Of a DNA stretch of 64,000 nt, positions 1 through 64,000 are shown in pieces (position 1 is the stretch's first letter; each line of letters starts with the position of its first letter). The stretch spans positions 1 through 64,000 of the forward strand of contig NZ_QNQT01000009.1 of the NCBI RefSeq assembly GCF_003362805.1, in the 5' to 3' direction. The notes under the pieces are model-generated. The model had not been told where the DNA came from and searched no databases. It saw nothing but the letters and a program-made list of their open reading frames with translations. Both the position numbers and the translations under genes were made by a program. Source of the stretch: Neobacillus piezotolerans. GTDB lineage: Bacteria; Bacillota; Bacilli; Bacillales; Cytobacillaceae.

Positions 1-45
1 GGCGATCCCGTGGCCGAACAAGTTCATCGCCATTGCGACGCCAAG
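1..45 (-). pseudogene. YhfA-like transporter, distal part, split by the element
   Basis: Read on the minus strand, this edge of the window encodes ALGVAMAMNLFGHGIA, a transporter-like segment running off the window. The other part of the gene (start to GLPALGVA) lies at 16818-17252, beyond the far border of the element. The two parts share the ALGVA codons at the recombination core, so the gene is interrupted by insertion and would be restored by precise excision. Confidence 0.75.
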
Positions 46-57
46 TGCCAACAAAGG
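38..57. other. Attachment site, left border (attL half)
   Basis: The core ACGCCAAG at 38-45 is followed on the element side by CAACAAAGG (49-57). This is the inverted complement of CTTTTGTTG at 16792-16800 beside the right border. Joined as in the excised circle, the two arms form a dyad with a 20-base gap whose centre falls in the AC of the core, the symmetry expected of an attP for a serine recombinase. The crossover dinucleotide is inferred, not shown. Confidence 0.7.
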
Positions 58-63
58 AACCTG

Positions 64-1494
64 TTATTTAAGCGAGAATTCTCTTATTTTTACTGCAGCA
101 GATTGGCGGGATCCACGCGAGTAATCGCTTGGGATATCAACCACAATGGTATCAAAAAGTTCATTAATAAAACTTTTCTTTTCAAAGTCGTTTGCAGTGC
201 TCCAAAGGCCTGGAAGGGAGTTTAGAAGGTCAATAATGGAATCCCTATCGTAAGCAGTTTTCTCAACAGATAATTGGCCCAGCTGCTCTTTTATAAGTGC
301 TTCCCTTTTTGCATCCTCTTGTGTCATTTCAATGTAATCCTCTTGAGAAATTACACCATTACCTAGAGATAACATCCAATTCTTTTTCCTGAGCTTGATT
401 GCTGCAAGTTCCCTTTCCAGGTCCTTGATAAGTTCGGTTTCAGCGACGTTATCCTCGATGTCTAAGTTAAAATTCTTTGCCAGTTGGAAAAAGCGATCCG
501 GATCTTCCGAGCTTACTTCTTGAAAGAATGTATCAGTTAGTGCGGTTTCTGTAAACATGGGAAGGTCACAAGTGCCTTTGTTCTTCTTGTTTATACAGAT
601 ATAATGCTTGGAACCCCTTGCTTTTTTAAAATATCCGGAGAGCGCGGATCCGCACCTGGCACACCTCAAAACACCTGAAAAATGATAAGGAGAGGTGGCC
701 TTTTTCCCTTCTTTGCTGTTATTGCTCCTAATTGCTTGAGCCCTTTCAAATACTTCTTCGGAAATAATGGCAGGGTGCTGGATTGAATCAGAAATAATTT
801 CATCCATCTTGGAATTCTTACCCCATCGAATTTTTCCACAATAAACGGGATTCTCAATCATTCGGCCAATGGTCCTAATATCCTTGTTGACGTTGAATTG
901 CTGTAAATAAAGGACAATGGACCGAATTCCTTTCCCTGAATTATAAAGCCTGAACATTTCCCTTACGAATCTTGCTTCCGCTTCGTTAATCACCAACTGG
1001 CCATCTTTCAAATCATAACCATAAGGGGCCCTGCCGCCGTTACGCTCGCCCAGGGTGGCTTTCTTGGCCATATTGACCACTACCCTTTCAGAGATCGTTT
1101 CGCGCTCCCATTGGGCCATAGAAGCAACCAGGAAGATGAAAAAGCGGCCCATTGCTGAAGTAGTATCATATACCTCAGTGACGGACCTTATTTTCACGTT
1201 GTATTCTTCGAAAGTTTTCAACAAGTAATCCAAATCGCCTACAGAGCGGACTAAGCGATCAAGCCGATAGAAAACAACGACATCAAATTTCTGAGCTTTT
1301 GCATCAGCTATAAGCCGTTGCATGGCTGGCCGATTAAGATTTTTGGCGCTGTATCCATCATCGACATAAGATCCAACCGGTTCCCATCCCTGAGATTGTA
1401 TGAACTTAAAATTATTCTCTTTCTGGCTATCGATACTATAACCTGTTTTAGCCTGTTCATCCGTAGAAACACGGTCATAATCAACGGCTCGCAC
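64..1494 (-). CDS. Large serine recombinase (integrase) of the element
   Basis: Site-specific recombinase that would integrate and excise the element. The protein has 476 residues: an N-terminal resolvase domain with DRVSTDEQ, placing the nucleophile at Ser10, then a recombinase domain (about 150-260), a zinc ribbon with Cys278, Cys281, Cys300 and Cys309, and a coiled-coil tail. The GTG start is chosen because GGAGG lies 9 bases upstream; an ATG five bases earlier is out of frame. It begins a few bases after the end of the repressor gene, so the two are probably cotranscribed. Its stop lies about 20 bases from the attachment core, the usual place for such an integrase. Length is normal and no damage is seen. 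Confidence 0.95.
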   Translation of the reverse strand: MRAVDYDRVSTDEQAKTGYSIDSQKENNFKFIQSQGWEPVGSYVDDGYSAKNLNRPAMQRLIADAKAQKFDVVVFYRLDRLVRSVGDLDYLLKTFEEYNVKIRSVTEVYDTTSAMGRFFIFLVASMAQWERETISERVVVNMAKKATLGERNGGRAPYGYDLKDGQLVINEAEARFVREMFRLYNSGKGIRSIVLYLQQFNVNKDIRTIGRMIENPVYCGKIRWGKNSKMDEIISDSIQHPAIISEEVFERAQAIRSNNSKEGKKATSPYHFSGVLRCARCGSALSGYFKKARGSKHYICINKKNKGTCDLPMFTETALTDTFFQEVSSEDPDRFFQLAKNFNLDIEDNVAETELIKDLERELAAIKLRKKNWMLSLGNGVISQEDYIEMTQEDAKREALIKEQLGQLSVEKTAYDRDSIIDLLNSLPGLWSTANDFEKKSFINELFDTIVVDIPSDYSRGSRQSAAVKIREFSLK

Positions 1495-1498
1495 GGCA

Positions 1499-1960
1499 TT
1501 AATCCTCCTTCAACCTACTTGCAAAGAGTGTATCTAAATACACCTTTATTAACTCCCTATCCTGGGTTGTTACTTCTCTATCCTTATAACTAATTTCCGG
1601 CAAGTTAAGGATGTTCGCTAAGTCTAAATAAAAATGCTCTTCGTTATCATCAGGATCCATACTTTCAATTTCTTTTCTTGCCTCAATATAACTTCCTTCG
1701 GTGACAAGCAGCTGTCCATCCGTCATTATGGTTCCTTTAGCTATATATCCAGCCTCTAGTAAAAGAAGTGCGTAATGTACTCCCAGATGTTTTGCCAATT
1801 TAATTAACACTTCCGATGATGGAAAACTTTTAAGTTTCCCATTCTCTATTTGAGAAATGTAAGGATGAGAAACCCCTGATAATTCAGCAAGCTTCGCTAG
1901 TGTTAATCCCTTATCTTTTCTAAGTTTTTTGATATAGGATCCAAAATCATTAATGTCCAA
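1499..1960 (-). CDS. XRE-family repressor (CI-like)
   Basis: DNA-binding regulator of 153 residues with an N-terminal helix-turn-helix (LTLAKLAELSGVSHPYISQI). The C-terminal half is acidic and does not look like a LexA-type S24 peptidase domain, so self-cleavage is not expected. The TTG start is preferred because a long purine-rich ribosome site (AAGGGGGAAGGG) ends just before it; longer readings would put that site inside the gene. It faces the excisionase-like gene across a 160-base divergent region holding operator-like dyads, and lies directly upstream of the recombinase. This is the classical lysogeny-switch layout; repression of the rightward promoter is inferred. Confidence 0.85.
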   Translation of the reverse strand: MDINDFGSYIKKLRKDKGLTLAKLAELSGVSHPYISQIENGKLKSFPSSEVLIKLAKHLGVHYALLLLEAGYIAKGTIMTDGQLLVTEGSYIEARKEIESMDPDDNEEHFYLDLANILNLPEISYKDREVTTQDRELIKVYLDTLFASRLKED

Positions 1961-2038
1961 AACCCTTCCCCCTTTCCTCCCTATCATAACTTTTTTTCGT
2001 TGAAACAACAACAAACACAAAAAAATATTAACAAATAT

Positions 2039-2098
2039 GTTGACGCGTCAACAATTAGATATTATATTTGATGTATCAACAATTTGTTAAAACATCAA
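2039..2098 (+). promoter_or_regulatory. Rightward early promoter with operator dyads
   Basis: A SigA-type promoter TTGACG (2040-2045), 17-base spacer, TATATT (2063-2068) reads toward the excisionase-like gene. The perfect palindrome GTTGACGCGTCAAC (2039-2052) covers the -35, TTGATGTATCAA (2068-2079) touches the -10, and an imperfect third copy lies at 2084-2098. The first two centres are 28 bp apart. Overlap of promoter and dyads suggests control by the divergent XRE repressor. Confidence 0.7.
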
Positions 2099-2118
2099 CA
2101 ACGGAGGGGGTATGAAAA

Positions 2119-2304
2119 TTGGAACGCATGACTGTTAAAGAAGCGGCACCTTATATCGGTTCTTCGGAATACAAATTAAGGGAGATGGCCCGCCAAAAGC
2201 AGATTCCTCACTACAGAGTAGGCAACCGCATCATGTTTAGGAAAACTTCACTGGACGTATGGATTTCAAAACAGGAAGAAGAAAACCTTCGCGAACAGGC
2301 CTAA
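2119..2304 (+). CDS. Excisionase-like HTH DNA-binding protein
   Basis: A 61-residue basic protein with the MerR/excisionase winged-helix pattern: VKEAAPYIGSSEYKLREMA as recognition region, then PHYRVGNRIMFRK as wing and a short LDVWI helix. Such proteins bend DNA and set recombination direction or act as small regulators. It is the first gene of the rightward early transcript, opposite the repressor. The TTG start has GGAGGGGG about 8 bases upstream; an in-frame ATG at 2128 is the alternative. A directional role with the serine recombinase is inference, because recombination directionality factors for these enzymes vary widely. Confidence 0.75.
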   Translation: MERMTVKEAAPYIGSSEYKLREMARQKQIPHYRVGNRIMFRKTSLDVWISKQEEENLREQA

Positions 2305-2361
2305 CGAATTGGATATTGGACAATCAGCGGCTCATAAATTGAAGGTAAGGAGGCGATCTAG

Positions 2362-2487
2362 TTGATTAAGATTCCAGCTGAGAAGTTGGCGGCCGCGGTG
2401 GAAAAACATTTACTTCCTGGATTGCTTAGGAGCTTGGCAGCTCAGCAAGCTGAAGAAAAACGCAAACCAGAATTGAAGGCTCAATGA
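2362..2487 (+). CDS. Small hypothetical protein (41 aa)
   Basis: Short gene with a strong AAGGAGGCGAT site and TTG start. The product begins MIKIPAEKLAAAVEKHLLPG and ends in a charged tail. It resembles the tiny proteins between excisionase and replication genes in Firmicute phages, but I do not recognise a family. It lies in the early rightward transcript, 57 bases after the excisionase-like gene. Confidence 0.5.
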   Translation: MIKIPAEKLAAAVEKHLLPGLLRSLAAQQAEEKRKPELKAQ

Positions 2488-2511
2488 AATTAGAGAAGAG
2501 GTGAAAATTTG

Positions 2512-2685
2512 ATGAAAAAGGACCTACTACCTCAAAGAATTGCTTATTTTACCCGGAAATGTGCGGAAAAGGGTGCCGTTCACCCAGCAAGGAAGCAGCC
2601 AATAGCATTTAAGTACCGCAATAAGCGCCTGGCATTATACAAGAAACTAATGCACCAACAGATTGAAGCAGCCGGTTATAAATGA
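2512..2685 (+). CDS. Small basic hypothetical protein (57 aa)
   Basis: ATG start with GAGGTG about 9 bases upstream. The 57-residue product (MKKDLLPQRIAYFTRKCAEK...) is rich in Lys and Arg and has no recognised domain. It is 24 bases after the previous small gene and is followed at once by a hairpin terminator, so it probably ends the first early transcript. Nucleic-acid binding is only suggested by its charge. Confidence 0.5.
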   Translation: MKKDLLPQRIAYFTRKCAEKGAVHPARKQPIAFKYRNKRLALYKKLMHQQIEAAGYK

Positions 2686-2710
2686 AACCCCTCGGGGTTC
2701 TTCTTTTTCA
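2686..2710 (+). terminator. Rho-independent terminator
   Basis: AACCCC (2686-2691), short TC loop, GGGGTT (2694-2699), then a CTTCTTTTTC tract, directly after the stop of the 57-aa gene. Confidence 0.6.
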
Positions 2711-2749
2711 GTGGTTTGCAAAAATTGCAGAAACAGGGAGTGAAAAACA

Positions 2750-3040
2750 TTGAATGATATCGAAACAAAAAAGGCAATTGTCGGAGGCCTGCTCGAAATC
2801 ATGAAAGCGGCTGTCGAAGAAGAAAACCGCCTAATGTTAGTCGGGGTTAAATCAAAATTAGGATTTCTGCAGGATAAAGTTTGGGGATGTATTAAAGCTG
2901 TAGTCGGAATGCCAGTTGAGGAAGCTGCAGGAGGCTTTCAAAGCGATTTGTGGTTGAAGGATGCTTTGGACTTCGCTGTAGGGAAGCTTTCGAAAGAAGA
3001 AGCTGTAAACCGGATTGTTAACTGGGATAAACGGGTTTGA
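2750..3040 (+). CDS. Hypothetical protein, first of a tandem paralogous pair
   Basis: A 96-residue protein of unknown function starting at TTG, with AGGGAG upstream. It shares a clear pattern with the next gene: KKAIVGGLLEIM near the start, then DKVW..IK.VVGMP, SDLWL and a final AVNRIVNW motif. The two are adjacent on the same strand, pointing to duplication within the element. No catalytic motif or membrane segment is visible. It lies upstream of the replication gene and so probably belongs to the early phage functions. Confidence 0.6.
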   Translation: MNDIETKKAIVGGLLEIMKAAVEEENRLMLVGVKSKLGFLQDKVWGCIKAVVGMPVEEAAGGFQSDLWLKDALDFAVGKLSKEEAVNRIVNWDKRV

Positions 3041-3068
3041 AAAATTACCATTGCAAAGGATGCTAGGC

Positions 3069-3392
3069 ATGAACAAGAAAGTTGATATCGAATATGAAAT
3101 TAAAAAGGTAATTGTCGGTCACTTAATGGATTTAATGTGCTATGCATGGAAGGAAAGTCAAAGGTTTTCTGATTTTGGAGTAAACATTCAAGCGTTTGGA
3201 GAAATGGAAGATAAATTATGGAAGAGCATTAAGTTTGTTGTTGGAATGCCGGAAATAGAAGAGCTTGGCGTTTGGGTTAGTGATTACTGGCTTGAAGTTT
3301 TTGCGGAGTATGTGAATGCGGAAATCCCAAAAGACAAAGCAATGCAAACAATAATCAATTGGCGTAACCAGGATTTCGACAATACAAAGTAG
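3069..3392 (+). CDS. Hypothetical protein, second of a tandem paralogous pair
   Basis: A 107-residue protein that aligns along its length with its upstream neighbour: KKVIVGHLMDLM, DKLWKSIKFVVGMP, SDYWL and AMQTIINW. The ATG at 3069 is chosen because AAAGGAT lies at a good distance and the homology starts there; an upstream in-frame start at 3015 would overlap the preceding gene. It ends 9 bases before the replication gene and is probably cotranscribed with it. Function is unknown; divergence between the copies suggests an old duplication. Confidence 0.6.
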   Translation: MNKKVDIEYEIKKVIVGHLMDLMCYAWKESQRFSDFGVNIQAFGEMEDKLWKSIKFVVGMPEIEELGVWVSDYWLEVFAEYVNAEIPKDKAMQTIINWRNQDFDNTK

Positions 3393-3401
3393 GTGAGGTG
3401 A

Positions 3402-4331
3402 ATGAGCAATCCGAAAATTCCAGGCGGTTACATTATAGTTTCACGAAAGATTGTAGAAAGCGAGATATGGGGGAAACCGCCACTTTACCTAAAGGTATGG
3501 ATATACCTTTTGACCCTTGCTCAGCATGCTAATTATAAAAATCTTAAGCGGGGGCAGCTGATAACTTCAGTCCCAGACATTGTAGAAGCATGCAAATGGA
3601 AAGTTGGCTATAGGACCGAACGACCAACCGAAAAAGAAGTTCGGGGAGTAATTAACTGGTTACGAAAGCTCGGCGAAGGGGAGCATGAAGGTCCAACGAA
3701 GGGAACCATGATAAGCACTACGAAGGTCACTCACGGATTCCTTATAAACATTGATAACTACAGCTTTTATCAAGACCCTAAAAACTACGAAGGTCACTCT
3801 GAAGGTAATAGCGAAGGCTTTACGAAGGACGAACGAAAGGAGGAGCAAGGTCACAATATAAACAAGAATGTAAAGAATGAGAAGAATGAAAAGAAAAAAG
3901 ACTATTCTCTGCAAATTGCTAATTTGCGACAAAGGTATTCTTCAGAACAATTAAAAGCCATTGATGATTACTTTGAAATGCTAAGGCATACAAGAACAAG
4001 CGGAAAAGTTTCTGAAACAATTATTCTCAAGGCTTACCAGGATTGGGATAAGTTCCCGACTGTATGCGTTGAATATGGGGTTAGGACCCATACAATAAAT
4101 CCTGCTTACCACAGTAGAAAAGAAAATTACACATTAGGGATTATAAGAAATACTTCAGCAGATGAAGCTGCAGCAAGGCTTTCTCAGGGGAATAAAAACT
4201 CTTCAGCTCCTATGGTGAAAAAGGATTCGAGAGATTGGGAAATTGCTTTTAATCAATGGGTGAATGAAGGGCACGATCCGAGTACCGAAGAGTTTCCATG
4301 GGACTGGTATAAAGGTAGGTTGGACAATTAG
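3402..4331 (+). CDS. Phage replisome-organiser-like protein
   Basis: A 309-residue protein starting at ATG after AGGTGAGGTGA. The N-terminal 110 residues (GYIIVSRKIVESEIWGKPP, VWIYLLTLAQHANY) match the winged-helix segment common to Firmicute phage replisome organisers. A low-complexity charged linker (EGHSEGNSEGF, KNEKNEKKK) follows, then a C-terminal DnaD-like region. Such proteins bind the phage origin and help load the host helicase. The origin is often inside the gene, and the repeats around 3770-3850 are a candidate. No separate helicase loader is seen next to it, so host DnaC/DnaI would be used. The role is inferred from domain layout and position. Confidence 0.7.
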   Translation: MSNPKIPGGYIIVSRKIVESEIWGKPPLYLKVWIYLLTLAQHANYKNLKRGQLITSVPDIVEACKWKVGYRTERPTEKEVRGVINWLRKLGEGEHEGPTKGTMISTTKVTHGFLINIDNYSFYQDPKNYEGHSEGNSEGFTKDERKEEQGHNINKNVKNEKNEKKKDYSLQIANLRQRYSSEQLKAIDDYFEMLRHTRTSGKVSETIILKAYQDWDKFPTVCVEYGVRTHTINPAYHSRKENYTLGIIRNTSADEAAARLSQGNKNSSAPMVKKDSRDWEIAFNQWVNEGHDPSTEEFPWDWYKGRLDN

Positions 4332-4349
4332 CCTTTAGGGGTTGGAGTT

Positions 4350-4550
4350 ATGAGGAACAGCAAAAAATTAAAGAAAAAATTCCCGTTTCACCAATCGACT
4401 GACGAAGAAATAGAACAATACCTCAAAACAGCAAAACTCATGATTAATCAATACGTAAGAGAACGGGATTTCGATATTCATATTGTGGCGATGGGCATCA
4501 CGTTAGTACAGCTGGAGGAAGAAGCGGAAATCAGAAAGGTAAAACACTAA
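4350..4550 (+). CDS. Small hypothetical protein (66 aa)
   Basis: ATG start with GGGGTTGGAG upstream, 18 bases after the replication gene. The 66-residue product is charged (MRNSKKLKKKF at the start) and mainly helical by composition, with no recognised domain. Small genes of this kind commonly lie between replication genes and the ArpU regulator in Firmicute prophages. Probably expressed with its neighbours; function unknown. Confidence 0.5.
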   Translation: MRNSKKLKKKFPFHQSTDEEIEQYLKTAKLMINQYVRERDFDIHIVAMGITLVQLEEEAEIRKVKH

Positions 4551-4571
4551 TTTAATAGGGGGATTCTTAAA

Positions 4572-4862
4572 ATGAATCAAAACAAAATAGTCGGCCAGGT
4601 TGGACAAGACATCAACGTGCTTCGGGAACTGAGCTCTTTAAAAGCAAACCTTTTGACACTTGCCAGTGAGTTAATCGACGGTGGGGGCGGAATGACTAAT
4701 CGCCAGATAGCTTATGACCTGCTAATGCAAATCGACCAGCTTGGTGATATAGAAAGACGGCAGATGGTTGGATCCAGGGGAAAGAGCTTCCGCCAGCTGT
4801 CCAACCTTTGTGAACAGGAAGAGGCTCTGGAAGAAACAAAAATGGCCGGCTCCACCCTGTGA
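4572..4862 (+). CDS. Small hypothetical protein (96 aa)
   Basis: ATG start with TAGGGGGATT upstream. The 96-residue product has no signal or membrane segment. Its middle (LSSLKANLLTLASELIDG) looks helical, followed by a glycine run. Not recognised. It lies between the replication region and the ArpU-like regulator on the same strand with short gaps, so it is probably part of the same transcript. Confidence 0.5.
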   Translation: MNQNKIVGQVGQDINVLRELSSLKANLLTLASELIDGGGGMTNRQIAYDLLMQIDQLGDIERRQMVGSRGKSFRQLSNLCEQEEALEETKMAGSTL

Positions 4863-4918
4863 GAAGTGAACCGACCCTTATATATCCACCCACATTATAG
4901 CATACGAGGGGTGGCTGT

Positions 4919-5383
4919 GTGAGTCTATTAAAATCTTTAACCACTGCTGAAAAGAAAAAAATTCAAAAGGCGGTAGAAAAAGAATTAGAGCGCTACAGGA
5001 TATATTCAACAACCGCCTTTTTCAAAAGAGAAGCTAACCTAACCACATCCTATGTGCCACGTTATCATGGTTCCACAAACCAAACTGGGGACAGTACTGC
5101 AGCGGCTGCCATACATAATGCTGATGCAGAACGCAAAAGAATTGAGCACTGCCAACGGATTGATGAAGCTGTCAACCGGCTCCCAGAAATGGAAAGAAAG
5201 TTGATACAGGAGCGGTACATGGATAAAGACAGCGATTATATGACTGATTTGAAATACTACAGCTTTGTTATGGATCCACCTGTAAGCCAGTCGAAATTTA
5301 ACTGCATACGGCAAAGCGCAATGATAAAGCTGGCTTTAATGCTCGGAATAGATGCAGGGGTGGATATATCCAGATTGCTTTAG
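4919..5383 (+). CDS. ArpU-family phage late transcription regulator
   Basis: A 154-residue protein with the ArpU/RinA-type layout: a basic N-terminal helix (TTAEKKKIQKAVEKELERYR), a central acidic stretch and a C-terminal sigma-region-4-like helix-turn-helix (INRLPEMERKLIQERYM, then SQSKFNCIRQSAMIKLAL). In Enterococcus and Staphylococcus phages this family activates late genes. The GTG start has GAGGGGTGG upstream. It sits exactly where the early region gives way to packaging and structural genes, which supports a late-activator role. Its retention here implies that the remaining late genes may still be transcribed. Confidence 0.75.
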   Translation: MSLLKSLTTAEKKKIQKAVEKELERYRIYSTTAFFKREANLTTSYVPRYHGSTNQTGDSTAAAAIHNADAERKRIEHCQRIDEAVNRLPEMERKLIQERYMDKDSDYMTDLKYYSFVMDPPVSQSKFNCIRQSAMIKLALMLGIDAGVDISRLL

Positions 5384-5511
5384 ATAAGGATCCAAAAGGG
5401 AGTGTACAAATATGTTTTGGAGATTAGTAGTAAGTGAGTTTTTATAAATTTCCAAGCGTTTGGAATTTTAAAGAAAGGGGGCGCGGACCTCCAAACAAGT
5501 GGGCGGTTCGG

Positions 5512-5709
5512 ATGAAAATGGAAATTAAAAACGTATATGTTGCAGGCTTGATAGGCAAGAGACTGCAGGAGTTAGAAACATTGCAAAGTCGTTGCCATAC
5601 TTTTATCGATATCCTGCAGAAGGATCTGGATGTAGTTAAACAAAACCTCAAAGAGTATCAGGCAGAACAGAAAGAGCTTGATGGCTTCTTAAAGAAGGAG
5701 AGGCGATAG
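5512..5709 (+). CDS. Small coiled-coil protein
   Basis: A 65-residue product with a continuous helical pattern (LQELETLQSRCHTFIDILQK) and a charged end, probably a coiled coil. The start is uncertain. ATG at 5512 or 5518 has only a weak ribosome site, while a GTG at 5434 would give 91 residues. An 11-codon reading frame at 5410, preceded by AAAAGGGAG, could act as a leader. Unknown function; it lies between ArpU and the GC-rich stretch at 6 kb. Confidence 0.45.
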   Translation: MKMEIKNVYVAGLIGKRLQELETLQSRCHTFIDILQKDLDVVKQNLKEYQAEQKELDGFLKKERR

Positions 5710-5713
5710 AAGT

Positions 5714-6001
5714 GTGAGGAAGGAAATCTATGATGAATCCAGGTTAATAGAGCTTTGCGGCACTGTCAAAAGATTCATTAGCAAGAGCTATACGAAGATT
5801 ATGTTTACTTTCGAGGACGAGATACACGGGGAATTAATCCTTGTCGCTCATTATGATTCGATTCTCTATTACAACTTAAAAAGAAAAGGAAAGTATCGGC
5901 TCTTTGTAGCATTGAAAGGCCATGTAAACCATAAAGAAAGCGGACAGATCTTCACCAACAACGCTTTGGTGGTGAGGAAAGTTGTACAACCCCCCCGGTA
6001 A
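5714..6001 (+). CDS. Hypothetical protein (95 aa)
   Basis: GTG start, 4 bases after the preceding stop, with GGAGAGGCG upstream. The product alternates beta-type and polar segments (TKIMFTFEDEIHGELILVAH, KYRLFVALKGHVNH), resembling a small beta-barrel fold, but I cannot name a family. It is the last gene before a homopolymer-rich stretch. In many Firmicute phages the position between ArpU and terminase holds an HNH nuclease; no HNH motif is present here. Confidence 0.5.
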   Translation: MRKEIYDESRLIELCGTVKRFISKSYTKIMFTFEDEIHGELILVAHYDSILYYNLKRKGKYRLFVALKGHVNHKESGQIFTNNALVVRKVVQPPR

Positions 6002-6149
6002 AAAACTTTGCCCTTTTTTCTTTTTGCCGGGCACCGGGGGTGGGGTCTACTGTCCAAATTTTTTCTCAAAAAAACCCTCGTATTAGGGGGGTAGCAAAAA
6101 AAGAGGGGGGGGTAAGCGCCATCCCCTACACAAAAAAGGAGATGAAAAA
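5985..6149. other. Homopolymer-rich GC stretch, possible cos/pac region
   Basis: About 165 bases with runs such as CCCCCCC near 5990, GGGGGTGGGG near 6046, GGGGGG near 6086 and GGGGGGGG near 6105, separated by A and T runs. Nothing similar occurs elsewhere in the window. In cos-type Firmicute phages a G-rich cohesive-end site lies between the ArpU/HNH region and the terminase, which is this position. The last 20 bases hold AAAAAAGGAG, the ribosome site of the next gene. The packaging role is inference. Confidence 0.35.
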
Positions 6150-6746
6150 ATGAAATTAGATTTGCCAAGAACCAGAGAAATCTGGAGAAAATTCCAAGAG
6201 GCAACGAACACAGTTAATTTACACAGTAAACGGCAACAAATCATCAATCAGATGGTAGACGTAAACACGCAGCTAAATTTGGCGAAGACAATGGAGGAAT
6301 ATGATTCTTTGTCAGAAGATATGCAAGCACTAAAAAGGCAACTTACTGAGGTGGATATTCAAATTCGTGTTAAGCCGGTCCAGGAAAGAAGTGTACGAAA
6401 CAATGAACTAAAGCAATTACCAAACGTGTACAACGAAGAATTCCAGCCATACTACGACAGTTATGTAAAGCTAGATAAGCAACTAAAAAAGCAGCTTGAA
6501 AAATTCGTTGAAGATACCGCACCAATCATAAACGAAATGCTTGCAATAGAAAATCTGGAAAGTTCGTTTCACAGTTTAAAAACAAATATTACAGACAGAG
6601 ACGATTTTAGATCCCTTCTTCGATTACCGATTAATACTACATCATTTATTAGCACCAATCATTGGGAAGGAATCGATTATGGTATGGCTACCGGAGTAGC
6701 AAGGTTCATTCACCGAATCAAAAAGTTTCTGGGGCAGGTGAAGTAG
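6150..6746 (+). CDS. Hypothetical coiled-coil protein (198 aa)
   Basis: ATG start with AAAAAGGAG upstream. The product is strongly helical (TQLNLAKTMEEYDSLSEDMQ, LDKQLKKQLEKFVED) and soluble; no family is recognised. It begins directly after the GC-rich stretch where terminase genes would stand in a complete phage, and ends 3 bases before the head-protease gene, so it is cotranscribed with it. It could be a structural or scaffolding-type protein or an unrelated replacement gene. It shows no nuclease or ATPase motif, so it is not a terminase. Confidence 0.55.
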   Translation: MKLDLPRTREIWRKFQEATNTVNLHSKRQQIINQMVDVNTQLNLAKTMEEYDSLSEDMQALKRQLTEVDIQIRVKPVQERSVRNNELKQLPNVYNEEFQPYYDSYVKLDKQLKKQLEKFVEDTAPIINEMLAIENLESSFHSLKTNITDRDDFRSLLRLPINTTSFISTNHWEGIDYGMATGVARFIHRIKKFLGQVK

Positions 6747-6749
6747 ATA

Positions 6750-7469
6750 ATGGCAGCAGTAAAAATCAATGTAAAAGGTGCAATCATTGTCAATGATTAC
6801 AAAGAAGTCTATGACTTTTATGAAATGGAATCAACTTGCCCAAATGATATTTTAGCAGCATTACCCGAAGATAATGGGCCAATTGAATTGACTATAAATA
6901 GCGGTGGTGGCCACCTCAATGCTGGAAGTGAAATTTACTATATTCTTAAAGATTATAAAGGCCAGGTTAATGTAAAGATAATCGCTTTAGCGGCAAGTGC
7001 GGCTTCTCTAATTGCAATGGCGGGCGATCACGTTGCCATCTCCCCGACTGCCCAAATTATGATTCATAACGTAAGCAGTATTGCCCATGGGGATTACAAC
7101 GAGATGATTCACGCAGCCGGGGTTTTAAAAGAAATGAACCGAAGCATTGCAAACGCCTATATTTTAAAAACGGGTAAACCAGAAGCTGAGATTCTGGACC
7201 TAATGAACAAAGAGACATGGTTATCAGCAAAAAGTGCTATGCAGTATGGTTTTGTAGATGAAATTTTGGGGGTTTCGGCTGAAAACCTTTCAGAGTTCCT
7301 GGTGGCAAGCTCTCACACAGCGAATCTCCTTCCGGTCAGTGTAATTGAAAAATACCGCGAAATGAAAAATTCTTCTAATCCTGCGAAACCAACGCCGGCA
7401 AAGAAGAACACTGTCCATAATAATTTTGTAAGAACAATGCTTAGTTGGAACCCGGGGAGGAATAAATAA
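6750..7469 (+). CDS. ClpP-like head maturation protease
   Basis: A 239-residue serine protease of the ClpP/crotonase fold used by phages to process capsid or scaffold. Visible: the glycine-rich substrate loop INSGGGHLNAGSEIY (about 49-63), nucleophile Ser83 in ALAASAAS, and His106 in MIHN. The segment ETWLSAKSAMQYGFVD (about 155-170) aligns with the acidic-residue region, with Glu155 where Asp is usual. The tail after about 185 is low in conserved features. It lacks its normal partners, portal and major capsid. It follows the previous gene by 3 bases and overlaps the next by one. Proteolysis of a helper phage capsid is a possibility, not shown. Confidence 0.85.
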   Translation: MAAVKINVKGAIIVNDYKEVYDFYEMESTCPNDILAALPEDNGPIELTINSGGGHLNAGSEIYYILKDYKGQVNVKIIALAASAASLIAMAGDHVAISPTAQIMIHNVSSIAHGDYNEMIHAAGVLKEMNRSIANAYILKTGKPEAEILDLMNKETWLSAKSAMQYGFVDEILGVSAENLSEFLVASSHTANLLPVSVIEKYREMKNSSNPAKPTPAKKNTVHNNFVRTMLSWNPGRNK

Positions 7470-7774
7470 TGTCAATTGAAGTCGCGATTAACGAATTAAC
7501 CCAAGAATCACAGGAGATCAATCGGAAACTGGAAACCCTTAAGTTTCTTAAAGAAAACAGGTTCGAATCTTTGCTAAGCGAAACTGATGAGCTTGAATTA
7601 ACAACAAATCGCTTAATAGAGAAGATAGACGAAGTTATCCAAAAGCAGATTGATAAAAATCCAAAAGAAATGGATGAAAGGCTAAGGCAGGTATGGTTTG
7701 CGAGCACAAATTCTAAACTGATCATAATCAAAAAAAAGATTGACGACTTGATTTCAGAAATCAGCAAGTTGTAG
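7469..7774 (+). CDS. Small coiled-coil protein (101 aa)
   Basis: Starts in the TAATG overlap with the protease gene, so it is translationally coupled to it. The product is almost entirely heptad-like helix (AINELTQESQEINRKLETLK, ETDELELTTNRLIEKIDEVI), with no membrane segment. In a normal phage the capsid or scaffold gene stands here; this protein is far too short for a capsid but could be a scaffold-like remnant. Unrecognised. Confidence 0.5.
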   Translation: MSIEVAINELTQESQEINRKLETLKFLKENRFESLLSETDELELTTNRLIEKIDEVIQKQIDKNPKEMDERLRQVWFASTNSKLIIIKKKIDDLISEISKL

Positions 7775-7787
7775 GAGGATTTTCCTA

Positions 7788-7946
7788 ATGAAATCCCCAC
7801 TTGATGAAGCCAAGGAATCAAAGGAACTCCAAGCCGTTCACTGTATGAAATGCGGAAAAATGCTTGGGAAAATTGAAGGTAAGGCTGAAATTAAATGCAC
7901 TCGTTGCAAAACAATCAATGCCTACCACACAAAAATAGACGCTTAG
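7788..7946 (+). CDS. Com-like zinc-finger protein (52 aa)
   Basis: Small protein with two CxxC pairs (HCMKCGK and KCTRCK) separated by 15 residues, the pattern of the Mu Com family of zinc-binding translational activators. ATG start with a strong TAGGAGGA site, 13 bases after the coiled-coil gene. It is followed by a hairpin terminator. Com-like genes are widespread in Bacillus prophage late regions; the RNA-binding role is known only for the Mu protein and is assumed here. Confidence 0.65.
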   Translation: MKSPLDEAKESKELQAVHCMKCGKMLGKIEGKAEIKCTRCKTINAYHTKIDA

Positions 7947-7972
7947 ACGTACCCAGAGGCTCCCGAAGTCCA

Positions 7973-8003
7973 CCCACTAAAAAAGAGTGGGGGGGCTTTT
8001 TTT
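7973..8003 (+). terminator. Rho-independent terminator
   Basis: CCCACT (7973-7978), A-rich loop, AGTGGG (7986-7991), then GGGG-C and a run of seven T. It separates the protease block from the tape measure gene. Confidence 0.7.
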
Positions 8004-8033
8004 GTTCCTTCACTCCTGGGAAGGAAGCTGAAC

Positions 8034-11000
8034 ATGGAAGAAATAGGCGCGTTAAAAGTTAGTTTATCCTTGGAAAGTGCAGATTTTACCCGCTCCATGG
8101 CATCGATTGACCGGAACCTCAAAACACTTGGCGGCGAGCTGGCCACGATCAGAAACAAAGGAAAAGAGTGGGGAGAATCAATCCAAGGGCTGACCACAAA
8201 GCAAGATGCTCTTGGCCGTACACTAAACGCTCAGAAGATTAAGGTGGATCAGCTAAGTGATGCATATGAACGGTCTAAACGGGAAAAGGGTGCCGATGCA
8301 AAAGAAACCGAGCAGCTTGCTGTCAAACTGAATAAAGCCGTAGCGGAGTATACCAGGACAGAAACAGAACTTAATCAGGTTAATACCGCGCTGCAGAAGC
8401 AACAAAACGAACTCAAGCAAAGTAAGACCCACTGGGAACGAATGTCTGACTCTATGAAAGAGGCCGGGCAACGGCTTCAGGATGTCGGTGGCCGGATGCA
8501 AGCAGCTGGTCAGGAAATCGCCATGAATTTTGGGGCTGCCGCCGCTGCCATTGGCGCAGGCTTGGGGGTTGCAACCAAAAAGGCCATGGATTTTGAGTCG
8601 CAAATGTCCTCGGTTAAGTCGGTTATGTCCCCTGATGAAGCCAGGAAGTATGGTGCCGAACTTGAAAAACTGGCCATCGTAATGGGAGCTGATACAAAAT
8701 ATTCAGCATTGGAAGCGGCTCAGGGAATCGAGGAGCTTGTAAAAGCCGGGGTATCGATAACCGATGTACTAAAAGGCGGTCTTGAAGGTGCGCTGAATCT
8801 GGCAACCGCCGGAGAACTCCAATTAGCAGATGCCGCGGAAATCGCATCCACAGCCCTAAACGCATTTAAAGCGGATTCCATATCAGTCAGTAAAGCTGCC
8901 GATATTCTTGCGGGTGCGGCAAATGCCTCCGCAACATCAGTCAGCGAAATGAAGTTTAGTTTATCAGCAGTATCCGCGGTAGCAAGCGGGGTCGGTCTTA
9001 GCTTTAAGGATACGTCAACAGCACTTGCTGTAATGGCGCAGAATGGGCTTAAAGGGTCGGATGCAGGTACCTCCCTAAAAACCATGCTACTTCGCTTATC
9101 TCCTACAACCAAGTCGGCATATGAGGCTTTTGACCAACTCGGTTTGGCCACTTACAATAATGCGGCCGGTTATAAATATTTGATTGATAAGGGAATAAAG
9201 CCGGCAAGCCGTCATGTGGAGGATATTACAAAAGGACTTGAGGAACTAACTAAACAGGAGTTAGGATCCCAGGCAAGCAAAGCACAACTGAAAAAACGGT
9301 ATGAGGAAAACTTGAAGGCATCCGGCCTTATGTCTAGTGCGTTTTATAACGAAAAAGGCGAACTGAAATCGATGGCAGACATTGCGGGCATTTTGCAGGA
9401 TGCCATGAAAGATTTGAACAATGAGCAACGGCAAGTATACCTTAATGCCATGTTCGGAACGGATGCAATCCGTGCTGGAAACATCCTCTTTAAGGAGGGC
9501 GCGAAAGGTATTAATGATATGGCCGATGCAATGGACAAAATCAAAGCTGCAGATGTCGCGGCAGAGAAGTTGAATAACCTAAAAGGTAAGATGGAAGAAC
9601 TCTCAGGAGCATTTGAAACGGGATTAATCAGCCTGGGAGATGCACTTCTTCCTGTCATTTCAAAGGCTGTTGAAGGTTTGCAATGGTTAGCTGATGGTTT
9701 TAACGAACTATCACCTGGAATGAAGCAGTTTATCGCCATTGGCGGGTTAATTACCACAGCGGTATTAGGGATGGTAGCGGCTTTCGGAGGATTCTTCGCT
9801 ATTTTGGGTAGCGGTATATCTGGACTAGGAGCACTCGTCGGATTGCTTGGATCAGGTGCGGGATTAGCCGGGGCAGCCGGGGCGGCCGCGGGAGGCACTG
9901 GATTACTAGCTGGTGCGATTACTTTGTTAACTGGTCCCGTCGGGATAGCTGCTGCGGCGATAGCTGGCCTAACCATTGCAGGCGTAGCTTTATATAAGCA
10001 TTTGAGCAAAGACTCAATTCCGGAAGTAGACCGGTTTGGAAATAAGGTTTCGGAAAGCACGAAAAAAGCATTGGATAGTTATTTTACATTGTCTGATGAA
10101 GCTACCAAAAGCCTTATGGAACTTTCGTTTAGCCAGCAGGTTGTAACCAAAGAAATGAAGGACAAACTGGTCGGAATTTACAAGGAAATGAATGGTCAAA
10201 TCCTCGCTAAAATGGATGAACGCCATACTCAGCAGTTGGAACAGTTAAGGAAATTTTTCCAAGAATCTAATGCTTTGACAGTTACAGAAGAACAAAAAAT
10301 CATTAATGAACAACTCAAGAAGCATGAGGAATCCATTAAGAAACAAAAAGAAAAAGAGGCTCAAATACTTGCTATCCTTGAAAAAGCAGTTAAAGAAAAA
10401 AGACAGATTACGGAAAGTGAAGGACTGCAAATCGCTGACATTAATCGTCGAATGAATGAGGACGCGATAAAATATCTCTCTAAAAACGAACTGGAATCCA
10501 AAGCAATACTGGAACGAATGAAATCAACAGCGGGTGATTTAACCGCACGACAAGCAGCGGAGGTTGTACAGTCATCCTATAAGCAAAAAGAAGAGGCGGT
10601 AAAAGCGGCTAACGAGATGGCTGATGAGAAAATAAAAGCTTGGATCAGACTCAGGGATGAAACTGGAGAAATTAATGCGGAACAATTCGAAAGGCTCAAA
10701 GCCGAATCAATTAAACAGCGAGATGAAGTGGTTTCCAAGGCCAAAGATATGCACCAAAAAGTTGTAGCAGCGGCAAAAGCCCAGGCGACAGAGCATGTCA
10801 ATGAGGTCGACTGGGAAACCGGTCAGGTCCGTTCGAAGTTCGGGAAAATGCTCGAGGATATTAAAACCCAGCCATGGCACGAAACAGGTAAGGATATCAT
10901 GGGTGGATTAATCTCCGGAATCCAAGTTATGATGAACCCGTTATCTGCGATCCTTAAAGGGGTTGCCAAAATGATTCCTGACACATTAAAAGACAAGCTA

Positions 11001-11291
11001 GATATCAATTCACCTTCTAAGGTACTTGCGGATCAGGTAGGTAAATGGATTCCTTTAGGAGTAGCGGAAGGTATCACCAAAAACTTAGCAGCTGTAAATA
11101 TGGCAGCGATTAGAATGACAAGTGCCGCCGTTCCGTCGATGGGTCCAAACGGACCACTAGGAAACTCATATTCAACAGCAAGTAATACCTACCATATCGG
11201 TAACATCACTATCACTTCGGATGATATGATGAAAGCAGGACAAGTCGTTCGATTCTTTGAACTTTTACCACAGGCAATTAAAGCGAGGTAA
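8034..11291 (+). CDS. Phage tail tape measure protein (TP901 family)
   Basis: A 1085-residue tape measure protein; in complete phages its length sets tail length and it enters the cell during DNA injection. N-terminal coiled coil (about 20-150), TP901 core from about 180 to 530 (MDFESQMSSVKSVMSPDEARKYG; ASATSVSEMKFSLSAVSAVA), a hydrophobic Gly/Ala-rich segment (about 565-650) typical of tape measures, then charged coiled coil and the usual DINSPSKVLADQVGKWIPLG end. ATG after GGGAAGGAAGC. It is full length and open. The rest of the tail genes are absent apart from the following small gene, which is unusual for a functional prophage. Confidence 0.93.
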   Translation: MEEIGALKVSLSLESADFTRSMASIDRNLKTLGGELATIRNKGKEWGESIQGLTTKQDALGRTLNAQKIKVDQLSDAYERSKREKGADAKETEQLAVKLNKAVAEYTRTETELNQVNTALQKQQNELKQSKTHWERMSDSMKEAGQRLQDVGGRMQAAGQEIAMNFGAAAAAIGAGLGVATKKAMDFESQMSSVKSVMSPDEARKYGAELEKLAIVMGADTKYSALEAAQGIEELVKAGVSITDVLKGGLEGALNLATAGELQLADAAEIASTALNAFKADSISVSKAADILAGAANASATSVSEMKFSLSAVSAVASGVGLSFKDTSTALAVMAQNGLKGSDAGTSLKTMLLRLSPTTKSAYEAFDQLGLATYNNAAGYKYLIDKGIKPASRHVEDITKGLEELTKQELGSQASKAQLKKRYEENLKASGLMSSAFYNEKGELKSMADIAGILQDAMKDLNNEQRQVYLNAMFGTDAIRAGNILFKEGAKGINDMADAMDKIKAADVAAEKLNNLKGKMEELSGAFETGLISLGDALLPVISKAVEGLQWLADGFNELSPGMKQFIAIGGLITTAVLGMVAAFGGFFAILGSGISGLGALVGLLGSGAGLAGAAGAAAGGTGLLAGAITLLTGPVGIAAAAIAGLTIAGVALYKHLSKDSIPEVDRFGNKVSESTKKALDSYFTLSDEATKSLMELSFSQQVVTKEMKDKLVGIYKEMNGQILAKMDERHTQQLEQLRKFFQESNALTVTEEQKIINEQLKKHEESIKKQKEKEAQILAILEKAVKEKRQITESEGLQIADINRRMNEDAIKYLSKNELESKAILERMKSTAGDLTARQAAEVVQSSYKQKEEAVKAANEMADEKIKAWIRLRDETGEINAEQFERLKAESIKQRDEVVSKAKDMHQKVVAAAKAQATEHVNEVDWETGQVRSKFGKMLEDIKTQPWHETGKDIMGGLISGIQVMMNPLSAILKGVAKMIPDTLKDKLDINSPSKVLADQVGKWIPLGVAEGITKNLAAVNMAAIRMTSAAVPSMGPNGPLGNSYSTASNTYHIGNITITSDDMMKAGQVVRFFELLPQAIKAR

Positions 11292-11295
11292 TAAC

Positions 11296-11655
11296 ATGTA
11301 TCACCCGGTAGTACTTGGTGGTTTGGAATGGCTTTACAATGTGTACGAAAATCCCTCTGAATCTACTAACTTTCTCACTCCAGAAGGACGGTGGCTTTGG
11401 GAAAAGGAACAAGCGCAGATCCTGCAGCTCGTTAAAGGCGTGTTGGGAGAGGATTTAAAGACAGTGGGATTTTCCGGGAACCCTGAGTTTCCTCAAAAAA
11501 ATCAAGCTATTGTTAAGGTGACAGCAACAGCGCAACTTGGGATAGAAGTGGGAACAGTTGAAACAAGAGGGCTTAAAATCCCACTTATTAACCGGAAAAA
11601 TCATTGGTATGTAGACCTTCCAACCTTTGTGAAGTGGTACTTGGATAAAGAATGA
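11296..11655 (+). CDS. Hypothetical protein downstream of tape measure
   Basis: A 119-residue soluble protein, ATG at 11296 with GCGAGGT at the right distance; a longer reading would overlap the tape measure gene. It starts MYHPVVLGGLEWLYNVY and contains WLWEKEQAQILQLVKG, then beta-type segments. No family recognised. In phages the gene after the tape measure encodes a distal tail protein, but this one is too short for that. It ends at a strong terminator. Confidence 0.55.
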   Translation: MYHPVVLGGLEWLYNVYENPSESTNFLTPEGRWLWEKEQAQILQLVKGVLGEDLKTVGFSGNPEFPQKNQAIVKVTATAQLGIEVGTVETRGLKIPLINRKNHWYVDLPTFVKWYLDKE

Positions 11656-11660
11656 AGAGA

Positions 11661-11703
11661 GGCTCCGGGAGTTATTCCGGAGCCGTTTATTATAAGCTTT
11701 TTA
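11661..11703 (+). terminator. Rho-independent terminator
   Basis: GGCTCCGG (11661-11668), 8-base loop, CCGGAGCC (11677-11684), followed by GTTTATTATAAGCTTTTT. Ends the tape measure transcript. Confidence 0.75.
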
Positions 11704-11710
11704 GTTTTAG

Positions 11711-11869
11711 GACAATCGGTTTTTCAGAGGGCAACCACCACCGGCGGGAATATTTTCTTTTCAGCCGGCTGCTAGGGTTCGGGCTTTGAGGGAAGAATTA
11801 CAGGAGGCAAAAGAAGCGGGGCAACAAAAAAAAGCCCAGGAAGGGCTTCATGAGATGGTTCAGCGTTGA
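11711..11869 (+). pseudogene. C-terminal remnant of an unidentified gene
   Basis: An open stretch of 52 codons ending in TGA with no start codon or ribosome site. It encodes a plausible protein end: GQPPPAGIFSFQPAARVRAL, then the coiled-coil LREELQEAKEAGQQKKAQEG. It has its own downstream hairpin. This is most simply the 3' end of a phage gene left after an internal deletion that removed the genes between the tape measure and the right arm. The parent gene is not identified. Confidence 0.45.
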
Positions 11870-11873
11870 ATAA

Positions 11874-11899
11874 CAGGCATCCAAAAGGGTGCTTTTTAT
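11874..11899. terminator. Terminator hairpin between convergent genes
   Basis: GGCATCC, AAAA loop, GGGTGC, then TTTTTATTC. It lies after the gene remnant and overlaps the end of the convergent minus-strand gene. Confidence 0.55.
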
Positions 11900-12108
11900 T
11901 CTTCCTTGGCAATCATTAAGCGACGACGATTAAGAAAGGGAAACCCAAATTCTTTACAGCTTTCAACTAAGTCTTCTAAGACTTTTATAATTTCTTTTTC
12001 CTCTTCTTCTGATAGGAGATAGTAATAACCAGGGTTAACTACAGCGTCTATATAAGAATACTCCTCGCCGGCCCACTTTAGCTGGATAGTAATTAAATCT
12101 TGACTCAT
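11896..12108 (-). CDS. Small acidic hypothetical protein (70 aa)
   Basis: Starts at the second ATG (MSQDLITI), which has AAAGGAGGTGG about 10 bases upstream; the first ATG would be too close to it. The product is acidic in the middle (LLSEEEEKEIIKVLEDLVES) with a basic tail. No family recognised. It stands alone on the minus strand, separated by 264 bases from the replication-relaxation gene, with AT-rich DNA upstream that may hold its promoter. Confidence 0.55.
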   Translation of the reverse strand: MSQDLITIQLKWAGEEYSYIDAVVNPGYYYLLSEEEEKEIIKVLEDLVESCKEFGFPFLNRRRLMIAKEE

Positions 12109-12372
12109 TCTCATTCCACCTCCTTTTATATAATTCTAGCAAGCTAAAAGGGGCCATCGTTAGCAAAGGCGATAAGTTTTTTAAGATAGTCCTTTTTACA
12201 CGAAACACTATACTAATTAGCAACGGTTAATGTTTGCTGATTGCAAACCGTTTGTAAGACAGGCATAATCCCTTGGCACATCAAGCTTTTCAACCAGTTA
12301 CAAAGGATTCTTCCGTGAATTATTCTTCGGATTAAAATAATCCTCCTTGTAATCCATCAAATAATCTTTAAA

Positions 12373-13020
12373 TCAGCCTGATTTAAGTTTCAAGGAACCG
12401 GTTGATTTTATTTCGGTTTGGGGTTCGTAAAGACTCACCAGCTGGCCGATATTTTGGATTTGAATGAACTTGACCACCGAACTATCTATTTTGTATCTGG
12501 AGTCCGTCACCAGGATAACAGGCGGGAACACTTTTCTCTCCGTAGGCTGCCAAGGCTCCTTTTGCCATTCCCCGCTTTGAAAATACGCTTCATACCGGTT
12601 CACCTTATCACCCATAACTCTTTCAGAATAGACTGATCGCTGTATCTCCACAAAAAACGGCGCCCGCTTCCAAATCATGAAGACGTCGGGCTCCATAAAC
12701 CCTTTTCCGTATTTAGGTTCAACCAGGAAGGCTTTTGGAGGCTCATACTTGAGCAAATCCTTATAAACCTCCACAATCTTTAAAAAATGCGGGATTTTGG
12801 CGGAATCCTTCTTGACTCCTGGCGGGGAAGGGAAGTAAATATAGGGCTGCCGGTCTTTGTTCACCTCGATATGCCCATCCCTTCGCAACCTTTTCAGAAC
12901 CGTATTGCAGCTTGTTATAGGCTGTTTTAAGCCATTGAAATGCAAGTCTATTATGTCATCCCTCGTAAGGCATCGAAACCGCTCCAAATCCCGGACAATG
13001 GCCATATCTCTTTTCCTCAT
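12373..13020 (-). CDS. Replication-relaxation family protein
   Basis: A 215-residue protein with the winged-helix start of this family (MAIVRDLERFRCLTRDDIID, then a helix-turn-helix and CNTVLKRLRRDGHIEV), followed by a basic region containing the conserved PDVFMIWKRAPFFVEIQRSV, which resembles a nuclease-like fold motif. Known members lie on Firmicute plasmids and prophages beside FtsK-like ATPases. The start overlaps the FtsK stop as ATGA, so the two are translationally coupled. The exact activity is unproven for the family; a role in plasmid-like replication or DNA processing is presumed. Confidence 0.75.
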   Translation of the reverse strand: MRKRDMAIVRDLERFRCLTRDDIIDLHFNGLKQPITSCNTVLKRLRRDGHIEVNKDRQPYIYFPSPPGVKKDSAKIPHFLKIVEVYKDLLKYEPPKAFLVEPKYGKGFMEPDVFMIWKRAPFFVEIQRSVYSERVMGDKVNRYEAYFQSGEWQKEPWQPTERKVFPPVILVTDSRYKIDSSVVKFIQIQNIGQLVSLYEPQTEIKSTGSLKLKSG

Positions 13021-14165
13021 ATGTCCAACACCCCAAACACGTTTTCTTCCACTTCTTTCAGGTCAATCACAGAAGCTTCGGGTTGCCCTGTATTCGTTTC
13101 TTTTGGCTTTGGGCACCTGTACCCCTTCAATAGCTCCTTCGCTTCGCCTGTGCCCAAATATGGAGCCTGCACCTCTTTTAATTCGGTAAATGCTGGAATC
13201 TTTAGGAGCATGCGCCCAGATTCCTTCAACTTTTCGCTACCTGGAGTTCCTATGATTCTCGAATTAATCAAATCGGCACATTTAAAGCCCATCCGAACGG
13301 TAAGATTGTTCTTCAGCTTCCCATCCAACACGTTCCGATCGGGCCGCTGCATGGAGAGGATAAGGAAAACGCCCAGGGCGCGCCCTATTGCGCTAATCTC
13401 TTCGACAAGGGCCATGATCTTCTTCTCTGTCTGTAGCAGGGCCACCTCATCGATGCAAAGGACGATGTAAGGCAGCTGTTCCTCCAAATCGTCTATATGG
13501 GAAACCTCCCTGGAATCCAGGATGTCGCCTCTGCGCCTCATTTCCCTCTGAAGATAGTTCAAAACAGGCTCCATAGATGTAGGGGTGACGAATACCCCTC
13601 GCACATGTTCCACGTTCCTAAACAGATGGAATTCAGAGCGTTTTAAGTCACAAAGGTATAGTTCCAGCCTGGAAGGTGGCAAAGCCCGGATAAGGGTACT
13701 TAGGACGCTTCTCAGCTGTGTTGATTTCCCAGAACCTGTTTCGCCGGCAATAAGGATATGCGGGTTCTTCACAAGGTCGAAAGCAATCCAATTACCGCTC
13801 AAATCCATGCCCGCGATAATCGGCAATGCCAAGCCCTTAATAAGAGGTTCATAGGTTTCGAAATTGTAAGTGAGTTCCGAGGGGAGGGACGATGAAAAGA
13901 CCTTTAGCAAAAAGGTTTTGACATCGCCTTCGAGTGATACGGAAGTTCCGAAAACCTGCTGGAATGCAAAGAAATTCTTGTTTAATAGTTTTGGATCTAG
14001 GCCCCCCGGGAGTGTAAAAACATACTCCGTCGAATGCGCCTCCGAGCGGATTGAACGGATTTTAGGGAAAATTTTTCGGTCGTCAGCTACGGTCTTATAA
14101 ATGCCGGCATACCGGAACGCTTTAATGAGGTTGTGTCGCGCCTTCATGTTCGCCCAAAAGCTCAT
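13017..14165 (-). CDS. FtsK/SpoIIIE-type DNA translocase
   Basis: A 382-residue ATPase with Walker A GETGSGKST (about 141-149) and Walker B YIVLCIDEVALL (about 233-244), ending in an acidic tail. It lacks the membrane N-terminus and the C-terminal gamma winged helix of chromosomal FtsK, so it is the short mobile-element form. The ATG at 14165 is chosen because GAGGTGG lies just upstream and it overlaps the membrane-protein stop as ATGA. Gene order (membrane protein, translocase, replication-relaxation protein) is typical of Bacillus phage right arms and small mobile elements. It may move element DNA during replication, partition or transfer. Confidence 0.88.
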   Translation of the reverse strand: MSFWANMKARHNLIKAFRYAGIYKTVADDRKIFPKIRSIRSEAHSTEYVFTLPGGLDPKLLNKNFFAFQQVFGTSVSLEGDVKTFLLKVFSSSLPSELTYNFETYEPLIKGLALPIIAGMDLSGNWIAFDLVKNPHILIAGETGSGKSTQLRSVLSTLIRALPPSRLELYLCDLKRSEFHLFRNVEHVRGVFVTPTSMEPVLNYLQREMRRRGDILDSREVSHIDDLEEQLPYIVLCIDEVALLQTEKKIMALVEEISAIGRALGVFLILSMQRPDRNVLDGKLKNNLTVRMGFKCADLINSRIIGTPGSEKLKESGRMLLKIPAFTELKEVQAPYLGTGEAKELLKGYRCPKPKETNTGQPEASVIDLKEVEENVFGVLDI

Positions 14166-14350
14166 GGCAGCCACCTCAGCATAGGATTGAATTCAAGAAA
14201 ATAAATACCCGCGGCAAAACCCGCCAAAGGGAGGACCAATTTTACAAACGTTCCAAGCCAATGATACCCCAAAGAATCCGCAAGTGAATCTGTTAAAGCT
14301 GTAACCATGATCCCGCCAGCTGCAATCAACAAAGGTGCCTCAAACAACAT
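14162..14350 (-). CDS. Small membrane protein coupled to FtsK
   Basis: A 62-residue protein with two hydrophobic segments (PLLIAAGGIMVTALTDSLA and TFVKLVLPLAGFAAGIYFL). ATG with GAGGAGGAA upstream; its stop overlaps the FtsK start as ATGA. It may anchor the soluble translocase at the membrane, a role played by the N-terminal membrane domain in chromosomal FtsK. That function is inferred from position only. Confidence 0.7.
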   Translation of the reverse strand: MLFEAPLLIAAGGIMVTALTDSLADSLGYHWLGTFVKLVLPLAGFAAGIYFLEFNPMLRWLP

Positions 14351-14376
14351 CAATATTCCTCCTCGGTTTTATATTA

Positions 14377-14590
14377 CCAAGCGCTTGGAGATTGTCTGAA
14401 CTTTTCGGACATCTAATTTTCAGAAAAATTGCAGACCCCCTCACACTCCCCCTTCAGGCCTTCCGGCTTCGCCTCCCTCTAAACACTTTTTCAATTGTTT
14501 TTCTTAACCGCTTCCAGGTGGCAATTACCTTGGTAAAGTTACTTTGGTAAATAACTTGATTAAAAACAAGAAAGCTTTTTACCAGGTACC
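14377..14590. promoter_or_regulatory. Divergent control region with palindromes and TTACC repeats
   Basis: Between the FtsK operon and the XRE gene (355 bases without a gene) lie the perfect palindrome CCAAGCGCTTGG (14377-14388), two tandem dyads TTACCTTGGTAA (14525-14536) and TTACTTTGGTAA (14539-14550) starting 14 bases apart, and a third related copy TTACCAGGTA (14579-14588). These look like operators for the neighbouring XRE protein or iterons of an origin. Confidence 0.5.
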
Positions 14591-14705
14591 TTGATAGATA
14601 CTATTCAGCATAGATTGTCCATGTTTCACGTTTTTTGGATGTTTAGAAAATTAAATCCTTGGCCAAGCTGTTACCAATTTCAAAGAGGGGAAAGTGGTGA
14701 CTTAG

Positions 14706-14942
14706 ATGGATTGGTCATTTTTAGGGAAGAAGCGTTCAAAATTCGGGAGATTCCTGGATAAAAACGAACTTACTCAACAGGAAGTTGTAAAGAGAAGTGG
14801 GGTAAGCCGGGGGACGATCAGCCGGCTATGCCAGCCGGAAAGTGAAGATGGCCCAACAATGAAGAATGCATCAAAGATAATTCGTGCACTTAGGGATCTC
14901 ACTGGTAAGGATGTGCATTTTGAGGATTTTTGGAGGATGTAA
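14706..14942 (+). CDS. XRE-family regulator of the right arm
   Basis: A 78-residue single-domain helix-turn-helix protein (LTQQEVVKRSGVSRGTISRL). ATG with AAGTGGTGA upstream. It is divergent from the FtsK operon across a region with several dyads, so it is the likely regulator of that operon and of itself. The C-terminal WRM overlaps the start of the next small gene as TAATG. Similar XRE proteins accompany FtsK/replication-relaxation pairs elsewhere in Firmicutes. Confidence 0.8.
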   Translation: MDWSFLGKKRSKFGRFLDKNELTQQEVVKRSGVSRGTISRLCQPESEDGPTMKNASKIIRALRDLTGKDVHFEDFWRM

Positions 14943-15103
14943 TGTATAGAGAGAAAGAAAATTCGGAGAGGATTATTGAGATAACCGGCAGACACGGGAA
15001 AATAAATCTGGTAGTGCCCAATAGGCAACCAACAAAAGGACAACTAAACCAGTTGTACAGAGCGATTGCACAATCAATTTTAAACTCACATAAGAAAAAG
15101 TAA
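14942..15103 (+). CDS. Small hypothetical protein coupled to XRE (53 aa)
   Basis: ATG in the TAATG overlap with the XRE stop, with TTGGAGGAT upstream. The product (MYREKENSERIIEITGRHGK...) is polar and basic at its end, with a motif TKGQLNQLYRAIAQS. No family recognised. Tight coupling suggests it works with the regulator. The next 212 bases are AT-rich and hold no other gene. Confidence 0.6.
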   Translation: MYREKENSERIIEITGRHGKINLVVPNRQPTKGQLNQLYRAIAQSILNSHKKK

Positions 15104-15315
15104 AGTATAGGGGACTTGGGACAGTGGTTTATTATCGAAAAAACGAACAATAATTCGAATAAGTGAAGCGACCTTTTATTAATGATGGATAAGGCTGGCG
15201 TTCTTGGCCAGGATAGAAAGCGAGAAAAGTAAAGGATAAGTCCAAAAGCATAAGAAGGAATTTGTAATAATTTGGCGAATTTAACCAATAAAACCGACTT
15301 AAAAGGGGAATTGGA

Positions 15316-16209
15316 ATGAGAAGCCGAACTTTTTTTGCTGCCAAAATTAATATTCACGGAAATATATTTAGTCAAGATCTGGATGAATTAATCTTTGTAC
15401 ATATCCCTAGGGTGATACTTGAATCTGAATCAAAGAGAATACATTCCTGGAACTGGTCTTTTACCGATATAGAAAGCATAAATGTGGAAAATAGAAACCT
15501 CATTACTGGCAACTTAACAAAATCTAAACATGCAAATCAAAATGTGAAAGTTGGAAAGAAAACGGTAAAGAAAAAGTCAGAAGATGAATTAGCTCACACA
15601 GCTTTTTTTGTTTATGATATTTCTAATGAAATATTAGTACATGAAAGCACTGGAGCGATAAGCCAATTTGACTTTAGAAGAGTTTTTACTGATCTCCTTA
15701 GCCGGGATCCACTGGTAGGGGAAGTTAAAATACTCCCAATCCCAGAACCTCATAAGCTAAGGCAGGAATTGTTATCCATAGAAAAAATAACGACAGTAAC
15801 ATTTCATTTAATTCACCCTAATCCCGGGAAAAGGGAATTTGATCTCTATCAAAGTCTAATCCATGATTATGGTTTGAAAGAACTGGACATTTCAATGTCG
15901 AATAAAGAAGGATTCCCAGTTGTTGAGGATAAAGATAAAGACGGGGAAGCAGATTTTAAACCAGCAATTGAAAGTGGTATATCATTGGTTGAATCAGGTT
16001 ATGGTGATGTGGAATTTGCTGGGTTTGATGAAGTTGTCGTTCAAGGGAAAAAGAAAAAACGGATTACAAGAAAAAAGAAGAGATTTTCTTCTCGACGCTC
16101 GGTTAGAAATATGAAAACTGAAGAAACTGATAAACCTAAGTTGCTGAGCAAGATAGCTTCTTTTATTATGAGTGTAAAAGATAAAAAGGACGTAGGTGAA
16201 AAATATTGA
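15316..16209 (+). CDS. DUF4747-like protein, first gene of right-end cargo pair
   Basis: A 297-residue soluble protein. It starts RTFFAAKINIHGNIFSQDLD, has a middle AFFVYDISNEILVHESTGAI and ITTVTFHLIHPNPGKREFDL, and a basic tail (KGKKKKRITRKKKRFSSRRS). The order KINIxG, then a central beta region, then HxxxPNP matches what I recall of DUF4747, a family of unknown function; this needs a profile search. ATG with AAAAGGGG upstream. It overlaps the next gene by 4 bases. It is more AT-rich than the core genome and sits at the end of the element, where accessory cargo is usual. Function unknown; defence is a hypothesis. Confidence 0.6.
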   Translation: MRSRTFFAAKINIHGNIFSQDLDELIFVHIPRVILESESKRIHSWNWSFTDIESINVENRNLITGNLTKSKHANQNVKVGKKTVKKKSEDELAHTAFFVYDISNEILVHESTGAISQFDFRRVFTDLLSRDPLVGEVKILPIPEPHKLRQELLSIEKITTVTFHLIHPNPGKREFDLYQSLIHDYGLKELDISMSNKEGFPVVEDKDKDGEADFKPAIESGISLVESGYGDVEFAGFDEVVVQGKKKKRITRKKKRFSSRRSVRNMKTEETDKPKLLSKIASFIMSVKDKKDVGEKY

Positions 16210-16739
16210 ATGAAAAAGAAGAATATAAATTAACCTACGAAGAAACCACTTTTTGGGGATTATTTAAAATTACTGGCTTTAATGAGTTTAAAAATTGGTC
16301 CCTTCCATTGGCTGTTATTTTCACATTATGGATTTGTGGATTTATATTTAAAACCGGCAGATTTTCAGAAGGAGCCATTCAAGTATCAAAGGACATTGCT
16401 GGCGCTTTATTAGGCGCCTCAGGCGGGATATTTGGCATTGTAATTGCAGCCCTAACAGTAACCATCGCTCTTTTTCATCAAGCGCTTTTACCTGGTATGT
16501 TAAGATCGAAATTATTGCATTCTTACCTATTTCCATTTTGGAAGGCTGTTGGTCTGTGGGCTGTAAATATTTTTGTATGCCTGTTATTGATAATATTTAA
16601 TTCAATAAAAATTAATTGTTACATACCGGCTTTAATAATATTTGAAATCTTCATCTTTTTATACTCCACTTTCTACACTGTGAAATTAAGCGGTCTGGTC
16701 ATTCAATTGGCATTACAAAGAGCTCAAATTAAAGAATAA
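16206..16739 (+). CDS. Multi-spanning membrane protein, second gene of cargo pair
   Basis: A 177-residue integral membrane protein with four hydrophobic segments: LPLAVIFTLWICGFIF, IAGALLGASGGIFGIVIAAL continuing to VTIALFHQ, AVGLWAVNIFVCLLLIIF, and ALIIFEIFIFLYSTFY. TTG start inside the TTGA overlap with the preceding stop and with TAGGTGAAA upstream, so translation is coupled. No known family is recognised. A cytoplasmic partner plus a small membrane protein is an architecture seen in abortive phage defence, but no such role is demonstrated. A strong terminator follows. Confidence 0.65.
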   Translation: MNEKEEYKLTYEETTFWGLFKITGFNEFKNWSLPLAVIFTLWICGFIFKTGRFSEGAIQVSKDIAGALLGASGGIFGIVIAALTVTIALFHQALLPGMLRSKLLHSYLFPFWKAVGLWAVNIFVCLLLIIFNSIKINCYIPALIIFEIFIFLYSTFYTVKLSGLVIQLALQRAQIKE

Positions 16740-16741
16740 CG

Positions 16742-16773
16742 GCCCCTTTATTAAAAAAAGGGGCTTTTTTTTG
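16742..16773 (+). terminator. Rho-independent terminator at right end of element
   Basis: GCCCCTTT, 7-base loop, AAAGGGGC, then a run of eight T. It ends the cargo operon just before the attachment site and faces the convergent transporter remnant. Confidence 0.85.
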
Positions 16774-16775
16774 TT

Positions 16776-16817
16776 GATACATAAGCAGTATCTTTTGTTG
16801 ACATTCGCCACGCCAAG
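16776..16817. other. Attachment site, right border (attR half)
   Basis: Core ACGCCAAG at 16810-16817, preceded on the element side by CTTTTGTTG (16792-16800), the inverted match of CAACAAAGG beside the left border, and by the smaller dyad GATAC-ATAAGCA-GTATC (16776-16792). The transporter reading frame continues across the core from the chromosome side. Confidence 0.7.
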
Positions 16818-17252
16818 CGCTGGAAGTCCGGCCCTTAGAGCAACAGGTAAAAGTACGGCACCAAGAAGCGCTACTGCCGGAGATGGCCAGAAAAACCAGG
16901 AAATGACCATCATCAGGATACCAATTGTCCAGTAGGCAAGTGTGGAGTTCCGAATCAGCTTTGTGAATGGGGATATCATGACATCGTTGATTCCTGTAGC
17001 AGTCAATGTTTTGCTCATCGCGACAATGATGGAGATAACGAGGATCGTCGACAGCAGCTCCGTGATGGCGTAAATAAAGCTGTTAAAAATACTGCTGATC
17101 GAGCCGCTCAAGGAACCAGTCGCAGTAATGGCAATCAGAAAGATGCCTGTAATGCATACAAGCGTTGTATCCCTCCTCATGACCATGAAACCGATAATAA
17201 GGCCGATAAAAACAACATAGATCCAGTGAAGAGCCGTAAGCTCCGCAACCAT
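16818..17252 (-). pseudogene. yhfA: YhfA-like transporter, N-terminal part, split by the element
   Basis: The first ~145 codons of a multi-pass symporter similar to B. subtilis YhfA (IVAMSKTLTATGINDVMISP, SWFFWPSPAVALLGAVLLPV). ATG with GGGAGGA upstream, so the true 5' end is intact. The frame runs on past the attachment core into the element and stops at 16713, giving a 179-residue fusion ending in a foreign tail. The rest of the gene lies outside the left border. The truncated product would lack most membrane helices, so the gene is off while the element is integrated. Confidence 0.75.
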
Positions 17253-17445
17253 GGAAAAATCCTCCCTTCATTCATCGGAAAATGGGCCAATCCAACCGCC
17301 CATGCCCGATGTATTACAAGATATGAAAAAGGGAGGAAGGGGTGCGAGGAAAAAAAGGAGATGAAAACCCGAACAGTGCCAGGCACCGCCCGAAATTTGT
17401 CGAAAATACCACAGAAAAAGAACGAGGCGCGGGCCTCGTTCTTAC

Positions 17446-17943
17446 CTATTCGGATTCGGATATGCTGTATTTTGTGATGTAGGGCTGGCCGGAGAAGATG
17501 CTTGGGCCTGCTTCAGGTTTGCTGTGGCCGTGTGATTTTCCGAATTCGGCCGATTCCTTCCAGCGCTGGAAGGCGAGTTCGTCGTCCCACGCGGTCAATA
17601 TGACATACGTGTTTGACTTGATCGGCCTGAGGACGCGGATTGCCTGAAAACCGGGGGTATTCTCGATTTTCCCGGCGCGGTTTTTGAACCGGTATTCGAA
17701 AACGGGCCTTCCTTCATCGGTGACAGGAATGTTGTTCATAACGACAAGGCCAGGCCGTCCGAGACTTCCGCTGGATTCGAGCACCTCATATTTCCTTGGT
17801 GAAGCAAAGACGGTTTTCCCCTCCGTTTCATGAAGGAGAAGGGCGCCTTCCTCCCCCGACATCAACACCATGTGTTCTTCAGCATGCTTTCCCGCGAGCC
17901 TTTCCAAAAAGTCATACGTTCCAGAGGTCATATACAAATTCAT
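17446..17943 (-). CDS. hmoB: Haem-degrading monooxygenase HmoB
   Basis: Antibiotic-biosynthesis-monooxygenase/IsdG-fold enzyme that opens the haem ring to release iron. The 165 residues match the family length. Seen: MNNIPVTDEGRPVFEYRF (about 69-86), Asn70, Trp128 in FQRWKESAEF and His138 in KSHGH, at the positions expected for the haem-binding and catalytic residues of B. subtilis HmoB (YhgC). It is divergent from hemE, as in B. subtilis, though the intervening pbpF is missing here. Upstream of the start, AT-rich DNA shared with hemE holds the promoters. Confidence 0.9.
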   Translation of the reverse strand: MNLYMTSGTYDFLERLAGKHAEEHMVLMSGEEGALLLHETEGKTVFASPRKYEVLESSGSLGRPGLVVMNNIPVTDEGRPVFEYRFKNRAGKIENTPGFQAIRVLRPIKSNTYVILTAWDDELAFQRWKESAEFGKSHGHSKPEAGPSIFSGQPYITKYSISESE

Positions 17944-18048
17944 ACTATCAGCTCCAACTCCAACTATATTTTATGCTCTGTCTGCATTTGGTTCCCATTT
18001 TGATTGTTCCTTTTATTACAGACCTGCAAACACAAAAACGACTTTTTT

Positions 18049-18118
18049 TTGACAGTTGCCTGCTGTGCCTATACACTCTCTACTTTAACAGATATAGTGA
18101 AAACAGTATAAAACTGTG
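18049..18118 (+). promoter_or_regulatory. hemE promoter region
   Basis: Two candidate SigA promoters: TTGACA (18049-18054), 17-base spacer, TACACT (18072-18077); and TTAACA (18085-18090), 16-base spacer, TATAAA (18107-18112). The second -10 lies inside the inverted repeat ACAGT-ATAAA-ACTGT (18103-18117), a possible operator. Confidence 0.5.
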
Positions 18119-18187
18119 AAAGGTTTCTATTTTTACTGTGATTATATTAGAATGGTAAATGAGAAGTTGCGAAAGGTGGAAACTGAG

Positions 18188-19231
18188 ATGAAGCAAATCA
18201 ACGAAACATTCTTGAAGGCAGCGAGGGGTGAGAAAACAGGCCATGTTCCTGTATGGTATATGCGCCAGGCGGGAAGGTCCCAGCCTGAATACCGTGCCAT
18301 CAAGGAAAAGTATTCCCTGTTTGAAATTACCCACCAGCCTGAATTGTGTGCGTACGTTACCCGCCTTCCGGTTGAACAATACAATGTCGATGCGGCAATT
18401 TTATATAAAGATATCATGACTCCGCTTCCGGCGCTCGGAGTTGAAGTGGACATCAAGGCAGGAATCGGCCCGGTCATCTCCAACCCAATCAAGTCGCTGG
18501 CCGATGTTGAAAAGCTAGGGGAAATCAATCCGGAGAAAGACGTTCCTTATGTACTTGAAACAATCAAAATTTTGACCGAGGAACAGTTGTCCGTACCTTT
18601 GATAGGTTTTTCCGGAGCACCGTTCACCCTTGCAAGCTATATGATCGAGGGTGGCCCATCAAAGAACTATAACAAAACGAAGGCGTTCATGTACGCCGAG
18701 CCGAAAGCATGGTTCGCCCTGATGGACAAACTTGCCGATACAACCATTACATATGTAAAGGCGCAAGTGAAAGCCGGAGTGAGGGCAATCCAGATTTTCG
18801 ATTCATGGGTTGGCGCATTGAATGTCGCCGACTACCGTTATTATATCAAGCCTGTCATGGAACGGATTTTTTCCGAGCTTAGGGGAGAAAATGTGCCGTT
18901 GATCATGTTCGGAGTTGGCGCCAGCCATCTTGCAAGAGAATGGAATGACCTTCCGCTTGATGTCGTCGGGCTCGACTGGAGGCTTCCGATTAGCGAAGCG
19001 CGCAAACTCGGCGTAAATAAGACGGTTCAGGGCAACCTTGATCCGGCCATCCTTCTTGCTCCGTGGGAGTTCATCGAGGAACGGGCAAAGGCAATCCTCG
19101 ATCAGGGAATGGAGCAGCCTGGCTATATTTTCAACCTTGGCCATGGTGTTTTCCCATCCGTAAATCCGGATGTCCTGAAGAGGCTGACAGCGTTCGTCCA
19201 TGAATATTCATCTTCCAAGTTGAACGGTTAA
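18188..19231 (+). CDS. hemE: Uroporphyrinogen decarboxylase
   Basis: Decarboxylates the four acetate side chains of uroporphyrinogen III to give coproporphyrinogen III, in the cytoplasm. The protein of 347 residues has the family signature [16 protein letters not shown] (about 20-35) with the substrate-binding arginines, [19 protein letters not shown], and the [13 protein letters not shown] end. ATG at 18188 is chosen because AAAGGTGGA is well placed and it matches the usual start; upstream in-frame starts lack a ribosome site. It heads hemE-hemH-hemY, the coproporphyrin-dependent route, although 250 bases separate it from hemH. Confidence 0.95.
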
Positions 19232-19410
19232 ACAATTATTTAAGATGTTGAAAGTTTAAATGGTGGTATACAGGCCATTTATTTGGCAAAATAAAGAGGG
19301 CCTTCCATCAGGGGAGGTTGTGGCCCACTGATGAAAAGTCCAATACTTCTGTCCTTTTTTAAAAAATAGTCTTGAATAAGGGGCAGGGGTACCATGGCGC
19401 AAACTCACAT

Positions 19411-19432
19411 CGGCAGGGAGGAATCCCTGCCG
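19411..19432 (+). other. Hairpin between hemE and hemH
   Basis: Perfect 9-bp stem CGGCAGGGA / TCCCTGCCG with a GGAA tetraloop, 50 bases before hemH. It lacks a T tract, so attenuation or mRNA processing is more likely than full termination. The rest of the 250-base gap shows no gene. Confidence 0.5.
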
Positions 19433-19481
19433 TTTATGGTTAATTTCCAATAGAATACATAAAGCAATAAGAGGTGGGAAC

Positions 19482-20420
19482 ATGGCAAAAAAGACAATGG
19501 GCCTCCTGGTTATGGCATACGGCACACCGTATACCCTTGATGACCTCGAGCGCTACTATACCCATATCCGGCACGGAAGGAAGCCCTCCGATGAAATGAT
19601 TGAGGAATTAAGAGGCCGTTACGAGGCGATTGGCGGCATTTCACCGCTTTCCCACATTACGGAAGAGCAGGCGAAAGACCTGGAAGCCAGGCTGAATGAA
19701 GTCCAGGACGAAATCGAATTTAAAATGTATCTTGGCTTGAAGCATATCGATCCGTTTATTGAGGATGCCGTCAAACAAATGCATGAAGATGGGATTAAAG
19801 AAGCGGTCAGCATCGTGCTAGCCCCCCATTTTTCAACCTTCAGCGTAAAATCGTATAACGGAAGGGCGAAGGAAGAAGCGGAAAAGCTTGGCGGGCCGAA
19901 GATTGTATCGGTCGAAAGCTGGTACGATGAGCCGAAATTCATTTCGCACTGGGCCAAAAAGGTTAAGGATATTTTTGAAAAAATGCCATCTGGCGAAAAG
20001 GATAAAGCGGTGCTCATCGTTTCGGCGCACAGCCTCCCTGAACGGATCCTCCAGTCAGGCGACCCGTATCCGGACCAGCTGAAGGAAACTGCCGATTTAA
20101 TCGCTGCAGAGGCGGGTATAAACCATTACGCCGTTGGGTGGCAAAGCGCCGGCCAGACTCCGGAGCCTTGGCTTGGCCCGGATGTCCAGGACCTGACAAG
20201 GGAGCTGCACGAAAAGCACGGGTACAAGGCATTTGTTTATGTACCGGCGGGCTTTGTGTCGGACCATCTTGAAGTGCTTTATGACAATGATTATGAATGC
20301 AAGGTTGTTACAGACGAAATCGGCGCGGAGTATTATCGTCCGAAAATGCCGAACAGCCAGGCTGATTTTATCGACGCCATGGCGGCCGTCATCCTGAAAA
20401 CACTCGGGAAAGGCGAATAG
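19482..20420 (+). CDS. hemH: Coproporphyrin III ferrochelatase
   Basis: Inserts ferrous iron into coproporphyrin III in the Gram-positive haem pathway (also named CpfC). The 312 residues include the metal-binding pair His183 (SAHSLPE) and Glu264 (DHLEVLYD), at the B. subtilis positions, plus [16 protein letters not shown]. It is a soluble single-domain protein without the membrane anchor of animal enzymes. ATG after AAGAGGTGGGAAC. It lies 27 bases before hemY and is cotranscribed with it. Confidence 0.96.
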
Positions 20421-20447
20421 ACTAAGGAAAAAGAAGAGGCGATAGAT

Positions 20448-21866
20448 GTGGAAGGGAAGAAACGAATCGTAATCATAGGAGGGGGGATGGCAGGGCTTGC
20501 TTCAACCTACTACCTCCAGAAAGCTGCTCGCGAAAGGAATCTCCCTATAGAAGTGGTCCTCGTGGAAGCTTCCCACCGCCTCGGCGGAAAAATGCAAACC
20601 GTTGTCAAAGATGGGTTTATCATTGAACGCGGCCCGGATTCCTTTTTAGCCAGAAAAACGAGCTTGTCAAGGCTTGCGGCTGAAGTGGGGATGGCAGACG
20701 AGCTTGTCAGCAATTCCACAGGAAAATCCTATGTACTTGTAAACGACAGGCTCCATCCGATGCCTGGTGGGTCGATTATGGGCATTCCGACCGAAGTCGG
20801 GCCTTTCATCACAACCGGACTCTTTTCAATACCGGGGAAAATCCGGGCGGCAGCGGATTTCATCCTTCCGAAATCTCCCGCTGGAAAAGACCAGGCGCTC
20901 GGCCATTTTTTCAGAAGAAGGCTTGGGAATGAAGTTGTTGAGAACTTGATTGAACCTCTTCTATCCGGGATTTATGCGGGGAATATTGATAAGATGAGCC
21001 TTATGTCGACTTTCCCGCAATTTTACCAGGTTGAGCAGAAACACCGCAGCCTCATTCTAGGGATGAAGAAAACCGCTCCTCTAGCCGCGAAGCAGCCTGC
21101 CGCTCCGGTAAAGAGCAAGGGCGGCGGTTTCCTCACGTTCCGGACCGGCCTTCAATCCTTTGTCGACGCCATCGAGGAAAATCTTGAACTCAATTCAGTT
21201 CTAAAAGGGTATAAAGTCAGGAACATCGTAAAGGAAGAAGGGTATTATGAGGTGAACCTTTATAATGGGGAACCGATTATTGCGGATTGCGTCATTTCAG
21301 CCGTTCCCCACCATGTAGCCCAGTCCATCTTTTCCGATTACGCATTTTTTGACCCGCTGAAGGACATGCCTTCCACCTCCGTGGCTACCGTGGCGATGGC
21401 GTTTCCGGAAAGTGCGATTAAAAAGGATATTGATGGGACCGGGTTTGTCGTATCAAGGAACGCCGATTATACGATTACGGCGTGCACCTGGACGCACAAA
21501 AAGTGGGCCCACGCCGCACCGCCCGGAAAGGCGCTGCTCCGCTGTTATGTCGGAAGAGCCGGGGATGATACGGTTGTCGACCTGTCCGATGACAAAATTG
21601 TCCGGATTGTCCTTGAAGATTTAAATAAAACAATGGAAATAACCGAGCAGCCTGAATTTGTCATCATCTCCCGCTGGAAGGATTCAATGCCGCAGTACAC
21701 AGTCGGGCACAAGCAAATGCTCGAAACATTGAGGGGACACATTTCGAAAGAACTGCCAGGCGTCTACCTCGCCGGCGCTTCCTACGAAGGAGTCGGCCTC
21801 CCCGATTGCATCGACCAGGGCGAAGCCGCTGTCCGCAATGTATTGGATTATCTAAAATTAACATAG
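20448..21866 (+). CDS. hemY: Coproporphyrinogen III oxidase (HemY/CgoX)
   Basis: FAD-dependent oxidase converting coproporphyrinogen III to coproporphyrin III, the step before HemH in this pathway. The 472 residues carry an N-terminal FAD site IIGGGMAGLASTYYLQ (about 9-24), GGKMQTV, IERGPDSFL and a C-terminal LAGASYEGVGLPDCI. GTG start with GAAGAGGCG upstream. Its length matches the B. subtilis enzyme (470). A strong terminator follows, closing the haem operon. Confidence 0.95.
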   Translation: MEGKKRIVIIGGGMAGLASTYYLQKAARERNLPIEVVLVEASHRLGGKMQTVVKDGFIIERGPDSFLARKTSLSRLAAEVGMADELVSNSTGKSYVLVNDRLHPMPGGSIMGIPTEVGPFITTGLFSIPGKIRAAADFILPKSPAGKDQALGHFFRRRLGNEVVENLIEPLLSGIYAGNIDKMSLMSTFPQFYQVEQKHRSLILGMKKTAPLAAKQPAAPVKSKGGGFLTFRTGLQSFVDAIEENLELNSVLKGYKVRNIVKEEGYYEVNLYNGEPIIADCVISAVPHHVAQSIFSDYAFFDPLKDMPSTSVATVAMAFPESAIKKDIDGTGFVVSRNADYTITACTWTHKKWAHAAPPGKALLRCYVGRAGDDTVVDLSDDKIVRIVLEDLNKTMEITEQPEFVIISRWKDSMPQYTVGHKQMLETLRGHISKELPGVYLAGASYEGVGLPDCIDQGEAAVRNVLDYLKLT

Positions 21867-21874
21867 GTTTATTG

Positions 21875-21906
21875 AACGCGCGGGATTTGGTTCCGCGCGT
21901 TTTTTG
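21875..21906 (+). terminator. Rho-independent terminator after hemY
   Basis: AACGCGCGG, 9-base loop, CCGCGCGTT and a T tract. It closes the haem genes. Confidence 0.85.
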
Positions 21907-22086
21907 GTGTGGGAAAAAGCGAACAGTGCCTGTCACTCCCCGAATTTTCTTGTTTCACAGAGTGTTTCACAGCTGGAGGTACACGTGCACTACACCGCTT
22001 TTTCCGTAGAGGCTGGACCGTCGGACGGATAAATGACCCTCTTTCTGAATAGGATGGTTAAAACGATAATTCCAGGTGGTGGCAAT

Positions 22087-22302
22087 ATGAATAAGAAAGA
22101 AGACCTCGCAATCCAACAGCTGCTTTTTACTCCGCATAGGATGGAAACCGACGTTCCGATGGGGGCGCTCCCGGTTTATGCGGCATCGACTCCTCCCGTT
22201 CCTCCATTTTTACTAAACAGAAAGATAGGCAGATTCGCAGCTGATCCCCCATTAGGCCAGCAGGAAATCCTTTTAAAAAGCAATGTAAAGGGAAGGGATT
22301 GA
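22087..22302 (+). CDS. Small hypothetical protein (71 aa)
   Basis: ATG at 22087 with AGGTGGTGG upstream; an earlier in-frame start lacks a ribosome site. The product (MNKKEDLAIQQLLFTPHRME..., then STPPVPPFLLNRKIGRFAAD) is not recognised. It ends 4 bases before a truncated molybdoenzyme gene, so it may once have been part of that operon and could itself now be non-functional. Confidence 0.4.
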   Translation: MNKKEDLAIQQLLFTPHRMETDVPMGALPVYAASTPPVPPFLLNRKIGRFAADPPLGQQEILLKSNVKGRD

Positions 22303-22306
22303 AAGG

Positions 22307-22431
22307 ATGGGCTGGGATTCTACCAGGGTGGATATGAACATTTACTCACAGGGGAAAATTGACCGCCTCGTCTATTCAACTTGCAACCTATGCTCGAATG
22401 GCTGTGGATGCTTCATTGCCGTGAACAGTGC
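22307..22431 (+). pseudogene. N-terminal remnant of a molybdopterin oxidoreductase
   Basis: ATG with GAAAGG upstream opens a frame reading DRLVYSTCNLCSNGCGCF, the C-x2-C-x3-C iron-sulfur cluster motif that begins nitrate reductase and formate dehydrogenase type molybdoenzymes. After about 40 codons the similarity stops at IAV and the frame continues with unrelated sequence. Only the first few percent of a normal 700-residue enzyme remain. The break coincides with GAACAGTGCC (22423-22432), a motif also found at 17372 and 21919. The rest, up to 22590, holds no gene. Confidence 0.5.
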
Positions 22432-22590
22432 CTTGTTATTTATACAAAAATGGTTGTCGAGGGCTATGGAAAGCGGGAATCCTTGTTCATCACACGCCGA
22501 AATTTCAGGAACTGGCCCTCCTTTGGTAAAATTTCGAGACTGTCCCTTGTATTTATGGAGTCCGTTTGTTATACTACTTTCTATACAAAA

Positions 22591-22613
22591 TGACTAATAT
22601 ATTCATTTGGTCA
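22591..22613. promoter_or_regulatory. Operator upstream of yhgD
   Basis: 23-base site TGAC(N15)GTCA; its right half TTCATTTGGTCA is identical to the reverse complement of the left half of the site at 23249-23271. It lies 36 bases before the TetR gene, suggesting autoregulation. Confidence 0.65.
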
Positions 22614-22648
22614 TTTTGGGAAAATGAGTACGAAATGGAGGTGGAGGT

Positions 22649-23221
22649 TTGGCAGTCGACCGCAGGCAGCAAATCATTGAAGCCGCGACAAAATCGTTCT
22701 CTTTATTTGGGTATAAGGCGACCACCATGGACCAGGTATCCAAGCTTGCCAATGTCGGAAAGGGCACGATTTATACTTTTTTTAAAAATAAGGAAGAGCT
22801 TTTCGATGAAATCATCACTTCATTGATTAAGGAAATGAAGGCAGCGGCGGACGCAGCCTTTGATCCTGTCCTCTCCTTTCAAGAAAATGTGCACCGTTCC
22901 CTGTTTAAAATGCTAGAATTCCGGAAAGAGCACCAGCTGACGATTAAGCTTTTCCAGGAAGAAAAGGAAATGGGGACCCCGGCGGTCATGGAGGTCATGG
23001 CCAGGCTTGAAAAGGCGATCATCACCTACATGAAGGACAGGGTGGCAGCCGCAATCGAGGCAGGCGAAATAAAGGAGTGCGACCCTGAAGTGACGGCATT
23101 TATTATTCTTAAGTTGTATATCGCGCTCATTTTTGACTGGGAAAAGAACCATGAGCCGCTCGAAAAGGCGGAAATCGCAAACCTATTTGAACGGTACATT
23201 TTTCAAGGATTATCAAACTGA
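22649..23221 (+). CDS. yhgD: TetR-family regulator YhgD
   Basis: A 190-residue repressor: N-terminal TetR helix-turn-helix (TTMDQVSKLANVGKGTIYTF, about 26-45) and an all-helical ligand domain. TTG start with GGAGGTGGAGG upstream. It is followed by yhgE, as in B. subtilis. Matching 23-base operators occur before both genes, so it probably represses itself and yhgE and releases on binding a membrane-active or lipophilic ligand; the ligand is unknown. Confidence 0.9.
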   Translation: MAVDRRQQIIEAATKSFSLFGYKATTMDQVSKLANVGKGTIYTFFKNKEELFDEIITSLIKEMKAAADAAFDPVLSFQENVHRSLFKMLEFRKEHQLTIKLFQEEKEMGTPAVMEVMARLEKAIITYMKDRVAAAIEAGEIKECDPEVTAFIILKLYIALIFDWEKNHEPLEKAEIANLFERYIFQGLSN

Positions 23222-23248
23222 CGATAATCCTTAATTTTATCACTTGAA

Positions 23249-23271
23249 TGACCAAATGAACAAAACGGTCA
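23249..23271. promoter_or_regulatory. Operator upstream of yhgE
   Basis: TGACC(N13)GGTCA, a 23-base dyad with TGACCAAATGAA matching the inverse of the site before yhgD. It lies 26 bases before the yhgE start. Confidence 0.65.
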
Positions 23272-23296
23272 CTTATTATCAGGAGGCGCAACAATT

Positions 23297-25492
23297 GTGA
23301 AAAACAACATGATTAAACAGGAACTACTTGCTGTTTTGAAAAACCGCAAACTGCTGATTCCGCTCATTGCCGTCATGTTCATTCCTGTTTTATACGCAGG
23401 GATGTTCCTGTGGGCATTTTGGGATCCTTATGACAAGCTGCCTGAACTGCCGGTCGCAGTCGTCAATAGCGACAAAGGAGCCGAATTCAACGGCGAACAG
23501 CTTCAACTTGGCGATGACCTTGTTGAAAAGCTGAAGGACAGCAATGAATTTAATTTCAAGATAGTTGGCAAAGAAGAAGGGTACAAGCAGCTCGAAAACC
23601 AGAACTATTACATGCTGATTGAGATTCCCGCCAATTTTTCCGAAAATGCAACAACTTTGCTGGAAAACAATCCGAAAAAACTCGATTTGATTTATGTGCC
23701 AAACGAAAGCTATAACTTCCTTTCCGCTCAAATCGGAGGAACGGCAATCGATAAAATCAAAGCATCGCTTTCCGCGAAAATCACAGAAACCTATGCAGAA
23801 ACGATGTTTGATAAAATCGGCGACCTCGCTTCCGGTGTGGAGAAGGCGAGCGAAGGGGCCGGTAAGTTGAACGAAGGATCATCGGAATTGAAGAATGGTT
23901 CCGATAAACTGAATAAAAGCCTGCAAACACTTGCTTCGAAAGCAATCGAGTTTTCGGAAGGCGTAAACAAGGTGAATGCCGGAGCCGGTGAAGTAAGCAA
24001 GGGAACAAAACAGCTTGCATCCGGGCTTTCAGAACTTCAGGCCGGACACGGAAAAATCACGGCTGGTGCCGGACAGGTGAAGAACGGGGCGGATCAGCTT
24101 GCCGCTGGAGCTTCGCAAACAAGGCAGGGGCTAGAAACCCTGAATGGCAAAATGCCTGAACTCGTTGATGGGACAGCCAAGCTTCAACAGGGGGCGCAAG
24201 ACCTTGCCGCGAAAACCGGGGAATGGCAAAAAGGTTCCATGGATACGGCTGCGGGGGCAGCGACACTTGATGAGAATATCGGAGCAATGGTTCAGCAGCT
24301 TCTGCCATTGATGGCCGGCCTTCCGGAAGAGCAGCAAAAAGCAATGAGCGAGAAACTACAAGCGCTTAAAGCGGGTAGCGCGCAGCTTGCTGCAGCCACT
24401 GGCCAGCTTAGTGATGGAGCTGGAAAAATCCAATCCGGCGCCGGTACACTTGCCGGCGGTTTGGGTGAGCTGAAAGAGGGTGAAATGCAGGCGCAGCAGG
24501 GAATTGGCGCGCTCGCAAAAGGAAGCGCCGCCCTTGAATCTGGCGCGAACAAACTTGTACAGGGACAAGGGGATGTTCTTTCCGGCCTGAAAACGTATGA
24601 ATCGGAATTTGCGAAGGCCAAGGCGGGTGCAGATGAGCTTGTAGGGGGAGCATCCACGCTATCAGGCGGAACCGGACAGCTTGCATCCGGCACAGGAGCC
24701 CTTCAATCGGGTACCGGGAAGCTTGCCGCAGGTTCGGAAAAGCTTGCGCAGGGAACAACTGCCCTCGAGGATGGTTCCAAAGAGCTTGCCGATAAGCTTT
24801 CCGACGGCGCAAAAGAAGCGTCCGGCGTAAAAGCTGATGATAAAACGTACAATATGATGGCCGACCCGGTCAAGGTCGACAATCAGAAGATTAACACTGT
24901 ACCGAACTATGGCACAGGCTTCGCGCCTTACTTCCTGTCACTCGGGCTGTTTGTCGGCGCGCTGCTTCTGTCAATTGTTTTCCCATTAAGGGATCCGGCC
25001 GGAGTGCCAAAGAGCGGCATCAGCTGGTTCCTCGGCAAGTTCGGGATTCTTGCGGGAACAGGCATCATCCAGGCACTGCTTGCCGATGCGATCCTTTTGG
25101 GCGCGCTTGGCATTCACGTCGAGAGCATTCCGTTATTTGTAGGATTCTCGATTGTGACGAGCCTGACCTTTATCACGCTTATCCAGTTCCTTGTCACAAC
25201 ACTAGGCGACCCGGGACGTTTCATCGCGATCATCATTTTGATTCTGCAGCTAACAACAAGCGCGGGAACATTCCCGCTCGAACTGATCCCGCACTTCTTG
25301 CAGAAATTTAACGCGTTCTTGCCAATGACGTATTCGGTCGCGGGCTTCAAGGCGGTCATCTCAAGCGGCGACTTCGCCTTCATGTCGCATAACATGCTTG
25401 TATTGTTTGGCTTCATGGCCGCGTTCGTCCTTGGAACATTGGGATATTTCACAACCATGCATAAGAAAAAATTCACCGCGATGGCGAATTAG
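23297..25492 (+). CDS. yhgE: YhgE/Pip-family membrane protein
   Basis: A 731-residue membrane protein with the YhgE/Pip layout: one N-terminal membrane helix (LIPLIAVMFIPVLYAGMFLW, about 19-40), a long extracellular region (about 50-530) built of repeated Gly/Ala-rich helical units such as GAGQVKNGADQLAAGASQTR, and five C-terminal helices (about 540-725) like an ABC-2-type permease. Family members include the lactococcal phage infection protein Pip, and others are thought to export hydrophobic substrates. GTG start with AGGAGG upstream. It is the target of the adjacent TetR regulator. Transported substrate unknown. Confidence 0.9.
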   Translation: MKNNMIKQELLAVLKNRKLLIPLIAVMFIPVLYAGMFLWAFWDPYDKLPELPVAVVNSDKGAEFNGEQLQLGDDLVEKLKDSNEFNFKIVGKEEGYKQLENQNYYMLIEIPANFSENATTLLENNPKKLDLIYVPNESYNFLSAQIGGTAIDKIKASLSAKITETYAETMFDKIGDLASGVEKASEGAGKLNEGSSELKNGSDKLNKSLQTLASKAIEFSEGVNKVNAGAGEVSKGTKQLASGLSELQAGHGKITAGAGQVKNGADQLAAGASQTRQGLETLNGKMPELVDGTAKLQQGAQDLAAKTGEWQKGSMDTAAGAATLDENIGAMVQQLLPLMAGLPEEQQKAMSEKLQALKAGSAQLAAATGQLSDGAGKIQSGAGTLAGGLGELKEGEMQAQQGIGALAKGSAALESGANKLVQGQGDVLSGLKTYESEFAKAKAGADELVGGASTLSGGTGQLASGTGALQSGTGKLAAGSEKLAQGTTALEDGSKELADKLSDGAKEASGVKADDKTYNMMADPVKVDNQKINTVPNYGTGFAPYFLSLGLFVGALLLSIVFPLRDPAGVPKSGISWFLGKFGILAGTGIIQALLADAILLGALGIHVESIPLFVGFSIVTSLTFITLIQFLVTTLGDPGRFIAIIILILQLTTSAGTFPLELIPHFLQKFNAFLPMTYSVAGFKAVISSGDFAFMSHNMLVLFGFMAAFVLGTLGYFTTMHKKKFTAMAN

Positions 25493-25499
25493 AATCCAG

Positions 25500-25534
25500 C
25501 AGCCGCCCTTATTTTTAGTGGGCGGCTGTTTTTT
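25500..25534 (+). terminator. Rho-independent terminator after yhgE
   Basis: CAGCCGCCC (25500-25508), 11-base loop, GGGCGGCTG (25520-25528), then TTTTTT. Confidence 0.85.
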
Positions 25535-25968
25535 CATTTGTTGGCGGGATTTTAGAAATAATAATCGGAACCTTCTTAATCTACTCATCCTATCGTTAGA
25601 ATTAATGTATAGTTTTGGATATATGTTAGAAGTTTATTATGGAAAGATTGCTATTATTAACATGTATCGGCTTTGTCTCTAATTAGATGACCTTTTCCAT
25701 TAGTGGTTTCTAGAAGGTCTGCTGCAGCAAGTGCTATTGTGAAATACCCCCTTATTTTCAAGGGAGGGCTATTGAAGACATAAAAACTAAAGGTTAATTA
25801 CACCTTGATCGGCTGAATGCCTTTCGAGGTTTTTATTTTTGATCAAGTACTGTCCCAAAGGAATTCTCGTAAGCCTTCAATGTGAAGCCCTAAACAAGAA
25901 ACATGAAAAAGTTTGCTTTTTTGAGTATAGTAAATACTAGGAAAATCAGCGATAATGGGGTGGAATGT
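25535..25968. other. 434-base AT-rich intergenic region
   Basis: No gene, tRNA or clear hairpin terminator is seen. Short open frames here lack ribosome sites and protein-like composition. The last 40 bases hold GGGGTGGA, the ribosome site of yhfI; its promoter presumably lies in the region. Confidence 0.5.
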
Positions 25969-26703
25969 ATGAAATTGACGGTTATTGGCTTCTGGGGCGG
26001 CTACCCTAAGAAAAATGGCGCGAGTACCGGGTATTTGCTTGAGCATGTCGGCTTTAAGCTTCTGATTGATTGCGGCAGCGGCGTTTTGGCAAAGATGCAG
26101 AATGTGGTTCAGCCCGAGGAATTGGACGCGGTCATCCTTTCCCACTATCATCCGGACCATATTGCCGATATCGGTGTTCTATACCATGCGAGGCTTATCC
26201 AGGGATTTCTCAAAGGAAAGCTTCCAGCGCTTCCGATTTATGGCCATATACAGGATGAGGCCGAATTCAAAAAGCTTACCCATGATGGCGTGACAAAAGG
26301 AATCGCCTACAAACCGAATGCGGACCTCAAGCTTGGACCATTCGACATTTCCTTCCTGAAAACAGTCCATCCGGTTCCTTGTTATGCGATGCGGTTTGAA
26401 GCGGGCGGGAAATCCGTTGTGTATACGGCGGACACTGCTTTCAAGGAGGAGTTTGTTCCGTTCAGCAAAAATGCGGATGTACTGCTATGCGAATGCAATT
26501 TTTACGCGGATCAGTCCGGTCAGGGCGCGGGCCATATGACGAGCACCGAAGCAGGCCGCCTCGCGGAGAATGCAGGGGTCGGCGAGTTAATCTTGACCCA
26601 TCTGCCGCATTACGGAAATGTTGAACAGCTCGTGGATGAGGCATCAAAGGAATTCGGGGGCAAAGTCCGCCTCGCTGAGGAGTTCATGGAAATTAATTTG
26701 TAA
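25969..26703 (+). CDS. yhfI: Metallo-beta-lactamase-fold hydrolase YhfI
   Basis: A 244-residue hydrolase of the metallo-beta-lactamase superfamily, RNase Z/ElaC-like branch. Metal motif LSHYHPDH with His59, His61, Asp63 and His64 visible, further ligands in KTVHPVPCYAMRFE and YTADTAF, and the late LTHLPHYGN motif. ATG at 25969 with GGGGTGGA upstream gives the same length as B. subtilis YhfI. The natural substrate is not established. It is 70 bases before lplJ and may be cotranscribed with it. Confidence 0.88.
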   Translation: MKLTVIGFWGGYPKKNGASTGYLLEHVGFKLLIDCGSGVLAKMQNVVQPEELDAVILSHYHPDHIADIGVLYHARLIQGFLKGKLPALPIYGHIQDEAEFKKLTHDGVTKGIAYKPNADLKLGPFDISFLKTVHPVPCYAMRFEAGGKSVVYTADTAFKEEFVPFSKNADVLLCECNFYADQSGQGAGHMTSTEAGRLAENAGVGELILTHLPHYGNVEQLVDEASKEFGGKVRLAEEFMEINL

Positions 26704-26772
26704 TGACCCTGGGGTCCAATTTTTAAGCTTTTAAAAAAGCCGCCAGACAAATAGAGAAAAGGGGAATAGATT

Positions 26773-27762
26773 ATGCTGTTTATTGACAACAAAGGAATTA
26801 CCGATCCGCGCATCAATTTGGCAATCGAGGAATATGCACTGAAAAACCTTGATATTGACCAGACTTATTTGCTTTTTTACATAAACGAGCCATCCATCAT
26901 CATTGGGAAAAACCAGAATACGATTGAAGAAATCAATACGGATTATGTCGAGGATAACGGCATCCATGTCGTCCGCAGGCTATCTGGCGGAGGGGCGGTT
27001 TACCACGATCTGGGCAACTTGAATTTCAGTTTTATTACGAAGGATGACGGGGAAAGCTTCCATAACTTCAAGAAATTCACGGAGCCGGTAGTGGCGGCCC
27101 TAGCCAAGCTCGGCGTAAAGGCCGAATTAAGCGGCAGGAACGATATTGTGGCCGAGGGGCGGAAAATTTCCGGCAACGCACAATTTTCAACAAGGGGCAG
27201 GATGTTCAGCCACGGCACACTGATGCTCGATTCCGAAATTGATGCTGTCGTTTCGGCGCTTAGGGTTAAACAGGACAAGATAGAATCCAAAGGAATCAAG
27301 TCGATCCGCAGCCGGGTTGCCAACATTTCCGAGTTCCTTGACAGGAAAATCAGCATGGAGGAATTCCGTTCCCTGCTCTTGAAATATATTTTCGACGGAG
27401 CAGACGATATACCTGAATACGTCCTGACAGAAAGCGACTGGGAAAAAATCCATGAAATCTCAAAGGAACGCTACCAAAACTGGGATTGGAATTATGGGAA
27501 ATCGCCGAAATTCAATCTGCACCGCACACGCCGCTTTCCAATCGGGTCCATTGATGTTAGGCTTGAAGTGGAAAAGGGGATTATTGAGAACTGCAAGATT
27601 TACGGCGACTTTTTCGGGGTCGGCGAGGTCACTGAAATCGAGGAGAAATTAAAAGGCCTCCGGTATGACCGCTCTGAAATCGACCGCGCGCTTGAGGGCG
27701 TTGATATCAAGCATTACTTTGGGAACATCACGAAAGAAGAGTTCCTCGAGCTCGTTTATTAA
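26773..27762 (+). CDS. lplJ: Lipoate-protein ligase LplJ
   Basis: Attaches scavenged lipoate to E2 and GcvH lipoyl domains through lipoyl-AMP. The 329-residue protein has the catalytic-domain motifs RRLSGGGAVYHDLGNLNFS (about 72-90), GRNDIVAEGRKISGNAQ with the conserved lysine, and the accessory C-terminal domain (after about 245) of two-domain ligases. ATG with AAAAGGGGAAT upstream. It is in the same order relative to yhfI and yhfL as in B. subtilis. A terminator follows. Confidence 0.94.
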   Translation: MLFIDNKGITDPRINLAIEEYALKNLDIDQTYLLFYINEPSIIIGKNQNTIEEINTDYVEDNGIHVVRRLSGGGAVYHDLGNLNFSFITKDDGESFHNFKKFTEPVVAALAKLGVKAELSGRNDIVAEGRKISGNAQFSTRGRMFSHGTLMLDSEIDAVVSALRVKQDKIESKGIKSIRSRVANISEFLDRKISMEEFRSLLLKYIFDGADDIPEYVLTESDWEKIHEISKERYQNWDWNYGKSPKFNLHRTRRFPIGSIDVRLEVEKGIIENCKIYGDFFGVGEVTEIEEKLKGLRYDRSEIDRALEGVDIKHYFGNITKEEFLELVY

Positions 27763-27776
27763 TAGTTTAATTCTAA

Positions 27777-27808
27777 GCCTCCGCCATGATTAGGGTGGAG
27801 GCTTTTCC
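27777..27808 (+). terminator. Rho-independent terminator after lplJ
   Basis: GCCTCCGCC, 8-base loop, GGTGGAGGC, then TTTTCC. Confidence 0.75.
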
Positions 27809-27936
27809 GTTTTTAAGTGGGATGTCGGCCACGGTCAAACTTGAAGATGGTACCCCATATTCTCTATAATAAATTTAGAATATTTTTAATTTTATAGGCG
27901 ATTGAATGAAAGGCCCGTTCACGCCTAAAGGGGGAG

Positions 27937-29505
27937 ATGGAGTTGAACTTATCGTCCAAGCTTCACGAAACCGCGCAAGCATTGCCCGAAAAACTAGCCT
28001 ATTATTTTATGGGAAAAGAGACATCTTACGGGGAACTGGACGCCGCGATTACGAAGTTTGCATCAGGGCTTGAGCAGCTGGGGATCAAAAAAGGGGACCA
28101 TATCGCGCTTCTTCTTGGAAACTCGCCTTACTTTGTCATCAGCCTCTACGGCGCAATAAGGATGGGGGCAACTGTGATACCCGTCAACCCTATCTATAGT
28201 CCGGACGAAATCGGCTATATCCTGAATAATGGGGATGTGAAGGCGGTGGTCTCGCTCGATCTTTTGCTGCCAATAGCTGAAAAATCCCACCATCAGCTCC
28301 CTAAAATAGAACATTTTATAATCTGTGATTCGAATCAGCCTGAAGCTGCGGGAATAAACAAACAAGAACTCACGATTTACCCAAAAATGAGAGCGTTTAC
28401 AGACGTGGTGGCTGCAGGCAGGCTTGATTACATCGGGCCGGAACTGCAAGAAGAGGAGACTGCCGTCATTCTCTATACTTCGGGTACTACCGGAAAGCCG
28501 AAGGGCGCGATGCTGACACATAAGAACTTGTATAGCAACGCCATTGATATTGGTACGTATTTGAATATGGATGAGAACGACAGGATGATCACAGTCCTGC
28601 CAATGTTCCATGTTTTCTGTTTAACGGTCTGTTTGAACGCCCCTTTGATGGCGGGCGCGACGATGCTCATCATTCCTAGATTCAGCCCTAAGGATGTTTT
28701 TGATATGGCCAGGGAACAGGGGGCGACGATTTTTGCCGGTGTTCCGACAATGTACAATTTTCTTTATCAATATGAATCCGGGAATCCGGAAGATTTCAAG
28801 ACGATACGGGTATGTGCATCCGGAGGAGCCTCCATGCCAGTCGCTTTGCTTCTGAATTTCGAGAAAAAGTTCAATGTCCGGGTTTCTGAAGGATATGGGC
28901 TATCAGAAGCCTCCCCGGTTACGTGTTTCAATCCGCTTGACCGGGAGCGCAAGCCTGGTTCGATTGGCCTGTCGATTGTAAACGTGGAAAACAAGGTAGT
29001 CGATGAGCTAGGCGAGGAAGTTCAGCCTGGACAGGTTGGCGAGCTGATTGTCCGTGGACCCAACGTAATGAAAGGATATTACAAAATGCCGGAAGAAACT
29101 GACGCAACGATACGTGACGGCTGGCTGTATACAGGGGACCTGGCGAGGATGGATGACGAAGGTTATTTTTACATCGTGGACAGGAAAAAGGATATGGTCA
29201 TCGTCGGCGGCTACAATGTGTACCCGCGCGAGGTCGAAGAAGTGCTATACGACCATCCGGAAATCATTGAGGCGGCAGTCGTCGGCATTCCGGATCCTGA
29301 TTTCGGTGAAGCAGTCGTTGCCTACGCGGTTTCGAAAAATCCGGAATTAACGGAAAGGGAACTGCTTGCTTATTGCGATGAGCGTCTCGCGAAATATAAG
29401 GTGCCATCAAGGATTGAATTCCTCGAAGAATTGCCCAAGAATACAACTGGTAAAATTCTGCGTAGGGCACTCAGGTCGCAGGTCATTGAAGCCGCGAAGC
29501 AGTAG
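27937..29505 (+). CDS. yhfL: Long-chain fatty-acid-CoA ligase
   Basis: AMP-forming acyl-CoA synthetase of 522 residues. Visible are the P-loop-like motif [11 protein letters not shown] (180-190), the A5 segment [14 protein letters not shown], the hinge motif [12 protein letters not shown] and the catalytic lysine region [12 protein letters not shown] near the C terminus. It activates fatty acids for degradation or lipid synthesis. ATG after AAAGGGGGAGATGG. The neighbouring enoyl-CoA hydratase on the same strand suggests shared use in fatty-acid degradation. The position matches B. subtilis yhfL. Confidence 0.93.
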
Positions 29506-29582
29506 AGGGATTGCCGCAAATAGGACATCTTCAGCTTATAAGAAGATTAGTTAATAGAAAAATAGTTTAAACATATGGTGTA

Positions 29583-29611
29583 AAGGGGCAGGCTGCCGTT
29601 GTCTGCCCCTT
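29583..29611 (+). other. Hairpin between yhfL and enoyl-CoA hydratase
   Basis: Perfect 9-bp stem AAGGGGCAG / CTGCCCCTT with an 11-base loop and no T tract, 30 bases before the hydratase gene. Possible attenuator or stability hairpin. Confidence 0.4.
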
Positions 29612-29641
29612 GCCAATGCGAACCTGAAGGGAATGTGGACA

Positions 29642-30418
29642 ATGGATCAGATTTTATTCGAACAAAAAGGCTATATCGGAATCATCACCATCAACAGGCC
29701 GGAAGCGATGAATGCATTCAATTATGATACATTGGTCAGGCTTCAGGAAGTTGTTGAGGAAGTGAGTGAAAACAATGACGTGCGGGTTGTGATTTTCACT
29801 GGGGCCGGCGGAAAAGCGTTCAGTGTCGGGGCGGATCTGAAGGAAAGAAAAACGCTGACAATTGAACAGGTGCTTCGGAATGTTGGGAAAATCAGCGAGG
29901 TATTCAACCTCGTGGACCTGATGCCGCAGCCGACCATTGCGGCCATCAACGGGTTCTGTTTCGGTGGCGGGATGGAGCTTGCCCTTGCCTGCGATTTTCG
30001 GATTGCCGAAGAGGGGATCCAGCTTGGCCTTACCGAAACAAGCCTGGCAATCATTCCGGGCGCCGGCGGGACGCAGCGGCTGCCAAGGTTGATTGGCCAA
30101 GCGAAAGCGCTGGAACTGATCCTTGGCGCCCACAGGCTGACTGCCGGGGAAGCGAACACGTACGGATTGCTGACGCGGATTGCAGGTGAAGGCAGAGCAA
30201 TGGAGCAAAGCCTTGAATTTGCCGCACAACTGCTGAACAACGGCCCAATCGCTCTTCGCCAGGCAAAGCTTGCGATTAAAAAGGGAATGGATACCGATTT
30301 GCAAACCGGTTTGAAAATCGAGCGGCAGGCATACGAGGGACTCATCCATACGGAAGATCGAGTGGAGGCGCTTGTGGCATTCAGCGAAAAGAGGAAACCG
30401 AATTTCCAGGGGAAATAA
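29642..30418 (+). CDS. Enoyl-CoA hydratase/isomerase family protein
   Basis: A 258-residue crotonase-fold enzyme hydrating trans-2-enoyl-CoA, the second step of beta-oxidation. Seen: oxyanion-hole segments GAGGKAFSVGADLKER and NGFCFGGGMELALACDFRIA, and the second catalytic glutamate region LTETSLAIIPGAGGTQRLPR, so both active-site glutamates appear present. The ATG at 29642 is chosen over 29633 because GAAGGGA is 9 bases away. It lies next to the acyl-CoA ligase. Exact substrate class is unknown. Confidence 0.9.
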   Translation: MDQILFEQKGYIGIITINRPEAMNAFNYDTLVRLQEVVEEVSENNDVRVVIFTGAGGKAFSVGADLKERKTLTIEQVLRNVGKISEVFNLVDLMPQPTIAAINGFCFGGGMELALACDFRIAEEGIQLGLTETSLAIIPGAGGTQRLPRLIGQAKALELILGAHRLTAGEANTYGLLTRIAGEGRAMEQSLEFAAQLLNNGPIALRQAKLAIKKGMDTDLQTGLKIERQAYEGLIHTEDRVEALVAFSEKRKPNFQGK

Positions 30419-30523
30419 GGGTTATTGAAGGCGGCAATCCGCTTTGGTTTATCAAGACTGTTTCGCTAATCTATCGAGCCAAAACGGTCTTGATCATTTT
30501 CACAGATGCAAGTTTTATAGAAA

Positions 30524-30559
30524 AAGAGCCAGCGCGCCTCCTCGGGCTTGCTGGCTCTT
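30524..30559. terminator. Bidirectional terminator
   Basis: AAGAGCCAGC (30524-30533) and GCTGGCTCTT (30550-30559), perfect 10-bp stem flanked by A-rich and T-rich sides, between the convergent hydratase gene and mupG. Confidence 0.8.
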
Positions 30560-30586
30560 GCCTATTTTAAAAATTCCCTAACTCTC

Positions 30587-31651
30587 CTAAACCCACCTGA
30601 GCATGAATTTGCAGCCGCCTTTTATGAACGGAAGCAGCGGTAGGTCTTCCTCGATAATCCTTCCGACGACATTGACTTTCTCGTCGGCGGACAGATCTCT
30701 TTTCGTAATTTGCACTTCGCCCTGGTAGCGTCCGTAGCGTTCGTTGTCAATCGTGATCGAGCCTGTTACTCGCTCGACTGTATTGAGCGGGGGTACGTTT
30801 TTGCTGCCAATGAGCGCGTACATACGTGATTCCATCGAACGGATGACATCCCGCGCACTGTCCTGGCGGTTCGACTGGATGGCCGCGAGTGTTTCAAGGA
30901 GGCTTTGGTCTCCTGTAAATGGGCGGGCGCGAAGATAGAAGACGCCATCCCTGTACGCGGAAAATTGTTGTAGCGCCGTTTCGGATACTCCCGGGTCGCC
31001 GATAAGGATTTTATCGACGCCTTCATTATCCTTCAAGTCCAGAAAGGCAGCGAAAGGGGATGAAAACCTGTGGTCCTCCAAAGTAGGAAGCCCTTGGAAT
31101 AAAGGCCCGCGCCTTGTTCCGTCTCCTGGAACAAACGCCATCACCGCAATGCCCTCATTCCGCAGCATGCGGTTTTTCTCCCTGAAGCTTTCCCGTTCCA
31201 GCCCGGTTTCCGGCCTTGGGTAAAAATTGTGCCATGCCTCAACGGAACCGGCATTCAGGCCATGGGCTTTCATTGCGCTGATTTCCTCTTGCGTCAGCGT
31301 GCTCGCGTTCAGAGCCACCTTCATTTTTTTCGATAGGAGGGCAATTGTTTGCGGCTCTACGCCATAATCGACGCGCAGCCCGCTAAGCCCCCACCCAAGC
31401 AGTGTATCAGCTGTTTCCCAAGTGCAGCCAAGGTGCCGCAGCGAATTCGGCGAAATATCCGGAATCAATTCCATATCAAGTTCCCGGGCAAGCTTGCCTA
31501 GATGCATCAACTCATCGCGGTAGACGGCCGGATTATCCTCTGGAATATGGAGGGACGTGAAAATCGAGCCGAAGCCATGTTCCTTCATTTTCCGAATATA
31601 GGCTTCCTGGCTGGCTACAGACTGTGATAAATAAACGGAAATTCCTAGCAT
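30587..31651 (-). CDS. mupG: 6-phospho-N-acetylmuramidase MupG (DUF871)
   Basis: Hydrolyses intracellular MurNAc-6-phosphate-GlcNAc produced by cell-wall turnover. The 354-residue protein is a DUF871-type TIM barrel with a C-terminal cyclophilin-like domain. Visible: MLGISVYLSQSVASQEAYIR start, FTSLHIPEDNP, MELIPDISPNSLRHLG, LRVDYGVEPQ, NFYPRPETGL and FVPGDGTRRGPLF. The ATG at 31651 has AAAGGAG 9 bases upstream. It is the last gene of the murR-murQ-murP-mupG series, which supplies uptake (MurP), hydrolysis (MupG) and lactyl-ether cleavage (MurQ). Confidence 0.88.
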   Translation of the reverse strand: MLGISVYLSQSVASQEAYIRKMKEHGFGSIFTSLHIPEDNPAVYRDELMHLGKLARELDMELIPDISPNSLRHLGCTWETADTLLGWGLSGLRVDYGVEPQTIALLSKKMKVALNASTLTQEEISAMKAHGLNAGSVEAWHNFYPRPETGLERESFREKNRMLRNEGIAVMAFVPGDGTRRGPLFQGLPTLEDHRFSSPFAAFLDLKDNEGVDKILIGDPGVSETALQQFSAYRDGVFYLRARPFTGDQSLLETLAAIQSNRQDSARDVIRSMESRMYALIGSKNVPPLNTVERVTGSITIDNERYGRYQGEVQITKRDLSADEKVNVVGRIIEEDLPLLPFIKGGCKFMLRWV

Positions 31652-31735
31652 ACTCAAAAACTCCTTTCCTATCAGCCAAAAAAAGACCTGGCACCCCGGT
31701 AAAAGAGTGCCAAGCCGCTTTATACTTTTACTCTA

Positions 31736-33109
31736 TTAAATATTCTCCGCCATTTCCTCTTTGAAACCAAACAGGTAGGTGAAAATAAATCCGAAAGCAT
31801 AGGCAAGCAAAATGCCAATTAAATAATATACATATTTGTTATCAACAATTAGCGGAGTCAGGGAAAGCCCTGATACGCCGATTCCGCCCGCGGCTGTCTT
31901 CATGACCGCCTGGAATGCGCCGCCAACCGCACCGCCTAAACAGGCCGTGACGAACGGGCGTCCCAGCGGAAGCGTTACCCCGTAAAGGAGCGGTTCGCCA
32001 ATTCCAAGGAATCCGACAGGAAGACCCCCTTTGATAATGTTACGCAATCTCTTATTCTTAGTTTTTGTGAAAATTGCAATTGCCGCACCAACTTGGCCTG
32101 CTCCAGCCATTGCCAGTATTGGAAGAAGCGGAGTGTTGCCAAGTGAGTTAATAAGCTCCAGGTGAATTGGTGTCAAGCCGTGATGAAGACCGACCATGAC
32201 AAGCGGCAGGAAGAAGCCCGCAAGAATCGCGCCGGCGACAACACCGCCAACTTCAAGGATTGCCTTCAGGCCGGTCGTGATTCCGTCAGCAAGGACGCCC
32301 GCGACTGGCATGATAACGATTAACGAAAAGAATCCGACAATTAAAACTGATATGAGGGATGTAAAAATAATATCAACTGAGCTTGGAATAACTTTTCTTA
32401 CACGTTTTTCAACAACTGTCATCAGCCAGGCGGCAAACATGACACCGAATAATCCGCCTCGGCCAGGTATGAGCGCTTCGCCGAACAATTTAATTTCGGC
32501 AAGCCCCGGGCTGAAAAGGACAATACCGGCAATCGCGCCAAGCACTGGCGTTCCGCCAAATTCCCTCGCGGTGTTCCAACCGACAAGGATTGCCAGCGAT
32601 CCGAATACGGCGCCTCCAAGGACAAGAAGGATTTGCATCCATGTTTGGGTTGGGTCAACGCCGGCGTTTTTCGCGAAGTTTGCCGCCCCATTAATAATAC
32701 CGGAAGCAACAAGCCCTGGAATAAGAGGGATGAAAATACTTCCGATTCGGCGAAGCAGGTTTTTAATCGGGGTGTTGTTTTTCTTTTTGATAGCCGATTG
32801 ATTCAAGGCTGCCCTTTCCTCAAGGGTCAAGTCTTCGGGTTCCGCATCTTCGCCAACAACCAAACCTGTTTCCTGGCTCATTTCAGCTGCGACCTTGTTG
32901 ACCGTGCCTGGGCCGACAACGATTTGAAGGTTGTCATCCTCGATGACGCCCATAACGCCGTCGACTTTCTTCAAAGCTTGGATGTCTGCCTTGGAATCAT
33001 CCTTCAGATCAAGGCGAAGGCGGGTCATGCAGTGGGCAAGCCTCCTGACATTGTCCTTGCCGCCGATATGCTGAAGGATATCATTGGCCATGCGTTGTTC
33101 TTTTTTCAC
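31736..33109 (-). CDS. murP: PTS N-acetylmuramic acid transporter, EIIBC
   Basis: Imports and phosphorylates MurNAc or MurNAc-containing sugars. The 457 residues hold an N-terminal EIIB domain with the phospho-accepting Cys27 in AHCMTRLRLDL, then an EIIC domain with about ten membrane helices (GSIFIPLIPGLVASGIINGA; GEPLLYGVTLPLGRPFVTA). There is no EIIA domain, so a EIIA from another system is needed. GTG start with TAGGAGGAG upstream, 11 bases after murQ. Confidence 0.93.
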   Translation of the reverse strand: MKKEQRMANDILQHIGGKDNVRRLAHCMTRLRLDLKDDSKADIQALKKVDGVMGVIEDDNLQIVVGPGTVNKVAAEMSQETGLVVGEDAEPEDLTLEERAALNQSAIKKKNNTPIKNLLRRIGSIFIPLIPGLVASGIINGAANFAKNAGVDPTQTWMQILLVLGGAVFGSLAILVGWNTAREFGGTPVLGAIAGIVLFSPGLAEIKLFGEALIPGRGGLFGVMFAAWLMTVVEKRVRKVIPSSVDIIFTSLISVLIVGFFSLIVIMPVAGVLADGITTGLKAILEVGGVVAGAILAGFFLPLVMVGLHHGLTPIHLELINSLGNTPLLPILAMAGAGQVGAAIAIFTKTKNKRLRNIIKGGLPVGFLGIGEPLLYGVTLPLGRPFVTACLGGAVGGAFQAVMKTAAGGIGVSGLSLTPLIVDNKYVYYLIGILLAYAFGFIFTYLFGFKEEMAENI

Positions 33110-33120
33110 ATTTACTCCTC

Positions 33121-34005
33121 CTATTTTGTCTTTCTTATAAAACCGTTGGACTGTTCAAGCTTTTCCCTGGCTTCCTCATAGGAGGAGCCAAGTAAGATCA
33201 TTACGATTGCCGCCTTTACGTCTTCGTTGGCTTTTTCGTAAAATGCAGAAGCGGTTTCGTAATCTGTTTCAGTTGCCTGCATGATGATTCGCTTAGAGCG
33301 TTCCACCAACTTTTTGTTTGTTGGCTGGACATCCACCATAAGGTTTTTATACACTTTGCCGATTCCAATCATCGATGCGGTGGAAATCATGTTAAGGACC
33401 AGCTTCTGTGCGGTTCCGGCCTTTAGCCTTGTCGAGCCGGTGAGGACCTCAGGGCCTGTTTCGACTTCGATGGCGATGTCGGCATACTTGCTGATTTCGC
33501 TGTTTTTGTTGCAGCTGAGGCTGACGGTTGTCGCGCCTTTGGCTTTGGCATGCTTCAACGCCCCGATTACATAAGGCGTCCTGCCGCTTGCGGCTATGCC
33601 AATGAGTGTGTCATTTTCGTTGACCGAAATGTTATCCAAATCCTCGACGCCGAGCGCCTCATTGTCTTCGGCGCCCTCGACCGCCTTTGTGAACGCTTTC
33701 ATTCCTCCCGCGATAAAACCCTGAACCATTTCTGGTGGGGATCCGAATGTTGGAACGCATTCAACGGCGTCAAGCACTCCAAGCCTCCCGCTTGTCCCCG
33801 CGCCCAAGTAAATCAGGCGGCCGCCTTTGCGAAAGGAAGAAATGGCTTTCTGTACTGCCTCTTCAATCTGGGGAATCTCGCTTGCCACAGATTGGGGAAC
33901 GGTGAGGTCTTCCTTATTCATTGTTTCAAGGATTTCCTTTACCGACATGAGGTCGAGGTCCATTGTCTTCTCGTTCCTTTTTTCTGTTGTCAGTTTATCA
34001 AGCAT
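33121..34005 (-). CDS. murQ: N-acetylmuramic acid 6-phosphate etherase
   Basis: Cleaves the D-lactyl ether of MurNAc-6-P to GlcNAc-6-P and lactate. The 294-residue protein has the SIS-domain signature YLGAGTSGRLGVLDAVE (about 66-82), with Glu82 as the likely catalytic acid, FIAGGMKAFTKAVEGAEDN, and IAASGRTPYVIGAL. The C-terminal helical part is present. ATG with AAGGATG upstream. First gene of the murQ-murP-mupG transcript, separated from murR by a terminator and its own promoter. Confidence 0.95.
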   Translation of the reverse strand: MLDKLTTEKRNEKTMDLDLMSVKEILETMNKEDLTVPQSVASEIPQIEEAVQKAISSFRKGGRLIYLGAGTSGRLGVLDAVECVPTFGSPPEMVQGFIAGGMKAFTKAVEGAEDNEALGVEDLDNISVNENDTLIGIAASGRTPYVIGALKHAKAKGATTVSLSCNKNSEISKYADIAIEVETGPEVLTGSTRLKAGTAQKLVLNMISTASMIGIGKVYKNLMVDVQPTNKKLVERSKRIIMQATETDYETASAFYEKANEDVKAAIVMILLGSSYEEAREKLEQSNGFIRKTK

Positions 34006-34041
34006 AGAATCATCCTTATTTTTATTAATGCGTACAACTCT

Positions 34042-34069
34042 ATTTTATTCCTGTGAAATTTAAAGTCAA
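34042..34069 (-). promoter_or_regulatory. murQ promoter
   Basis: On the minus strand TTGACT, 16-base spacer, TAAAAT, located 37 bases before the murQ start. Control by MurR is expected but no perfect operator dyad is evident. Confidence 0.6.
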
Positions 34070-34126
34070 TATAATTTTATTTTTGATTGAATGTAAATTT
34101 CAATTATTTCAATATTAAAAAATTAA

Positions 34127-34162
34127 AGGCGCCTGCCTTTTTGAAGTGCAGCCGCCTGTTTT
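34127..34162. terminator. Terminator between murR and murQ
   Basis: AGGCGCCTGC and GCAGCCGCCT pair over 10 positions with one mismatch, with T tracts on both sides. It would end murR transcription before murQ. Confidence 0.65.
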
Positions 34163-34203
34163 TAAACTTATTCTTAAAAAGAGCATTTAGATTACTTCAA
34201 CCA

Positions 34204-35052
34204 TTAGCGCCTTAGTTTCATAACTTCGTCACGCGCTTCGTGGTAGTGTTCGACGACCTTTTCGCCGACTAGGTTGAACACGCTTAAGTAGAGCGCGTCA
34301 ATAATATTCAGCTGCGTCATTCTTGAAGAAATGGTCCCGACCCGGAAATCCTGTTCAACCGCCGGGGTGCAAAGCCGAATGTCCGCCATTTTATATAAAG
34401 GCGATTTATCAAGGTTGGTAAGCGCAATGACAGTTGCGCCTTTTTTTTGTGCGAATTCGGCCAGCTCCAGGACATCCTTTGTTTTTCCCGACATGGAGAT
34501 GGCTAAAAAGATGTCATTGGCCGATAGGTAGGGAATCAGGGACAACAGGTAATGGAAATCATGCGACATGACCGAATGGTATCCCAGCTTGGAAAATTTA
34601 TAATGGGCGTCAAAGGCGACGGTCGCCGATCCGCCGACGCCAAAGAAAATCATTTTTGATGCGTTTGAAACTGCCTGGACGGCCCGCTCAAGTTCCTTCC
34701 TGTCAAGGGAGGCGAGTGACGATTCGATAGCCGATTTATTTGTATACGTAATCCTGTGGAACAGGTCGTACGGAGAGTCTTTATGCTGCAAAATTGAAAA
34801 ATCGGTCAGGCTTGTACCCGAAAGAGCGTTGTGTTTCGCAAGTTCCAGCTTGAACGATTTGAAGCTCCCGATTCCGATGGACTTGCAAAAGCGTACGACA
34901 CTTGACTCGCTGACCCCGGTTTTTTGCGATAAATCTTTTGTTGTCATGTTCGGAACAAATTCGGGATGGCAGATAATATACTTTCCGATCATCCGCTCCG
35001 CTTCCGATAAATTTTCCAGTTCGCGCTCAATCCTTGCCAACAGAGTATTCAC
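34204..35052 (-). CDS. murR: RpiR-family regulator MurR
   Basis: A 282-residue regulator with an N-terminal RpiR helix-turn-helix (TTKDLSQKTGVSESSVVRFC) and a C-terminal SIS sugar-phosphate domain (FFGVGGSATVAFDAHYKF; LAISMSGKTKDVLELAEFAQ). MurR proteins sense MurNAc-6-P. The GTG at 35052 is chosen because GGGAG lies 9 bases upstream and the length then matches the family; a longer reading to 35115 has no ribosome site. It is upstream of murQ on the same strand, so it probably regulates the cluster. Confidence 0.88.
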   Translation of the reverse strand: MNTLLARIERELENLSEAERMIGKYIICHPEFVPNMTTKDLSQKTGVSESSVVRFCKSIGIGSFKSFKLELAKHNALSGTSLTDFSILQHKDSPYDLFHRITYTNKSAIESSLASLDRKELERAVQAVSNASKMIFFGVGGSATVAFDAHYKFSKLGYHSVMSHDFHYLLSLIPYLSANDIFLAISMSGKTKDVLELAEFAQKKGATVIALTNLDKSPLYKMADIRLCTPAVEQDFRVGTISSRMTQLNIIDALYLSVFNLVGEKVVEHYHEARDEVMKLRR

Positions 35053-35228
35053 ATTTTCCAGCTCCCAGGTTAAATTCGCTATTACCATCATAGGGTGAAA
35101 AATGTCCCGGCGCAATATTCACCGGTGTGTCCTTTTTAGTAAAATTTCAGGCTACCCATTTCCTGAAAATTTGATAAAATGTATTTTTAAATAATAGTTC
35201 ATACATAAAAAGGAACGGGGGATTGGAA

Positions 35229-35963
35229 ATGGCAGAAACAACGGCAGGGAGGATTTCACCTTCCACCGACTTTAAAGCCGGTTCACAGGCTGGCATCAGC
35301 ATCGCAATCGGCTACTTTCCAATAGCCCTGACATTCGGGCTTTTGGCTAAAACTGCCGGACTATCAATAGGGGAAACATTCCTGATGAGCCTTGTGGTGT
35401 TCGCGGGGGCTTCGCAGTATATATCGTTAAGCCTCCTTACTCTTGGGACGGGCACCTTTGAAATCGTCCTGACAACCTTCATCGTCAATATCAGGCATTT
35501 CCTGATGGCGACCTCGCTGAACGAGAAGGCGCAGGAAGGGGATGTCGCCGCGAAAGCTGTCTATTCATTCGGTTTGACCGATGAAACCTTTTCGGTCGCG
35601 GCTACGAAGGAAGGGGAAGTCCGGAAAGGATATATGTTCGGCCTTGTGCTCATTTCGTATTTTAGCTGGGTTATTTTTTCCGGAGTCGGCCATTTGATTG
35701 GTGCGAATCTTCCGAAGATCCTTCAGGAGAGTATGACGGTCGCGCTGTATGCCATGTTTATCGGGCTGCTCGTTCCTTCCATGAAAAAAAGCGCAAAGGC
35801 GATTTATCTAGCTGCAATGGCAGCGGCCTTCAATACGATTTTTACAATGGGGAAAATCCTTGAACCGGGCTGGGCGATTGTCGTTGCGACCCTGTTGGCC
35901 TCCATTATCGCGGAGGCGGTTGTATACCTGAGGGGAAGGACGGTGCCTGGCCATGAAGAGTGA
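35229..35963 (+). CDS. azlC: Branched-chain amino acid export protein AzlC
   Basis: Large subunit of the AzlCD exporter for branched-chain amino acids. The 244 residues form about six or seven membrane helices. Family motifs are present: GISIAIGYFPIALTFGLLAK, VVFAGASQYISLSLL, FIVNIRHFLMATSL and FGLTDETFSV. ATG at 35229 with GGGGG upstream; a TTG six bases earlier is the alternative. Its end overlaps azlD by 11 bases. Divergent from murR across 176 bases. Confidence 0.92.
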   Translation: MAETTAGRISPSTDFKAGSQAGISIAIGYFPIALTFGLLAKTAGLSIGETFLMSLVVFAGASQYISLSLLTLGTGTFEIVLTTFIVNIRHFLMATSLNEKAQEGDVAAKAVYSFGLTDETFSVAATKEGEVRKGYMFGLVLISYFSWVIFSGVGHLIGANLPKILQESMTVALYAMFIGLLVPSMKKSAKAIYLAAMAAAFNTIFTMGKILEPGWAIVVATLLASIIAEAVVYLRGRTVPGHEE

Positions 35964-36258
35964 GATTGTCTGGATGATTATCGGTATGGGGATTGTAACG
36001 TATCTTCCGCGGATGCTGCCATTTGTCCTTTTTAAAGGAAAGGAATTGCCTTCGTTTTTACAGGGCGTATTGAAAAATGTGCCATTCGCAACGCTTGGCG
36101 CGCTTATTTTTCCGGGAATTCTTTTCATACACGAAGATATACGATATGGAATCATTGGTGCGGCGGCCGCTTTCATCGCCGCATTCCTTGGTGCGAATGT
36201 CATCGTCGTCGTTCTAGGCTCCATCGCCGTTTTGACCGTCTTTTCGGGAATGCTATAA
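35953..36258 (+). CDS. azlD: Branched-chain amino acid export protein AzlD
   Basis: Small subunit of the AzlCD exporter, 101 residues with about three or four membrane helices and the motif GMGIVTYLPRMLPFVLF near the start. The ATG lies inside the end of azlC, so translation is coupled. A terminator hairpin follows immediately, closing a two-gene operon. Confidence 0.9.
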   Translation: MKSEIVWMIIGMGIVTYLPRMLPFVLFKGKELPSFLQGVLKNVPFATLGALIFPGILFIHEDIRYGIIGAAAAFIAAFLGANVIVVVLGSIAVLTVFSGML

Positions 36259-36263
36259 TAAAT

Positions 36264-36294
36264 GCCGGTTCCAAGCGGGCCGGCTTTTCTTTTG
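36264..36294 (+). terminator. Rho-independent terminator after azlD
   Basis: GCCGG, loop, CCGGC, then TTTTCTTTT. Confidence 0.7.
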
Positions 36295-36385
36295 GAAAAT
36301 ACATAAAACAAGGACAAACTGTTCTAAACACATTCATTTTTACTAAACTAATAAGAGACAGGCTGTACAAAAAGGAGGACAATTT

Positions 36386-37657
36386 ATGGCAAGGAAGATG
36401 GGGGTCTTCTCAATCCTGGCTTTTGCGCTTTACGGGCTTTTCTTTTATTGGTACTTATTCCATTTGTCAAGTTCCTCCCTGCCGTTTGAATACCAGGGGA
36501 CGAGCGCCGATCCCGTCACATTCATGAATGGAAGGGAACTCATGCTCACCGAAGAATATTCGAAAACGAGGAATTTGCTGTTTTTCCTCTCATCTCCTTG
36601 GGAATGGCTTTTTTACATCCTTATTTTGCTAACAGGGCTGAACAGTTGTTTTAAGCGATGGGCGGAAGAGGCCACAAAGCGAAAAATTTTCAGGCTGCCG
36701 ATTTATTTATTCTGGCTCTCGTTTGTCGGCTACCTTGCCGCCCTTCCGTTAAGCTATATTAGCTATTCCCTTTCCAAAACATACAATATATCAACCCAGA
36801 CATTTCCATCTTGGATGAAGGATGAATTAATTGATTTCTGGCTCAATTACGGGCTGCTGCTCATTATCGTGCCGGTGCTGTACTTTCTTTTAAAAAAGAG
36901 CCCAAAGCGATGGTGGGTGTTTGCATGGCTGTTGTCGGTCCCATTCACGCTGTTCATGATGTTCCTTCAGCCAGTCATTATCGATCCGCTTTACAACGAC
37001 TTTTACCCTTTGAAAAATAAAGAGCTTGAGGCGAAAATCCTGGACCTTGCCTCCAAGGCCCATATACCGGCCAAGCATGTTTATGAAGTGAATATGGCTG
37101 AAAAAACAAACGCGATGAATGCCTATGTCACGGGAATCGGCTCGAATTCCCGGATTGTCCTTTGGGATACCACGCTGAACAAACTTACAGATGACCAAAT
37201 CCTGTTCATCATGGCCCATGAAATGGGGCATTACGTGGAGAAGCACCTGTACTTCGGGATCGCCGGCTATTTGCTGTTGTCGCTGCTTGGCCTTTATTTG
37301 GTCCATACCCTCATGCAGCAAGTACTTGCGAAATGGGGGCGTGAAGTGAAAATTCCGGCCGCATCGGATTACCGGAGCCTCCCGCTGATTTTGCTGCTCC
37401 TGTCGATGCTCATGTTTTTCTCAAGCCCGTTCTCGAATGTCGTTTCGCGCTACCAGGAAGCCAGGGCCGATACGTATGCGCTTAATATGACAAAAAATCC
37501 GGGCGCTGGAATCGGCAGCTTTCAGCAATTGACCAAGGCCGGGTTGAGCCAGGTGAATCCTCCTTTCCTTGTAAAAATGTTCCGATACGGCCATCCTACG
37601 ATGCTTGAGCGGATATCGATGCTCGATGAGTATGAAGTGAAACATAGGAAGGATTGA
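36386..37657 (+). CDS. yhfN: M48-family membrane metallopeptidase YhfN
   Basis: A 423-residue CAAX-protease-type M48 enzyme with about six membrane helices. The zinc motif HEMGH gives His278, Glu279 and His282, with the third ligand in SRYQEARADTYAL. Similar in length and order to B. subtilis YhfN. ATG with AAAGGAGGAC upstream. It stands alone between terminators. Such proteases act on membrane or lipidated substrates; the target here is unknown. Confidence 0.9.
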   Translation: MARKMGVFSILAFALYGLFFYWYLFHLSSSSLPFEYQGTSADPVTFMNGRELMLTEEYSKTRNLLFFLSSPWEWLFYILILLTGLNSCFKRWAEEATKRKIFRLPIYLFWLSFVGYLAALPLSYISYSLSKTYNISTQTFPSWMKDELIDFWLNYGLLLIIVPVLYFLLKKSPKRWWVFAWLLSVPFTLFMMFLQPVIIDPLYNDFYPLKNKELEAKILDLASKAHIPAKHVYEVNMAEKTNAMNAYVTGIGSNSRIVLWDTTLNKLTDDQILFIMAHEMGHYVEKHLYFGIAGYLLLSLLGLYLVHTLMQQVLAKWGREVKIPAASDYRSLPLILLLLSMLMFFSSPFSNVVSRYQEARADTYALNMTKNPGAGIGSFQQLTKAGLSQVNPPFLVKMFRYGHPTMLERISMLDEYEVKHRKD

Positions 37658-37682
37658 CGCGTTTATAAATTGTTTATATTTA

Positions 37683-37710
37683 GGGCCGGATCTCCGGCTC
37701 TTTTTTGTTT
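37683..37710 (+). terminator. Rho-independent terminator after yhfN
   Basis: GCCGG, ATCT loop, CCGGC, then TCTTTTTTG. Confidence 0.75.
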
Positions 37711-37805
37711 TCTAAAAGCATAAATTGTCCGCAGTACCCGTGGGATAAAGACCCAGTCCATTTCATATAGTTACGTGAGTGATATTTTAAAGGGTGGTGG
37801 GCGGT

Positions 37806-38996
37806 ATGGAGATTACGGTGAGGAGAGGAGATTCTTTCTGGTATTACAGCCAGTTATATAAAATTCCCCTTCAGCTCATAACTGATTCGAATCCGGGGAT
37901 AAGCCCGTCGGCGCTTTCGGTTGGCCAGAGGGTGCGGATTCCCGGCTTTGTAGCGACCGGCTATCAAATAAGGGCGGGCGATACGTTGTGGGGGATTGCC
38001 CGAAGCCGGAATCTTCAGCTAGATGCCCTTCTATTGGCCAATCCCGGCATCAACCCAAACCAAATTCGAATTGGGCAAATGATTCGCCTCCCTACTCGAA
38101 TAACCTGGAGGCTTGTCCAAGGGCGGCGGAATTATGACCACCAGGCAATGATGAACGATCTGGGGAGGCTGCAGAATGTGTATCCCTTTCTCCAGGTGTC
38201 TTCCATCGGGAATACTGTTGTAGGAAGGAATATTCCGGAAGCCATTGTCGGAAAAGGGCGTAAAAGGGTTCATTATAATGGGTCTTTTCACGCGAATGAG
38301 TGGATTACCACTCCAGTCCTAATGACATTCTTGAATGATTATCTTTTAGCCTTAACCAACCAAACGGGCATTAGGGGAAGGGCGGCATTGCCGTTATACC
38401 AGCAGTCCACACTATCCATTGTCCCGATGGTTAATCCGGACGGGGTCCATTTAGTGATAAATGGGCTGCCGGAGAACGACCCTTGGAGGAGCAGGGTAAT
38501 TGCCTGGAACAAGGGGAGTACAAATTTTTCAGGCTGGAAGGCCAATATCAGGGGAGTAGACCTGAATGACCAGTTCCCCGCCAGATGGGAACTTGAACGG
38601 GCACGAAATCCCAAAGTGCCCGGCCCAAGGGACTACGGCGGAGAAAGGCCTCTGTCCGAGCCGGAAGCCATTGCCATGGCGGATCTGACTAGAAGGCGGG
38701 ATTTTTCCAGAGTCATTGCCTTTCATACCCAGGGACAGATTATTTATTGGGGATTTGAAAATCTTGAACCGCCTGAATCGGCTGCACTTGCAAGGGAATT
38801 TGGGAGGGTAAGCGGTTATGAACCGGTCAAGACAATCGAAAGCTACGCTGGATACAAGGACTGGTTCATCCAGGATTGGCGCCGGCCTGGGTTTACTGTT
38901 GAATTGGGGAGGGGAACCAATCCGCTGCCGATTGCCCAATTTGATGAGATTTACCAAGACACCCTTGGAATTCTTTTAGCGGGCCTGTATAGCTGA
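37806..38996 (+). CDS. LysM/M14 gamma-D-glutamyl-diamino acid endopeptidase
   Basis: Zinc carboxypeptidase-fold cell-wall hydrolase cutting the gamma-D-Glu to diaminopimelate bond in muropeptides. The 396 residues carry two N-terminal LysM domains (about 3-46 and 53-97; RRGDSFWYYSQLYKIP and RAGDTLWGIARSRNLQ) and an M14 domain with zinc ligands His162, Glu165 and His307 and catalytic Glu366 (FTVELGRG). The layout matches endopeptidase I of Lysinibacillus sphaericus and B. subtilis YqgT. No signal peptide is visible. ATG with GGTGGTGGGCGG upstream. Possibly used in sporulation or wall recycling. Confidence 0.9.
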   Translation: MEITVRRGDSFWYYSQLYKIPLQLITDSNPGISPSALSVGQRVRIPGFVATGYQIRAGDTLWGIARSRNLQLDALLLANPGINPNQIRIGQMIRLPTRITWRLVQGRRNYDHQAMMNDLGRLQNVYPFLQVSSIGNTVVGRNIPEAIVGKGRKRVHYNGSFHANEWITTPVLMTFLNDYLLALTNQTGIRGRAALPLYQQSTLSIVPMVNPDGVHLVINGLPENDPWRSRVIAWNKGSTNFSGWKANIRGVDLNDQFPARWELERARNPKVPGPRDYGGERPLSEPEAIAMADLTRRRDFSRVIAFHTQGQIIYWGFENLEPPESAALAREFGRVSGYEPVKTIESYAGYKDWFIQDWRRPGFTVELGRGTNPLPIAQFDEIYQDTLGILLAGLYS

Positions 38997-39129
38997 TTTT
39001 TAAAGGTTTAAAATTTATTAGGTTACGGCGCTAAACGGGCGCTTGCGCTTTTCTAATAAGACGGGAATTTTTTCTTTTCCGCTCCGTTCATGCTAAAATT
39101 TTGGCAATGATGAACGGAGGCTGATGGCC

Positions 39130-39798
39130 ATGTGCGGAAGATTTTCATTAATTACGGATGTATATGCGTTAATGCGGCAGTATCAATTTGAATTCGATGG
39201 AGAGTTCGAACCGCGCTACAATATCGCCCCGGGAACGGATATCATGGCGATTGCCTGCAATGGCGGGAAACGGGTTGGCGGTGAATTGCGCTGGGGGCTG
39301 ATCCCCTTTTGGGCCGATAATGAAAAAGTCGGCTATAAAATGATCAACGCCCGCGCCGAGACCGTCCATGAGAAAGCAAGCTTCCGGAATCCGCTTAAAT
39401 CAAAGCGGTGCCTTATTCCGGCTGACGGCTATTTTGAATGGAAGAGGGAAGGGAAGGCGAAGCGCCCTTTCCGTTTTATAAATAAGGACAATAGCCCTTT
39501 CATGTTTGCCGGGCTTTACGATGTATGGGATAAAGGGGGAACGCCGATTTTTTCCTGCACCATCATTACGACAGCGGCGAACGAAAAGACTGCTGAAATC
39601 CATGACCGGATGCCCGCCATCCTTACGCCCGATGAGCAGGATGTCTGGCTAGACCCGGCCATGAGTGATACCATTGCGCTTACCTCTCTTTTAAAACCGT
39701 ATCCTTCCGAAAAAATCGATTTCTATGAAGTTTCAACACTTGTCAATTCGGCAAGGAATGAAAACAGAGAAATCATCGCCCCATTGAACAGCAAGTAA
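39130..39798 (+). CDS. SRAP-family DNA-protein crosslink protein (HMCES/YedK-like)
   Basis: Binds abasic sites in single-stranded DNA through a covalent link to Cys2. The ATG at 39130 is chosen so that MCGRFS starts the protein, because Cys2 must become N-terminal; GGAGG lies 9 bases upstream. Of 222 residues, Cys2, Asn73 (MINARAET), Glu103 (GYFEWKR) and His158 (IHDRMP) match the family active site. Related to B. subtilis YoqW/YobE, but here in a chromosomal non-prophage context. Confidence 0.93.
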   Translation: MCGRFSLITDVYALMRQYQFEFDGEFEPRYNIAPGTDIMAIACNGGKRVGGELRWGLIPFWADNEKVGYKMINARAETVHEKASFRNPLKSKRCLIPADGYFEWKREGKAKRPFRFINKDNSPFMFAGLYDVWDKGGTPIFSCTIITTAANEKTAEIHDRMPAILTPDEQDVWLDPAMSDTIALTSLLKPYPSEKIDFYEVSTLVNSARNENREIIAPLNSK

Positions 39799-39821
39799 CG
39801 AAGAGAGCAACGCAGTATACA

Positions 39822-39853
39822 AAAAATCCGTCCCGCGTCCGGGACGGATTTTT
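39822..39853. terminator. Bidirectional terminator
   Basis: AAAAATCCGTCCC, 6-base loop, GGGACGGATTTTT: perfect stem with A and T flanks, between the SRAP gene and the convergent IDEAL gene. Confidence 0.88.
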
Positions 39854-39857
39854 GGGG

Positions 39858-40094
39858 TTAAGCCCCAAATCTCTTTTTTAAATTGGCCAGGGAATGGGTC
39901 AAATTGATAAATGCCGGTTTGTCGCCTTGATCAAGTGCTTCATCGATCGTGCGCAGCAATTTTTCTTTTTCAATGTTCAACTGGATTTCATTCAGCAGCA
40001 TCTCAATGTATAATTCCTGAAGCGACGACTGTTTTGCCTTCTCCCTTTTCATGGCGCCGATTTTCATCAGCTCTGTGTAGGATTTCTCATTCAT
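39858..40094 (-). CDS. IDEAL-domain protein (YhzC-like)
   Basis: A 78-residue protein holding an IDEAL domain: YIEMLLNEIQLNIEKEKLLR then IDEALDQGDKPAFINLT. The domain is named after its IDEAL-like motif, read here as IDEAL at about residues 50-54. ATG with GGGGGGA upstream. Divergent from comK, as yhzC is in B. subtilis. Function is not established; similar domains occur at the end of YpiB and other Bacillus proteins and may mediate protein contacts. Confidence 0.85.
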   Translation of the reverse strand: MNEKSYTELMKIGAMKREKAKQSSLQELYIEMLLNEIQLNIEKEKLLRTIDEALDQGDKPAFINLTHSLANLKKRFGA

Positions 40095-40167
40095 TTAAAT
40101 CCCCCCTGCTGCTTTTTTTAATTATATTGCCATCAGGGGCCAAAATCAACTTAGTTTTTATAATTTT

Positions 40168-40260
40168 CTGATAAATATTTATCAGTTTTTCACCGATATT
40201 ATGAATAAATTCGCAACATTTTCATAATAATGAGAAATTATGGAAGAATAATGGTATGAT
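40168..40260 (+). promoter_or_regulatory. comK control region
   Basis: A perfect 18-base palindrome CTGATAAAT/ATTTATCAG (40168-40185) and an extended -10 TGGTATGAT (40252-40260) without a good -35, as expected for an activator-dependent promoter. A-tracts and T-tracts nearby resemble loose ComK boxes, but none is exact. Confidence 0.45.
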
Positions 40261-40293
40261 ATTTCCGTATATTAACAAACTAGGAGTGGGAGA

Positions 40294-40866
40294 ATGAGGC
40301 AAAGACAAATCGAAGAATATGAAATCAATCCATGCACCATGTTCATTAAGCCGTTCATGTATGGAACAAAGGTTTACTCGCAAATAGCAGAAATTGATGA
40401 CGAGTACCTTTCACCCTTCAAGCCGATCGAGATTATCAAGAAGAGCTGCGAATACTTCGGAAGCTCTTTTGAAGGGCGTAAAGAAGGAACAAGGCAGCTC
40501 ATCGGCATCACCCATAAGGTTCCCATTGTCATAGACCCTACGAACTTCATTTATTTTTTCCCCACCACCTCGCCAAACCGGCCTGAGTGCATCTGGATTT
40601 CCCATGAACATGTATTGCACCATACCCGGACATCCACCGAAGACACGCTCGTCACTTTCCGAAATAAACTTTCCTACCCGTTCCCTATTTCCTACAGTTC
40701 CTTTGAAAACCAATTGCTTCGCACGGCGTTGCTGAGGACCAAGCTGATGCAGCGGATTGAGCATATGGAGAGGAAGTCCTTCTATTTCCAAAAATCAAAA
40801 ATGATGGAAGCCTCGGAACAGCACCGTGAATATGGACAGTTTATTGATTACCGGAACAGGGGCTAG
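40294..40866 (+). CDS. comK: Competence transcription factor ComK
   Basis: Master activator of DNA-uptake genes in Bacillus. The 190-residue protein spans the family: IEEYEINPCTMFIKPFMYGT, SCEYFGSSFEGRKEGTRQLI, the conserved KVPIVIDPTNFIYFFPTTSP and the WISHEHVLHHTRTS segment. ATG with AGGAGTGGGAG upstream. The frame is intact, unlike species in which prophages split comK. Its stop overlaps that of the convergent next gene by CTAG. Regulation by ComK itself, Rok, CodY and AbrB is known in B. subtilis, not tested here. Confidence 0.94.
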   Translation: MRQRQIEEYEINPCTMFIKPFMYGTKVYSQIAEIDDEYLSPFKPIEIIKKSCEYFGSSFEGRKEGTRQLIGITHKVPIVIDPTNFIYFFPTTSPNRPECIWISHEHVLHHTRTSTEDTLVTFRNKLSYPFPISYSSFENQLLRTALLRTKLMQRIEHMERKSFYFQKSKMMEASEQHREYGQFIDYRNRG

Positions 40867-41402
40867 TGGATCGATTCTCCTGGACGGGACAGATGCCTGC
40901 CAATCAAATAATATTCCATCAGTTCCTGGACTTTGTTCCGGATGCGCGGGTTAAAGTAGTTATGATATTCCTCATAGCCTTTATACAGGAACAGGAACAT
41001 AGTAAAGGCATCGTCCCGTTTCGTTTCCATCACTTTCAGCTGATGGGTTTTCATATACGCTTTTACCCCCGCAAGTTCCTTCTGGACTGCCTTCATTGTT
41101 TCCTCAACCAATTCCAGGTAAGGTTTCCTCAGTTTGAACGGGCTCGCTTGAATGACGGAAAGATCCCGGTTCAGGACAGTCAGCACCATCGGCAGGTAAA
41201 TGGCCTGCTCCATCATATCCCGGTCTTTCTCAGGTATTCTTGTCATCTTACCCCGGCTCCCTTCACAAAAACAGAACGTTTGTTCGTAATAATCATACAA
41301 AATCTGTTTGGAAATCGCAATAGCCAAGGAGGGGGCACTGGGCATATGGGTATTAATAATCCAGAAAACCTTATTTCTTTTAAAAATTTCCTCCCCTTCC
41401 AA
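40863..41402 (-). CDS. Conserved hypothetical protein convergent with comK
   Basis: A 179-residue protein with no recognised domain. It is largely helical (MEQAIYLPMVLTVLNRDLSV; YLELVEETMKAVQKELAGVK) and ends in a segment KVQELMEYYLIGRHLSRPG. The TTG start has GAAAGGAAT about 10 bases upstream; an internal ATG (MPSAPSLA) lacks a site. Its stop shares CTAG with the comK stop, so the two transcripts must overlap at their ends, with no terminator between them. B. subtilis has other genes at this position. Confidence 0.65.
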   Translation of the reverse strand: MEGEEIFKRNKVFWIINTHMPSAPSLAIAISKQILYDYYEQTFCFCEGSRGKMTRIPEKDRDMMEQAIYLPMVLTVLNRDLSVIQASPFKLRKPYLELVEETMKAVQKELAGVKAYMKTHQLKVMETKRDDAFTMFLFLYKGYEEYHNYFNPRIRNKVQELMEYYLIGRHLSRPGESIH

Positions 41403-41533
41403 TCAAGTAGTATTCCTTTCAGTTCTTCTTTTTATCGAGGAGCGGAAAGAATTTTTTCTATTTTAAGAAAATAAGAAGGAAAAAGTATTTCTGTTATCGA
41501 AATACTTTATTACTACATAAAGAAGGTGGGAAA

Positions 41534-43528
41534 ATGATGGGCGAGACAGGAATTAAAGCGGAGCATTTATATGAATTAAAGTCGCTTGCCGACCCGAGGC
41601 TTTCACCTAACGGCTCGGTTTGCGCCTTTACGGAAACAGGCATTTGCGAAGAAAAGGGAGATTACTTTTCGAATATTTTCACAGTGGATACAGACGGGAA
41701 TAAGCGTCCAGTCCAATGGACATACGGAAAAAATAAGAACCATTCGCCGCGCTGGTCCCCGGACGGCTCGCAGCTAGCCTTTGTATCCAATCGAAGCGGT
41801 AAGAACCAAATCTATGTCATCGGTACGGGCGGCGGGGAAGCAAAGCAGCTGACCGACCTTCCGAATGGAGCGGGGTCACCTGTATGGTCCCCGGATGGAA
41901 AACGCATTGCTTTTCAGGCCTCGGTGGAAAATGGGAAAAAGGTAACCGATAAAGAGGAAGAAAAGAAAGAGAAAGACAAGAACAAGCTTGAACCGCTTGA
42001 AGTAACCAAAATGAAATATAAATCGGATGGGGAAGGTTTCTGGAAAGGGAAATACAGGCAAATCGCGGCGGTTGATGTGGAAACCGGCGAAGTCACCCAG
42101 CTGACGGACGGGCAGTACGACCATTATCTGTTCTGCTGGGCCCCCGATGGAAAGCGACTCGCAGTAGGCGCAGATTACAGCGAGGATAAGGATAACTCAT
42201 TCAGGCTCGACCTTTACTTCCTTAATCCGGAATCGGGCGAGCTTAGGAAAATCGATTCGGGAGAACTCTCCTTCTCAAATGCTTCCTGGTCCCCGGACGG
42301 AAGGACAATCGCACTGTCGGGCCATAACATGGAGTATAAAAATGCGACATTGTCGAGGGTTTGGCTGTATGATGTTGAATCGGAATCGTTTACCTGTGTT
42401 ACAGGCGATCTTGATGCGACGATCGCGCCGGTGCTCGGGGGCGATTTCCTCCAGGGCACCGTTCCGCCGGGAATCCTTTGGGCGGACGACAGCAAGAGTT
42501 TTTATTTTATCGTCAGCGACCTTGGAAACACGGTAGTCTATTACGGAAACGTAGATGGGGAACTTTACCCCGCCCTTCTCGAAAACCAGTATGTATATGG
42601 GATGTCGCTTGACGGCAAAAACCAGCGCGCCGCGGTTGCCATCAGCAGGCCGGATGAACCGGGCGACCTGTATACGCTCGAGATTACAACCGGCGAGCTG
42701 ACGAGGCTTACTTCAATCAATGAAGAATTTTTGAAAGACAAAAGCCTTTCCGTGCCGGAAGCGATCAGCTTCGAAGCGGAAGACGGCGTTGAACTCCATG
42801 GCTGGATCATGAAGCCTGCCGACTTCGAGGAAGGGAAGAAATATCCGCTCATCCTTGAAATCCACGGCGGCCCGCACACGATGTACGGAAATACGTACAT
42901 GAATGAATTCCAGATCCTTTCTTCAAGGGGATATGCAGTTCTTTACATCAATCCGCGCGGGAGTCACGGTTACGGTCAGGAATTTGTCGACGCGGTCCGT
43001 TCCGATTACGGCGGCGGGGATTACAGGGATTTGATGAGGGCTGTCGATTACGCATTGGAAACGTATGACTTTATCGATGAAAACCGCCTCGGTGTTACGG
43101 GCGGGAGCTATGGCGGGTTTATGACCAACTGGATCGTCGGCCACACGAACCGTTTCAAGGCGGCCGTTACCCAGCGTTCAATTTCCAACTGGGTCAGCTT
43201 CTATGGTGTCAGTGATATCGGCTACTATTTCACAGAATGGCAGATTGGTTCGGGCCTCGAGGATATTGAGAGGCTTTGGAAGCATTCGCCGCTCGCCTAT
43301 GTTGAAAATGTTGAAACCCCGCTGTTGATCCTTCATAGCGAGAAGGATTACCGCTGCCCAATCGAGCAGGCCGAGCAGCTGTATATTGCCCTGAAGCGCC
43401 TGAAAAAGGAAACGAAATTCATTCGCTTCCCTGAGGAAAACCACGAGCTTTCACGGAGCGGCAGGCCCAACCTGCGGATTGCCCGCCTGAACTATATTGT
43501 TGACTGGTTTGATGGGTATTTAAAGTGA
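41534..43528 (+). CDS. S9-family prolyl-oligopeptidase-like peptidase
   Basis: A 664-residue serine peptidase of the acylaminoacyl-peptidase/YuxL type. The N-terminal beta-propeller has repeats of the SWSPDG kind (PRWSPDGSQLAF, PVWSPDGKRIAF, ASWSPDGRTIAL), then an alpha/beta-hydrolase domain with Ser525 (GGSYGGF), Asp605 (HSEKDYR) and His637 (EENHELS) as the catalytic triad. A charged insertion (KEEEKKEKDKNK, about 137-150) lies in the propeller. No signal peptide, so cytoplasmic. ATG with AAGGTGGG upstream. Releases or trims peptides; exact substrate unknown. Confidence 0.93.
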   Translation: MMGETGIKAEHLYELKSLADPRLSPNGSVCAFTETGICEEKGDYFSNIFTVDTDGNKRPVQWTYGKNKNHSPRWSPDGSQLAFVSNRSGKNQIYVIGTGGGEAKQLTDLPNGAGSPVWSPDGKRIAFQASVENGKKVTDKEEEKKEKDKNKLEPLEVTKMKYKSDGEGFWKGKYRQIAAVDVETGEVTQLTDGQYDHYLFCWAPDGKRLAVGADYSEDKDNSFRLDLYFLNPESGELRKIDSGELSFSNASWSPDGRTIALSGHNMEYKNATLSRVWLYDVESESFTCVTGDLDATIAPVLGGDFLQGTVPPGILWADDSKSFYFIVSDLGNTVVYYGNVDGELYPALLENQYVYGMSLDGKNQRAAVAISRPDEPGDLYTLEITTGELTRLTSINEEFLKDKSLSVPEAISFEAEDGVELHGWIMKPADFEEGKKYPLILEIHGGPHTMYGNTYMNEFQILSSRGYAVLYINPRGSHGYGQEFVDAVRSDYGGGDYRDLMRAVDYALETYDFIDENRLGVTGGSYGGFMTNWIVGHTNRFKAAVTQRSISNWVSFYGVSDIGYYFTEWQIGSGLEDIERLWKHSPLAYVENVETPLLILHSEKDYRCPIEQAEQLYIALKRLKKETKFIRFPEENHELSRSGRPNLRIARLNYIVDWFDGYLK

Positions 43529-43945
43529 TTCAACTCGTTTGCTCTTTATGATTCAAGATTGGAAAAGCCCCTTTTCAATGGAGTATTGTTAAAAGGGGCA
43601 CTCAATTTGGATAGTAAATTTTATGAAAAGCCGTCCGTCATCCGCGGGCGGCTTTCTGTTGGTTCTAAAAAAGATTCGGACAGCAAACCGCGTTTTGACC
43701 GGATGCGTGTCCAAATCATGTGGGGATTCGGACAGCAAACTTATTTTTCAACGGGTCCGAGTCCAAAACAGGGAGGGGGGAGTAAGTCCCCGTTCAACGC
43801 CATTCCTGAATATTCGACTTATTTCATCATCAAATTAGGAATACGGCGAAAAAATTGGTAAGATAAATCCATCTGACATGCCGTATCCAGCATTTAAGGG
43901 ACGGCACCACTATTCATCGAATTCATAGGATTGGACGGGATCTGG
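43529..43945. other. Intergenic region with hairpins and a direct repeat
   Basis: About 417 bases without a convincing gene. It holds a hairpin GCCCCTTTT/AAAAGGGGC (43566-43599), a second AAAGCCGTCCG/CGGGCGGCTTT (43626-43654) likely to terminate transcription, and the 16-base direct repeat GATTCGGACAGCAAAC at 43673-43688 and 43725-43740. A 100-codon frame at 43559 has no ribosome site. Confidence 0.5.
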
Positions 43946-44884
43946 ATGAGATACGAACAAAGGCAACAGCGCAGAAGGAAAAAAAGCGTTTGGAAACCCA
44001 TTCTCGGCATCATTGCCCTCCTGATTTTAAGCATAGGGGCATATTCCTATTTTCAATATAAGCAGGGGGTTAAGCAGTCCGAAAAAGTGATTGGCGACAA
44101 GAAAAAACAAGAATACACATTCTCCGGCCAAAAGGACCAGTATGGCGGAACCAATATCCTGCTCCTCGGCATTGATAAGGATGGCGGCAGGAACTCAAGG
44201 TCCGATTCGATCATGATTGCCCACTACAATCAGGGAAAGGGCACGTACAAATTGACATCGATCATGCGCGATTCGTATGTGGACATCCCGGGACATGGGA
44301 AGCACAAAATCAATGCAGCATTCGCAATGGGCGGGCCTGAGCTTTTAAGGAAAACGATCAAGGAGAACTTTGATCTGGACATCCAATATTATGCAATCAT
44401 TGATTTCCAGGGCTTTGTGCAGGTAATCGACGAGGCCTTCCCTGAAGGAGTTGAAATCAATGTTGAGAAAGAGATGAGCGAATACATTGGCGTGAGGCTC
44501 GAGCCTGGGCTTCAACGCCTGGATGGGGAGCATTTGCTTGGCTATGCCCGCTTCCGCCACGATGCGGTTGGGGATTTTGGCAGGGTTGAACGCCAGCAAA
44601 AAGTAGTCAGCAAGGTTGCCAGCGATTTATCAAGTGTGGAAATGGTTCCGAAGCTTCCGAAACTGGTCGGCATTGTCGTCCCGTTTGTCAATACGAACAT
44701 GAGCACCGGCGATATGCTGTTCATGGCGAAAGGTTTCATTGGAAAAGGGAAAGAGGATATCCAGACCTTCCGGATTCCTGTTAAAAACGGTTATTCGGAT
44801 GCCCGGGTTAGCGGAGAAGGCGCTGTCCTTAAGATTGATGTCCAAAAAAACCGGGAAGCGCTTCACCAGTTTATTACAGAATGA
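43946..44884 (+). CDS. LytR-CpsA-Psr family wall-polymer ligase
   Basis: Transfers teichoic acids or other polymers from lipid carriers to peptidoglycan. The 312-residue protein has a basic start, one membrane helix (PILGIIALLILSIGAYSYF, about 19-37) and an extracellular LCP domain with NILLLGIDKDGGRNSRSDSI, MRDSYVDIPGHGKHKINAAF and GYARFRHDAVGDFGRVERQQ, which include the conserved Arg/Asp pyrophosphate-binding residues. The ATG at 43946 is chosen over an upstream TTG. Which polymer it attaches cannot be read from the sequence. Confidence 0.92.
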   Translation: MRYEQRQQRRRKKSVWKPILGIIALLILSIGAYSYFQYKQGVKQSEKVIGDKKKQEYTFSGQKDQYGGTNILLLGIDKDGGRNSRSDSIMIAHYNQGKGTYKLTSIMRDSYVDIPGHGKHKINAAFAMGGPELLRKTIKENFDLDIQYYAIIDFQGFVQVIDEAFPEGVEINVEKEMSEYIGVRLEPGLQRLDGEHLLGYARFRHDAVGDFGRVERQQKVVSKVASDLSSVEMVPKLPKLVGIVVPFVNTNMSTGDMLFMAKGFIGKGKEDIQTFRIPVKNGYSDARVSGEGAVLKIDVQKNREALHQFITE

Positions 44885-44960
44885 TGATATTTTGCCCCCA
44901 AAAGATTAAAAAAGAAGCAAAAAGGATATAAAAAAAGAAGCTGGCTATAAGGAGTTTCAA

Positions 44961-45569
44961 ATGGATGTCGAAGTACTGAAATCATGGTTTACACTGGAAA
45001 ACATCATGGATCTTATCCGGGAGTACAGGTCTTTCGGTCCAATCCCCGGAATCATTTTGCCGATGCTCGAAGCATTCCTGCCATTCCTGCCTTTATTCCT
45101 GTTCGTGATGGCAAACGCGAGCGCATTCGGCCTTTGGTTTGGATTCCTGTATTCGTGGGTGGGAGCCTGTACAGGGGCCATGCTCGTTTTTATCCTGTTC
45201 CGGCGCTATGGCCAAGGAAGATTCCTGGCCTTTTTGCAAAAGCATCCCGCAGTCAGGAAGCTAATGAATTGGGTCGAACGGCATGGATTTGGGCCGCTGT
45301 TCCTTATGTTGTGTTTCCCGTTTACTCCTTCCGCGGTCGTAAACATCGTAGCCGGCCTGTCAAAAATCAGCATTAAGCAGTATATGCTTGCTGTCCTGGC
45401 GGGTAAGATGGTAATGATTTTTACAATTAGCTTCATTGGCTATGATATCCATTCGCTCTTTACCCAGCCAATCAGGACGCTGGCTATGGCTGTGATCATC
45501 TTCATTCTCTGGCTTGCCGGCAAGCAGATTGAACGAAGGCTTAACATGGCAACTAGAAAGCGCGAATGA
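44961..45569 (+). CDS. yhjE: TVP38/TMEM64 (VTT) family membrane protein
   Basis: A 202-residue DedA/VTT-superfamily membrane protein with about five helices, including PGIILPMLEAFLPFLPLFLF and the family segment PLFLMLCFPFTPSAVVNIVA followed by GLSKISIKQYMLAVLAGKM. Members move or scramble lipids, including undecaprenyl-phosphate carriers in the DedA branch; substrate here unknown. ATG with TAAGGAG upstream. It lies directly before a signal peptidase, the same order as yhjE-sipV in B. subtilis. Confidence 0.88.
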   Translation: MDVEVLKSWFTLENIMDLIREYRSFGPIPGIILPMLEAFLPFLPLFLFVMANASAFGLWFGFLYSWVGACTGAMLVFILFRRYGQGRFLAFLQKHPAVRKLMNWVERHGFGPLFLMLCFPFTPSAVVNIVAGLSKISIKQYMLAVLAGKMVMIFTISFIGYDIHSLFTQPIRTLAMAVIIFILWLAGKQIERRLNMATRKRE

Positions 45570-45591
45570 CTTTTTGCGGGGGCGGTACGTT

Positions 45592-46143
45592 TTGGCACGA
45601 TGGAAAAAGGAAGCAGTCGAGTGGATAAAGGCCTTCCTGGTTGGGATCATTATTTTTGTATTGATCAGGTCCTTCTTTTTCGCGAATTATGTGGTCGAAG
45701 GCGAATCGATGATGCCTACCTTGAAGGATGGAAATAAGCTTGTCGTGAATAAAATCGGCTACCAGATTGGAGACCTGCACAGGTTCGATGTGATTGTCTT
45801 CCATGCGAACAAGCGTGAAGATTATGTAAAGCGCATCATAGGGCTTCCGGGAGATGAAATTGAATACAGAGCCGACCGCCTATACATCAACGGGAAGGAA
45901 TTCGACGAGCCTTTTCTGGAACCGTACAGGAAGGAAATCCTTGGCGAGGCGCTTACTGGCGATTTCACCCTTAAGGAACTTACCGGGAAACTGAAGGTGC
46001 CGGAAGGGAAACTGTTCGTCATGGGCGACAACCGGCTTGAAAGCTGGGACAGCAGGCATTTCGGATTCATTCCCGCGAAAAATGTAGTTGGGAAAGTAAA
46101 CCTTCTATATTGGCCAATCACGGATTTAGCCGTTTCTTTGTAA
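45592..46143 (+). CDS. sipV: Type I signal peptidase (SipV-like)
   Basis: Membrane-bound serine/lysine peptidase removing signal peptides from secreted proteins. The 183-residue protein has an N-terminal helix (IKAFLVGIIIFVLIRSFFFA, about 12-31), nucleophile Ser39 (VEGESMMPTL), general base Lys80 (DYVKRIIGLPGD) and the GDNRLESWDSRHFG box. The TTG at 45592 is used because GGGGGCGG precedes it and the reading then begins at the normal N-terminus. Gene order matches B. subtilis yhjE-sipV. A terminator follows. Confidence 0.92.
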   Translation: MARWKKEAVEWIKAFLVGIIIFVLIRSFFFANYVVEGESMMPTLKDGNKLVVNKIGYQIGDLHRFDVIVFHANKREDYVKRIIGLPGDEIEYRADRLYINGKEFDEPFLEPYRKEILGEALTGDFTLKELTGKLKVPEGKLFVMGDNRLESWDSRHFGFIPAKNVVGKVNLLYWPITDLAVSL

Positions 46144-46168
46144 AAACCCTGCGCAGCGGGGTTTTTTA
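46142..46168 (+). terminator. Rho-independent terminator after sipV
   Basis: AAACCC, GC-rich loop, GGGTTT with a T tract. Confidence 0.75.
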
Positions 46169-46270
46169 CATTTCATCTATTTCCTTCATGTGGCAGTTCC
46201 CGGGCAAACATTTGTGCCCCTTTTTATGGTAAAATAAAAAGTATGATGAAAAAGGACGGAGGGGACACGA

Positions 46271-49200
46271 ATGTCTCTTAGAATGCTGATTGGGAGAGCC
46301 GGCAGCGGAAAGACGCTTACATGCATTGACGAAATAAAAAGCAGGCTGGCCGAAAGCCCGGAAGGCCCGGCAATCATCTATCTCGTACCGGAACAAATGA
46401 CGTTCCTGTCGGAATATAGGCTTGCAACCGATCAAACGATCGGCGGGATGATCCGCGCCCAGGTGTACAGTTTCACAAGGCTTGCATGGCGGGTTCTCCA
46501 GGAGACGGGAGGTTCCAGCAGGTACCACTTAAGCAGTGTCGGCTTGAATATGCTGATCCGAAAAATCATTGAGGAGCAGAAGGACCAGCTTCGCCTCTTC
46601 AAGCGCGCGGCCGACAAGAACGGCTTTATCCAGCAGGTCGAGGAAATGCTCATGGAGTTTAAACGTTATTGTATTGATCCGGAAAACCTTGCCGCGAGCC
46701 GCGCCAAGATAGGGAGCGAAGGAAGGATGGACAAATCGCTCTCCGACAAGATGCACGATTTGGAAATCATTTATAAACATTTTCAAGATACAGCTTCCGG
46801 AAAATACATTGATTCAGAAGATTACTTCCGACTGCTTGCCGAAAAAACAGCAAGTTCACGGTATCTTAAGGACGCCGAAGTCTATATTGATGGATTTTAC
46901 AGCTTCACCCCCCAGGAATACCGGATTATTGGGGAGCTATTAAAGGTTTGCAAAAGCGTGACCGTCACGCTCACCCTTGACAGGCCGTGCCCGGACAAGG
47001 CACCGGATGAGCTGAATTTGTTCAGGATGTCCGGCGAAACGTGCAAAAACCTCTTTGACCTAGCCCGGAATGAACGGATTGAAATGGAAGGCCCAATCAT
47101 CCTCGGCGACCAAAGGCGCTGGACGAATGGCGGGCTGCGGCATTTGGAGGGCCATTTTGACTCCAGGCCGGCGAAGCCGTACGAAGGAGATTGCGGCATA
47201 ACCGTCATTCAGGCCGTCAACCGGCGCGCCGAGGTTGAAGGGATCGCCAGGGAAATTAGGAGGCTTGTAAGGGAAGATGGATACCGCTATCGTGATATTG
47301 CGATTCTCATGCGGAATGGGGGCGACTATCATGAAACGGTTGAACCTGTTTTTTATGATTATGAGATTCCATATTTCATAGACCAGAAAAGGACGATGCT
47401 TAATCATCCGCTGGTCGAACTGATTCGATCCTCCCTTGAGGCAGTCAACGGACATTGGGGTTATGAGGCGGTTTTCCGGGCGGTTAAAACAGAGCTTTTA
47501 TTCCCGCCGGGCGTCAGCACGGCGAGGATGAGGAGGCAGATGGACAAGCTAGAAAACTATGTGCTGTCACATGGGATACAGGGGAAAAAATGGACAGGGA
47601 AGGAACGCTGGAGGTATAGGAGGATACGTGGGCTCGATTTTGTTTCAACGGTCCAGACAAACGAGGAAATCCGGATGGAACAGGAGCTTAACGAACTCCG
47701 CCTGATCATCTCAACTCCACTTATGAGGCTTTCAAGAAGGCTGAAACGGGCGGGGTCCGGCCGGAAAATGTGCGAGGCTGTCTTTCTTCTCCTGGAAGAA
47801 CTGGATATTCCCGCGAAGCTTGAAAACTGGAAAGCCGAAGCGGAGGCGGAAGGCAATCTTGTCAAGGGCCGGGAGCACGACCAGGTGTGGAACGCCATTA
47901 TCGATTTATTGGACCAGTATGTTGAAATGCTTGGCGACGAACCTGTTGCCCCGCGCCAATTCGCTTCCATCTTGGACGCGGGCCTTGAGTCGCTGGAATT
48001 TTCGCTCGTCCCGCCGGCAATTGACCAGGTAATGGTAGCGAACCTCGATAAATCGCGCCTTGCCGAAATTAAAGTCGCTTTTGTGCTTGGCTTGAACGAA
48101 GGAGTCCTGCCGGCGAAGATTTCCGATGACGGCATCCTCGGGGACGCTGATAGGGACATGCTCGCGCTGGCTGGGGTGAAGATTGGCCCTGGCAGCACGG
48201 AACGCCTGCTTGATGAAAATTTTATCGCCTACAAGGCATTTGTGACCCCAGCCGACAAACTGTACATCAGCTATCCGCTCGCCAATGCCGAGGGAAAGTC
48301 GCTGATTCCGTCTTCCTATATTAAAAGAATGGAAGACTTGTTTCCGGGCTGTGATAAATGGATGATTGTCGCGGATCCCGCGGATTTGAACGAGGAGGAG
48401 CAGCTTTCGTTTGTGAGCAGCAAGGAAACCGCGCTAGCCTATTTAACGTCCCAGCTGCAGCTGAAGCAGCGGAATTACCCAATCTACACCTTCTGGTGGG
48501 ATGTGTACAATTATTTTGCGGAAAACCCTCGCCTGAGGGGGAAGGCGCGAACGGTACTTTCAAGCCTCTTCTATACGAATAGGACCGTGAAACTTCCTTC
48601 CAGCCTGGCCGCGGAGCTGTATGGGGAGGATATCCAGGGAAGCGTGTCAAGGATGGAGCTATTCAATAGCTGCCCATTCTCCCACTATATTCAGCATGGC
48701 CTTAAGCTCCGCGACCGCCAGATTTACAAGCTCGATGCCCCGGACATTGGCGAATTGTTTCACGCGGCCTTGAAATATATTGCCGAGACGGTAAACGAGC
48801 AGAATATCTCATGGGCGGACCTGTCAAAGGTGCAATGTGAAAATCTCGCCAAAAGCGCAGTCGCGGCAATCGCGCCGCGCCTTCAAAATGAAATCCTGCT
48901 GAGTTCGCAAAGGCATCACTACATTAAGAGGAAGCTCGAACAAATCATTACTAGGGCATCCGTCGTGCTAAGCGAGCATTCGAAATTGAGTGAGTTTGAG
49001 CCAGTTGGCCTTGAGGTTGGGTTTGGGCGTGGTGGAAAGCTTCCCCCTCTCGAATTCAATCTTAAAAATGGCAGCAGAATGGAGCTCACCGGAAGAATCG
49101 ACCGTATTGACAGGGGCGAAGGGAAGAATGGCGAGTATTATTTAAGGGTTATCGATTATAAATCTAGCAGCAGAGGCCTTAACCTGTCGGAGGTCTATTA

Positions 49201-49768
49201 CGGCATTGCCCTTCAGGTGCTTACTTATCTCGATATCGCCATATCGAACTCGGCGCTATTGGTCGAAAAGGTAGCGGAGCCGGCAGGCGTGTTCTACTTC
49301 CATGTGCATAATCCGATGGTCAATACGACGCGGAGACTGTCCGAAGAGGAAATCGAAAAGGAAATTCTGAAGAAGTTCAAGATGAGCGGCCTCGTCCTTG
49401 AAGATGAGGAAGTGATTCGTCTTATGGACAAGAGCCTTGAGAGCGGGGACTCACAAATTATTTCCGCGGGTTTTAAAAAGGACGGAACCCTGACAAAAGC
49501 GTCTAAAACAGCGACTGCCGAGGATATTGAGGATCTTCGCAAATTTGTGCGGAAAGTATACAGTGATACAGGAAACGCGATTATTAGCGGGGAAGTCGGG
49601 ATTGATCCATACAGACTGAAGGATAAGAGCCCGTGCACATTTTGTTCCTTTAAGCCTGTCTGCCAATTTGATGAATCAATCGATGGCAGCAAGTACCGCA
49701 GGCTTGTTCCGCAAAATGACGAAGAAGCGCTTGAACTGATTAGAAGGGAGGTTAGGGAAGATGAGTAA
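46271..49768 (+). CDS. addB: AddB subunit of the AddAB helicase-nuclease
   Basis: Partner of AddA in double-strand-break resection and Chi recognition. The 1165-residue protein has an N-terminal P-loop GRAGSGKT (7-14), a degenerate helicase fold and a C-terminal RecB-type nuclease (IDYKSSSRGLNLSE). Cys801 together with Cys1122, Cys1125 and Cys1131 forms the iron-sulfur cluster set known from B. subtilis AddB. ATG with ACGGAGGGG upstream and an extended -10 TGGTAAAAT about 45 bases before it. It overlaps addA by 8 bases. Confidence 0.96.
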   Translation: MSLRMLIGRAGSGKTLTCIDEIKSRLAESPEGPAIIYLVPEQMTFLSEYRLATDQTIGGMIRAQVYSFTRLAWRVLQETGGSSRYHLSSVGLNMLIRKIIEEQKDQLRLFKRAADKNGFIQQVEEMLMEFKRYCIDPENLAASRAKIGSEGRMDKSLSDKMHDLEIIYKHFQDTASGKYIDSEDYFRLLAEKTASSRYLKDAEVYIDGFYSFTPQEYRIIGELLKVCKSVTVTLTLDRPCPDKAPDELNLFRMSGETCKNLFDLARNERIEMEGPIILGDQRRWTNGGLRHLEGHFDSRPAKPYEGDCGITVIQAVNRRAEVEGIAREIRRLVREDGYRYRDIAILMRNGGDYHETVEPVFYDYEIPYFIDQKRTMLNHPLVELIRSSLEAVNGHWGYEAVFRAVKTELLFPPGVSTARMRRQMDKLENYVLSHGIQGKKWTGKERWRYRRIRGLDFVSTVQTNEEIRMEQELNELRLIISTPLMRLSRRLKRAGSGRKMCEAVFLLLEELDIPAKLENWKAEAEAEGNLVKGREHDQVWNAIIDLLDQYVEMLGDEPVAPRQFASILDAGLESLEFSLVPPAIDQVMVANLDKSRLAEIKVAFVLGLNEGVLPAKISDDGILGDADRDMLALAGVKIGPGSTERLLDENFIAYKAFVTPADKLYISYPLANAEGKSLIPSSYIKRMEDLFPGCDKWMIVADPADLNEEEQLSFVSSKETALAYLTSQLQLKQRNYPIYTFWWDVYNYFAENPRLRGKARTVLSSLFYTNRTVKLPSSLAAELYGEDIQGSVSRMELFNSCPFSHYIQHGLKLRDRQIYKLDAPDIGELFHAALKYIAETVNEQNISWADLSKVQCENLAKSAVAAIAPRLQNEILLSSQRHHYIKRKLEQIITRASVVLSEHSKLSEFEPVGLEVGFGRGGKLPPLEFNLKNGSRMELTGRIDRIDRGEGKNGEYYLRVIDYKSSSRGLNLSEVYYGIALQVLTYLDIAISNSALLVEKVAEPAGVFYFHVHNPMVNTTRRLSEEEIEKEILKKFKMSGLVLEDEEVIRLMDKSLESGDSQIISAGFKKDGTLTKASKTATAEDIEDLRKFVRKVYSDTGNAIISGEVGIDPYRLKDKSPCTFCSFKPVCQFDESIDGSKYRRLVPQNDEEALELIRREVREDE

Positions 49769-52700
49769 CGTTTCGATACCGCCGATGCCGGCGGGCCTGA
49801 AATGGACCGGCGACCAATGGAAAGCCATTATGGCGAAGGATACCGACATCCTTGTCGCCGCAGCGGCAGGTTCGGGAAAGACAGCCGTCCTGGTTGAACG
49901 GATCATCCAGAAAATACTGTCACCGGACGACCCTGTTGATGTGGACCAGCTCCTCGTTGTAACGTTTACGAATGCATCCGCAGCGGAAATGCGCCACCGG
50001 ATTGGGGAAGCGCTTGAGAAAGCCATCAACGAAGACCCGGATTCGAAGCATTTGCGAAGGCAGATCAGCTTGCTGAACAAAGCGGCGATTTCGACCCTTC
50101 ACTCCTTTTGCCTTGATGTAGTGAGGAAATATTATTATTTGATCGACGTGGACCCTGGCTTTAGGATTGCAGATGAAACGGAAGCCCAGCTTCTCCGTGA
50201 TGAAGTCCTCGATGGCCTGTTCGAAGAGGAATATGGGACAAAGGATAATGAGCCATTCTTCCGCCTCGTCGATACTTTTACTTCAGACAGGACGGACGAT
50301 GCACTGCAGGAGATTGTCGCAGCGATTTTTGATTTTGCCCGCTCCAATCCGGATCCTGACCGATACCTTGATGGCATTGTTTCCATGTATGGCACAAAGA
50401 ATATATCAAAGATTGAGGAGCTTCCGTTTATCGGTTCGCTTCTTTTCGATATTGAACTCCAGCTAAAAAGCGCGCGTCAATTCGCGGAAAAAGCTATGGC
50501 GGTCACGATGCTTCCCGACGGTCCGGCTCCTTACGCGGATGCCTTGGCGGACGATATGAGGCTGATCGATTCACTGCTTGCGGCCAGCGACTCATGGGAT
50601 GCGCTGTATGCGGCGATGCAAACGATCGATTTTACAAAAGCAAAGTCCATTAAAAAGGGAACAGCGGATGAAGAACTAAAGAAGAAAGCCGGAAAGTTCC
50701 GTGATAAAGCCAAAAAAATCGTTACATCCCTAAGAGATGAGTTGTTTTCAAGAAGGCCTGAAAGCTTCCTCCGGGACATGGAGGAAATGAAACCGGTCAT
50801 TGTGACGCTTACTGGCCTGGTCAGGAAGTTTTCGATAAGATTCGAAGAGGCAAAACGGGAAAGAGGCATTGCCGATTTTTCCGACCTTGAGCATTATTGC
50901 CTGGAAATCCTCGTCCAGGGCGGGGTGGAAGAGGGATTGGCTCCTTCGGCCGCGGCGCTATCATTCCAGGAGCGGTTCCGAGAAGTGCTCGTGGATGAAT
51001 ACCAGGATACGAACATGGTCCAGGAAACGATCCTGAACCTTGTTTCGGGAGGCCATGGTGAAAGAGGAAATCTGTTCATGGTCGGGGACGTCAAGCAATC
51101 GATCTACCGATTCAGGCTAGCGGAGCCCAACCTGTTCCTCGGAAAATACAACCGCTTTTCCAAGGATGGTTCGGCAGGAGGATTAAGGATTGACCTGGCT
51201 AAAAATTTCCGGAGCAGGCAGGAAGTCCTGGATGCGACAAACTATTTGTTCAGGCAGATCATGGGCGTAAAAGTAGGAGAAATTGAATACGGTGAGGATG
51301 CGGAACTGAGGCTTGGGGCCGATTATCCGAAAGAGCCATTCCCTGTCGAGATGCTGGTCATTGACCAGGGTTCGAAAAACGGAGGAGCGGACGAGGACGA
51401 TGTTGAGCCGGAAGGCGAGGAACTGGATGCCGAAGAATTGGAGCAGTCACAGCTTGAAGCGAGGGCAATGGCAGCGCGGATAAAGGAAATGATTGCAGCC
51501 GGGCGGCAGGTCTATGAAGCAAAGACAAAAACAACGAGGCCAATCCGCTACCGTGACATTGTCATCCTGCTGCGCTCGATGACGTGGGCGCCGCAAATCA
51601 TGGAAGAATTCAAACAGCAGGGATTACCGATTTATGCAAACCTGTCAACGGGTTACTTCCAGGCAACAGAGGTCGCGGTCATGATGTCCCTCCTCAGGGT
51701 AATCGACAACCCGTACCAGGATGTTCCGCTTGCGGCCGTCCTGAGGTCGCCGATTGTCGGACTGGATGAGAAGGAACTGGCAATTATTAAAATCCATGAT
51801 AAAAAGGGTGCGTTCTGGGACAGTGTCATCGCGTTTTGCGCATCGAACCCCCCTCTGGAACAAGAAGGGCTCCACGAAAAAATTTGCCGATTCAGCGAAC
51901 AGCTCGAAGGGTGGAGGTCTCTCGCGAGGCAGGGATCCCTGTCCGAACTAATCTGGCAGCTTTACAGGGACACCGGATATTATGATTTTGCCGGCGGACT
52001 GCCTGGGGGAAAACAGCGGCAGGCAAACCTCCGCGCCCTTTATGACAGAGGAAGGCAGTACGAGGAAACGTCATTTAGGGGATTGTTCAGATTCCTCCGT
52101 TTCATTGAACGGATGATTGATCGGGGGGATGATCTGGGGGCGGCAAGGGCGCTCGGGGAACAGGAAGATGTTGTCCGCATCATGACCATCCATTCAAGCA
52201 AGGGGCTGGAATTCCCAGTTGTATTCATTGCGGGACTTGGCAGGAGTTTCAATATGATGGACATACGCAGCTCCTATATGCTTGACAAGGAATTCGGGTT
52301 TGCAACGAAATATATCAACCCCGAAAAGAGGATTGCCTATCCATCACTTCCCCAGCTCGCATTCAAACGGAAGAAACGGATCGAAATGCTCGCCGAGGAG
52401 ATGCGCGTCCTTTATGTCGCGATGACTCGGGCAAAAGAAAAGCTGTACTTGATTGCCACCGTCAAGGATGCTGAAAAGAAATTAAGCCAATGGGAAGATA
52501 TCGCATCCTATCCCGGTTGGCTGCTGGAGGATGCCGACAGGGCTTCTGCGAAAGGATATTTTGATTGGATCGGGCCGGCGCTTGTCCGTCATAGGGATTG
52601 CGCTGTGCTCCGCTTTGGGGAATCAAGCCCGGGGGTGCCCGGTTCAATTTCTAACGATGAATCCCGATGGTCAGTCGCGCTGCTTGACGCTGAAGATCTA

Positions 52701-53525
52701 AGAGGCGTGGGTGAGCAAGCTGAAACGGCTGGGGATGATTTAATGGAGCGGGTGCGGGACATTCAGCTCGTGCCTGAAACCTCAAACCGGGAACCTGAAG
52801 TAAGGGCGAGGCTGAATTGGGAATACCACTACCGTGATGCCTCGAGCCACAGGGCAAAGCAGAGTGTGTCAGATATGAAACGGAATCGGGAATTGGCGGA
52901 TGAGGCAAGCGGAACCGACCTTATTAAAAAGGCAAGAAAGACCATTCTTGAACGGCCACGGTTCATGCAGGAAAAATCACTGAGCGCAGCCGAGCGAGGC
53001 ACCGCATTGCACAGTGTCATGCAGCATGTGAGGCTAGACCAGCCAATAACCGAGGATTCCATCGCATTGCTGGCCAGCCAAATGGTTGCGGCGGAGCTTT
53101 TGACTGAGGAGCAGCGCGAGGTCATCGAACCTTCCCTGATTGTGAAATTCTTTGAATCCAGGCTGGGCCAAAGGCTCCTTTCCGCGAAAAAGGTTTACCG
53201 GGAAGTGCCGTTTACCGCTTCACTTGCCTCTAAGGAAGTTTATCCTGACTGGAAGGATGAAAATGAACAAATTTTTATACAAGGGATCATCGACTGCCTT
53301 TTTGAAGATAGTGAAGGGCTGGTCATGATTGATTTCAAGTCCGACCGGATTACAGGGCGTTTCCAGAGCGGATTTGAGGGCGCGGCGCCAATCCTTGCCG
53401 ACCGTTACCGCCTGCAGATTGACCTGTATACCAGGGCGCTCGAGAAAATCTGGAAGCGCACTGTCGATGAGCGGTACCTCTTCTTCTTTGATGGTGCCCA
53501 CATCCTGAAAATTGAAAGGGAATAG
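49761..53525 (+). CDS. addA: AddA subunit of the AddAB helicase-nuclease
   Basis: UvrD-family 3'-5' helicase fused to a nuclease; starts homologous recombination. The 1254 residues include Walker A AAAGSGKT (about 34-41), VDEYQDTN as motif II, VGDVKQSIYRFR, the late motif MTIHSSKGLEFPVVF, and a C-terminal nuclease with Asp1178 (IIDCLFE), Asp1191 and Lys1193 (MIDFKSDR). Slightly longer than the B. subtilis protein (1232). Its start overlaps the addB end. The sbcDC genes that follow addA in B. subtilis are absent; gerP lies next. Confidence 0.96.
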   Translation: MSNVSIPPMPAGLKWTGDQWKAIMAKDTDILVAAAAGSGKTAVLVERIIQKILSPDDPVDVDQLLVVTFTNASAAEMRHRIGEALEKAINEDPDSKHLRRQISLLNKAAISTLHSFCLDVVRKYYYLIDVDPGFRIADETEAQLLRDEVLDGLFEEEYGTKDNEPFFRLVDTFTSDRTDDALQEIVAAIFDFARSNPDPDRYLDGIVSMYGTKNISKIEELPFIGSLLFDIELQLKSARQFAEKAMAVTMLPDGPAPYADALADDMRLIDSLLAASDSWDALYAAMQTIDFTKAKSIKKGTADEELKKKAGKFRDKAKKIVTSLRDELFSRRPESFLRDMEEMKPVIVTLTGLVRKFSIRFEEAKRERGIADFSDLEHYCLEILVQGGVEEGLAPSAAALSFQERFREVLVDEYQDTNMVQETILNLVSGGHGERGNLFMVGDVKQSIYRFRLAEPNLFLGKYNRFSKDGSAGGLRIDLAKNFRSRQEVLDATNYLFRQIMGVKVGEIEYGEDAELRLGADYPKEPFPVEMLVIDQGSKNGGADEDDVEPEGEELDAEELEQSQLEARAMAARIKEMIAAGRQVYEAKTKTTRPIRYRDIVILLRSMTWAPQIMEEFKQQGLPIYANLSTGYFQATEVAVMMSLLRVIDNPYQDVPLAAVLRSPIVGLDEKELAIIKIHDKKGAFWDSVIAFCASNPPLEQEGLHEKICRFSEQLEGWRSLARQGSLSELIWQLYRDTGYYDFAGGLPGGKQRQANLRALYDRGRQYEETSFRGLFRFLRFIERMIDRGDDLGAARALGEQEDVVRIMTIHSSKGLEFPVVFIAGLGRSFNMMDIRSSYMLDKEFGFATKYINPEKRIAYPSLPQLAFKRKKRIEMLAEEMRVLYVAMTRAKEKLYLIATVKDAEKKLSQWEDIASYPGWLLEDADRASAKGYFDWIGPALVRHRDCAVLRFGESSPGVPGSISNDESRWSVALLDAEDLRGVGEQAETAGDDLMERVRDIQLVPETSNREPEVRARLNWEYHYRDASSHRAKQSVSDMKRNRELADEASGTDLIKKARKTILERPRFMQEKSLSAAERGTALHSVMQHVRLDQPITEDSIALLASQMVAAELLTEEQREVIEPSLIVKFFESRLGQRLLSAKKVYREVPFTASLASKEVYPDWKDENEQIFIQGIIDCLFEDSEGLVMIDFKSDRITGRFQSGFEGAAPILADRYRLQIDLYTRALEKIWKRTVDERYLFFFDGAHILKIERE

Positions 53526-53534
53526 TGAATCGGC

Positions 53535-53574
53535 AAAAAAAAGACATGAACCGCTAGTTCATGTCTTTTTTAAA
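53535..53574. terminator. Bidirectional terminator
   Basis: AAAAAAGACATGAAC, 5-base loop, GTTCATGTCTTTTTT: perfect stem between addA and the convergent gerP operon. Confidence 0.9.
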
Positions 53575-53582
53575 TTATTTTC

Positions 53583-53801
53583 TTATTTATTCCCCGTCAT
53601 TGGCTGGTCGATCAGCTTCGTATCAAGGACATTCGTTCCGCTGACCGCGCTGCCGGTCGCGACGAAAATGCCTATGTTCGCGCTGCCTGCGCCGTCAAAG
53701 GACTTTGAAGTACTTTTGGGGGAAATATTTAAAACGTCTCCAAAATTGACAGTTCCACCAGTTAAATTTTGAATAGTTACCGGTCCAATCAGTGCCGGCA
53801 T
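53583..53801 (-). CDS. gerPF: Spore germination protein GerPF
   Basis: Small GerPA/PF-family coat protein of 72 residues (MPALIGPVTIQNLTGGTVNF, FGDVLNISPKSTSKSFDGAG). GerP proteins make the spore coat permeable to nutrients so that they reach the germination receptors. It is the last gene of gerPABCDEF, 39 bases after gerPE, and strongly resembles gerPA at the other end of the operon, reflecting an old duplication. Expressed in the mother cell late in sporulation. Confidence 0.93.
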   Translation of the reverse strand: MPALIGPVTIQNLTGGTVNFGDVLNISPKSTSKSFDGAGSANIGIFVATGSAVSGTNVLDTKLIDQPMTGNK

Positions 53802-53840
53802 AAACTCACACGCCTTTCGTGCGCTGTTGTAAAAAACGAT

Positions 53841-54221
53841 TTATTTGGTTTCCTCCCGTTCCAGGAGCTGCCTCAGATGATGGATCCGGGCTTCCATGCT
53901 GATATAGGGGGTGCTCCCAACCTGTATAATGGATGCCGCCGAAAGCCCTTTGACATTGATGGTGCCCACTCGGATGACCGGTTTCTCCTGGAACGTATCC
54001 ATGATGACAGGTTCATGAATGACAGGGAGGGGAACCGGCTCTGAAAATACCTTGAACTGCGCAAAATCCCCTTCGTCATCAAAAAAGAGTTCCGCTTCCC
54101 GCTGGACGGCAAGCGCCCGGGAATTCCCGAATATTCTCATCGCGTCCCCGATTAGGATTGTCGAAGAAAATAAGGCTGATTTTACAAAAATTGAATCAAC
54201 TTTCGATATCCTTTGAAGCAT
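53841..54221 (-). CDS. gerPE: Spore germination protein GerPE
   Basis: A 126-residue GerPE protein: MLQRISKVDSIFVKSALFSS start, a central FDDEGDFAQFKVFSEPVPLP and a C-terminal INVKGLSAASIIQVGSTPYI segment, which shares the SSSxxxVG-like pattern with GerPB and GerPD. ATG start, 4 bases after gerPD. Part of the spore-coat permeability operon. Confidence 0.92.
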   Translation of the reverse strand: MLQRISKVDSIFVKSALFSSTILIGDAMRIFGNSRALAVQREAELFFDDEGDFAQFKVFSEPVPLPVIHEPVIMDTFQEKPVIRVGTINVKGLSAASIIQVGSTPYISMEARIHHLRQLLEREETK

Positions 54222-54225
54222 GATT

Positions 54226-54405
54226 TTACGATCCTCGGCTCAAAGGAACAAATGGCCCGATAATCAGGGATTCCGCCGGGGTATCAAACGCCGATGCAAG
54301 CTGGATGGTTTGCGCGTCCCCAACGAGGAGCATGGAGGAACTGGAAACCCCAATGATCCGGATGCTGCCGACTGAAAGTTCCCTGTTGTACGTTTGAAAA
54401 ATCAT
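54226..54405 (-). CDS. gerPD: Spore germination protein GerPD
   Basis: Short gene of 59 codons easily missed by length cut-offs. The product MIFQTYNRELSVGSIRIIGV, then SSSSMLLVGDAQTIQLASAF, has the repeat pattern of the family (a beta strand, SSS, LxVGDAxxI). Its ATG overlaps the gerPC stop as ATGA, so it is translationally coupled. Without it the operon would look incomplete; with it all six gerP genes are present in the standard order. Confidence 0.93.
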   Translation of the reverse strand: MIFQTYNRELSVGSIRIIGVSSSSMLLVGDAQTIQLASAFDTPAESLIIGPFVPLSRGS

Positions 54406-55001
54406 TGTTGTTCACCTTCTTTCATATTGGCGGGCAAATTAGTGAAAAATGCGACAACCCCATTTTCAATTTCCTTTTTCAGGGCTTCTGCGGTTTTAGT
54501 GATTGAAGCTTCATCTTGCCCGGCTCCACCAGCCTTCCTTAAATGGGCTTCAATCCTGCCGTGGAGCTGTTTTTTTATGTCATTTTGAATGAAGGAAAGG
54601 TAGGACCCTGCATGCTGCAGGCCCAGTTTTGCTTCCTGTGAGGAAACAAATCCCGGCAGCTCCGACTCAATGTACCGGTTGATTTCTTCCTCGACTTGCA
54701 TACCCCTCTTCATCATTTCCATTGGTGGGAGGGCCATCCCAGGCTGGCCATTCTGAATGGCAAAATCCTCGATTCCTTGCAAATCCTGTGGATTAAGGCC
54801 AATGCTGAGCGTACCCTCCAATGTTTCAACTTTCAGCTGATCAAATTTATATTGAATCGTTCCTACATGGATTGGCGGTTTTTCTTTCAGCTGCCTTATT
54901 TCATCCTCGGCGCACCTAAGGGAATTTTCGAGGACTGAAATTCTTTGTTCATAGAGTTGGAGTTGGCCTTGCATCCATTGGAGAATTTGATAGAAATCCA
55001 C
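54402..55001 (-). CDS. gerPC: Spore germination protein GerPC
   Basis: The largest GerP protein, 199 residues. It has an N-terminal coiled coil (QLQLYEQRISVLENSLRCAE), the core PPIHVGTIQYKFDQLKVETL and LNIGL-like LSIGLNPQD, and a helical C-terminal domain. GTG start with AAGAGGTG upstream. Structures of this family show an N-terminal coiled coil and a compact C-terminal domain; the role in coat assembly is structural. It lies between gerPB and gerPD. Confidence 0.93.
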   Translation of the reverse strand: MDFYQILQWMQGQLQLYEQRISVLENSLRCAEDEIRQLKEKPPIHVGTIQYKFDQLKVETLEGTLSIGLNPQDLQGIEDFAIQNGQPGMALPPMEMMKRGMQVEEEINRYIESELPGFVSSQEAKLGLQHAGSYLSFIQNDIKKQLHGRIEAHLRKAGGAGQDEASITKTAEALKKEIENGVVAFFTNLPANMKEGEQQ

Positions 55002-55041
55002 GGTTCACACCTCTTTTCATCAACCTGGCAACTGATCCCTT

Positions 55042-55281
55042 TTAAAGGGGAACAGCAGGAGTTTCAATCAATGGCAGTTTTTCTTCTTCGCCAGGGGCGG
55101 GCGCCGGAAAGCTGAACGGTTTTTGCGCAGCCGGGGCAGGCCCGGTGAAACCTCCGGTATTGGCAAGATAGGAAGCGGGTTTAATAATCCCGGCGCTCCC
55201 GATTTGAAAAACGGAGGAATTCGAAATCCCGCCGATTCTTATGGAATTAATCTGGATTGTTTGCTGGATATAAAAATTCAA
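55042..55281 (-). CDS. gerPB: Spore germination protein GerPB
   Basis: A 79-residue protein starting at TTG (MNFYIQQTIQINSIRIGGIS), with GAGGTGG just upstream; reading further upstream would overlap that site. The family core SNSSVFQIGSAGIIKPASYL is followed by a Pro/Ala-rich tail (PAPAPGEEEKLPL). 14 bases after gerPA. Part of the spore-coat permeability operon. Confidence 0.92.
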   Translation of the reverse strand: MNFYIQQTIQINSIRIGGISNSSVFQIGSAGIIKPASYLANTGGFTGPAPAAQKPFSFPAPAPGEEEKLPLIETPAVPL

Positions 55282-55295
55282 TGCCGGCCACCTCA

Positions 55296-55517
55296 CTAAA
55301 TATTGAATGCGATAGGCTGGTCAATCCCATCAGTGTCATACACATTCGTTGAACTTACGCTATTCAGGTTGCTAATAGCTTCCCCGGTATTAAAAGACCC
55401 GGCTCCGGAAAAAGTTTTCGCGCTGGAGATGGGAGATAGGTTGAGGACATCCCCAATGTTCATAACGGCGCTCGATGCAATGTTAATGACCTGGACAATC
55501 CCTACGATCGCTGGCAT
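55296..55517 (-). CDS. gerPA: Spore germination protein GerPA
   Basis: First gene of the operon, 73 residues (MPAIVGIVQVINIASSAVMN, then FSGAGSFNTGEAISNLNSVS). It shows clear similarity to gerPF. ATG with AAAGGGTGTAG upstream, following a SigK-type promoter. Needed in B. subtilis and B. cereus for normal germinant access. Confidence 0.93.
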   Translation of the reverse strand: MPAIVGIVQVINIASSAVMNIGDVLNLSPISSAKTFSGAGSFNTGEAISNLNSVSSTNVYDTDGIDQPIAFNI

Positions 55518-55546
55518 AGACTACACCCTTTAAATTATTCTTCTAT

Positions 55547-55574
55547 TATCGTATGTACATAGCCCGGGAATGTG
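55547..55574 (-). promoter_or_regulatory. SigK-type promoter of gerP
   Basis: On the minus strand the -10 CATACGATA matches the SigK consensus CATAnnnTA exactly, with a CACA -35 about 16 bases upstream. This fits late mother-cell expression of the coat genes. Confidence 0.75.
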
Positions 55575-55726
55575 AGAGGCGTGAGTTAAAAACAGAAATT
55601 GGATAGGAAAATGAGTGCGAATTGGCAATAACTACTATATAATTACGGAATGCCCAGGAAATAACCGGGGTGGCGGATTTTTTTAGAAAAATACTTAAAA
55701 ATGCAAAATGGACGGGGGAGTGCGTT

Positions 55727-56914
55727 TTGGACGTTAAACTGGAACCGATTGTGGAAGGAAAACGGATTGCTTCATTGGATATAATGAGGGGGTTTGCGAT
55801 ACTTGGAATTTATCTTGTCAATATGCTGAGCTTCCACTCCCCGTATGTATTCATCGACCCGCTCGCATGGTGGAACAAAGGTATTGACCGCATCACTTAT
55901 GTGTTTATAGACGTATTTGCCCAGGCGAGCTTTTACCCGTTGTTCTCGATGCTTTTTGGGTACGGGCTCATGCTAATGAGGGAACGGGCAATCGGGCGAG
56001 GAGCCAATTTCAGAGTGTTCTCCGCGAGAAGGCTTTCCTTTTTACTCGCCGTGGGTATAGTCCACGCATTCCTCGTATGGCCGGGGGATATTTTGATTAC
56101 TTACGCTTGCATTGGTTTTATTGCCCTGTTTTTCTTGCGGTTTAGCGCCAAGGCGATTCTTATTTCTGCCTTAACAATCTATATTGTTCCAAATTTGCTT
56201 CTTGGCCTTCTCCTGTTGCTTGCTGACACGGTTGGACCGGTTGAAAACCCATGGCAATTATACAAAGCTGATGCACAAAAATCGCTTGAAGTTTATGGGA
56301 ATGGTTCATACCAGGCAATTACGGATATGAGGATATACGAATGGAACTTTGCCAATAGCCCGGATACAATCCTAATTACCTTATTCACTATTTTGCCGCT
56401 CTTTTTGATAGGGGCCTCTGTTGCAAAATTCAGGTGGCTCGAGGAACCGGAAAGGCACTTGAAAAAGTTTAAGGCGGTTGCATTCGGGCTGATTCTGCCA
56501 GCCATGGCTCTGAAAACATTGCCGTATTACGGGTGGGAAGGCTACAGCGCGGACTTTTTCCAGGACTTTTTCGGAGGGCCGCTGCTGGCTATATGGTATG
56601 CGGCAATTATAGTCCTTACCGCTGGGAAAATGCGGTCCGCGACTAGCCTGCTTGCCAATGTTGGCAGGATGTCGATGACAAATTATTTGTTCCAATCCGT
56701 TTTGTCCACGTTCATTTTTTATGGATATGGAGGCGGTCTTTATGGCAAGGTATCGGCTACGCAGGGAACCCTTCTTGTTTTGGTTGTTTTCATAATTCAA
56801 ATCGTTATTAGCAGCATTTGGCTGAATAAATACCGGTACGGCCCTATGGAATGGATGTGGCGGAGTTTCACGTATTTCAAGCTTCAAAAATTGCGGAGGA
56901 GGGAGAATGCGTGA
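55727..56914 (+). CDS. DUF418-family membrane protein
   Basis: A 395-residue protein with about ten membrane helices. It begins with the HXXEE/DUF418 pattern GKRIASLDIMRGFAILGIYL, has FYPLFSMLFGYGLMLMRERA, and ends with the DUF418 domain (ANVGRMSMTNYLFQSVLSTF; YRYGPMEWMWRSFTYFKLQK). The TTG at 55727 has GGGGGAG upstream; a GTG at 55670 would add 19 residues. Function is unproven; the family resembles acyltransferase-like membrane proteins. Its stop overlaps the next gene as GTGA. Confidence 0.85.
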   Translation: MDVKLEPIVEGKRIASLDIMRGFAILGIYLVNMLSFHSPYVFIDPLAWWNKGIDRITYVFIDVFAQASFYPLFSMLFGYGLMLMRERAIGRGANFRVFSARRLSFLLAVGIVHAFLVWPGDILITYACIGFIALFFLRFSAKAILISALTIYIVPNLLLGLLLLLADTVGPVENPWQLYKADAQKSLEVYGNGSYQAITDMRIYEWNFANSPDTILITLFTILPLFLIGASVAKFRWLEEPERHLKKFKAVAFGLILPAMALKTLPYYGWEGYSADFFQDFFGGPLLAIWYAAIIVLTAGKMRSATSLLANVGRMSMTNYLFQSVLSTFIFYGYGGGLYGKVSATQGTLLVLVVFIIQIVISSIWLNKYRYGPMEWMWRSFTYFKLQKLRRRENA

Positions 56915-57435
56915 AAAGGATTGCAATCATTGGAAGCGGCGGAGCAGGGAAAAGCACGTTTGCCAGGAAACTGGGCAAAAAACTTGGTAAAAAGGTTTAT
57001 CATTTGGACGCCCTCTTTTGGAAGCCGGGCTGGGTTCCGATGGACCGGAACGATTTTCTCCACCTGCAGAATGGCATCATGGAAGGCGACGAATGGATCA
57101 TTGACGGAAACTTCGGCGGCACGATGGATGCCAGGCTGGAAAAAGCCGATACGGTCATATTCCTCCATTATTCAACAATCCGCTGCCTCTACAGGGTTGT
57201 AAAAAGAAGGATTCAATACCAGGGAAGGACAAGACCCGATATGGGCGAAGGCTGTCCAGAAAAATTGGATTTGGAGTTCATTTCCTGGGTCGCCGGGTAT
57301 AACCGGAAAAAGGCTCCCTTCATACTTGAAAAGCTTGCTGAATTGAAAGGTAAGCAAATTTATATCTTTACCCGTCCTTCGGAGGCCGAAACTTTTTTAA
57401 GGGGGTTAAACGATAAAATAATACAAAATAACTAG
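56911..57435 (+). CDS. P-loop kinase-like protein (DNA topology modulation FlaR-like)
   Basis: A 174-residue nucleotide-binding protein of the adenylate-kinase-like class often annotated as topology modulation protein. Walker A GSGGAGKST (about 8-16), YHLDALFWKPGWVPM, WIIDGNFGGTMDARLEKAD and a C-terminal TRPSEAETFL motif are present. GTG start with GGAGGAGGGAG upstream, overlapping the DUF418 stop, so the two are coupled. The true substrate is unknown; small-molecule or nucleotide phosphorylation is likely from the fold. Confidence 0.82.
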   Translation: MKRIAIIGSGGAGKSTFARKLGKKLGKKVYHLDALFWKPGWVPMDRNDFLHLQNGIMEGDEWIIDGNFGGTMDARLEKADTVIFLHYSTIRCLYRVVKRRIQYQGRTRPDMGEGCPEKLDLEFISWVAGYNRKKAPFILEKLAELKGKQIYIFTRPSEAETFLRGLNDKIIQNN

Positions 57436-57531
57436 CGATTTTATGGCAAAATAATACAAAAGCACTATATTCAATCGTATTTAAACATTTTATGATGTGT
57501 GTAAGAGAACAGTCGACAATCTGCGCGCTGT

Positions 57532-57623
57532 ATCTCGATAAAGGCAAAGCTGATGAAAATCAGTGACGCAAAGCTACAGGGGCTAAGGCACGTTTGTGCT
57601 ATGCCAGCCAGTTACCGAAAGAT
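57532..57623 (+). ncRNA. Cyclic di-GMP-I riboswitch (GEMM-I)
   Basis: Conserved GEMM-I elements in order: GGCAAAGC, stem CTGAT with GAAA tetraloop and ATCAG, the core GTGACGCAAAGC, ACAGGGGCTAAGG, hairpin GCAC-GTTT-GTGC, then ATGCCAGCC and TTACCG. The closing stem uses ATCT near 57532 and AGAT ending at 57623. It lies between the kinase-like gene and the DUF192/Tad operon and reads toward them. Binds c-di-GMP. A candidate -10 TATGAT lies at 57491-57496. Confidence 0.93.
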
Positions 57624-57695
57624 CAGGGTGCATCATAGGTGTGTTTATTTACCAATGACCCCCCTTTCGGTATAGGCGGGGTCATTTTATTTTAC
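57613..57695 (+). terminator. Riboswitch expression platform: terminator and antiterminator
   Basis: Terminator stem AATGACCCC (57654-57662) / GGGGTCATT (57678-57686) with a T tract. The 3' arm of the aptamer, TACCGAAAG (57613-57621), is perfectly complementary to CTTTCGGTA (57664-57672) in the terminator loop, and GGGT.CAT (57626-57633) can pair with ATGACCC (57655-57661). The two folds exclude each other. Since ligand binding locks the aptamer arm, the simplest reading is termination with c-di-GMP, i.e. an OFF switch. Confidence 0.7.
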
Positions 57696-57710
57696 AGGAG
57701 GTGAAGAAGG

Positions 57711-58052
57711 TTGAAGGTCGTGAATCTGTCGAACGGGACGGAAATTGCAGATTCGGTAGCAAACGCCGACAGTTTTTTCAAAAGGCTGAAGGGCCTGATG
57801 TTTACAAAGGATCTGCCCGCGGGTCACGGCCTTATCATACAACCCTGCCAATCCATCCACACATTCTTCATGAACTATCCAATCGATGTTGTGTATTTGG
57901 ACGGAAACAGCATCGTCGTGGGCATTGACGAAAAGATATCGCCCGCAAAAATTGGAAAGGTCCGCCGGAAAGCCCGCTCAGTACTAGAATTGCCGGCGGG
58001 TACCATACAGAATACGGACTTGAAAGTGGGACATTGTTTATCTATTAAATAA
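57711..58052 (+). CDS. DUF192 family protein
   Basis: A 113-residue small beta-barrel protein with the DUF192 signatures RLKGLMFTKDLPAGHGLIIQ and QSIHTFFMNYPIDVVYLDGN, and VLELPAGTI near the end. No signal peptide. TTG start with ACAGGAGGTG upstream, directly after the riboswitch terminator. DUF192 genes are often found with Tad pilus loci, but the role is unknown. As first gene of the operon it shares the riboswitch control. Confidence 0.88.
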   Translation: MKVVNLSNGTEIADSVANADSFFKRLKGLMFTKDLPAGHGLIIQPCQSIHTFFMNYPIDVVYLDGNSIVVGIDEKISPAKIGKVRRKARSVLELPAGTIQNTDLKVGHCLSIK

Positions 58053-58088
58053 TAAAATTAATTTTAATTTAAAAGGAGCTAATCAAAC

Positions 58089-58271
58089 ATGATGAATAAA
58101 ATGAAAGCATTGCTAACTGAAGAACAAGGACAAGGTATGACTGAGTACGGTTTGGTATTGGGAGTTATCGCGATTGGTGTAGTTGGGCTGCTTGTAGCAT
58201 TCAAAGGAAAAGTTCTTGCTATTTATAAAGAAGTAACTGATGCATTGGGCGTAACTCCTACAAATCCATAA
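58089..58271 (+). CDS. flp: Flp/Fap-type pilin
   Basis: The major subunit of a Tad (Flp) type IVb pilus, 60 residues. Prepilin cleavage motif EEQG/QGMTEYG, with cut after Gly14 and Glu19-Tyr20 at the +5/+6 positions typical of Flp pilins, then the hydrophobic assembly helix LVLGVIAIGVVGLLVAF and a short tail. ATG-ATG start with AAAAGGAG upstream. A repeat element separates it from the assembly genes. Confidence 0.93.
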   Translation: MMNKMKALLTEEQGQGMTEYGLVLGVIAIGVVGLLVAFKGKVLAIYKEVTDALGVTPTNP

Positions 58272-58289
58272 AAAATGTTCGGAAGTACA

Positions 58290-58418
58290 GGTTGATTGAA
58301 GCGGAGGGCACCGACTCCGGCGGGATGCAGCGGCAAGGTGGAGACCCCACAGGCGTTAGCGCCGAGGAGGCTCCACTGACGCCCCGCGGAAAGCGTGTGC
58401 CCGGAGCGGAAATCAACC
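58290..58418. repeat. Bacillaceae interspersed repeat (~129 bp)
   Basis: GC-rich element bounded by GGTTGATT (58290-58297) and AATCAACC (58411-58418), with inner AGCGGAGGGC, GGTGGAGACCCC, GCGCCGAGGAGGCTC and CCCCGCGGAAAGCG segments. I recognise this as a dispersed repeat common in Bacillaceae genomes. It lies between flp and tadV and would form long hairpins in the transcript. Confidence 0.75.
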
Positions 58419-58566
58419 GCAAGGTTTCAGTGGACACTATAACCTTATGATTCAACCTATATAATTCAAAAGAGTGTTTTGTAATGTAGTAGGTAAGCCT
58501 TGCGTTTGAGGAGTCAACGTGGGGCTTTTTTCAATCAGAGATTTGCCCGGAAAAGAGGTTTTTAGA

Positions 58567-59082
58567 GTGATAAATGCCATTTTACTGTTTCTGTTGCTTG
58601 CCATTTGCACTGTGACCGATGTGAGGGAGCGGAAAATATACAACAAGGTCCTGCTGCCTTTCCTGCTCGTGTCGCTCGCGGTAAATGGGGTGGCAGGCGG
58701 GCTTGAAGGATTGACGAACTCCGTGCTCGGTCTCCTCGCCGGCTTCTGCATCCTTCTTATCCCTTACTTGCTGGGGGGGATGGGAGCGGGGGACGTTAAA
58801 CTCCTCGCTGTGATCGGGGCATTGATGGGAGCGAAATTCGTCGCGTTATCAGCTATTTATATGGCGCTTGTGGGTGGGGTTTTCGCATTATTCCTGATCG
58901 TGTTCCGCAAAAGCGCCAAGCAATTGCTTAAAGGCGTTTTTTATTCACTAATCGGATTGATGAACGGACTAAAAATCCCGCTGATGTACGATAACGATGC
59001 GATGAAACAGACATATCCTTATGGAGTCGCAATCGCGATTGGCGCCGCCATTCAATTTTTCCGGGCCGGGATGATTTTATGA
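58567..59082 (+). CDS. tadV: Prepilin peptidase TadV
   Basis: A 171-residue aspartic membrane peptidase (A24A family, short form) processing Flp-type prepilins. Catalytic aspartates in TDVRERKIYN (about 18-27) and GGMGAGDVKLL, with about five membrane helices. The GTG at 58567 has AAGAGG upstream; a GTG at 58519 would add 16 residues without a good site. It overlaps tadE as ATGA. Confidence 0.88.
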   Translation: MINAILLFLLLAICTVTDVRERKIYNKVLLPFLLVSLAVNGVAGGLEGLTNSVLGLLAGFCILLIPYLLGGMGAGDVKLLAVIGALMGAKFVALSAIYMALVGGVFALFLIVFRKSAKQLLKGVFYSLIGLMNGLKIPLMYDNDAMKQTYPYGVAIAIGAAIQFFRAGMIL

Positions 59083-59462
59083 GGAAGAGTGAATCAGGCC
59101 AATCACTCGTGGAGACAGCACTTGTCCTGCCCCTTTTATTGTTATTGGTAATCGGGATCCTGGATTTCGGCAGAGTAACATATTCGTATGCCCACCTCCA
59201 CATGGCCGCTCAGGAAACAGTCCGAAAAGGCGGATTGGGGAAATCCGACACGGAAATTGCAACTTTTGCAAAAAATTATGTAAAACTTGGGGATTCAAGC
59301 AAATTAATCGTGGAAATCACCCCGCCCGGGTCATTAAGGAAATCCGGTGATTATGTGAAGGTAAAATTAAAATATCCAATTAAACTATATACCCCGTTTT
59401 TATCAAGTCTCTTTCCAGCCCCGCTTTATGCCCAGACTGATTCTACAATCCGAGTTGAGTAG
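59079..59462 (+). CDS. tadE: TadE-family pseudopilin
   Basis: A 127-residue TadE-like minor pilin: short basic leader, GQSLVETALVLPLLLLLVIG helix with the conserved Glu, then DFGRVTYSYAHLHMAAQETV and a variable extracellular part. Start overlaps the tadV stop, so translation is coupled. TadE/TadF proteins are processed by TadV and needed for pilus assembly or initiation. Confidence 0.88.
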   Translation: MRKSESGQSLVETALVLPLLLLLVIGILDFGRVTYSYAHLHMAAQETVRKGGLGKSDTEIATFAKNYVKLGDSSKLIVEITPPGSLRKSGDYVKVKLKYPIKLYTPFLSSLFPAPLYAQTDSTIRVE

Positions 59463-59474
59463 GGGGGACGGAGC

Positions 59475-60380
59475 ATGGGGAATTTTTTAAAAGAAGAAAA
59501 AGGAGTCGCCATAATCTACGTCGCGCTGTCAATGGTTGCACTGCTTTTCATCACGGGGCTCGCCCTTGACGGCGGAATGCTCTATATGACGAAAAGCAAG
59601 CTTCAAAAGGCCGCGAACGCCGCTGTACTGTCCGGCGCTCAGGAACTGAACAATTCAAATGAACAAGTTAATAAAATCGTGAATAGGATCCTCGCCGACC
59701 ATGGCGAATCGGGGTCACGGGAAAGCCTGCAAATTGTGAAGGAGAAAAAAGTGCGTGTCGGCCTTCTAAAAAAGGTGAAACCGGCCTTCGTGGGATTGTT
59801 CGGGTTTGAAACAGTCGATGTCAGGGCTTCGGCGGCTGCCTCGCTCGCCCCAATGGGCAGGGCTGCTGGAGTCGCGCCGCTTGGCGTGCACGAAGATACC
59901 CCGCTAAATTATGGCGCAGTTGTAAAATTAAAAACAGATGCATCTGGATCTTCCAGCGGGGTTTTCGGCGTCCTGGCCCTAAATGGCCCAGGTGCCAAAA
60001 CGTATGAAGAAAACCTTCGCTACGGGTATCAGCAGGAAATCAAGGTGGGGGAAATCATCCCAACCGAAACAGGTAATATTGCCGGTAAGACGAGAACGGT
60101 TGTTCAGGAATTGATTAATGGATGCACATCCGCTATCGGGGATTTATCCGACCGGGATTGCTCCAGGGTTATCCTCATTCCGGTTTACAAACCATATCAA
60201 TTCGATTCGAATCAGTTGAAAACAATTCAAGTAACCGGGTTTGCCTATTTTTATATCACGGAACCAATGAGCAGTACTGATACATCGATCACAGGGATGT
60301 TCATCAAGTGGCCAGGAACCGGTTTTTACGAGGAAGGCAGTATTGACCGAGGCGCGTATGTTATCAGGCTGACAGAGTAG
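59475..60380 (+). CDS. tadG: TadG-like pilus assembly protein
   Basis: A 301-residue protein with an N-terminal Flp-pilus-associated segment (EEKGVAIIYVALSMVALLFI, then ALDGGMLYMTKSKLQKAANA AVLSGAQEL), the typical TadG/TadF entry, followed by an extracellular domain without a von Willebrand factor domain, so a short TadG form. ATG with AGGGGGGACGGAG upstream. The outer part is presumed to sit at the cell surface with the pilus. Confidence 0.82.
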   Translation: MGNFLKEEKGVAIIYVALSMVALLFITGLALDGGMLYMTKSKLQKAANAAVLSGAQELNNSNEQVNKIVNRILADHGESGSRESLQIVKEKKVRVGLLKKVKPAFVGLFGFETVDVRASAAASLAPMGRAAGVAPLGVHEDTPLNYGAVVKLKTDASGSSSGVFGVLALNGPGAKTYEENLRYGYQQEIKVGEIIPTETGNIAGKTRTVVQELINGCTSAIGDLSDRDCSRVILIPVYKPYQFDSNQLKTIQVTGFAYFYITEPMSSTDTSITGMFIKWPGTGFYEEGSIDRGAYVIRLTE

Positions 60381-60390
60381 GTGGGAAAAA

Positions 60391-61098
60391 ATGCGTTCGA
60401 AAATGGTGTTAATACTGGCCCTTGCCATGGGGATGATTACAACAGTCTTGTTCTACCAATACATGGCGAAGTTTGACAAAAAGGAAACGACTTCCGCGCC
60501 GACGATTGAAATCGTCGTCGCAAAAGAAAGAATCGAGAAGAACGAAAAAATCACGGCGGAGAAACTTGATGTCATCCAGATTCCTGAAGAAAGCGCCTTG
60601 CCACAGACGCTCTCCTCCATTTCACAGGCTGAAGGAAAGCTTGCTGACGCCATGATTGAAAAAGGCGAACCAATTCTTGGCCACAGGCTCGTTTCCCAAA
60701 AAGAAGAAACGGTGTATGTTTCCCGCAAGGTGAGGGAGGGGTACCGTGCTGTATCGGTTTCCTTTAACCTGCCCCAGTCCGTTACGAATTTAGTCGAACC
60801 TGAAGATGAGGTTGACGTGATTTTTTCAAAAGAAGATAAAAAAGCAGTCGATGTGCCCGATTTCAGGGCGAGTATTTTGCTTGAAAAAGCGAGGGTATTG
60901 GCTGTCGGCAGGAAATTCACATTTCCTGAAAATACCAAGGAACCTTATGTGGAATATACGGCTGTCACGCTTGAACTAATGCCTGCAGATGCTGTGAAGC
61001 TTGTCAAGGCATCCCAAGATGGGAGTCTTCATTTAATGCTGCGCACAAGGCCGATTATGAAGGCGGATGCGAACCCTTCGGAAGGAAATGAGAGTTAA
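60391..61098 (+). CDS. cpaB: Pilus assembly protein CpaB/RcpC
   Basis: A 235-residue protein with an N-terminal membrane anchor (MVLILALAMGMITTVLFYQY), a SAF domain (VVAKERIEKNEKITAEKLDV, then IEKGEPILGHRLV) and the RcpC-type domain (GYRAVSVSFNLPQSVTNLVE, EDEVDVIF). In Gram-negative Tad systems it works at the cell wall with the secretin; here it may bind peptidoglycan, since no secretin is expected. ATG with AGGTGGG upstream, 10 bases after tadG. Confidence 0.88.
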   Translation: MRSKMVLILALAMGMITTVLFYQYMAKFDKKETTSAPTIEIVVAKERIEKNEKITAEKLDVIQIPEESALPQTLSSISQAEGKLADAMIEKGEPILGHRLVSQKEETVYVSRKVREGYRAVSVSFNLPQSVTNLVEPEDEVDVIFSKEDKKAVDVPDFRASILLEKARVLAVGRKFTFPENTKEPYVEYTAVTLELMPADAVKLVKASQDGSLHLMLRTRPIMKADANPSEGNES

Positions 61099-61117
61099 GT
61101 GATGGAAGGTGATGGAG

Positions 61118-61975
61118 ATGGCGGGGTTTGATGAAAAGACAACAAGAGAGGGCGGCACTCCGGAAACCCGCGGAAAAATGATTGCCGTCTGCAGCGCCAA
61201 AGGCGGGATTGGCAGGACGATCCTCTCCGTCAATCTGGCTGTCTCATTATCGAAACGAAATCACTCCGTTGCTGTTTTGGATGGCGATTTTCAGTTCGGG
61301 GATGTTTCGCTGGCAATGGATTTGCAGCACACATTCACGATAAAAGAAGCGATGGACGGAATTGGATCACTTGATGAACATCGACTTGAGGATTATTTGA
61401 GCGTCCATGGGAGTGGAGTCCGTGTCCTGCCCGCGCCGGAGCGGCCAGAATATGCCGACATCCTTACAAAAGAGGCTGTTTCCAAAATGGCGGATTTTCT
61501 ATTGATGAAACATGATTTTGTCGTCTGCGATACTGGCGCTGGATTGAATGAACAGACCCTAAACCTGGTTGAGAAGGCGGATGAAATACTAGTTGTCGCA
61601 ACCCTTGAGATGGCCGCGATGAAAAACACGAAGCTGCTGCTTGAAACGCTTGATATCCTCGGGCTTCGCGATAAAGTCCGTGTTGTTTTGAACCGTGCCA
61701 ATATGGAAAGTGTTATTAAAGCCGAGGATGGGGCAAGGATTCTTGGGGAGGAAGCGCCCATTTACATCCCGAATGATTTTCAGACATGCTCAAGGTCCCT
61801 TAATATGGGAAGCCCATTTGTGATCGCTAATGCGAAATCGGATATCGCCAAGGCTGTTTTTAAAATGGCTGAACTAATTGCATCCAACAAGGCGGGGGAA
61901 GGGATTGGGAAAAAGAAGGAAAACCCTTTATCCCTGTTCCCCTGGAAACGTAAGAAAGGGGGAATATCAAAATGA
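61118..61975 (+). CDS. tadZ: TadZ/CpaE-like ParA-type ATPase
   Basis: A 285-residue MinD/ParA-fold protein placing the pilus machine in the cell. The deviant P-loop reads SAKGGIGRTILSVNLAVSL, with Arg where Lys is usual. VAVLDGDFQFGDVSLAMDL and VVCDTGAGLNEQTLN follow. It lacks the N-terminal receiver-like domain of many CpaE proteins. ATG at 61118 has GGAAGGTG upstream; two earlier in-frame starts are alternatives. It overlaps tadA as ATGA. Confidence 0.85.
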   Translation: MAGFDEKTTREGGTPETRGKMIAVCSAKGGIGRTILSVNLAVSLSKRNHSVAVLDGDFQFGDVSLAMDLQHTFTIKEAMDGIGSLDEHRLEDYLSVHGSGVRVLPAPERPEYADILTKEAVSKMADFLLMKHDFVVCDTGAGLNEQTLNLVEKADEILVVATLEMAAMKNTKLLLETLDILGLRDKVRVVLNRANMESVIKAEDGARILGEEAPIYIPNDFQTCSRSLNMGSPFVIANAKSDIAKAVFKMAELIASNKAGEGIGKKKENPLSLFPWKRKKGGISK

Positions 61976-63399
61976 AGCTGCTTGACCGCATCAATGAGAA
62001 AACCAAAACAGCAGAGCCAATTCCCAAACCTGCCGCGGAGCAATCCATTCCGGAAAAAGAAATGCAAAGGGCGGAAACACCTGAAATCCCAAAAGCAAAA
62101 GAAACTCCCCGTGAGCAGCATATAGAGCCGATCCGCCAAAAACAAGTTGATAAGCAGCAGGAATTGAAAAGCATCCTTCATAAAAAAATCCTCCACGAAC
62201 TGAAGGATGAAGAAGTGGAAGCAATCATTCCGAAGCTGGATTCAATGGCGATGGAAGTGATCAAAGAAGATGAATCATTCCGGGGGATTGTCGATAGGAA
62301 AATCGTTGTTGCCGAACTGACCAATGATTTGACGGGATATGGCCCGATCAATCCGCTGCTCCTCGATGAAGAAGTTTCCGAGGTCATGGTCAACGGGCCG
62401 AAGCAGGTTTATTGTGAGCGGAAAGGCAAGCTTGTCTTGACGGATATAACATTCCGCGACAACGAGCATGTGATGAACGTAATCGAGAAAATCGTCGCTC
62501 CCATTGGGCGAAGGATTGATGAAAGCTCGCCGATGGTCGACGCCAGGCTGCCTGACGGGTCCAGGGTTAATGCAATTATCCCTCCACTCGCTCTGAACGG
62601 CCCGACGATAACGATAAGGAAATTTTCCAAGGATCCTTTTCAAATAGAGGATTTAATCAACTTTGGTACGGTTACGAAAGAAATGGCGGTTTTCCTTGAT
62701 GCGTGCGTCAAGGCGCGGCTGAACATATTTGTCAGCGGCGGAACGGGTTCGGGAAAAACAACGACCCTGAACGTGCTTTCGAATTTCATCCCGAATGACG
62801 AACGGATTGTCACGATCGAGGATGCGGCGGAGCTTCAGCTTGGCCAGGATCATGTTGTTTCACTTGAGTCAAGGCCGCCGAATATTGAAGGGAAAGGCGC
62901 GATTACGATCCGCGACCTTGTCAGGAACTCGCTCAGGATGAGGCCGGACCGGGTCGTTATCGGCGAAGTGCGCGGAGCGGAGGCGCTGGATATGCTCCAG
63001 GCTATGAACACTGGGCATGACGGGTCGCTTGCGACGGGACACTCCAACTCTCCGAGGGATATGATCTCTAGGCTTGAAACGATGGTACTGCTTGGCGGGG
63101 TCGAGCTTCCGGTCAAAGCTATCCGCGAGCAGATTTCCGGTGCGCTTGATGTAATTATCCAGCAATCAAGGCTGAAGGATGGTTCGAGGAAAATTACGAA
63201 TATTACCGAGGTCCAGGGCATGGAAGGCGATGTGATTGTCCTTCAGGATATATTTGTATATGAGCAGACAGGCGTGGATGCTTCCGGAAAATATATCGGA
63301 AAACTCGTCCCGACAGGCGTGCGCCCGAAGTTTTATGAACGGCTCGAGAATTCGGGTATCCATATTCCGCCAAGCGTGTTCATCGAAAGGGAGGGTTAA
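61972..63399 (+). CDS. tadA: Pilus motor ATPase TadA/CpaF
   Basis: A 475-residue secretion ATPase driving Flp pilus assembly. After a charged, proline-rich N-terminal stretch (about 1-70), the core shows Walker [16 protein letters not shown] (about 257-271), the Asp box [35 protein letters not shown] (Walker B) and the His box [17 protein letters not shown]. Overlaps tadZ by 4 bases. In Tad systems one ATPase can power both extension and retraction. Confidence 0.94.
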
Positions 63400-63401
63400 C
63401 G

Positions 63402-64000
63402 GTGAAAGCGGTTCTTCTCCTGCTTTTTCTCTTCTCTTCCTTTCTTTTATTCTATGGGTTACTCCAGCTCTTCTTTTTTCGGAACCAAAGGATTGAAAAA
63501 AGGATGGAGAGGTATTTGTCCTCCTCAGCGGAGGTTGAAATCGGAGGCAATGACATTGACCTATTCGCAAGGTACACCGCGGCAAGGAAAAACCTGACCA
63601 AAAAGCTTCTTACAAAAAAGAAGAATAATAAACTTGAAACGATGCTCGCCAGGTCCGGGGTGCCTCTAAAGCCGGACGAGTTCATTACATTCCAATGGAT
63701 CGCGGCGGGTTTATCCGGATTGCTTCTTGTCCTGTTTTTCAGCCACTGGCTATTATTTTTTCCAGGGTTTTTGATTGGGTATTTGATTCCTGGCTTTATC
63801 TTAAAAAAGAAAGAAAAAGAGCGGATTGATAAATTCAATGAAGGGCTCGCAGATATGATTACAACCATCATTGGCTCCTTGAGGGCGGGCTTCAGTTTTC
63901 CGCAGGCATTAAAATCGGTTGCCGATGAATCGGACTCTCCAATTAAAGAGGAAGTCGAATCCGTAATCAAGTCTATGCAATACGGAAGCAGCATTGAAGA
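63402..64000 (+). CDS. tadB: Pilus assembly membrane protein TadB (cut by window end)
   Basis: First ~199 codons of a type II secretion F-domain protein. GTG start with AAAGGGAGGG upstream, 2 bases after tadA. It has an N-terminal helix (LLLLFLFSSFLLFYGLLQLF), a basic loop (KKLLTKKKNNKLETMLARSG), two further hydrophobic segments near 103-140, and the start of the F domain (FNEGLADMITTIIGSLRAGF SFPQALKSV). The frame is open at the window end; tadC would be expected next. Confidence 0.88.
   Translation, partial: MKAVLLLLFLFSSFLLFYGLLQLFFFRNQRIEKRMERYLSSSAEVEIGGNDIDLFARYTAARKNLTKKLLTKKKNNKLETMLARSGVPLKPDEFITFQWIAAGLSGLLLVLFFSHWLLFFPGFLIGYLIPGFILKKKEKERIDKFNEGLADMITTIIGSLRAGFSFPQALKSVADESDSPIKEEVESVIKSMQYGSSIE

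What the first reader, a model, noticed from the sequence alone, without database searches (positions are those of the whole stretch)
57532..57695. c-di-GMP-I riboswitch with a readable OFF switch in front of a Tad/Flp pilus operon
The GEMM-I core is almost canonical and a 9-bp intrinsic terminator follows it. The aptamer's 3' arm TACCGAAAG (57613-57621) is perfectly complementary to CTTTCGGTA (57664-57672) in the terminator loop, and GGGT.CAT can extend the pairing to the terminator's 5' arm. Aptamer closure and antiterminator therefore compete, predicting termination when c-di-GMP is high. Pili are usually promoted by c-di-GMP, so an OFF switch on a Tad operon would be an unexpected logic, perhaps separating a transient attachment pilus from mature biofilm.
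Basis: partly seen in the sequence, partly recalled or inferred. Interest (0 to 1): 0.75.

Follow-up and report, generated by a model that had tools for sequence, protein, structure and literature searches.

The report
Riboswitch predicted to silence attachment pili
The start of a bacterial pilus operon carries a well-preserved RNA sensor that, from its folding, should stop pilus transcription when the signal molecule c-di-GMP is high, and similar sensors sit in front of the same kind of operon in many related bacteria.

Summary
Window 57533-57619 is a canonical c-di-GMP-I (GEMM-I) aptamer (87 bits, E 7.8e-16), followed by an intrinsic terminator. The aptamer's 3' arm (57613-57621) is perfectly complementary to the terminator loop (57664-57672). 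Downstream lies a complete Tad pilus operon headed by DUF192. The GEMM-I core stands before DUF192 in 30 of 30 family loci read, and a covariance model hits directly upstream of DUF192 in 53 of the 80 named loci kept by the search, Bacilli and Clostridia. The helix that excludes the terminator lies over it in 61 of 65 leaders; the same program gives 17 of 32 for other GEMM-I, so OFF topology itself is common. (2) Near the predicted RNA 5' end a conserved strand (57505-57512, 'P0') pairs with the aptamer's P1 5' arm and competes with P1 (0 of 5000 permutations). Model: P0 + antiterminator = ON without ligand; P1 + terminator = OFF with c-di-GMP. Direction is predicted, not measured. C. difficile type IV pili are ON with c-di-GMP. 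New variant of a known kind.

The parts
57491..57496 (+). Putative -10 box TATGAT (TANNAT in all 30 aligned family leaders); no convincing -35 found
   Evidence: Aligned upstream regions; the consensus scanner did not list it
57505..57512 (+). P0 5' strand GAGAACAG, predicted anti-P1 strand close to the predicted RNA 5' end
   Evidence: 8 pairs with 57528-57536; conserved or covarying
57528..57536 (+). P1 5' arm CUGUAUCUC: pairs with P0 (ON state) or with the P1 3' arm (OFF state)
57533..57619 (+). c-di-GMP-I (GEMM-I) aptamer
   Evidence: Rfam RF01051 87 bits
57613..57621 (+). Antiterminator 5' arm UACCGAAAG (includes the conserved ACCG end of the aptamer)
57620..57626 (+). P1 3' arm AGAUCAG
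   Evidence: Proximal 4 bp over 62 leaders: 235 of 248 standard against permuted mean 217, 0 of 5000 (near duplicates not removed)
57626..57628 (+). GGG, inner antiterminator pairing with the terminator's CCC
   Evidence: Standard pair in every cell with letters on both sides; the extension beyond GGG/CCC is not supported
57654..57693 (+). Intrinsic terminator hairpin and U tract
   Evidence: stem pairs
57664..57672 (+). Antiterminator 3' arm CUUUCGGUA, in the terminator loop and upper stem
57696..57703 (+). Ribosome binding site AGGAGGUG
   Evidence: sequence
57711..58052 (+). DUF192 protein (TTG start), first gene of the operon
   Evidence: PF02643 8.8e-21
58089..58271 (+). Flp-like small pilin, named from position, size and sequence
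   Evidence: No Pfam hit, and PF04964 rang in the own genome only at the other Tad locus; a match to this protein follows DUF192 in all 53 riboswitch loci
58519..59082 (+). Prepilin peptidase (TadV/CpaA)
   Evidence: PF01478 1.6e-20
59079..59462 (+). TadE minor pilin
   Evidence: PF07811 9.8e-14
59475..60380 (+). TadG-like protein
   Evidence: PF13400 3.4e-10
60391..61098 (+). CpaB/RcpC
   Evidence: PF16976 2e-21
61109..61975 (+). CpaE/TadZ-like ATPase (name from position)
   Evidence: PF13614 1.8e-14
61972..63399 (+). CpaF/TadA ATPase
   Evidence: PF00437 3.3e-68
63402..64000 (+). TadB, runs past the window end; TadC follows at contig 64368-65285
   Evidence: PF00482 1.1e-22 and 1.1e-15 on the full genes

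Best explanation
A c-di-GMP-I riboswitch that turns the Tad pilus operon OFF by transcription termination. Shown: the aptamer, the terminator, the antiterminator complementarity, the P0 complementarity, and their conservation. Inferred: without c-di-GMP the new RNA's 5' strand (P0) holds the aptamer's P1 5' arm, the P1 3' arm is free to pair with the terminator loop (antiterminator), and RNA polymerase reads into DUF192-flp-tad. With c-di-GMP bound, P1 closes, displaces P0 and takes the 3' arm away, so the terminator forms and the operon is off. Likely role (weakest step): the pilus belongs to the low-c-di-GMP, motile or first-contact state and is shut off once c-di-GMP rises, possibly as negative feedback on a surface-sensing pilus. 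The confidence given is for the OFF riboswitch; I put P0 as a working part at about 0.6 and the stated role at about 0.4.
For: Aptamer. Window energetics at the decision point (transcript end 57674): P0+antiterminator -52.6 against P1 state -44.6 kcal/mol; at 57700 the two are near equal, -61.4 against -61.9. Helix over the terminator in 61 of 65 leaders; the best helix is reached by 5 or fewer of 100 shuffles in 59 of 65 leaders, and the looser duplex by 10 or fewer of 200 in 45 of 65. Covariance hit directly upstream of DUF192 in 53 of 80 named loci, all on the operon strand. P1 covaries (62 leaders). P0: matched mean -7.12 against permuted -5.94 kcal/mol, 0 of 5000, 36 leaders; the nucleotide that is bulged in P1 pairs in P0 in 40 of 44 leaders that could be read: 28 U-A, 10 A-U, 2 U-G.
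Against: No ligand response was measured. The outer antiterminator helix is conserved rather than covarying (495 of 512 standard against permuted mean 492; 63 of 2000 permutations as high). The inner extension fails its test (4958 of 5000 permutations as good or better). The alternative helices of the clostridial leaders are not remarkable singly (L098 45, L100 11, L115 30 of 100 shuffles as good). In 21 of 65 leaders the full-length minimum-energy fold does not beat the antiterminated one. In the window, between 57640 and 57660 the P1 fold is 2.3 kcal/mol better than the P0 fold even without ligand, so P0 holding P1 open at that stage would have to be kinetic. On the 30-leader alignment the counts of pairs with two-sided change and of pair types do not exceed shuffles (490 and 452 of 500; 215 and 85 of 500). 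P0 could not be read in the standard form in 20 of 64 leaders. Bc1 of B. thuringiensis, class I with terminators, did not change downstream expression with c-di-GMP in the authors' assays.
Confidence: 0.85

Rival explanations
1. ON switch: c-di-GMP binding promotes read-through, as for Bc2 in front of cap in B. thuringiensis.
For: Bc2, a class I switch in a Bacillus, is ON; 5 of 32 other GEMM-I leaders tested, two of them in the window's own genome (L007, L009), look ON because the terminator overlaps the aptamer end.
Against: Here the terminator begins 34 nt after the aptamer end and shares no base with it; the structure that excludes the terminator uses the aptamer's own 3' arm.
Confidence: 0.06
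2. A real aptamer whose regulation is weak or lost, so the leader acts mainly as a fixed attenuator (as reported for Bc1 in its host).
For: Bc1 precedent; only 11 of 16 c-di-GMP riboswitches of C. difficile 630 are called functional; L105 keeps aptamer and antiterminator but no terminator over the helix was found, and L130 has a degraded aptamer.
Against: Conservation across genera of aptamer, P1 and terminator, and of P0 in most Bacilli leaders; near-equal energy of the two final states in the window.
Confidence: 0.08
3. The loop sequence CUUUCGGUAAAG is conserved for terminator strength only, and the complementarity to the aptamer is a by-product.
For: In most of the 30 relatives CUUU/AAAG can pair within the terminator; little covariation of the outer helix.
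Against: The CGG in the loop is unpaired in that stem yet nearly invariant (63, 62 and 60 of 64); the window (AUAGG), L106 and L113 (GGUAG) lose the CUUU/AAAG stem in whole or part but keep the complement to the aptamer, with CUACC/GGUAG instead of UUACC/GGUAA in L106 and L113.
Confidence: 0.1
4. The ligand is 3',3'-cGAMP (GEMM-Ib) rather than c-di-GMP.
For: A GEMM-I with the G20A change binds cGAMP (passages).
Against: The window has the canonical GG before CAAA and scores 87 bits with the c-di-GMP-I model; the placing of position 20 there is recalled.
Confidence: 0.03

Closest known systems
Class I (GEMM-I) OFF riboswitches of Clostridioides difficile, e.g. Cd1 before the flgB flagellar operon
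   Same: Same aptamer class; ligand-triggered transcription termination as stated
   Different: Controls flagella there, a Tad pilus operon here; an upstream P0 strand is not mentioned in the passages I saw
Class II c-di-GMP riboswitch before the C. difficile type IV pilus operon
   Same: c-di-GMP riboswitch directly upstream of a type IV pilus operon in a Gram-positive bacterium
   Different: Different aptamer class and ON logic
Bc2 before cap in Bacillus thuringiensis
   Same: Class I aptamer plus terminator in a Bacillus, before a surface adhesin gene
   Different: ON switch by in vitro and in vivo test (passages)
Bc1 before mcpE in Bacillus thuringiensis
   Same: Class I aptamer with a long expression platform with terminators
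   Different: Two terminators; no c-di-GMP response of downstream expression in the authors' assays (passages)

Membership tests
c-di-GMP-I (GEMM-I) riboswitch, RF01051 | Covariance-model match above gathering score | tested here: met
   87 bits against 35, E 7.8e-16
c-di-GMP-I (GEMM-I) riboswitch, RF01051 | GAAA tetraloop and the conserved junction core | tested here: met
   Model alignment full length 1-87
c-di-GMP-I (GEMM-I) riboswitch, RF01051 | Binds c-di-GMP | not testable with these tools
   needs in-line probing or a binding assay
Transcriptional OFF riboswitch | Intrinsic terminator downstream, not overlapping the aptamer | tested here: met
Transcriptional OFF riboswitch | Antiterminator that excludes both the closed aptamer and the terminator | tested here: met
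   By sequence and energy in the window; 61 of 65 leaders; helix conserved, little covariation
Transcriptional OFF riboswitch | Termination rises with ligand | not testable with these tools
   needs transcription assays
Tad/Flp (type IVc) pilus operon | Flp pilin, A24 peptidase, TadE, CpaB, CpaE, CpaF, two T2SSF platform proteins | tested here: met
   for all but the pilin, which has no Pfam hit and is named from position, size and sequence
GEMM-Ib (cGAMP) riboswitch | A in place of G at the specificity position | tested here: not met
   GG present in the alignment; numbering of the position recalled

The most novel reading that the evidence does not exclude
The Tad leader is a four-strand switch that I have not seen described for GEMM-I: a strand near the RNA's 5' end (P0) copies the P1 3' arm and sequesters the P1 5' arm, so the default is antitermination and c-di-GMP must displace P0 to shut the pilus off. 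This default-ON design is old in the Tad pili of Bacilli and makes the Tad pilus a low-c-di-GMP, motile or first-contact organelle in these bacteria.
Probability: 0.5. Interest if true: 0.75.

Novelty: new variant of a known kind. Interest (0 to 1): 0.62.

Why it matters
It would give a direct, testable gene-regulatory link between c-di-GMP and Tad pili in Bacilli and Clostridia, with a sign opposite to the C. difficile type IV pilus. In Caulobacter the Tad pilus is discussed as a sensor that raises c-di-GMP on contact (passages), so an OFF switch on tad would close a negative feedback loop. The P0 strand adds an element to a textbook riboswitch class and can be tested by single changes and their compensations.

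Tried and rejected
ON logic was considered and rejected because terminator and aptamer share no bases. The inner GGGT.CAT pairing was tested as a conserved helix and rejected: matched mean -6.44 against permuted -6.92 kcal/mol, 4958 of 5000 permutations as good or better, 42 leaders left after removing near duplicates from 61. Covariation of the outer antiterminator helix was tested and is weak (64 leaders, L130 left out, registers chosen by program). A shuffle test of looser duplexes gave 45 of 65 leaders at 10 or fewer of 200 shuffles and 20 of 65 above (window 3, L127 133). That the antiterminated fold is lower than the shorter transcript before it in 64 of 65 is not used, because a longer RNA folds lower anyway. 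I first took the 61 of 65 as special; the control added on re-checking shows 17 of 32 other GEMM-I leaders with a helix over a separate terminator, 5 with a terminator that overlaps the aptamer end, 5 with the helix elsewhere, 5 with no terminator found; a 33rd was too short. So OFF topology is common, and I claim only its constancy at Tad operons.

P0 controls: a first control on other GEMM-I was badly anchored (2 of 33); redone with correct anchors it gave 4 of 33 at p<=0.05, mean -2.99 against shuffled -2.63. Only 18 of 36 Tad leaders reach p<=0.05 singly, and the five Tad aptamers in the redone control set reach it in 1 of 5, so the evidence for P0 is the permutation test and the paired changes, not single leaders. 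63 leaders entered the P0 test (L125 and L130 left out) and 36 remained after removing near duplicates; in L108 the motif lay outside the stretch tested.

Nine loci with DUF192 at the head of tad genes and upstream sequence but no R1 hit (L099, L103, L104, L122, L123, L124, L131, L135, L137) were scanned against Rfam at gathering threshold: no riboswitch. Eight of them, by eye, share another leader; L099 does not.

Literature: ten searches of open-licence PMC papers. No listed title or abstract start tells of a c-di-GMP riboswitch on a Tad operon, but three lists were cut (20 of 24, 25 of 72, 15 of 212), the library is partial, and an original GEMM paper that I asked for is not held. I used no call of structure prediction or fold search.

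Full report
WHAT WAS CHECKED. The aptamer is real: RF01051 (c-di-GMP-I) at 57533-57619, 87 bits, E 7.8e-16, the only Rfam hit at gathering threshold in the window. The genes downstream form a complete Tad operon: DUF192, a small Flp-like pilin, A24 peptidase, TadE, TadG-like, CpaB, CpaE-like, CpaF and, running past the window's end, two T2SSF platform proteins. The pilin has no Pfam hit and is named from its place, size and sequence.

THE GENOME. The window's assembly gave nine GEMM-I matches. It also holds a second Tad locus with the DUF192 gene divergent from flp; no GEMM-I match lies on that contig. The nearest named loci found are of Bacillus sp. FJAT-27245 and FJAT-27445 (92% identity in DUF192) and Neobacillus notoginsengisoli (83%); the tool may leave out the genome itself.

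CONSERVATION. Searching 193 genomes of the family with the window's DUF192 gave a match in 77 genomes; 31 rows had E of 1.9e-38 or lower, and the tool kept loci for the best 30. All 30 carry the GEMM-I core (found by a core pattern, not by the covariance model) and a CTTTCGG terminator loop. Their alignment shows both halves of the antiterminator kept, while the linker between them differs strongly in length and sequence. A wider search used an alignment of 18 DUF192 proteins, all from riboswitch-bearing loci, so it leans towards such operons; 234 relatives were found and the best 80 kept as named loci. A covariance model built from 33 GEMM-I aptamers hit 53 of the 80, all on the operon strand and directly upstream of DUF192; 52 have E below 1e-9 and one, L130, is weak (1.6e-6). 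They include Bacillaceae, Paenibacillus and Cohnella, and Clostridia (Oceanirhabdus, Anaerosolibacter). All 53 have flp, TadV and TadE matches downstream on the same strand. Nine further loci have DUF192 followed by flp but no hit; one of these (L134) has only 30 nt upstream and cannot be judged, so the score is 53 of 61 that can be judged. L099, with tad genes but no flp match, also has no hit. Three loci with divergent DUF192 (L136, L145, L146) and the other 14 loci have none.

LOGIC. In 61 it lies over the terminator, in 1 (L105) outside, and in 3 (L111, L115, L125) the program found no terminator; L115 has one by eye, and L130, counted among the 61, has a helix no better than chance (24 of 100 shuffles). 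The best helix is reached by 5 or fewer of 100 shuffles in 59 of 65 leaders. As control, the same program on 32 other GEMM-I leaders gave 17 with a helix over a separate terminator, 5 with a terminator overlapping the aptamer end (ON-like), 5 with the helix elsewhere and 5 with no terminator: OFF topology is the commonest kind here, and the Tad leaders are remarkable for constancy rather than for kind. L098, L100 and L115 use AAGGU/ACCUU in place of CCGAAAG/CUUUCGG with the same arrangement, but singly these helices are not remarkable (45, 11 and 30 of 100 shuffles). In the window, when the polymerase has just exposed CUUUCGGUA, the antiterminated fold is 4 kcal/mol better than the P1 fold without the 5' strand and 8 better with it. 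With the terminator complete, the two states are near equal (-61.9 for P1, -61.4 for P0 plus antiterminator). These energies know neither ligand nor polymerase footprint. Against: in 21 of 65 leaders the full-length minimum-energy fold is not better than the antiterminated one, and the outer helix shows conservation but little covariation (in one search, 7 of its 9 pairs show no change that keeps the pair).

A NEW STRAND. Aligning the 30 upstream regions showed a TANNAT box followed by a nearly constant AAGAGA(T/A)CAGTCG. GAGAUCAG is complementary to the P1 5' arm CUGA(N)UCUC: it imitates the P1 3' arm and would hold P1 open. In the window GAGAACAG (57505-57512) pairs with CUGU-A-UCUC (57528-57536), eight pairs with one bulge. 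In 44 of 64 leaders both motifs could be read; the nucleotide that is bulged in P1 pairs in P0 in 40 of them: 28 U-A, 10 A-U, 2 U-G, 4 mismatches. The ten A-U cases are the eight genomes of the window's genus plus Evansella clarkii (L096) and a MAG (L112), so they are at most three events. L107 has UAG/CUA in place of CAG/CUG and, by eye, UAG in its P1 3' arm as well. L108 keeps the strand although it lies 57 nt from the arm. Over 36 non-redundant leaders, matched pairs average -7.12 kcal/mol against -5.94 for permuted ones, none of 5000 as low. In the alignment of 30, the ON-state set pairs in 98.2% of cells against 96.4% shuffled (0 of 500) and the OFF-state set in 92.5% against 89.3% (0 of 500); but the counts of pairs with two-sided change and of pair types do not exceed shuffles (490 and 452 of 500; 215 and 85 of 500), and the tool warns that relatedness inflates the first kind of measure. 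In the window the P0 fold is lower than the P1 fold up to 57630 but 2.3 kcal/mol higher between 57640 and 57660, so P0 would have to act kinetically there. P0 is missing or in another form in the clostridial and some other leaders.

FUNCTION. C. difficile class I switches are OFF and its pilus operon is under a class II ON switch (first of three parts of the paper, passages). B. thuringiensis Bc2 is class I and ON (passages). So an OFF class I switch is ordinary in kind, but on a pilus operon it is the reverse of that case. In alphaproteobacteria the Tad pilus is discussed as a surface sensor that raises c-di-GMP (passages). An OFF switch would then switch the sensor off after contact. This is inference. 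The own genome offers context only: by fold, L009 and L007 look ON (terminator overlaps the aptamer end) and L003 before fliM has a separate terminator like the Tad leader.

WHAT IS KNOWN. Ten searches of open PMC papers (three lists cut) showed no title or abstract start on a c-di-GMP riboswitch of a Tad operon; the one original GEMM paper asked for is not held and could list pilus genes. I did not see a P0-type strand mentioned in the passages shown; no search was made for it by name. The novelty claim is limited to that.

ON RE-CHECKING. It strengthens the single-helix evidence (59 of 65) and weakens two points (OFF topology is common; the clostridial helices are weak singly).

Noticed in passing
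L006 (own genome, contig C31 near its end): A GEMM-I aptamer precedes a small SinI-family anti-repressor gene (PF08671, 9e-9), which would tie c-di-GMP to a biofilm-type regulator; ON or OFF not resolved.
   Followed up: partly
L003 (own genome, C34:22406-22494, minus strand): GEMM-I before a FliM gene, with a separate strong terminator and UUCGG in its loop complementary to the aptamer end.
   Followed up: partly
L103, L104, L122, L123, L124, L131, L135, L137 upstream of DUF192: DUF192-first Tad operons of Oceanobacillus, Alteribacillus, Sediminibacillus, Halobacillus dabanensis and Virgibacillus lack the riboswitch and, by eye, share another leader with GGGGGATA-like and TAGGAAT/ATTCCTA-like motifs, perhaps a protein-controlled promoter.
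   Followed up: no
L039 (own genome, contig C15): Second Tad locus with divergent DUF192 and no GEMM-I match; a GTTCTTTTAAAAGAAC palindrome lies upstream.
   Followed up: no
window 57711-58052 and loci L070-L149: Among loci found with DUF192 (unknown function), most have Tad genes close by, with DUF192 at the head or divergent.
   Followed up: partly
window 58300-58440: G+C-rich, palindrome-like intergenic element between flp and the prepilin peptidase gene (seen).
   Followed up: no
L105 (Fictibacillus nanhaiensis): Aptamer and antiterminator kept, but no terminator over the helix and no P0 motif of the standard form: possibly a decayed switch.
   Followed up: partly
L115 and L126 aptamers: TAGCAAA in place of AGGCAAA at the junction; may bear on ligand choice.
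   Followed up: no
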